From NCBI GenBank assembly GCA_019243595.1, contig JAFAUA010000534.1, positions 1-16,671 of the forward strand: a DNA stretch of 16,671 nt, given 5' to 3'. A program made the translations under genes and the position numbers. Under the pieces are notes generated by a model. The model saw only the letters and a program-made list of their open reading frames with translations, ran no database searches and had not been told where the DNA came from. How positions within the stretch are numbered: the stretch's first letter is position 1; every line of letters starts with the position of its first letter. The stretch comes from Acidimicrobiia bacterium (GTDB lineage Bacteria > Actinomycetota > Acidimicrobiia > Acidimicrobiales > AC-14). Of the stretch, positions 1 to 16,671 are shown one piece after another.

Positions 1-1439
1 GCCTTCAGCGCCGGTTTGGCGAACGGTGAGCGGTACTTCGAGCGGAAGGCGTGGTAGTCGAAGTAGGCGGTGGCCGCCTTCACGGCGTTGGCGAAGGTGC
101 GGAACACCGGCACGTCGCTCTTCAGCAGCACGTCCCGGTAGGCCTCCTCGTCGCCCACCGGCGACCCCCACACCACGAACACCGCCTTGTCGGTCGTCGC
201 CGCCACGTCGACCAGGTCTTGGGCCAGCCGGTTGCTCATCGACGCCAGGGCGCCGGTGATCGGGCACACCAGCAGGTCGACGTTGGGGTCGGCGAGGATG
301 GCGTCGAGGATCTTGCGGCCCCGCGAGTCGCCCGAGGGCGCCCCGCCGTTGTCGACCGGGTTCGACACGCGAAGGTACGGCGGGATCCACTCGTGCAGCC
401 GTTCTTGCGTCTCTTTGGTCAGCGGTGGGATGCGAAGGCCGGCAGCAGCCGCCATGTCGGCCATGTGGGCGCCGGTGCCGCCTGAGATCGAATAGACGCA
501 GACTCCGTCGCCTGCCGGCGGCTTGGTGCGGGCGAAGGCGGCGGAGACCTCGAGCAGCTCGTCGAGACCGTCGACGCGCGTGACGCCGAACTGCCGAAAC
601 ACCGCCGATGTGACGGCGTCGGAGCCGGTGAGATGGCCGGTGTGGGCCTTGGCCATCTTGCGACCTTCGTCGGTGCGTCCGACCTTGATGACGACGATCG
701 GCACGCCCGCCTGGGCTGCCTTGTCGGCGGCCAGCATGAGCGTGCGTCCGTCCTTGAAGCCTTCGATGTAGCAGGCGATCGCCCCGACGTCGGACTGGTC
801 GGCGAAGTAGGCGCAGAAGTCGGCGAACTCCAGGTCGGCCTCGTTGCCCGTCGGTGCCCAGTGCGAGAGGCGGATGCCGATCTCCTGACCCTGGAAGATG
901 GGGCGCCCCTGGTGCCCGCTCTGGGTGATGAGGGCGATTGCCTTGCCGGGCAGGTCGGGCTGGAAGGTCTCGAAGGCGTTGAGGTTCGTGTTGGGGCCGA
1001 GCACGTGGAGATCGCTGGCGGCGATCAGGTCCTGCATGCGGGCCTGGAGGCGCTCGCCGTCCTTTCCGACCTCGGCGAAGCCGGCGGCGAAGACGACGGC
1101 GAACTTGGCCTTCTTTTCGATGACCTGTTCGAGGGCGGGGACGGCGTCGCCGACGAGGACGGCGGCCAGGTCGACGTCGGCGGGCACGTCGAGCACGCTG
1201 CGGAAGCACTTCTGGCCGTCGATCTCGTCGCGGTTGGGATTGATGAGGAAGACGTCGGCGCCCGCCTGCTGGGCCCAGCCTCGGATCTTCTTGGTCATCG
1301 CCGTGTTCGGGCGCCGAGGATTGTCGGATGCGCCGATGACGGCGACGGTCTTGGGGGCGAAGAAGGTGTCGAGGTCGAGTGGCCGAGGCTCCACGGGTCG
1401 CCCGGTCACGTCTGACCGAGGCGGGCCCGATGGTGACAC
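1..1439 (-). CDS. ADP-forming acyl-CoA synthetase / CoA-binding protein (partial, C-terminus beyond window)
   Basis: Belongs to the NDP-forming acetyl/acyl-CoA synthetase superfamily, which interconverts acyl-CoA and acid plus ATP through a phosphohistidine. Counting from the GTG at 1409, 469 residues are visible. A Rossmann-type CoA-binding domain starts at about residue 15 (FFAPKTVAVIGASDNP), followed by succinyl-CoA-ligase-like flavodoxin domains with ITQSGHQGRP (171-180), KAHTGHLTGSD (254-264; His256 is the expected phosphohistidine) and SISGGTGAHMADMA (327-340). The left edge cuts the gene, so whether an ATP-grasp domain follows cannot be seen. I prefer the upstream in-frame GTG at 1439 because a TAACCT -10 box (1452-1447) lies 7 nt before it and neither GTG has a Shine-Dalgarno sequence; GTG 1409 is the alternative. 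It is divergent from the YjbQ gene. The acyl substrate cannot be inferred. Family assignment is firm. Confidence 0.88.
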   Translation of the reverse strand, partial: MSPSGPPRSDVTGRPVEPRPLDLDTFFAPKTVAVIGASDNPRRPNTAMTKKIRGWAQQAGADVFLINPNRDEIDGQKCFRSVLDVPADVDLAAVLVGDAVPALEQVIEKKAKFAVVFAAGFAEVGKDGERLQARMQDLIAASDLHVLGPNTNLNAFETFQPDLPGKAIALITQSGHQGRPIFQGQEIGIRLSHWAPTGNEADLEFADFCAYFADQSDVGAIACYIEGFKDGRTLMLAADKAAQAGVPIVVIKVGRTDEGRKMAKAHTGHLTGSDAVTSAVFRQFGVTRVDGLDELLEVSAAFARTKPPAGDGVCVYSISGGTGAHMADMAAAAGLRIPPLTKETQERLHEWIPPYLRVSNPVDNGGAPSGDSRGRKILDAILADPNVDLLVCPITGALASMSNRLAQDLVDVAATTDKAVFVVWGSPVGDEEAYRDVLLKSDVPVFRTFANAVKAATAYFDYHAFRSKYRSPFAKPALK

Positions 1440-1446
1440 GGGCGTC

Positions 1447-1456
1447 AGGTTATGTT
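1447..1456. promoter_or_regulatory. Overlapping divergent leaderless -10 boxes
   Basis: Only 24 nt separate the start codons at 1439 (minus) and 1464 (plus). The minus strand reads TAACCT (1452 to 1447) 7 nt before GTG 1439, and the plus strand reads TATGTT (1451-1456) 7 nt before ATG 1464. Both fit TAnnnT, and they share the self-complementary TA at 1451-1452. No Shine-Dalgarno sequence is present on either side, so both mRNAs are inferred to be leaderless. No obvious -35 box was seen. Confidence 0.5.
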
Positions 1457-1463
1457 GCGCGCC

Positions 1464-1868
1464 ATGGAAACGACCGAGTTCGTGCTGGACACATCGGGCC
1501 GTCAACTCGTCGACCTCACCGACCGGATCGCCGAGTTCTGCAGCGGCCTGGGCGACGGCCTTCTGAACGTCTTCGCGCCGCACGCCACCGCCGGCGTGGC
1601 CCTCATGGAGCTGGGGTCGGGCTCGGAGGCAGACCTTGGCGAGCTGTTGGACCGTCTACTTCCGAGGGACGACCGCTACCGCCACCGCCACGGGTCGCCG
1701 GGCCACGGGGCCGACCATCTGCTGCCGGTGCTCGTCAGTCCCTCGTTGGTGTTGCCCGTCGTCGATGGGCGCGCCGAACTGGGGACGTGGCAGAGCATCG
1801 TGCTGGTCGACCTCAACCGCGACAACCCGCGCCGGCACGTGCGGTTGAGCTTCTTGGGGACCGCCTAG
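1464..1868 (+). CDS. YjbQ/UPF0047 family protein (secondary thiamine-phosphate synthase-like)
   Basis: A 134-residue cytosolic protein of the usual YjbQ/UPF0047 length. Family signatures are FAPHATAGVALMELGSG (37-53), RHGSPGHGADHLLPVLVSPSL (the HG..GHG..H cluster near 76-85) and the C-terminal GTWQSIVLVDLNRDNPRRHV (107-126). His40, His81 and His85 are candidates for the conserved His cluster. Some family members show weak thiamine-phosphate synthase activity and many genomes annotate it that way; its true role is unsettled. The start at 1464 is chosen over the in-frame ATG at 1452 because 1452 falls inside the TATGTT -10 box, making 1464 an ideal leaderless start. Its TAG stop overlaps the TAG stop of the convergent neighbour in a palindromic CTAG. 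Confidence 0.9.
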   Translation: METTEFVLDTSGRQLVDLTDRIAEFCSGLGDGLLNVFAPHATAGVALMELGSGSEADLGELLDRLLPRDDRYRHRHGSPGHGADHLLPVLVSPSLVLPVVDGRAELGTWQSIVLVDLNRDNPRRHVRLSFLGTA

Positions 1869-2224
1869 GAGAGCCCCATGTCGTTGAGGACCGACACGTA
1901 CTCGGTGATGGCTTCGTCGCTATTGGCCTCGCACAGCTGGGTGTCGAGGTTGTCGACGATCATGCTCGCCTCGCCGAGGAGCCGCGTGTTCTCCTGGTCG
2001 ACCATCAGGCGGGCCAGCTCGTCGAGGTCACCCTCGATCACCATCGTCCCGGCCCGCTGCGTCGCGTTGCCGCTGATGGCGAAGTACTCGTGGTGCCCGT
2101 GGATCTTGCCTTCCTTGGCCTTCTCATCCCAGTAGGCGAGAGACCTCCCGAAGACATCGAGAGACTGCATCTCCCGTCCCCGCACCGGCGTTCCCCAGGT
2201 GATGATGATGGCTCCGTTCGCCAT
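1865..2224 (-). CDS. Hypothetical protein, 119 aa, small alpha/beta protein
   Basis: I do not recognise a named family with certainty. The 119-residue product is acidic, soluble, and has no signal peptide or membrane segment. It starts with a hydrophobic strand (MANGAIIITWGTP) and contains a second strand-like stretch (GTMVIEGD, about residues 60-67) followed by amphipathic helices, which would suit a dimeric alpha/beta-barrel (YCII/Dabb-like) fold; this is inference only. The ATG at 2224 is chosen over an upstream in-frame codon because a strong Shine-Dalgarno sequence, AAGGGAG (2236-2230), lies 5 nt before it. This makes it one of few non-leaderless first genes in the window. It follows the HAD gene after 90 nt that hold its own apparent promoter, so it is probably a separate transcript. 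Confidence 0.75.
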   Translation of the reverse strand: MANGAIIITWGTPVRGREMQSLDVFGRSLAYWDEKAKEGKIHGHHEYFAISGNATQRAGTMVIEGDLDELARLMVDQENTRLLGEASMIVDNLDTQLCEANSDEAITEYVSVLNDMGLS

Positions 2225-2259
2225 TGCGTCTCCCTTCCCCCCAGTTGGATGGAGATCGC

Positions 2260-2288
2260 AGTCTCTCGCCAGGCGAGGCGCCCAACAA
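2260..2288 (-). promoter_or_regulatory. Sigma70-type promoter candidate with palindrome in spacer
   Basis: On the minus strand TTGTTG (2288-2283) and GAGACT (2265-2260) are separated by 17 nt, giving a plausible -35/-10 pair about 36 nt before the 119-aa gene. The spacer contains an inverted repeat, CTCGCCAGGCGAG (2265-2277, plus strand), with a single central base, suitable for an operator. Hexamer matches are imperfect and GC-rich DNA gives chance palindromes, so support is moderate to low. Confidence 0.35.
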
Positions 2289-2293
2289 GGGGG

Positions 2294-2311
2294 GCAAACG
2301 CCGCGCAAACG
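2294..2311. repeat. Two direct 7-nt repeats GCAAACG spaced 11 nt
   Basis: GCAAACG occurs at 2294-2300 and again at 2305-2311, so the copies are one helical turn apart. They lie just upstream of the proposed -35 box (2283-2288) of the minus-strand 119-aa gene, where an activator would bind. The site also falls between the HAD stop codon and that promoter. The function is inferred from position only. Confidence 0.35.
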
Positions 2312-2314
2312 GGG

Positions 2315-3016
2315 TTAGAGCAGGTCGAGCAGGCCGGTGAGGTCGGGGAGGCGGACGACGCCGTCGGTGAGCGGCGGCGGGGGTTCGCGCTCGCCGTCCC
2401 ACTCGGGTCGCCAGATGTGCACGGGGCGCATGCCCATCGCAGTCGGGCCCTCCACGTCGGGGCCCCAGGAGTCGCCGGCGAAGAGCACCTCGGTCGGGTC
2501 CGTGATGCCCGCGGCCTCGAGCGTCCGCTCGTAGATGCGTCGGTGGGGCTTGCGGGCGCCCGCCTGGGCGGACGTCACCATCACGTCGACGAGTTCGTCG
2601 ATGCCGGCCTGGGCCATCGCCCGGTCGAGGTGCCAGTCCCAGTTGCTGCACACGGCGACCGTGAGGTTGCGGGACCGCAATTCGGTGAGCACGGCCGCCG
2701 TCTCCGGATAGGCCTGCAGGTCGAAGGATTTGGTCGCCGTGTAGAGCTCTTCGACAAGGAGGTCGGCATCGTCGGGACCGACGCCGCACGCTTCCACGAA
2801 GCCTCGCATTCGGGCGTGCTCCCAAGCCCGGTACGTCTCCGCGCTCACTGAGTGCTCCACGTGCTCGTTGCCGTCAGCCGCCTCGTCCCTCCAGCGTTCG
2901 GTGATGTCGGCGGGCACCTGGAAGCCGCGCTGGCCGAGAACCTCCTCGCGGGTTGGTCCCCACGTGCGCGCGTGAGCGAGCGTTCCGTAGAAGTCGAGCA
3001 GTACTGCGGTGATCAT
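2315..3016 (-). CDS. HAD superfamily (subfamily IA) hydrolase
   Basis: A 233-residue cytosolic hydrolase with all four HAD motifs: motif I LLDFYGTL with nucleophile Asp8, motif II CSN (Ser124), motif III Lys156 in ARKPHRRIYE, and motif IV AGDSWGPDVEG (Asp182, Asp187). The helical cap lies between about residues 15 and 95. Motif I has Tyr10 where phosphatases usually have a second Asp, as in L-2-haloacid dehalogenases (D-x-Y-G-T), so a dehalogenase-type or other non-phosphatase reaction is possible; the substrate is unknown. The ATG lies 2 nt after the stop of the LLM oxidoreductase gene, so the two are almost certainly co-transcribed and the HAD gene relies on the upstream leaderless promoter. 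Confidence 0.9.
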   Translation of the reverse strand: MITAVLLDFYGTLAHARTWGPTREEVLGQRGFQVPADITERWRDEAADGNEHVEHSVSAETYRAWEHARMRGFVEACGVGPDDADLLVEELYTATKSFDLQAYPETAAVLTELRSRNLTVAVCSNWDWHLDRAMAQAGIDELVDVMVTSAQAGARKPHRRIYERTLEAAGITDPTEVLFAGDSWGPDVEGPTAMGMRPVHIWRPEWDGEREPPPPLTDGVVRLPDLTGLLDLL

Positions 3017-3018
3017 GC

Positions 3019-3873
3019 TCAGAGGTGCGGCTTGACCTCTTTGGCGATGATGCTGACCTGCTCGACGTCGTCGTTGTCGAGCAGTTGCAGGTACAGCCGC
3101 TCGGCCCCCGCCTCCTTGAACTGGGAGAGCTCGTCGACGACCTTGTCGGCGCTGTTGGCCCGGATGTCGACGTTGACGGCCGCCGAATAGACCATCGACG
3201 CCGGGTCGCGGCCCTGCTTCTCACACGCCTTCTTCACCCGGCCGATCGCCTTTTTGAAGTCCTTCACCGAGTGGAACGGGACGTTGAACTCGTCGGCGTA
3301 CTGGGCGGCCAGCCTCGGCGTGCGCTTCTTCCCCGCGCCGCCGATGATGATCGGCGGGCGGGGCTGCTGCGCCGGCTTGGGCAGCCCGGGGGAGTCGACG
3401 ACGGAGTAGTGCTGCCCCTCGAACGAGAAGCGTTCGCCCGCCGGCGTCGTCCACAGGCCGACGACGATCTGCAGCTGCTCCTCGAACATCTCGAAGCGCT
3501 GCCCGAGCGGCGGGAACGGAACGGCGTGGGCGTGGTGCTCGGGGTCGAACCACCCGGCGCCGAGGCCGAGCTCGACCCGCCCGCCGCTCATGACGTCGAC
3601 CTGGGCGACCTCGATGGCGAGCATGCCCGGGAAACGGAAGGTCATGGAGGTCACGAGTGTGCCCAGGCGGATGCGCGACGTCTCCCGGGCGATCCCGGCG
3701 AGCGTGATCCACGAATCGGTGGGGCCAGGTCCGGGGTCTTCCTGGTCGAAGCGCATGAGGTGGTCGGACCGGAAAAAGGCGTCGAACCCTTCGGCCTCGG
3801 CGGCCTGGGCAATCGCCAACTGCTGGTCGTAGGTCGCGCCCTGTTGGGGCTCGAGCATGACTCGGAGGTCCAT
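3019..3873 (-). CDS. LLM-class flavin/F420-dependent oxidoreductase
   Basis: A 284-residue luciferase-like monooxygenase-fold protein (TIM barrel). The family pattern is clear: start MDLRVMLEPQQGATYDQQ, FFRSDHLMRF (33-42), SRIRLGTLVTSMTFRFPGMLA (65-85), VDVMSGGRVELGLGAGW (91-107) and PPIIIGGAGKKRTPRLAAQYADEFN (about 172-196). These proteins use FMN or, in many actinobacteria, coenzyme F420 to oxidise or reduce small organic substrates; the substrate here is unknown. It resembles the TIGR03560-like group, by memory of the pattern only. The start at 3873 has no Shine-Dalgarno sequence but has TAGTCT (3885-3880) 6 nt upstream, a leaderless arrangement. It is the first gene of an operon with the HAD hydrolase. 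Confidence 0.9.
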   Translation of the reverse strand: MDLRVMLEPQQGATYDQQLAIAQAAEAEGFDAFFRSDHLMRFDQEDPGPGPTDSWITLAGIARETSRIRLGTLVTSMTFRFPGMLAIEVAQVDVMSGGRVELGLGAGWFDPEHHAHAVPFPPLGQRFEMFEEQLQIVVGLWTTPAGERFSFEGQHYSVVDSPGLPKPAQQPRPPIIIGGAGKKRTPRLAAQYADEFNVPFHSVKDFKKAIGRVKKACEKQGRDPASMVYSAAVNVDIRANSADKVVDELSQFKEAGAERLYLQLLDNDDVEQVSIIAKEVKPHL

Positions 3874-3878
3874 GCGGT

Positions 3879-3885
3879 GAGACTA
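3879..3885. promoter_or_regulatory. Nearly coincident divergent leaderless -10 boxes
   Basis: Only 17 nt lie between ATG 3873 (minus) and GTG 3891 (plus). The minus strand reads TAGTCT (3885-3880) 6 nt before its start and the plus strand reads GAGACT (3879-3884) 6 nt before its start. Five of six positions are shared, so RNA polymerase could melt this site for only one direction at a time. The plus box lacks the leading T. Confidence 0.4.
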
Positions 3886-3890
3886 AGAGG

Positions 3891-4595
3891 GTGCGTCTGG
3901 TGCTCACGGCTCTCGGTCTGCTCGCCCTTGCCGCGTGTGGGGGCGGTGCTGGTGGCCACCAGTTGGCACGCGACGCCGGCACGACGTCGACATCGGTCAC
4001 CTCGACGCCGCCGTCGACTTCGACATCGGCGACGGTCGCGACGACGACCTCGACGGGGACGCCCGGACCGGTGGTGGTCCGCTACCGCGTCGAGCGCCAC
4101 GCAGACGATGCGGCGACCGCCGACTTCGCGTCGGTGGTCGACGCGACCCTTCATGATCCGCGCGGCTGGACGCGCGCCGGGTTCGTCTTCCAGCAGGCCG
4201 ACGACGCCCCGTACACGATCCTCCTCGGGGAAGGTCCCGAGGTGCAGCAGCGCTGCCGGCCCTACGACACGTACGGCAAGTACTCGTGCCAGATCGGACC
4301 GCTGGTAGCCATCACTGCCGACAGGTGGCGGTCGGCGACGCCCGAGTGGACGGGCGATCTCACGGCGTACCGCCAGATGGTGATCGACCACGAGGTCGGC
4401 CACCTTCTCGGCCTCCACCACCGAGACTGCGCCGGGCCGGGGACTGTGGCGCCCGTGATGCTGCCCCAGAGCACCGAGCTCCACGGCTGCCTCCCGAATC
4501 CGTGGCCGCTCCCTGCCGAGGTCGCAAGAGCCGCCCGCCACGACCTGCCGCTCGCCCCTGGCTACGAACCCGGCGACCCCCGTGACACCCCCTAA
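3891..4595 (+). CDS. DUF3152 lipoprotein, metzincin-like zinc protease motif
   Basis: A 234-residue exported lipoprotein. The signal sequence ends in a lipobox (LALAAC, Cys16). A Thr/Ser-rich linker follows (about 30-58), then a DUF3152 domain (about 60-210). The domain has HEVGHLLGLHH, giving the zinc pattern HExxHxxGxxH with His167, Glu168, His171 and His177, followed by the family's APVM..QS..LHGC..NPWP region (187-206). Cys122, Cys133, Cys180 and Cys200 could form disulfides. Protease activity for this family is predicted rather than established to my knowledge. GTG 3891 has no spaced Shine-Dalgarno sequence and appears leaderless. It is divergent from the LLM operon, and its TAA overlaps the stop of the convergent DUF488 gene by 4 nt. 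Confidence 0.88.
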   Translation: MRLVLTALGLLALAACGGGAGGHQLARDAGTTSTSVTSTPPSTSTSATVATTTSTGTPGPVVVRYRVERHADDAATADFASVVDATLHDPRGWTRAGFVFQQADDAPYTILLGEGPEVQQRCRPYDTYGKYSCQIGPLVAITADRWRSATPEWTGDLTAYRQMVIDHEVGHLLGLHHRDCAGPGTVAPVMLPQSTELHGCLPNPWPLPAEVARAARHDLPLAPGYEPGDPRDTP

Positions 4596-5137
4596 GTGAG
4601 AAGCGTCCCGGTTTCGCCGATGTCGTAGACGAGGTGGTCGCCGTCGCGGCGGACGCCTTCGGTGGGATGGTGCTCGCTGAGGCGGCCGTCGTGCATGAGG
4701 TGGCGGACGTCGGCGCCGCGGACGAGGCTCGCGAAGTCGGCGATCAGGCGGCGGTGGCAGCGCCACCACACGCTCTCGGCGCACATCACGGTCGTCGGGC
4801 GCGCGGCAGCTTCGGTCAGCACCTCGTCGAGCGCCGCCGGGAACTCCGGCGCCCTCATGTGGTCGGCGTAGGCGCGGAAGCCGCTGTGGCGCAGGGCGAC
4901 GTTCGGCGAATCCGGCGAAGGCTTGCGCAAGCCGCCGAGGCGCGGTTCCCACCGGTAGGCGACGCCGGCGGCCGGCACCCACTCCTCCATGGCTTGGCGG
5001 CGGAAGTGAGGATGGCGGCGGCTCCCGGGTGCGGTGCGCACGTCGACGAGCGACTCGATCCCGCCGGCGTGGAGCAGGTCGACGAACTCTTCCTGGGCCA
5101 ACGTGCCGTGTCCGACGGTGATGAGGCGGGTGGCCAC
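4592..5137 (-). CDS. DUF488 family protein
   Basis: A 181-residue soluble protein with the DUF488 pattern: ITVGHGTLAQEEFVDLL (6-22), LVDVRTAPGSRRHPHFRRQ (30-48), YRWEPRLGGL (61-70), and the C-terminal MCAESVWWRCHRRLIAD (118-134) with Cys119 and Cys127. DUF488 proteins are widespread and their biochemical role is not established; the C-terminal Cys/His/Trp cluster suggests a conserved active or binding site. The GTG at 5137 is used because an upstream ATG at 5144 is out of frame. A weak -10 (GAGAAT, 5148-5143) lies 5 nt before it, again without a Shine-Dalgarno sequence. It is divergent from the cytochrome b-like gene with 23 nt between starts and convergent with the DUF3152 gene. Confidence 0.88.
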   Translation of the reverse strand: MATRLITVGHGTLAQEEFVDLLHAGGIESLVDVRTAPGSRRHPHFRRQAMEEWVPAAGVAYRWEPRLGGLRKPSPDSPNVALRHSGFRAYADHMRAPEFPAALDEVLTEAAARPTTVMCAESVWWRCHRRLIADFASLVRGADVRHLMHDGRLSEHHPTEGVRRDGDHLVYDIGETGTLLT

Positions 5138-5142
5138 ACCTC

Positions 5143-5154
5143 ATTCTCTAGGGT
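5143..5154. promoter_or_regulatory. Back-to-back divergent leaderless -10 boxes
   Basis: TAGGGT (5149-5154, plus strand) lies 6 nt before GTG 5161, and GAGAAT (5148-5143, minus strand) lies 5 nt before GTG 5137. The two hexamers abut. The plus box fits TAnnnT; the minus box keeps only the A and final T. Confidence 0.42.
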
Positions 5155-5160
5155 CCACCC

Positions 5161-5742
5161 GTGGAACCTCGCCGCACGGCGATCCAGCGGACGCACCGGG
5201 TGCTGCTGCTCGTCCTCGCCGTGCTGTTCCTCGTTCTCCTGATCACCGGGCTGTGGCTGGCGTTCCGCTACCAGCCCAGCGGGACGTTCGGCGGCGCCCA
5301 TCACGAGAGCTGGTTGCGGGTTGCCCACCGCGTGACGTCGAGCGTCTTTCTGGTCGTGGCCCTTGCAACATTCGGTCTGTCGATCGCGGTCAGCTTCGAG
5401 CGCCTCCTGACGCGCGGGACCCCGACGTGGGTGCTCGGCCTCAGCCTGGTCATCGGTGCGCTGGCAGCCGGGCTGTCGGGGTACCTGCTGCCGTGGGACC
5501 AACTGGCGCTCGCGCCGATCCGTCCTGGGCAGTACCGCGGCTTTGCATTCTTGTTCGCCCACAAGGAGGTGCACTTCGTGCTGATCGGCACGACCGAAGT
5601 CGCCAAAGCGACGGTGCGCGCCTGGTTCTTCGCCCACATCGTGGCGGTCCCCATCGTGCTCGTCGCGCTCGGCGTCTTCGGATGGCGGGCGACCCGCCGG
5701 GCGCGGCTGGCGCCGTTTACCGATGAAGATGGGTCAGCGTGA
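5161..5742 (+). CDS. Cytochrome b N-terminal-like membrane protein lacking one heme ligand pair
   Basis: A 193-residue integral membrane protein with about four membrane segments (roughly 13-36, 52-77, 89-110 and 152-176). GYLLPWDQLAL (107-117) is the cytochrome b helix C hallmark, and VAHRVTSS (54-61) and WFFAHIVAVP (155-164) match the heme-ligand regions of helices B and D. In respiratory cytochrome b each of these helices has two His 14 residues apart. Here His56 and His159 are present but position 70 is Thr and position 173 is Phe, so only the first ligand of each pair (the bL type) remains. A mono-heme protein is therefore inferred. No Rieske or c-type cytochrome gene is adjacent. GTG 5161 is leaderless (TAGGGT 6 nt upstream). 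The 3' end overlaps the convergent esterase gene by 26 nt. Confidence 0.82.
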   Translation: MEPRRTAIQRTHRVLLLVLAVLFLVLLITGLWLAFRYQPSGTFGGAHHESWLRVAHRVTSSVFLVVALATFGLSIAVSFERLLTRGTPTWVLGLSLVIGALAAGLSGYLLPWDQLALAPIRPGQYRGFAFLFAHKEVHFVLIGTTEVAKATVRAWFFAHIVAVPIVLVALGVFGWRATRRARLAPFTDEDGSA

Positions 5743-7345
5743 CCTGGACGGTGCGTCCGTAGACCGGCGTTGCCCCCAGACCGAGCGGCTCGTCGGTCGC
5801 CTGCGCAGGGCCAAGGTCGACGGTGAAGGTCGACTTGCCCGCGAAGCCGGTGTGGCACGAATGAGGGACGGACACCTGCACCTTGCCCGAACCTTGCAGC
5901 GTGAGCCCGTCGCAGCTGACCGACCGCAGCGTCAGGAACTCGGTCGGCGCCCGGTCGAGCGAGAAGTGCCACTTCCAGATCGTGAAGTCGCGGTTGATGC
6001 TGCGGTAGTCGAAGACCTTCGGCGGCGGGGGAGCGGAATCGGTCCCGTCCGGATGGGCGAGGCGGGCGTAGGCGAACTCCTCGAGGCCGCGGAACCAGGC
6101 GTTCCGGTACCGGTCGGAGTGGTTGCCGCGGTGAATGGCGAAGGTGTTGGCCACACCCTGCTGGGCGAGGGACGCCTCCATGTCGACGTTCATCGGGAAG
6201 ACGATGTTCTCGAACGGCTCGCTGCTGATGTCGCTCTGCACGGCACTGGTGTCGCCGCTCAACGTCTGGGCCGGCGTCATGTCGTTGACGAAGCCGTCGA
6301 TGCCGAAGACCTGGGCGCCGCGCTTGTCGTAGGCGCGACCGTTCATTGCCAGGTCGGTCGGCATGTTGCCGCGGAAGTAGGCCTGGTCGGCGACGGGGTC
6401 GCCGAAAGCATCGAGGGCGGTGACGAACGTGCCGACCTGGGAGGGGAGCGGGAGAGAGGCGACCGCGCCTGTCGGGCTCGGGAGCGGCGTGTAGGTGACC
6501 GGTATCGGCGGCTGCACGCCGACCGGCAGCGTGACCATGCCCGGCTGGGGCGCGGGGGCGAAGAGGAAGTTGTGGGCCCCCGACACCGACATCATCGTCG
6601 TCCACTCGTCGGGGTGCTGGAGGCCGAGCTTGTAGGACCCGAAGCCGCCGAGGGAGACGCCGGCGATGGCCCGGTAGTCGCGGCCGTGACCCGCGGGCAG
6701 GTTGCTCTCGACGAACGGCGCCAGCTCGTCGGTGAGGAAGCTCTCGAACTTCGGCGGCGGCGTGTCGTAGCGCTGCTCGTCACCCCCCGCCGCGAAGCGC
6801 GGGTTCCAGTCCGCGTAGTAGCTGTCCTGGCCAGGCCCCGGCCCGTACCCGCCGGGGAGGGTCTGGCCGAGCGGGGCCACGAGAATGATCCCGAGCACGG
6901 ACGGCGCCGGGATCCAGGTCGCCGGGTCGGCGTACTTCCATGGTCTCGGCTCGAAGCCGGCGGGCGGCTCCTTGGTCTCGGCCTGGATCCACGCCGAGGT
7001 CGTCGTCCCCGGCGTGTTGAGCATCTCGGTGTAGTCGCCGCCGAAGCCGTGAAGGAGGTAGAGAACCGGACACTTCACGTTCAGCGCCGGGTCGCATTGG
7101 GGCGGCACGTAGTACTCGAAGGGCGCCGGCGTGCCGTTGCCGAGCAGGTGCGACGACAGCTCCTGGCAGGCGACCTGGCCGACGACGACGGTCACCGGCG
7201 TGCCGGGCGTAGGCGGCGCCGTGCATTGGACCCCGCCGGGGGCGGCGACGGTGGCCTGGGCGTGGGCCGGCGCCGCAATTCGCACGCCGGCGACGGCGAG
7301 GACCGCGGCCGCGACGAGCGTCAGTGCCGTGCGTCGTCTGTGCAT
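5717..7345 (-). CDS. Secreted esterase (Esterase D / alpha-beta hydrolase family)
   Basis: An exported alpha/beta hydrolase of the putative esterase family (Esterase D, S-formylglutathione hydrolase or mycolyltransferase type). Numbered from the alternative ATG at 7360, the signal peptide is MHRRRTALTLV through APAHA (residues 6-35). The oxyanion region is LYLLHGFGGDYTEM (100-113), the nucleophile elbow is GVSLGGFGSYKLGLQHP with Ser236, and a candidate catalytic His is His414 in HRGNHSDRYRNAW. A proline-rich insertion of about 100 residues (264-370) and a C-terminal tail of about 115 residues extend it beyond the usual 280-300. I chose ATG 7345 because the basic n-region starts there and a G-rich stretch precedes it; 7360 is equally open. 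It lies 37 nt after the nitrile hydratase accessory gene and might be read through from it. The substrate is unknown. Confidence 0.87.
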   Translation of the reverse strand: MHRRRTALTLVAAAVLAVAGVRIAAPAHAQATVAAPGGVQCTAPPTPGTPVTVVVGQVACQELSSHLLGNGTPAPFEYYVPPQCDPALNVKCPVLYLLHGFGGDYTEMLNTPGTTTSAWIQAETKEPPAGFEPRPWKYADPATWIPAPSVLGIILVAPLGQTLPGGYGPGPGQDSYYADWNPRFAAGGDEQRYDTPPPKFESFLTDELAPFVESNLPAGHGRDYRAIAGVSLGGFGSYKLGLQHPDEWTTMMSVSGAHNFLFAPAPQPGMVTLPVGVQPPIPVTYTPLPSPTGAVASLPLPSQVGTFVTALDAFGDPVADQAYFRGNMPTDLAMNGRAYDKRGAQVFGIDGFVNDMTPAQTLSGDTSAVQSDISSEPFENIVFPMNVDMEASLAQQGVANTFAIHRGNHSDRYRNAWFRGLEEFAYARLAHPDGTDSAPPPPKVFDYRSINRDFTIWKWHFSLDRAPTEFLTLRSVSCDGLTLQGSGKVQVSVPHSCHTGFAGKSTFTVDLGPAQATDEPLGLGATPVYGRTVQVTLTHLHR

Positions 7346-7382
7346 GTGCCCCGCCCCCATCTCGCGTACTGCGCGGTATTCG

Positions 7383-7685
7383 TCAGGAATGCGAGGGATT
7401 CCTGCCGGCGACGGCGGCGTCGACCGCGCCGGTGGGGAGGAGACCGGTCGTCGTGACCAGGTCCTCGAGGGCGACGGCCCAGCTCTCCCAGTAGGGGCGC
7501 TCGGGGTCGGCGGCGATGGCGGCGATCAGGCGCTGGCGGAACGGTTCGCGGTCGCCATCGAACCGGGTCTCGACGACGGCCGCGGCCAGGCCGAACACCC
7601 GCGCCTCCCACGGCGCGTCGAAGACCAGCTCGCCGTTGCTGCGCGGCGGCGCCGCCGGCCCGTCGACGTCCAACAGGTCCGTCAT
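7383..7685 (-). CDS. Nitrile hydratase accessory protein (activator, beta-subunit-like)
   Basis: A 100-residue protein matching nitrile hydratase accessory/activator proteins (p14K/NhlE type), which resemble the N-terminal half of the beta subunit. Recognisable parts are [18 protein letters not shown] (20-37), FRQRLIAAI (49-57) and [14 protein letters not shown] (64-77). In cobalt-type enzymes such proteins carry metallated, oxidised alpha subunit and exchange it into the apo-enzyme. The ATG overlaps the alpha-subunit stop as ATGA, which fixes the start at 7685 rather than an upstream in-frame codon inside the alpha gene. It is the last gene of the nitrile hydratase operon. Confidence 0.88.
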
Positions 7686-8275
7686 AGCCGGGCCACGCCG
7701 ATCATCGAGTCGCGGGTGACGAGCCCGACCAGCTCGTCCTCGGAGAGGCCCTCGGTCCCACCGGGCCGCGCCGGCAGCACCAGATACCGGGCGTCGGCGG
7801 AGCTGTCCCACACCCTGATCTCAACGTCGTCGTCGAGGGGGCAACCCATTTCTGCGAGGAGCGCCCGCGGCTCGCGCACCATCCGGGAGCGGTAGGGCGC
7901 GTCCTTGTACCACTTGGGCGGAAGCCCGAGCACGGGCCACGGGTAGCACGAGCACAGCGTGCACACGACGACGTTGTGCACGTCGGCCGTGTTCTCGACG
8001 ACCTTCATGTAGTGGCCTTCCGGCCCGCCGAAGCCAAGCTCTGCAATCGCCGCCGTGCCGTCGGTGAGCAGGCGCGCCTTGTACTCCGGGTCGGTCCATG
8101 CGCGAGCTACCACCTTGGCGCCGTTCATGGGTCCGATGTCGTTCTCGTACGCCCGGTTGACGTCCTCGATGAAGCCCTCGGGCACGTACCCGCGCTCGGT
8201 CAGCAACTCCTCGAGGGCTGCGACCCGTTGCTCGATCGGCGACGGCGGCGTGGGGTTGTGGTGATCCTCACTCAT
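7682..8275 (-). CDS. nthA: Nitrile hydratase alpha subunit, cobalt type
   Basis: A 197-residue alpha subunit of nitrile hydratase (nitrile + water to amide). The metal-binding claw [11 protein letters not shown] is at residues 104-114, with ligands Cys105, Cys108, Ser109 and Cys110; Cys108 and Cys110 are the ones normally oxidised to sulfinic and sulfenic acid. Thr at 106 and Tyr after the last Cys are the pattern of cobalt enzymes; iron enzymes have CSLCSCT. The RDSMIGVA C-terminus (188-195) is also typical. The start at 8275 is set by the ATGA overlap with the beta-subunit stop. Order beta-alpha-activator is that of known cobalt-type operons. No amidase, nitrilase or dedicated cobalt permease is adjacent. 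Confidence 0.95.
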
Positions 8276-8895
8276 GCCGGCTCCAGGTAGCAGTCCCACA
8301 GGTCGACGTTCACGCTGGCCCCGGGTTCGCCGTCGCCCCACAGCTCCTCGGTGCTGAACCGCACCGAGTACACGGCGTCGGGCACGCGGGCGTGCGAGTG
8401 CGCCTCCACGTCGGGGATGTTCCACTCGCCTTCCAGCGAGGTGACGACGCCGACCTTGTCGCGGACGTAGCCGGGGCACCGGGTGTGCCCGCCCGGATGC
8501 ATGTTTCGTACCCGCACGCGATCACCGACGCCGAAGCGAGCGGAGCGCTGCGCCGGGACAGCAACGTCGTCGACCAGCACCGGCTGCGAGACAGGGAAGG
8601 GGCCACCGGCTCGCGCCTCCAGCGCTTCAGGCGTGACGAGCCCCGCCTCGACCGCGAGGGTGGCGGCCGCAGTCAACCAGTGCTCGTAATACGACGACGA
8701 TAGGTAGTGCGCCGGGTCCATGCGTTCGATGGCGTGGCGGAACTTCGACGTGCTCGGGTTGTCGACGTTGGCGACGGCCGCAAACGTGACCGCCCGCGCC
8801 ACCCGTTCCCAGTCGGCGTGGAACACGGGCTCGTCCTGCTCGACGACGACGGGGCCGAATCCCTGTCGCCCGCCGAGGTCGTGCACGCCGTCCAC
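8272..8895 (-). CDS. nthB: Nitrile hydratase beta subunit
   Basis: A 207-residue beta subunit that pairs with the cobalt-type alpha subunit. It begins with the family signature MDGVHDLGG, and has [23 protein letters not shown] (52-74) and the C-terminal SH3-like barrel region with [28 protein letters not shown] (about 121-148), YSVRF (about 176-180) and the terminal [10 protein letters not shown]. Arg53 occupies the place of an active-site Arg that contacts the oxidised cysteines in characterised enzymes. The GTG at 8895 is preferred: it is where the signature begins, there is no Shine-Dalgarno sequence at usable spacing, and GAAGAT lies 6 nt upstream as a leaderless -10 box. It is the first gene of the operon and divergent from the cobalamin riboswitch. 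Confidence 0.93.
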
Positions 8896-8901
8896 CCGGG
8901 C

Positions 8902-8927
8902 ATCTTCGCATGCCCTCCGGCTACGCT
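8902..8927. promoter_or_regulatory. Divergent promoters for nitrile hydratase and cobalamin operons
   Basis: On the minus strand GAAGAT (8907-8902) lies 6 nt before GTG 8895 of the nitrile hydratase operon. On the plus strand TACGCT (8922-8927) fits TAnnnT and would place transcription start near 8934, just before the riboswitch. Clear -35 boxes were not found. All regulation of both operons at the DNA level must sit in roughly 40 nt. Confidence 0.4.
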
Positions 8928-8933
8928 CACCGC

Positions 8934-9030
8934 CGCAACCGTCAGGCAGCGAAATCCGGTGGGAATCCGGTGCTGTCCCGCAACTGTGAAGCCCCTCCGG
9001 GGGACGAGTCAGGACGCCTGTCCGGGCGGA
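8934..9030 (+). ncRNA. Cobalamin (adenosylcobalamin-type) riboswitch aptamer
   Basis: The conserved B12-element core is present: GGGAATCCGGTGCTGTCCCG (8961-8980) followed directly by CAACTGTGAAGC, a GC hairpin CCCCTCCGGGGG, and the B12-box-like GAGTCAGGACGCCTGTCC (9006-9023). The 5' CAGGC (8944-8948) can pair with GCCTG (9016-9020). It sits 90-185 nt before the corrinoid-uptake gene and on its strand, which is where such riboswitches occur. The exact ends are estimated: the 5' end from the -10 box and the 3' end from the B12 box. Binding of adenosylcobalamin or a related cobalamin is expected to repress the operon. Confidence 0.9.
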
Positions 9031-9077
9031 TGCACGTACCAGCTCTCGAGGAAGGGCGGTCGTGCGACAGGGCCACC

Positions 9078-9114
9078 CCTGCCGTCGAACCCCAGCACTC
9101 GGACGACAGGAGGT
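9078..9114 (+). promoter_or_regulatory. Riboswitch expression platform: hairpin sequestering the btuF Shine-Dalgarno
   Basis: CCTGCCGTC (9078-9086) can pair with GACGACAGG (9102-9110), giving 8 base pairs with one C-A mismatch and a 15-nt loop. The 3' arm covers the first half of the Shine-Dalgarno sequence AGGAGGT (9108-9114), 5 nt before ATG 9119. No run of U follows, so translational rather than transcriptional control is inferred. An additional stem GCACG (9032-9036) with CGTGC (9061-9065) lies between aptamer and platform and may be the regulatory kissing-loop hairpin. Confidence 0.5.
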
Positions 9115-9118
9115 AGCT

Positions 9119-10006
9119 ATGTCAGGTCAAGGGAAACGGACGCCGCGGCTCTTCGCCGTGGCCATCGTCGTGCTCGCCCTGGTCGCTGCTGCGTGCGGTG
9201 GCGGCGGCGGGACCAACAAGACAACCGCAAGCGACAAGTCGCAGCCCCGGCGCATCGTGTCGCTCTCGGCGACGGCGACGGAGATGCTCTACGCAATTGG
9301 TGCGGGCAAGCAGGTTGTCGCCGTCGACGACACGTCGAACTACCCGGCGGGTGTGCCGACGACCAAGCTCAACGCCCTCAACCCCAACGTCGAGGCGATC
9401 GCCGCCTACAAGCCCGACCTGGTCGTGGCCGCGCAGGACACCGGAGGACTCTTCGACAACTTGAAGCGCCTGTCGGTCGCGACGCTCCTCGAGCCGGCGG
9501 CGAAGAACCTCGACGAGAGCTACGCCCAGATCAACCAACTGGGAACGGCGACGGGACACACCGCGGCGGCGAGCGACCTCGTCAAGAAGATGCGCGCCAA
9601 GGTGGCGAGCCTCGTGGCTGAGGTCCCGAAGCGAACCAAGCCCCTGACCTACTACCACGAGCTCGACAACACGCTGTTTTCGGTCACGTCCGACACGTTC
9701 ATCGGTCAGATGTACAAGCTGGCCGGGCTGCAGAACATCGCCGACGCCACCCAGGACAAGGCCGGGGGGTACCCGCAGCTCTCCGCCGAATTCGTGCTCC
9801 AGTCGAAGCCCGACTTCATCTTCCTGGCCGACACGAAGTGCTGCGGACAGTCACCGGCCACGGTTGCCGCCCGGCCTGGGTGGGGTGACCTCCCGGCCGT
9901 CACTCAGCACCACGTGGTCGCCCTCGACGACGACGTGGCTTCACGTTGGGGTCCCCGCGTCACCGACTTGCTGCAAGTGGTGATCAACGCCACCAAGGGG
10001 ACCTGA
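9119..10006 (+). CDS. btuF: Corrinoid ABC transporter substrate-binding lipoprotein
   Basis: A 295-residue periplasmic-binding-type lipoprotein. It has a basic n-region, a hydrophobic stretch and the lipobox LVAAAC (Cys26), then the BtuF/FecB-like two-lobed fold: RRIVSLSATATEMLYAIGAGKQVVAVDD (44-71), YPAGVPTT, LNPNVEAIAAYKPDLVV (about 84-100), and GYPQLSAEFVLQSKPDFIFLAD in the second lobe. It captures cobalamin or cobinamide outside the membrane and delivers it to the BtuC permease. FecB-like proteins also bind siderophores, but the upstream B12 riboswitch and downstream cob genes settle the substrate. ATG 9119 has a near-consensus AGGAGGT; an in-frame upstream ATG at 9062 lies inside the riboswitch leader. 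Confidence 0.93.
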   Translation: MSGQGKRTPRLFAVAIVVLALVAAACGGGGGTNKTTASDKSQPRRIVSLSATATEMLYAIGAGKQVVAVDDTSNYPAGVPTTKLNALNPNVEAIAAYKPDLVVAAQDTGGLFDNLKRLSVATLLEPAAKNLDESYAQINQLGTATGHTAAASDLVKKMRAKVASLVAEVPKRTKPLTYYHELDNTLFSVTSDTFIGQMYKLAGLQNIADATQDKAGGYPQLSAEFVLQSKPDFIFLADTKCCGQSPATVAARPGWGDLPAVTQHHVVALDDDVASRWGPRVTDLLQVVINATKGT

Positions 10007-11041
10007 GTGCTGCGCCGGCACCCGATGGTGTGGGCCGTGGGCGGGGCGGTGGCCGTGGTGGTCGCCGTCCTGCTTGGCCTCGCCATTGGGCCGGCGTCGA
10101 TCTCTCCCGGGGGCGCGGCGTTGAGCGTCCTCGATCACATCCCCGGCGTGCACATCCGCAGCGGGCTTTCCCATCAGCAGGCGGTGATCATCTGGGAGAT
10201 CCGTCTGCCGCGGGTGATCCTGGGCCTGTTCGTCGGCGCCATGCTGGCGATGGCGGGCGCCTCCTATCAGGGCGTGTTCCGGAACCCGCTCGCCGACCCC
10301 TATCTGCTCGGCGTGGCTGCCGGCGCCGGTCTCGGGGCGACGATTGCCATCGTTTCCGGGCTGTCGGCGTCGTCGGCCTTCAGCCCTGTGCCGCTCGCCG
10401 CCTTCGTCGGCGCCCTCGGCGCCGTGCTCCTCACCTACACGGTCGGGGCGACCGGCGACCGCGCCCGGTCGACGGCATCGCTGATCCTCGCGGGCGTCGC
10501 CGTCGCCAGCCTGCTCACCGCTCTCCAGACGTTCGTACAGCAGCGGGACACCGCGGTGATCAGCCAGGTCTACACGTGGCTGCTCGGCCGGCTCACGGTG
10601 ACGGGTTGGAGCCAGGTGGCACTCGTCCTCCCATACTTCGTCGTTACCGCCGCCGTGCTGCTCGCCCACCGGCGCCTCCTCGACGTCCTCAGCGTCGGCG
10701 ATCACGAAGCGACGACCCTCGGCGTCCCTGTCGACCGCACGCGCCTGGTCGTCGTGGTCGCCGCCTCGTTCGCCACGGCGGCCGCCGTCGCCGTGAGCGG
10801 GCTCATCGCCTTCGTCGGGATCATCGTGCCCCACACGATTCGTCTGTTGGGCGGAACGAGCTACCGGGTGATCCTGCCGCTGTCGATCCTCTTCGGCGGC
10901 GCCTTCCTCGTCCTCGCCGACATCGTGGCCCGCCAGGCCATGGCGCCCGCTGAGCTGCCGATCGGCGTGGTGACGGCGTTCTTCGGGGCGCCCTTCTTCG
11001 TCCTCCTCTTGCGCAGCAGTCGGGGGGTGCCAGCCACTTGA
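10007..11041 (+). CDS. btuC: Corrinoid ABC transporter permease
   Basis: A 344-residue FecCD/BtuC-family permease with about ten membrane helices. Family signatures are IWEIRLPRVILGLFVGAMLAMAGASYQGVFRNPLADPYLLGVAAGAGLGA (about 60-108) and the C-terminal GLIAFVGIIVPHTIRLLGG (about 265-283), which includes the loop that contacts the ATPase. It forms the translocation channel for corrinoids together with the BtuD-type ATPase. The GTG start directly abuts the btuF stop (TGAGTG) and has AAGGGG 6 nt upstream. Its TGA overlaps the TTG start of btuD. Confidence 0.93.
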   Translation: MLRRHPMVWAVGGAVAVVVAVLLGLAIGPASISPGGAALSVLDHIPGVHIRSGLSHQQAVIIWEIRLPRVILGLFVGAMLAMAGASYQGVFRNPLADPYLLGVAAGAGLGATIAIVSGLSASSAFSPVPLAAFVGALGAVLLTYTVGATGDRARSTASLILAGVAVASLLTALQTFVQQRDTAVISQVYTWLLGRLTVTGWSQVALVLPYFVVTAAVLLAHRRLLDVLSVGDHEATTLGVPVDRTRLVVVVAASFATAAAVAVSGLIAFVGIIVPHTIRLLGGTSYRVILPLSILFGGAFLVLADIVARQAMAPAELPIGVVTAFFGAPFFVLLLRSSRGVPAT

Positions 11042-11832
11042 CCGCGATGGTGCGCTGCCGCGCCGTGTCGGTGCGTATCGACGATGCTGTGCTTGTCGAC
11101 GACGTCGACCTCGAGATAGCCGACGGCGAGTGGGTCTCGGTCATCGGCCCCAACGGCGCGGGCAAGACGACGCTGCTGCGAGCGATCGCCGGACTGGCTA
11201 CCGCCGAGGGCGAGGTGGAGCTCGCCGGTCGAAGCGTTCGGGACATGGGAACGCGCGAGCGATCCCGCACGGTCGCCGTCGTGCCGCAGATTCCCGTCGT
11301 ACCGCCGTCGATGCCGGCCGTCGACTACGTGTTGCTCGGCCGGACTCCGCACATCCCGCTTTTCGGCGTCGAGGCACCCGACGACGTCTCGACGGCGCTC
11401 ACCGTGCTCGAGCAGCTCGACCTCACCGCCTTGGCCGACCGGCGCATGGAGACGCTGTCCGGTGGCGAGCTGCAGCGGGTCATGTTGGCGCGTGCGTTGG
11501 CCCAGGACGCACCGGTGCTGCTGCTCGATGAGCCGACGACGGCACTCGACGTCGGGCACCAGCAGGAGGTGCTCGAGCTCGTCGACGAGCTGCGGATGTC
11601 GCGGGGGCTTACTGTCCTCTCGACGATGCACGACCTCACGCTGGCGGGCCAGTACGCAGATCGGCTGATGATGCTCGCGGGCGGTCGCGTCGTCGCCTCG
11701 GGATCCGCGGAGGACGTGCTCACCGAAGCGAACGTCGCCCGTCACTACGGCGCCCGGGTTCGGGTGTTGCACGAGGCGGGCGGCATCGTCGTCCTCCCGG
11801 TGCGTCCCGTGCACGAGGCGATCCCGCGATGA
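11038..11832 (+). CDS. btuD: Corrinoid ABC transporter ATP-binding protein
   Basis: A 264-residue ABC ATPase. Walker A GPNGAGKTT is at 37-45, the Q-loop Gln at 84, the signature LSGGELQRV at 140-148, Walker B VLLLDEP at 160-166, and the H-loop His at 198 (STMHDL). It powers the BtuC permease. The TTG at 11038 overlaps the btuC stop as TTGA; an in-frame ATG at 11047 is an equally possible start and would remove three residues. The stop overlaps the cobO start as ATGA. The long open reading frame on the opposite strand here is a GC-rich shadow. Confidence 0.93.
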   Translation: MTAMVRCRAVSVRIDDAVLVDDVDLEIADGEWVSVIGPNGAGKTTLLRAIAGLATAEGEVELAGRSVRDMGTRERSRTVAVVPQIPVVPPSMPAVDYVLLGRTPHIPLFGVEAPDDVSTALTVLEQLDLTALADRRMETLSGGELQRVMLARALAQDAPVLLLDEPTTALDVGHQQEVLELVDELRMSRGLTVLSTMHDLTLAGQYADRLMMLAGGRVVASGSAEDVLTEANVARHYGARVRVLHEAGGIVVLPVRPVHEAIPR

Positions 11833-12392
11833 GTGAGGGCCCCCCGACCGAAGCACCCGACGCCGGCCATGTCCGCGCCAAGTCGGTCGTGGTCGTCAAC
11901 ACCGGCGACGGCAAAGGCAAGTCCACCGCCGCCTTCGGCGTCCTGCTGCGGGCATCGGCCCGAGACTGGAAGCTTGCCGTCGTGCAGTTCCTGAAGTCCG
12001 GTAAGTGGCACGTGGGCGAGGAGGAGGCCGCCCGCCGACTCGACGTCGACTGGTGGAGCATCGGCGAGGGCTTCACGTGGGACTCCGACGATCTCTCCGA
12101 GGACGAAGCCGTCGCCAAGGAGGCGTGGGCCCACGCGCGCGCCGTGCTCGCTGCCGGCGAGCACCGCCTCGTCGTGCTCGACGAGCTGACCTACCCGATC
12201 AACTGGGGTTGGATCGACGTCTCCGAGGTGGTCGACGCCATCGTCCACCGTCCCGAGCACGTGAACGTCGTCGTGACGGGCCGCGACGCGCCAGCCGCCA
12301 TCGTCGACGTGGCCGACACCGTCACCGAGATGGTGAACGTCAAGCACGCATTCGACCGTGGCGTACGGGCCCTCCGTGGGATCGACTACTGA
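11829..12392 (+). CDS. cobO: Cob(I)yrinic acid a,c-diamide / corrinoid adenosyltransferase
   Basis: A 187-residue ATP:corrinoid adenosyltransferase of the CobA/CobO/BtuR family. It attaches the 5'-deoxyadenosyl group to Co(I) corrinoids. The P-loop is NTGDGKGKST (24-33), followed by VVQFLKSGKW (51-60), the Walker B-like LVVLDELTYPINWGW (about 114-128) and VVVTGRDAP (about 147-155), ending in MVNVKHAFDRGVRALRGIDY as is usual. Its ATG overlaps the btuD stop (ATGA), and it lies between transporter and nucleotide-loop genes, which fits salvage of an imported corrinoid. In some genomes the same family is called cobA or btuR. Confidence 0.93.
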   Translation: MSEGPPTEAPDAGHVRAKSVVVVNTGDGKGKSTAAFGVLLRASARDWKLAVVQFLKSGKWHVGEEEAARRLDVDWWSIGEGFTWDSDDLSEDEAVAKEAWAHARAVLAAGEHRLVVLDELTYPINWGWIDVSEVVDAIVHRPEHVNVVVTGRDAPAAIVDVADTVTEMVNVKHAFDRGVRALRGIDY

Positions 12393-12393
12393 C

Positions 12394-12951
12394 GTGGGCC
12401 TGGTACTGCTCACCGGCGGCGCCCGTAGTGGCAAGTCGCAGCTGGCTGTGGCGCTGGCGACGCGCCAGCCGGCGCCCGTCGTCGTCGTGGCAACCGCGGA
12501 GGCCGGAGACGACGAGATGGCGGCACGGATACACCGGCACCGCCAGGCGCGGCCGGTGTCGTGGACGACCGTCGAGGAGCCGCTCGATCTGGCCGGCGCG
12601 CTCGACCGCGTGCCCGCCGAGTCATTCCTCCTCATCGACTGCCTCAGCCTCTGGGTCGCCAACCTCATGGGCCGTGAGCTTCCTGACGAACAGATCCTGC
12701 AGCGGGCACGAGACGTGGCGGCGCTCGTCGCGGCCCGCCCGACCGGTGCAGTCGCCGTCACCAACGAGGTCGGCTCGGCGATCGTGCCCGACAATCGCGT
12801 GGCGCGCCGGTACCGCGACGTACTGGGCACGGTGAACGCCGACTGGGCGGCGGCGTCGACCCGGGCCGCGCTCGTTGTGGCCGGACGTTTGTTGCCCCTT
12901 TCACATCCCGACGACATCTGGACGGAGGATCCTGGATGGATTCCGAGCTGA
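12394..12951 (+). CDS. cobU: Adenosylcobinamide kinase / adenosylcobinamide-phosphate guanylyltransferase
   Basis: A 185-residue bifunctional CobU/CobP enzyme that phosphorylates adenosylcobinamide and converts it to AdoCbi-GDP. The P-loop GGARSGKS is at 8-15, with HRHRQARPVSW at 47-57 (His49 is the likely guanylylated His), LLIDCLSLWVANL at 79-91, and VTNEVGSAIVPDNRVARRYRDVLGTVN at about 112-138. The usual Gln after the Asn of the GxxN motif is Ala139 here. The GTG at 12394, 1 nt after the cobO stop, is preferred because family proteins begin about six residues before the P-loop. The 3' end overlaps cobT by 16 nt. Confidence 0.92.
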   Translation: MGLVLLTGGARSGKSQLAVALATRQPAPVVVVATAEAGDDEMAARIHRHRQARPVSWTTVEEPLDLAGALDRVPAESFLLIDCLSLWVANLMGRELPDEQILQRARDVAALVAARPTGAVAVTNEVGSAIVPDNRVARRYRDVLGTVNADWAAASTRAALVVAGRLLPLSHPDDIWTEDPGWIPS

Positions 12952-13931
12952 CGACTCTTCTGGCGGACCTTCCCGCGGCCGATCACGAGACTGCCAACGC
13001 GGTGCGCGAGCGCGCAGGCCAGGTTCTGCGTCCCGCCGGCGCCCTGGCTCGTCTCGACGAGGTGGCCGTGTGGCTGGCGTCGTGGCAGCACTCGAGCAGG
13101 CCGCGTGTCGATCGACCCGCGGTGGCCGTCTTCGTCGCCGACCACGGTGTCACCGGCGAAGGCGTCAGCGCCTACCCGAGTGCGGTGACCGCCGAGATGC
13201 TGCGCGCCTTGCGCACCGGCGCGGCGACGGCGTCCGTCATGGCGCGCGAACTCGGCGCCCAGCTCGAGGTGGTCGACGTGGGCGTCGGGCGGCCGAGCGG
13301 GAACCTGCGCCGCGAACCCGCGCTCGACGAGGAGCGTTTTCGAGAGTGCTTCGAGACCGGTCGGGAGGTCGTCGCCGGCCTCGACGCCGACCTGGTCGTG
13401 TTCGGCGAGATGGGCATCGGCAACACGACGCCTGCGGCAGCCGTCTGCGCGGGGCTGTTCGGCGGGCCCGCGGAGGAGTGGACGGGGCGGGGGACCGGCA
13501 TCGACGAAGCGACGTGGGCGCTCAAGGTCGCGGTCGTCGAGGACGCCCGCGGGCGCCTGCCCGAGGATTGCCCACCGTTCGAGATCCTGCGCCAGCTGGG
13601 CGGCGCCGAGCTGGCCGCCGTCGCCGGCGGCGTCGTCGAGGCCCGGCGACGCTCGCTGCCGGTCGTGCTCGACGGCTTCGTCGTCACCTCGGCTGTGGCT
13701 GCGCTCGAGGTCGAGCGCCCGGGCGCCCTCGACCATTGCATCGCCGGTCACTGCTCCGGCGAACCCGGCCACCGCCTGCTGCTCGAGAAGCTGGGCAAGA
13801 CACCGCTCGTCGATCTCGGCCTCCGGCTGGGCGAGGGAAGCGGCGCCCTGGCCGCCGTTCCGCTCGTGCGTCTGGCCGCCGCCTGCGTGACCGACGTCGC
13901 TACGTTCGACGAATGGGGACTCCCGCGTTGA
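12936..13931 (+). CDS. cobT: Nicotinate-nucleotide--dimethylbenzimidazole phosphoribosyltransferase
   Basis: A 331-residue CobT that activates the lower-ligand base (usually 5,6-dimethylbenzimidazole) to its alpha-ribotide using nicotinate mononucleotide. Motifs are VADHGVTGEGVSAYPSAVTAEML (67-89), FGEMGIGNTTPAAAV (156-170), LDGFVVTSAVAAL (245-257), HCSGEPGH (272-279) and LRLGEGSGA (296-304). Glu300 is the likely general base by alignment from memory with the Salmonella enzyme. ATG 12936 lies inside the end of cobU and has GGAGG (12924-12928) 7 nt upstream. No lower-ligand synthesis gene such as bluB is in the window. Confidence 0.93.
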   Translation: MDSELTTLLADLPAADHETANAVRERAGQVLRPAGALARLDEVAVWLASWQHSSRPRVDRPAVAVFVADHGVTGEGVSAYPSAVTAEMLRALRTGAATASVMARELGAQLEVVDVGVGRPSGNLRREPALDEERFRECFETGREVVAGLDADLVVFGEMGIGNTTPAAAVCAGLFGGPAEEWTGRGTGIDEATWALKVAVVEDARGRLPEDCPPFEILRQLGGAELAAVAGGVVEARRRSLPVVLDGFVVTSAVAALEVERPGALDHCIAGHCSGEPGHRLLLEKLGKTPLVDLGLRLGEGSGALAAVPLVRLAAACVTDVATFDEWGLPR

Positions 13932-14683
13932 ACGGGCTCCGGGGCGCGGTCACGTTCCTGACGCGCGTGCCGGTCGGCGGTGACGAAGATGCCGACGTCG
14001 CCGCTTCAGTCCCGTGGTTCCCAGTCGTCGGTGCTCTCGTCGGTCTGCTCGTCGCGTCGGTGTACGCCGCCGGGCGCCAGTTGGTCGCGCCGCTTCCCGC
14101 CGCCGCAGTTGCGGTGGCGGCGGGCGTGCTCGTCACCGGCGCCTTTCACGAGGACGGGCTGGCCGATACGGCCGACGCATTCGGCGCCTTCGACGTGGCC
14201 CACGCCAGGCGCATCCTCAAAGACCCCGTCCACGGCAGCTACGGCGTCGCCGCACTGGTGCTCTCGCTGCTCCTACGCATCGCTGCGTTGTCCGCCCTCG
14301 GGGGTTGGGCGGCGGTTGCGATCGTTCCTGCCGCTCACGCGCTGGCACGCGCCGCGGCCATCCTCCTGTTGGGGACAGGAGCCGTAGCCGCCGAGGAAGG
14401 ACTCGGCGCGTCCTATGCCGCACGCGTGCGCGGCGTGCACCTGGCGGCCGTCGCCACGGTCGGTCTCGCCCTCGGTGCGCTGTCCGCCGGTCTCTGGGTC
14501 GGTCCGGCGGTCGCCCTGGCCGCTCTGGCCGCCTACGTCGTGGGTTCCGTCGGCGCCCGGCGCGTCGGCGGGCTCAGCGGCGACGTGCTCGGCGCGGCCG
14601 AGCAGGCGGCTGAGATCTCGGTGCTGTACCTCGGGGCACTCGTCGTCGCCCAAGGCTGGTCCGGCCTGCCCTGGTGGCGGTGA
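13913..14683 (+). CDS. cobS: Adenosylcobinamide-GDP ribazoletransferase (cobalamin synthase)
   Basis: A 256-residue polytopic membrane enzyme that joins AdoCbi-GDP with alpha-ribazole (or its phosphate) to finish the nucleotide loop. Signatures are VTFLTRVPVG (13-22), FHEDGLADTADAFGAF (78-93) with the metal-binding acidic cluster, ARRILKDPVHGSYG (98-111), and GGLSGDVLGAAEQAAE (219-234). About six to seven hydrophobic segments lie between. ATG 13913 is 19 nt before the cobT stop and lacks a Shine-Dalgarno sequence, so translational coupling to cobT is expected. The same frame stays open far upstream under cobT, but that part is a shadow. Confidence 0.92.
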   Translation: MGTPALNGLRGAVTFLTRVPVGGDEDADVAASVPWFPVVGALVGLLVASVYAAGRQLVAPLPAAAVAVAAGVLVTGAFHEDGLADTADAFGAFDVAHARRILKDPVHGSYGVAALVLSLLLRIAALSALGGWAAVAIVPAAHALARAAAILLLGTGAVAAEEGLGASYAARVRGVHLAAVATVGLALGALSAGLWVGPAVALAALAAYVVGSVGARRVGGLSGDVLGAAEQAAEISVLYLGALVVAQGWSGLPWWR

Positions 14684-14686
14684 CTA

Positions 14687-15625
14687 ATGAGTAACGCAGG
14701 GGACGCCATCGCCGAACGGGTCCAAGAGCTGGTCGGCGCGGACGTGAAGAACGTGCGCCGCCTTTCGGCCGGCGCGTCACGGGCCATGTGGGCCGTCGAC
14801 GCCGTGCAGCCCGACGGCTCGGCCGCCGCCCTCATCGTCCGCACGGACCCGCGCGGTGCCGCCCGACCGACCGGGCCCGTTCCCGAGGCGGCGCTCCTGC
14901 GCGCTGCCGCGGAGGCCGGCGTGCCCGTGCCCGCCGTCGTCGCCGAGGACGACGAGCACCTAATTGTCGAGCGCATCGACGGCGAGACCATCCCGCGCAA
15001 GATTTTGCGTGACGACGAGTACGGGGCGGCGCTCCCCAAACTCGCGGGCCAGTGCGGCGAGGCGTTGGCCGCCATCCACTCGATCCCGGTCGACCAGGTC
15101 CCCGGCCTCAACCACGAAGCGGACGCCGTCGCCACGTGGCGGTCGATGCTCGACGGGTTCGGCCAGCCCCATCCGACGTTCGAGCTGGCGCTGCGGTGGC
15201 TGGACGAGCGGCGGCCGCCGACCAGCGGTACGGCGATCGTCCACGGCGACTTCCGCAACGGCAACCTCATCGTCGGGCCCGACGGCCTGCGGGCGGTTCT
15301 CGACTGGGAGCTCGCCCACCTCGGCGATCCCATGGAGGACCTCGGGTGGTTGTGCGTGAAGGCCTGGCGGTTCGGCGTCGACAAGCCCGTCGGCGGCTTC
15401 GGCGAACGCGATGAGCTGTTCTCGTCCTACGAGCGGGCTTCCGGCCGTTCCGTCGACCCCGACGTCGTGCAGTGGTGGGAAGTGCTGGGCACGTTGAAGT
15501 GGGGGATCATGTGTATCTCCCAGGCCTTCACTCATCTGTCGGGGATCGTGCGCTCCGTCGAGCTGGCGACGATCGGACGACGCGTCTGCGAGAACGAGTG
15601 GGACCTCTTGGAGCTCATCGGATGA
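14687..15625 (+). CDS. Phosphotransferase family protein (APH/choline kinase fold)
   Basis: A 312-residue small-molecule kinase of the APH family. Motifs are the N-lobe LSAGASRAMWAVDA (26-39), IVRTDP (50-55), the hinge LIVERIDGETIPRKIL (92-107), the catalytic loop IVHGDFRNGNLIV (184-196; Asp188, Asn193) and the Mg-binding DWELAHLGDPMEDLGWLC (206-223; Asp206). It resembles the ACAD11-type kinases that pair with acyl-CoA dehydrogenases, and the DUF6285 partner downstream fits that. Here, however, it starts 3 nt after cobS and is probably read from the cobalamin operon. GGTGGCGG just upstream is a weak Shine-Dalgarno candidate. The substrate is unknown; a link to corrinoid metabolism is only suggested by position. 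Confidence 0.88.
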   Translation: MSNAGDAIAERVQELVGADVKNVRRLSAGASRAMWAVDAVQPDGSAAALIVRTDPRGAARPTGPVPEAALLRAAAEAGVPVPAVVAEDDEHLIVERIDGETIPRKILRDDEYGAALPKLAGQCGEALAAIHSIPVDQVPGLNHEADAVATWRSMLDGFGQPHPTFELALRWLDERRPPTSGTAIVHGDFRNGNLIVGPDGLRAVLDWELAHLGDPMEDLGWLCVKAWRFGVDKPVGGFGERDELFSSYERASGRSVDPDVVQWWEVLGTLKWGIMCISQAFTHLSGIVRSVELATIGRRVCENEWDLLELIG

Positions 15626-15642
15626 CACCGCAACTGAAATGA
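15622..15642 (+). CDS. Six-codon mini-ORF 1 (MTPQLK), coupled by ATGA on both sides
   Basis: The ATG overlaps the stop of the phosphotransferase gene (ATGA at 15622-15625), and GGAG (15610-15613) lies 8 nt upstream, giving it the best ribosome-binding site at this junction. Its TGA (15640-15642) overlaps the start of mini-ORF 2. The product is too short for a stable protein, so any role would be as a translational relay. Whether it is translated cannot be known from sequence. Confidence 0.4.
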   Translation: MTPQLK

Positions 15643-15655
15643 CGCTGCAACTGAA
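15622..15655 (+). repeat. 17-nt tandem duplication carrying start/stop overlaps
   Basis: ATGACACCGCAACTGAA (15622-15638) is followed immediately by ATGACGCTGCAACTGAA (15639-15655), matching at 15 of 17 positions. The true start of the next gene (ATGACG at 15656) comes directly after. Because 17 is not a multiple of three, each copy shifts frame, yet each ends so that the next ATG overlaps a TGA. Confidence 0.85.
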
Positions 15656-15659
15656 ATGA
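15639..15659 (+). CDS. Six-codon mini-ORF 2 (MTLQLK), coupled by ATGA on both sides
   Basis: This is the duplicated copy of mini-ORF 1. It starts within the ATGA that ends mini-ORF 1, and its own TGA (15657-15659) overlaps the ATG of the DUF6285 gene at 15656. It has no Shine-Dalgarno sequence of its own, so translation would depend on reinitiation. Two of six codons differ between copies: ACA to ACG (silent) and CCG to CTG (Pro to Leu). Confidence 0.4.
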   Translation: MTLQLK

Positions 15660-16003
15660 CGGAGCCGCATGACGTTCCGACTGCTGCGCAGCTCGTGGAG
15701 GCCGTGCGCGAGTTCCTCGAGCGCGACGTCATGGATGCCACCGACGGCCGCGTGCGGTTCCACACCCGCGTCGCCGTGAACGCTCTCTACATGGTCCAGC
15801 GCGAGCTCGAGGCCGGTCCCGCGCAGGCGGCCGCCCACCGAGCCGCGCTCGACCGCCTCGGTGTTGCCGACGAGGCCGCCCTCGCGGCCGCCATACGCAA
15901 CGGCGATTTCGACGATCGTCGTGACGAGGTGCTCGAGGTCCTCAGGGCGACGGTACGGGCCAAGCTCGAGGTGGCGAATCCCCGCTATCTCGGTACGAGC
16001 TAG
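15656..16003 (+). CDS. DUF6285 domain protein
   Basis: A 115-residue soluble, mostly helical protein matching the pattern of DUF6285: PTAAQLVEAVREFLERDVMDATDGRVRFHTRVAVNALYMVQRELEAG (8-54) and the C-terminal DEVLEVLRATVRAKLEVANPRYL (about 90-112). Such proteins are commonly encoded next to APH-type phosphotransferases and acyl-CoA dehydrogenases; their activity is unknown and a partner or regulatory role for the kinase is inferred from that pairing. The ATG at 15656 has no Shine-Dalgarno sequence and no in-frame start upstream before a stop at 15635, so expression appears to depend on reinitiation through the two mini-ORFs. Confidence 0.82.
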   Translation: MTEPHDVPTAAQLVEAVREFLERDVMDATDGRVRFHTRVAVNALYMVQRELEAGPAQAAAHRAALDRLGVADEAALAAAIRNGDFDDRRDEVLEVLRATVRAKLEVANPRYLGTS

Positions 16004-16025
16004 GGCAAACCACCCGAGCGGTAGC

Positions 16026-16078
16026 GAGAGAAATAGTCACAACGGGCCATTGTCGTACACGGCCCTCCCGTGGCTCTC
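16026..16078 (+). terminator. Nested inverted repeats, possible terminator or operator
   Basis: The 98 nt between the DUF6285 stop and the PAS gene contain GGGCC (16044-16048) with GGCCC (16061-16065), or alternatively ACGGG (16042-16046) with CCCGT (16067-16071), inside an outer GAGAG (16026-16030) with CTCTC (16074-16078). There is no U-tract, so it is not a canonical intrinsic terminator. No convincing -35/-10 pair for the PAS gene was identified here. Confidence 0.25.
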
Positions 16079-16104
16079 TAGGACAAACAGAGACCCGGAG
16101 GATG

Positions 16105-16671
16105 ATGGCCACGGCAACCGGCCGGACGGCGCGTACCCATGCGGAGGACGACAACGCCCTCTTCCACGCGCACCCGCAGCCGGCCTGGGTCTGCGATCCG
16201 GCAACCGGCGCCATCCTCGACGTGAACGCCGCGGCGGTCCAGGCGTACGGCTACGACCGGCCGGCCTTCCTTGCGATGCGTATCGACGACGTCGTCGCGG
16301 CGCGGCTCGGTGACCTCGTCACCCATCACCGCAAGCGCAACGGCGATGTCATCGACGTGAAGCAGACCGCCAGCAGCGTCGTCATCAACGGCCGGGTGGC
16401 GCGCATGATCGTCGCCGTCGACGTCACCGAGGAACGCGAGCGCGAACGGGCGTTGCTCACATCCGAGAAACGACTGCGGGACCTCATCGACGCCACGTCG
16501 GCGGTCGTGTACGTCAAGGCGCTCGACGGCCGGTACGTCCTGGTCAACCAGCGGTACGAGGAGCTCACCGGCTTCAGCCGCGACCAGGTCCTTGGCCGCT
16601 CCGATGCCGAGCTGTGGCCAGCGCCCTTCGCGGCTGCCATCCGGGCGAACGACCTGCGGGTGCTCGACGCC
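16105..16671 (+). CDS. PAS-domain signalling protein (partial, C-terminus beyond window)
   Basis: The first roughly 189 residues of a multi-PAS sensor. The first PAS domain covers about residues 18-110 (ALFHAHPQPAWVCDP, ILDVNAAAVQAYGYDR) and ends in the typical VDVTEERERE linker. A coiled segment, RALLTSEKRLRDLIDAT, leads into a second PAS (about 130 onward) with VVYVKALDGRYVLVNQRYEE and LTGFSRDQVLGRSDAELWP. Output is cut off; histidine kinase, GGDEF/EAL or PP2C modules are all possible. Two adjacent in-frame ATGs (16102, 16105) follow GGAGG (16097-16101); 16105 is chosen for the less cramped spacing. No signal peptide or membrane segment is visible, so it is cytosolic as far as seen. Confidence 0.85.
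   Translation, partial: MATATGRTARTHAEDDNALFHAHPQPAWVCDPATGAILDVNAAAVQAYGYDRPAFLAMRIDDVVAARLGDLVTHHRKRNGDVIDVKQTASSVVINGRVARMIVAVDVTEERERERALLTSEKRLRDLIDATSAVVYVKALDGRYVLVNQRYEELTGFSRDQVLGRSDAELWPAPFAAAIRANDLRVLDA

Follow-up and report, generated by a model that had tools for sequence, protein, structure and literature searches.

The mechanism of termination-reinitiation, by which translation passes from one gene to the next at overlaps such as ATGA or TGATG, is already known. In three native Escherichia coli pairs, reinitiation fell by 40-80% when the start lay at +14 nt, and at +38 nt it fell by 80-90% in two of them and was abolished in the other; 15 nt of the upstream gene were enough for reinitiation, and ribosomes crossed a 15-nt gap in hyfH-hyfI, with 10-30% de novo initiation (PMC10666635). 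When the Shine-Dalgarno (SD) sequence was removed, reinitiation in E. coli dropped by 60-90% in three pairs and was lost entirely in one (PMC6728339). A review gives milder effects of distance: up to about +40 nt, coupling is weakened 3- to 10-fold but not lost, and in one study it was undiminished from -4 to +25 nt (PMC12548453).

Short ORFs ahead of genes have also been described. In mycobacteria, MIRU repeats insert at start codons, and the ORF of the MIRU takes over the -4 link while the gene behind is little disturbed; the same review mentions a biotechnological use of short-ORF leaders (PMC12548453). A very short ORF lies upstream of txe in axe-txe, where mutation of the minigene acts in cis and reduces translation of the downstream gene; these minigenes have two codons and stand 15 nt ahead of the gene, and deletion of the whole leader raised output by 30% (PMC8708949). 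As regards the proteins, the APH-family kinase LvaA of Pseudomonas putida and its 12-kDa partner LvaB were found bound in a pulldown, and both are required for growth on levulinic acid (PMC6692424).

Here, we analyse a window, i.e., the whole stretch of 16,671 nt (contig C334 of a metagenome-assembled genome of 597 contigs, 81% complete), where two six-codon ORFs in series link an APH-family kinase gene to a DUF6285 gene. Like known termination-reinitiation pairs, these genes show -4 overlaps, are likely partner subunits, and have an SD located within the 3' end of the first gene; unlike ordinary pairs, they would need three successive handovers through two six-codon ORFs. The resemblance to MIRU lies in an inserted sequence whose small ORF assumes the -4 link, and MIRU insertions are the closest natural precedent known to us. 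MIRUs are longer than the 17-bp units of our insert. The leaders of bicistronic designs likewise use a short ORF to bring ribosomes to a coupled downstream start, whereas the relay of the window is natural, lies between two genes, and has two ORFs in series. The minigenes of axe-txe differ from it in forming no -4 chain. As with LvaA-LvaB, an APH kinase (PF01636) adjoins a small partner gene (PF19802, 115 aa), and DUF6285 is mostly fused to, or abuts, a kinase, which recalls that partner pair; we take LvaB to be a DUF6285 protein. Complexes of the LvaA-LvaB type are marked by phosphorylation of 4-hydroxyacyl-CoA. The gene neighbours differ from those of LvaA-LvaB, with CobS upstream and a PAS-domain protein downstream in the window (Pfam). 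The literature that we surveyed on coupling, intercistronic mini-ORFs, and MIRU, where subscription journals were thinly covered, does not describe a serial relay.

Architecture of the junction

The kinase gene (14687..15625; Pfam PF01636 APH, E 1.6e-32) and the DUF6285 gene downstream of it (15656..16003; PF19802, E 2e-28) are on the forward strand, like all the features described here, and are joined by a 34-bp insert (15622..15655) made of two tandem 17-bp copies (15622-15638 and 15639-15655) identical at 15/17 positions. The kinase stop TGA (15623-15625) sits within ATGA (15622-15625), whose ATG opens a candidate six-codon ORF encoding MTPQLK (mini-ORF 1, 15622..15642). The stop of this ORF overlaps the start of a second candidate of six codons, MTLQLK (mini-ORF 2, 15639..15659), which in turn ends on the start of DUF6285. 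Each mini-ORF has a -4 link at either end, and stop and start overlap by -4 at all three ATGA links, as in coupled pairs. The initial annotation had described this architecture, from the kinase stop overlapping an ATG through the two mini-ORFs to the DUF6285 start, and it is exact in the sequence; the 17-nt tandem duplication with 15 of 17 identical positions is likewise borne out. As for the start of DUF6285, the last upstream stop in its frame is at 15635, the ATG at 15656 is the sole ATG, GTG, or TTG from there to the conserved N-terminus, and this N-terminus (MTEPHD) aligns with those of relatives where the start overlaps the kinase stop.

The SD-like GGAG (15610..15613) lies in the 3' end of the kinase, 8 nt before the ATG at 15622. 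Duplex formation with an anti-SD string was computed at -5.6 kcal/mol upstream of 15622, at -3.3 upstream of 15639, and at +0.4 upstream of 15656, in agreement with the earlier reading that this GGAG is the sole good SD and that DUF6285 starts without one. An SD ahead of the reinitiation start is usual, if not obligatory, in coupled pairs; here, it is absent at 15656 and weak at 15639. The value at GGAG equals the one before the GTG of DUF6285 in L002, a locus of the same genus, and we infer that GGAG is the ancestral SD of DUF6285. The motif TANNNT is absent from 15560-15680, so this interval has no -10-like motif beside DUF6285.

The insert has 47% G+C, versus 70% for the window. TRF reports it as an array (15622-15661, period 17) with a score of 66, the top of 16 rows in the window, and the window has a single instance of ATGA-N13-ATGA-N13-ATGA, an arrangement that appeared in 0/200 shuffles. 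Comparable two-copy repeats are not rare: 16 arrays of period 13-40 (about 88% identity, a rounded threshold, the lowest being 11/13) were found in 243,633 bp of the genome's own sequence, 3 of them within the window, with N runs excluded (seven contigs start with N stretches). By our reasoning, the phase of a tandem repeat bearing ATGA needs just a period of 2 mod 3, which is expected about 1 time in 3. Shuffling of the 30-nt interval that separates the kinase stop from the start of DUF6285 produced some relay in 5.7% of trials, and in 13.7% when 3 nt were held fixed on each side. The insert uses codons that are rare in seven ORFs of the window (AAA 1.6, CAA 2.1, and ACA 1.1 per 1000), and the mini-ORF peptides therefore show no sign of selection. 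The 17 nt after copy 2 match copy 2 at 10/17 positions and copy 1 at 9/17; a derivation of the 17-mer from this native start region of DUF6285 is unconvincing, the match being in part a shared ATGAC. A single Rfam match (19.6 against a 50-bit cut-off, E 0.91, on the other strand) was taken as chance, which leaves the insert without a known RNA element.

Distribution and age of the insert

The initial annotation had called for the junction to be compared across relatives, and on this point the double relay is not conserved: the insert occurs in its own genome only. A 22-nt pattern of unit plus link matched in 1/60 genomes (the own genome and 59 relatives), namely the own one, and when up to 3 mismatches were allowed, a search of the 3.7-Mb own genome with a 20-nt pattern retrieved the two copies of this junction and nothing else. 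A dispersed element of the MIRU kind is thus ruled out, with no other copy in the own genome and 0/59 in the others. In G001, of the same genus, the kinase stop overlaps a GTGA start at -4 without the insert (L002, whose junction is identical to that of L033), which indicates that the insert is young; the relatives L004, L007, and L008 have the -4 overlap as well. The other genome of the genus that was searched, G002 (70% complete), gave no DUF6285 match. In the simplest account, the insert postdates the separation from G001 and displaced DUF6285 from its SD, GGAG now serving mini-ORF 1.

Kinase-DUF6285 junctions in general

We identified 177 loci with a hit, of which 28 lack a kinase directly upstream on the same strand (some perhaps cut by the end of a contig or locus) and 2 lack a DUF6285 hit in that BLAST; after merging 20 duplicates of the same junction, 127 distinct junctions remained, a few of them from other phyla. 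All but 11 of the 90 matching places in the class search were fetched. Starts are candidate ATG, GTG, or TTG codons. Genes are fused in 47 of the 127 junctions, 60 have a candidate start at -8, -4, or -1, and 6 have one at 0 to +4; the rest comprise 1 longer out-of-frame overlap and 13 junctions without a start so near. The spacing is thus mostly tight; among same-strand background pairs, a direct start was found in 147/523. On a FastTree tree of 125 of the 127 junctions (two short kinase matches were dropped), the state changes between fused and separate at least 17 times. This recurrence of fusion suggests, at the level of gene arrangement, that kinase and DUF6285 act together in fixed proportion, as 1:1 partners.

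Candidate relays at other junctions

Eight of the 13 junctions without a near start are bridgeable by mini-ORFs linked at -8, -4, or -1, and these fall in 6 lineages (by our own grouping of the 13, where the species of genus g34 count as one). The window has two hops and is the only double relay among the 127 junctions (1/127); single candidate relays recur at the same junction. Three g34 species have TGATG, five codons (MSSPR, MPPPR, or MFLPR), and GTGA; L009 has ATGA, MMAVA, and GTGA; L010 has ATGA, 22 codons, and GTGA; L206 has GTGA, 23 codons, and GTGA; and L208 has TTGA, three codons, and TGATG. L005, L006, L066, L089, and L207 are not bridgeable, L005 being counted as unbridged with no candidate start near. 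The design thus recurs even if the sequence does not, since the one-step relays of the other lineages are unrelated. In g34, the order TGATG, five codons, GTGA is kept in three species in which codons 2-3 differ, and the flanks have 86-91% nucleotide identity over 624 nt. The relay state requires 6 changes on the tree of 125 rows. The nearest row is a direct junction for the window, L009, and L206, an unbridged gap for L010 and L208, and, outside the genus, a fusion for g34.

Relays can arise by chance, because background pairs with gaps of 5-70 nt have a relay in 12/194 cases with the window included, close to the 10.2 expected from shuffles (11/190 without the window). This background was drawn from the own contigs 1-40 (which amount to 243,633 bp including the window and are N-masked in places), together with 600 kb from G015 and 200 kb from G011; its genes come from a home-made caller, and their starts are predicted. 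The 8/13 junctions differ from the 11/190 background pairs with P 1.2e-6, a comparison that counts related rows; we therefore rely on the count by lineage with the window left out, which gives 5/10 versus 11/190 (Fisher P 3.4e-4, in a test framed after the pattern had been noticed). Restricting the comparison to pairs in which the upstream stop is already overlapped by an NTG leaves a modest excess (5/5 lineages versus 11/30, P 0.013). Shuffling the DUF6285 gaps of 12 junctions (L005 omitted) gives 3.2 expected relays versus 8 observed, and most of this expectation comes from L009, L010, and L206, where a relay is likely given their frames and end codons: it was retained in every trial for L009, in 95% for L010, and in 79% for L206. 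As DUF6285 is additionally preceded by purine-rich, SD-like runs in L010 and L206, and L208 relies on a TTG start, these four junctions are weak evidence when taken one by one. As judged from these comparisons of sequence, there is an excess of candidate relays at kinase-DUF6285 junctions, which includes several weak cases.

Origin and role of the insert

We lean towards the view that the insert is a near-neutral duplication, so far specific to this lineage, which was tolerated since the -4 relay preserves the coupling to an SD-less DUF6285. The 34-bp tandem duplication would have entered an otherwise conserved -4 (NTGA) junction; because the unit opens with ATGA and has a length of 2 mod 3, both the stop of the kinase and the start of DUF6285 would have been kept while one handover became three, each at -4. 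After completing the kinase, or after loading at the GGAG that it bears, ribosomes would read the six codons of mini-ORF 1, stop, and restart on mini-ORF 2; they would read its six codons, stop again, and restart on DUF6285, itself devoid of an SD. The relay would thereby maintain a coupling expected to be largely weakened by a plain spacer of 30 nt. We infer both the translation of the mini-ORFs and the survival of coupling. The losses with distance in E. coli lead one to expect that a 30-nt gap devoid of ORFs would weaken coupling strongly, which a -4 chain could avoid, and the losses upon removal of the SD imply that two SD-poor hops may be inefficient. A young duplication like this one may either happen to be self-bridging or have stayed because it is.

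The remark in the initial annotation that a neutral duplication is the simpler cause is upheld. A purely neutral slippage would go further and deny the insert any role: the mini-ORFs would be ignored, and DUF6285 would be reached by scanning over 30 nt or simply made less. This would fit the presence of the insert in one genome only, the similar-sized repeats elsewhere in the own contigs, a phase obtainable by chance, and the rare codons of the insert, and it is favoured by the milder effects of distance in the review (PMC12548453). We nevertheless hold it to be somewhat unlikely, given that relays are commoner at the kinase-DUF6285 junction than at background pairs and that reinitiation was almost gone at +38 nt in the three E. 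coli pairs (PMC10666635). The initial annotation had instead seen a selected, fixed, and lower DUF6285:kinase ratio, i.e., an attenuator tuned by two added reinitiation steps. Every added handover should, on reasoning, cost ribosomes, and the sole good SD now stands ahead of mini-ORF 1; yet the repeated fusion of the two genes points to partners needed at 1:1, and the insert is not conserved, which makes a selected reduction unsupported and, in our judgement, improbable.

Independent initiation of DUF6285, whether from an internal or leaderless transcript or without an SD in an open, A-rich region, has a similarly low probability. Actinobacteria frequently use leaderless starts, and the low G+C content of the insert within a G+C-rich window would suit this scenario, against which stand the lack of an SD before 15656, the absence of a TANNNT motif nearby, and the 113/127 junctions that are fused or have a start at -8, -4, -1, or 0 to +4. 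An artefact of assembly is easier to conceive in a fragmented and incomplete metagenomic genome, but the copies differ at 2/17 positions, the array is 1 kb from the contig end, and both flanking frames are intact, and we consider it very improbable.

Beyond the preferred reading of a tolerated, self-bridging duplication, mini-ORF relays might be a general evolutionary bridge, where selection, after indels, keeps or creates tiny ORFs linked at -4 or -1 between obligately coupled genes. This is a tentative and rather doubtful generalisation; the kinase-DUF6285 junction would show such a bridge in up to six lineages, with the window as a two-step case produced by a phase-preserving duplication. 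If the relay works, the spacing of annotated genes understates coupling, and the gaps at these junctions, which range from 7 to 64 nt, would hide unannotated mini-ORFs that link genes. The system is of interest chiefly for the natural test series offered by the junction, which runs from fused genes through the -4 overlap, one hop, and two hops to an open gap and would allow a direct measurement of what every reinitiation step costs.

Further observations on DUF6285 loci

A search for a solved structure of DUF6285 gave one match, to an unrelated lectin (E 0.25), NCBIfam returned no family for DUF6285 and 13 kinase matches that are all below cut-offs, and our literature search found no paper on DUF6285. 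Examples of fused kinase-DUF6285 genes are L012, L016, and L052. In L015, L087, L090, and L106, there is a candidate start at -4, yet the conserved N-terminus lies 47-80 nt past the kinase stop and is reached via a variable extension; a nearer start is additionally present in L015, L087, and L090. Should such an extension undergo a frameshift, a mini-ORF could remain. The DUF6285 frame of L003, L073, and L075 (genus g34) is open for 444-447 aa from stop to stop; part of this lies upstream, within the kinase but in another frame, and part lies past the domain. In L019 (G011), the kinase frame extends 124 nt beyond the start of the DUF6285 match, in another frame, which represents an unusually long overlap or a frameshift. 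Three DUF6285 matches have one internal stop, TGA in G214:C89:20748-21089 and G282:C9:1144-1476 and TAG in G398:C1:762648-762986. L034, L043, L048, and other Nonomuraea loci have DUF6285 without a kinase directly upstream on the same strand, and in the three named loci a relative of the kinase is found upstream on the opposite strand. On plasmid pTHEOS01 of Thermus oshimai, an acyl-CoA dehydrogenase gene is annotated first, followed by those for the kinase, DUF6285 (with a -8 overlap), and a histidine phosphatase.
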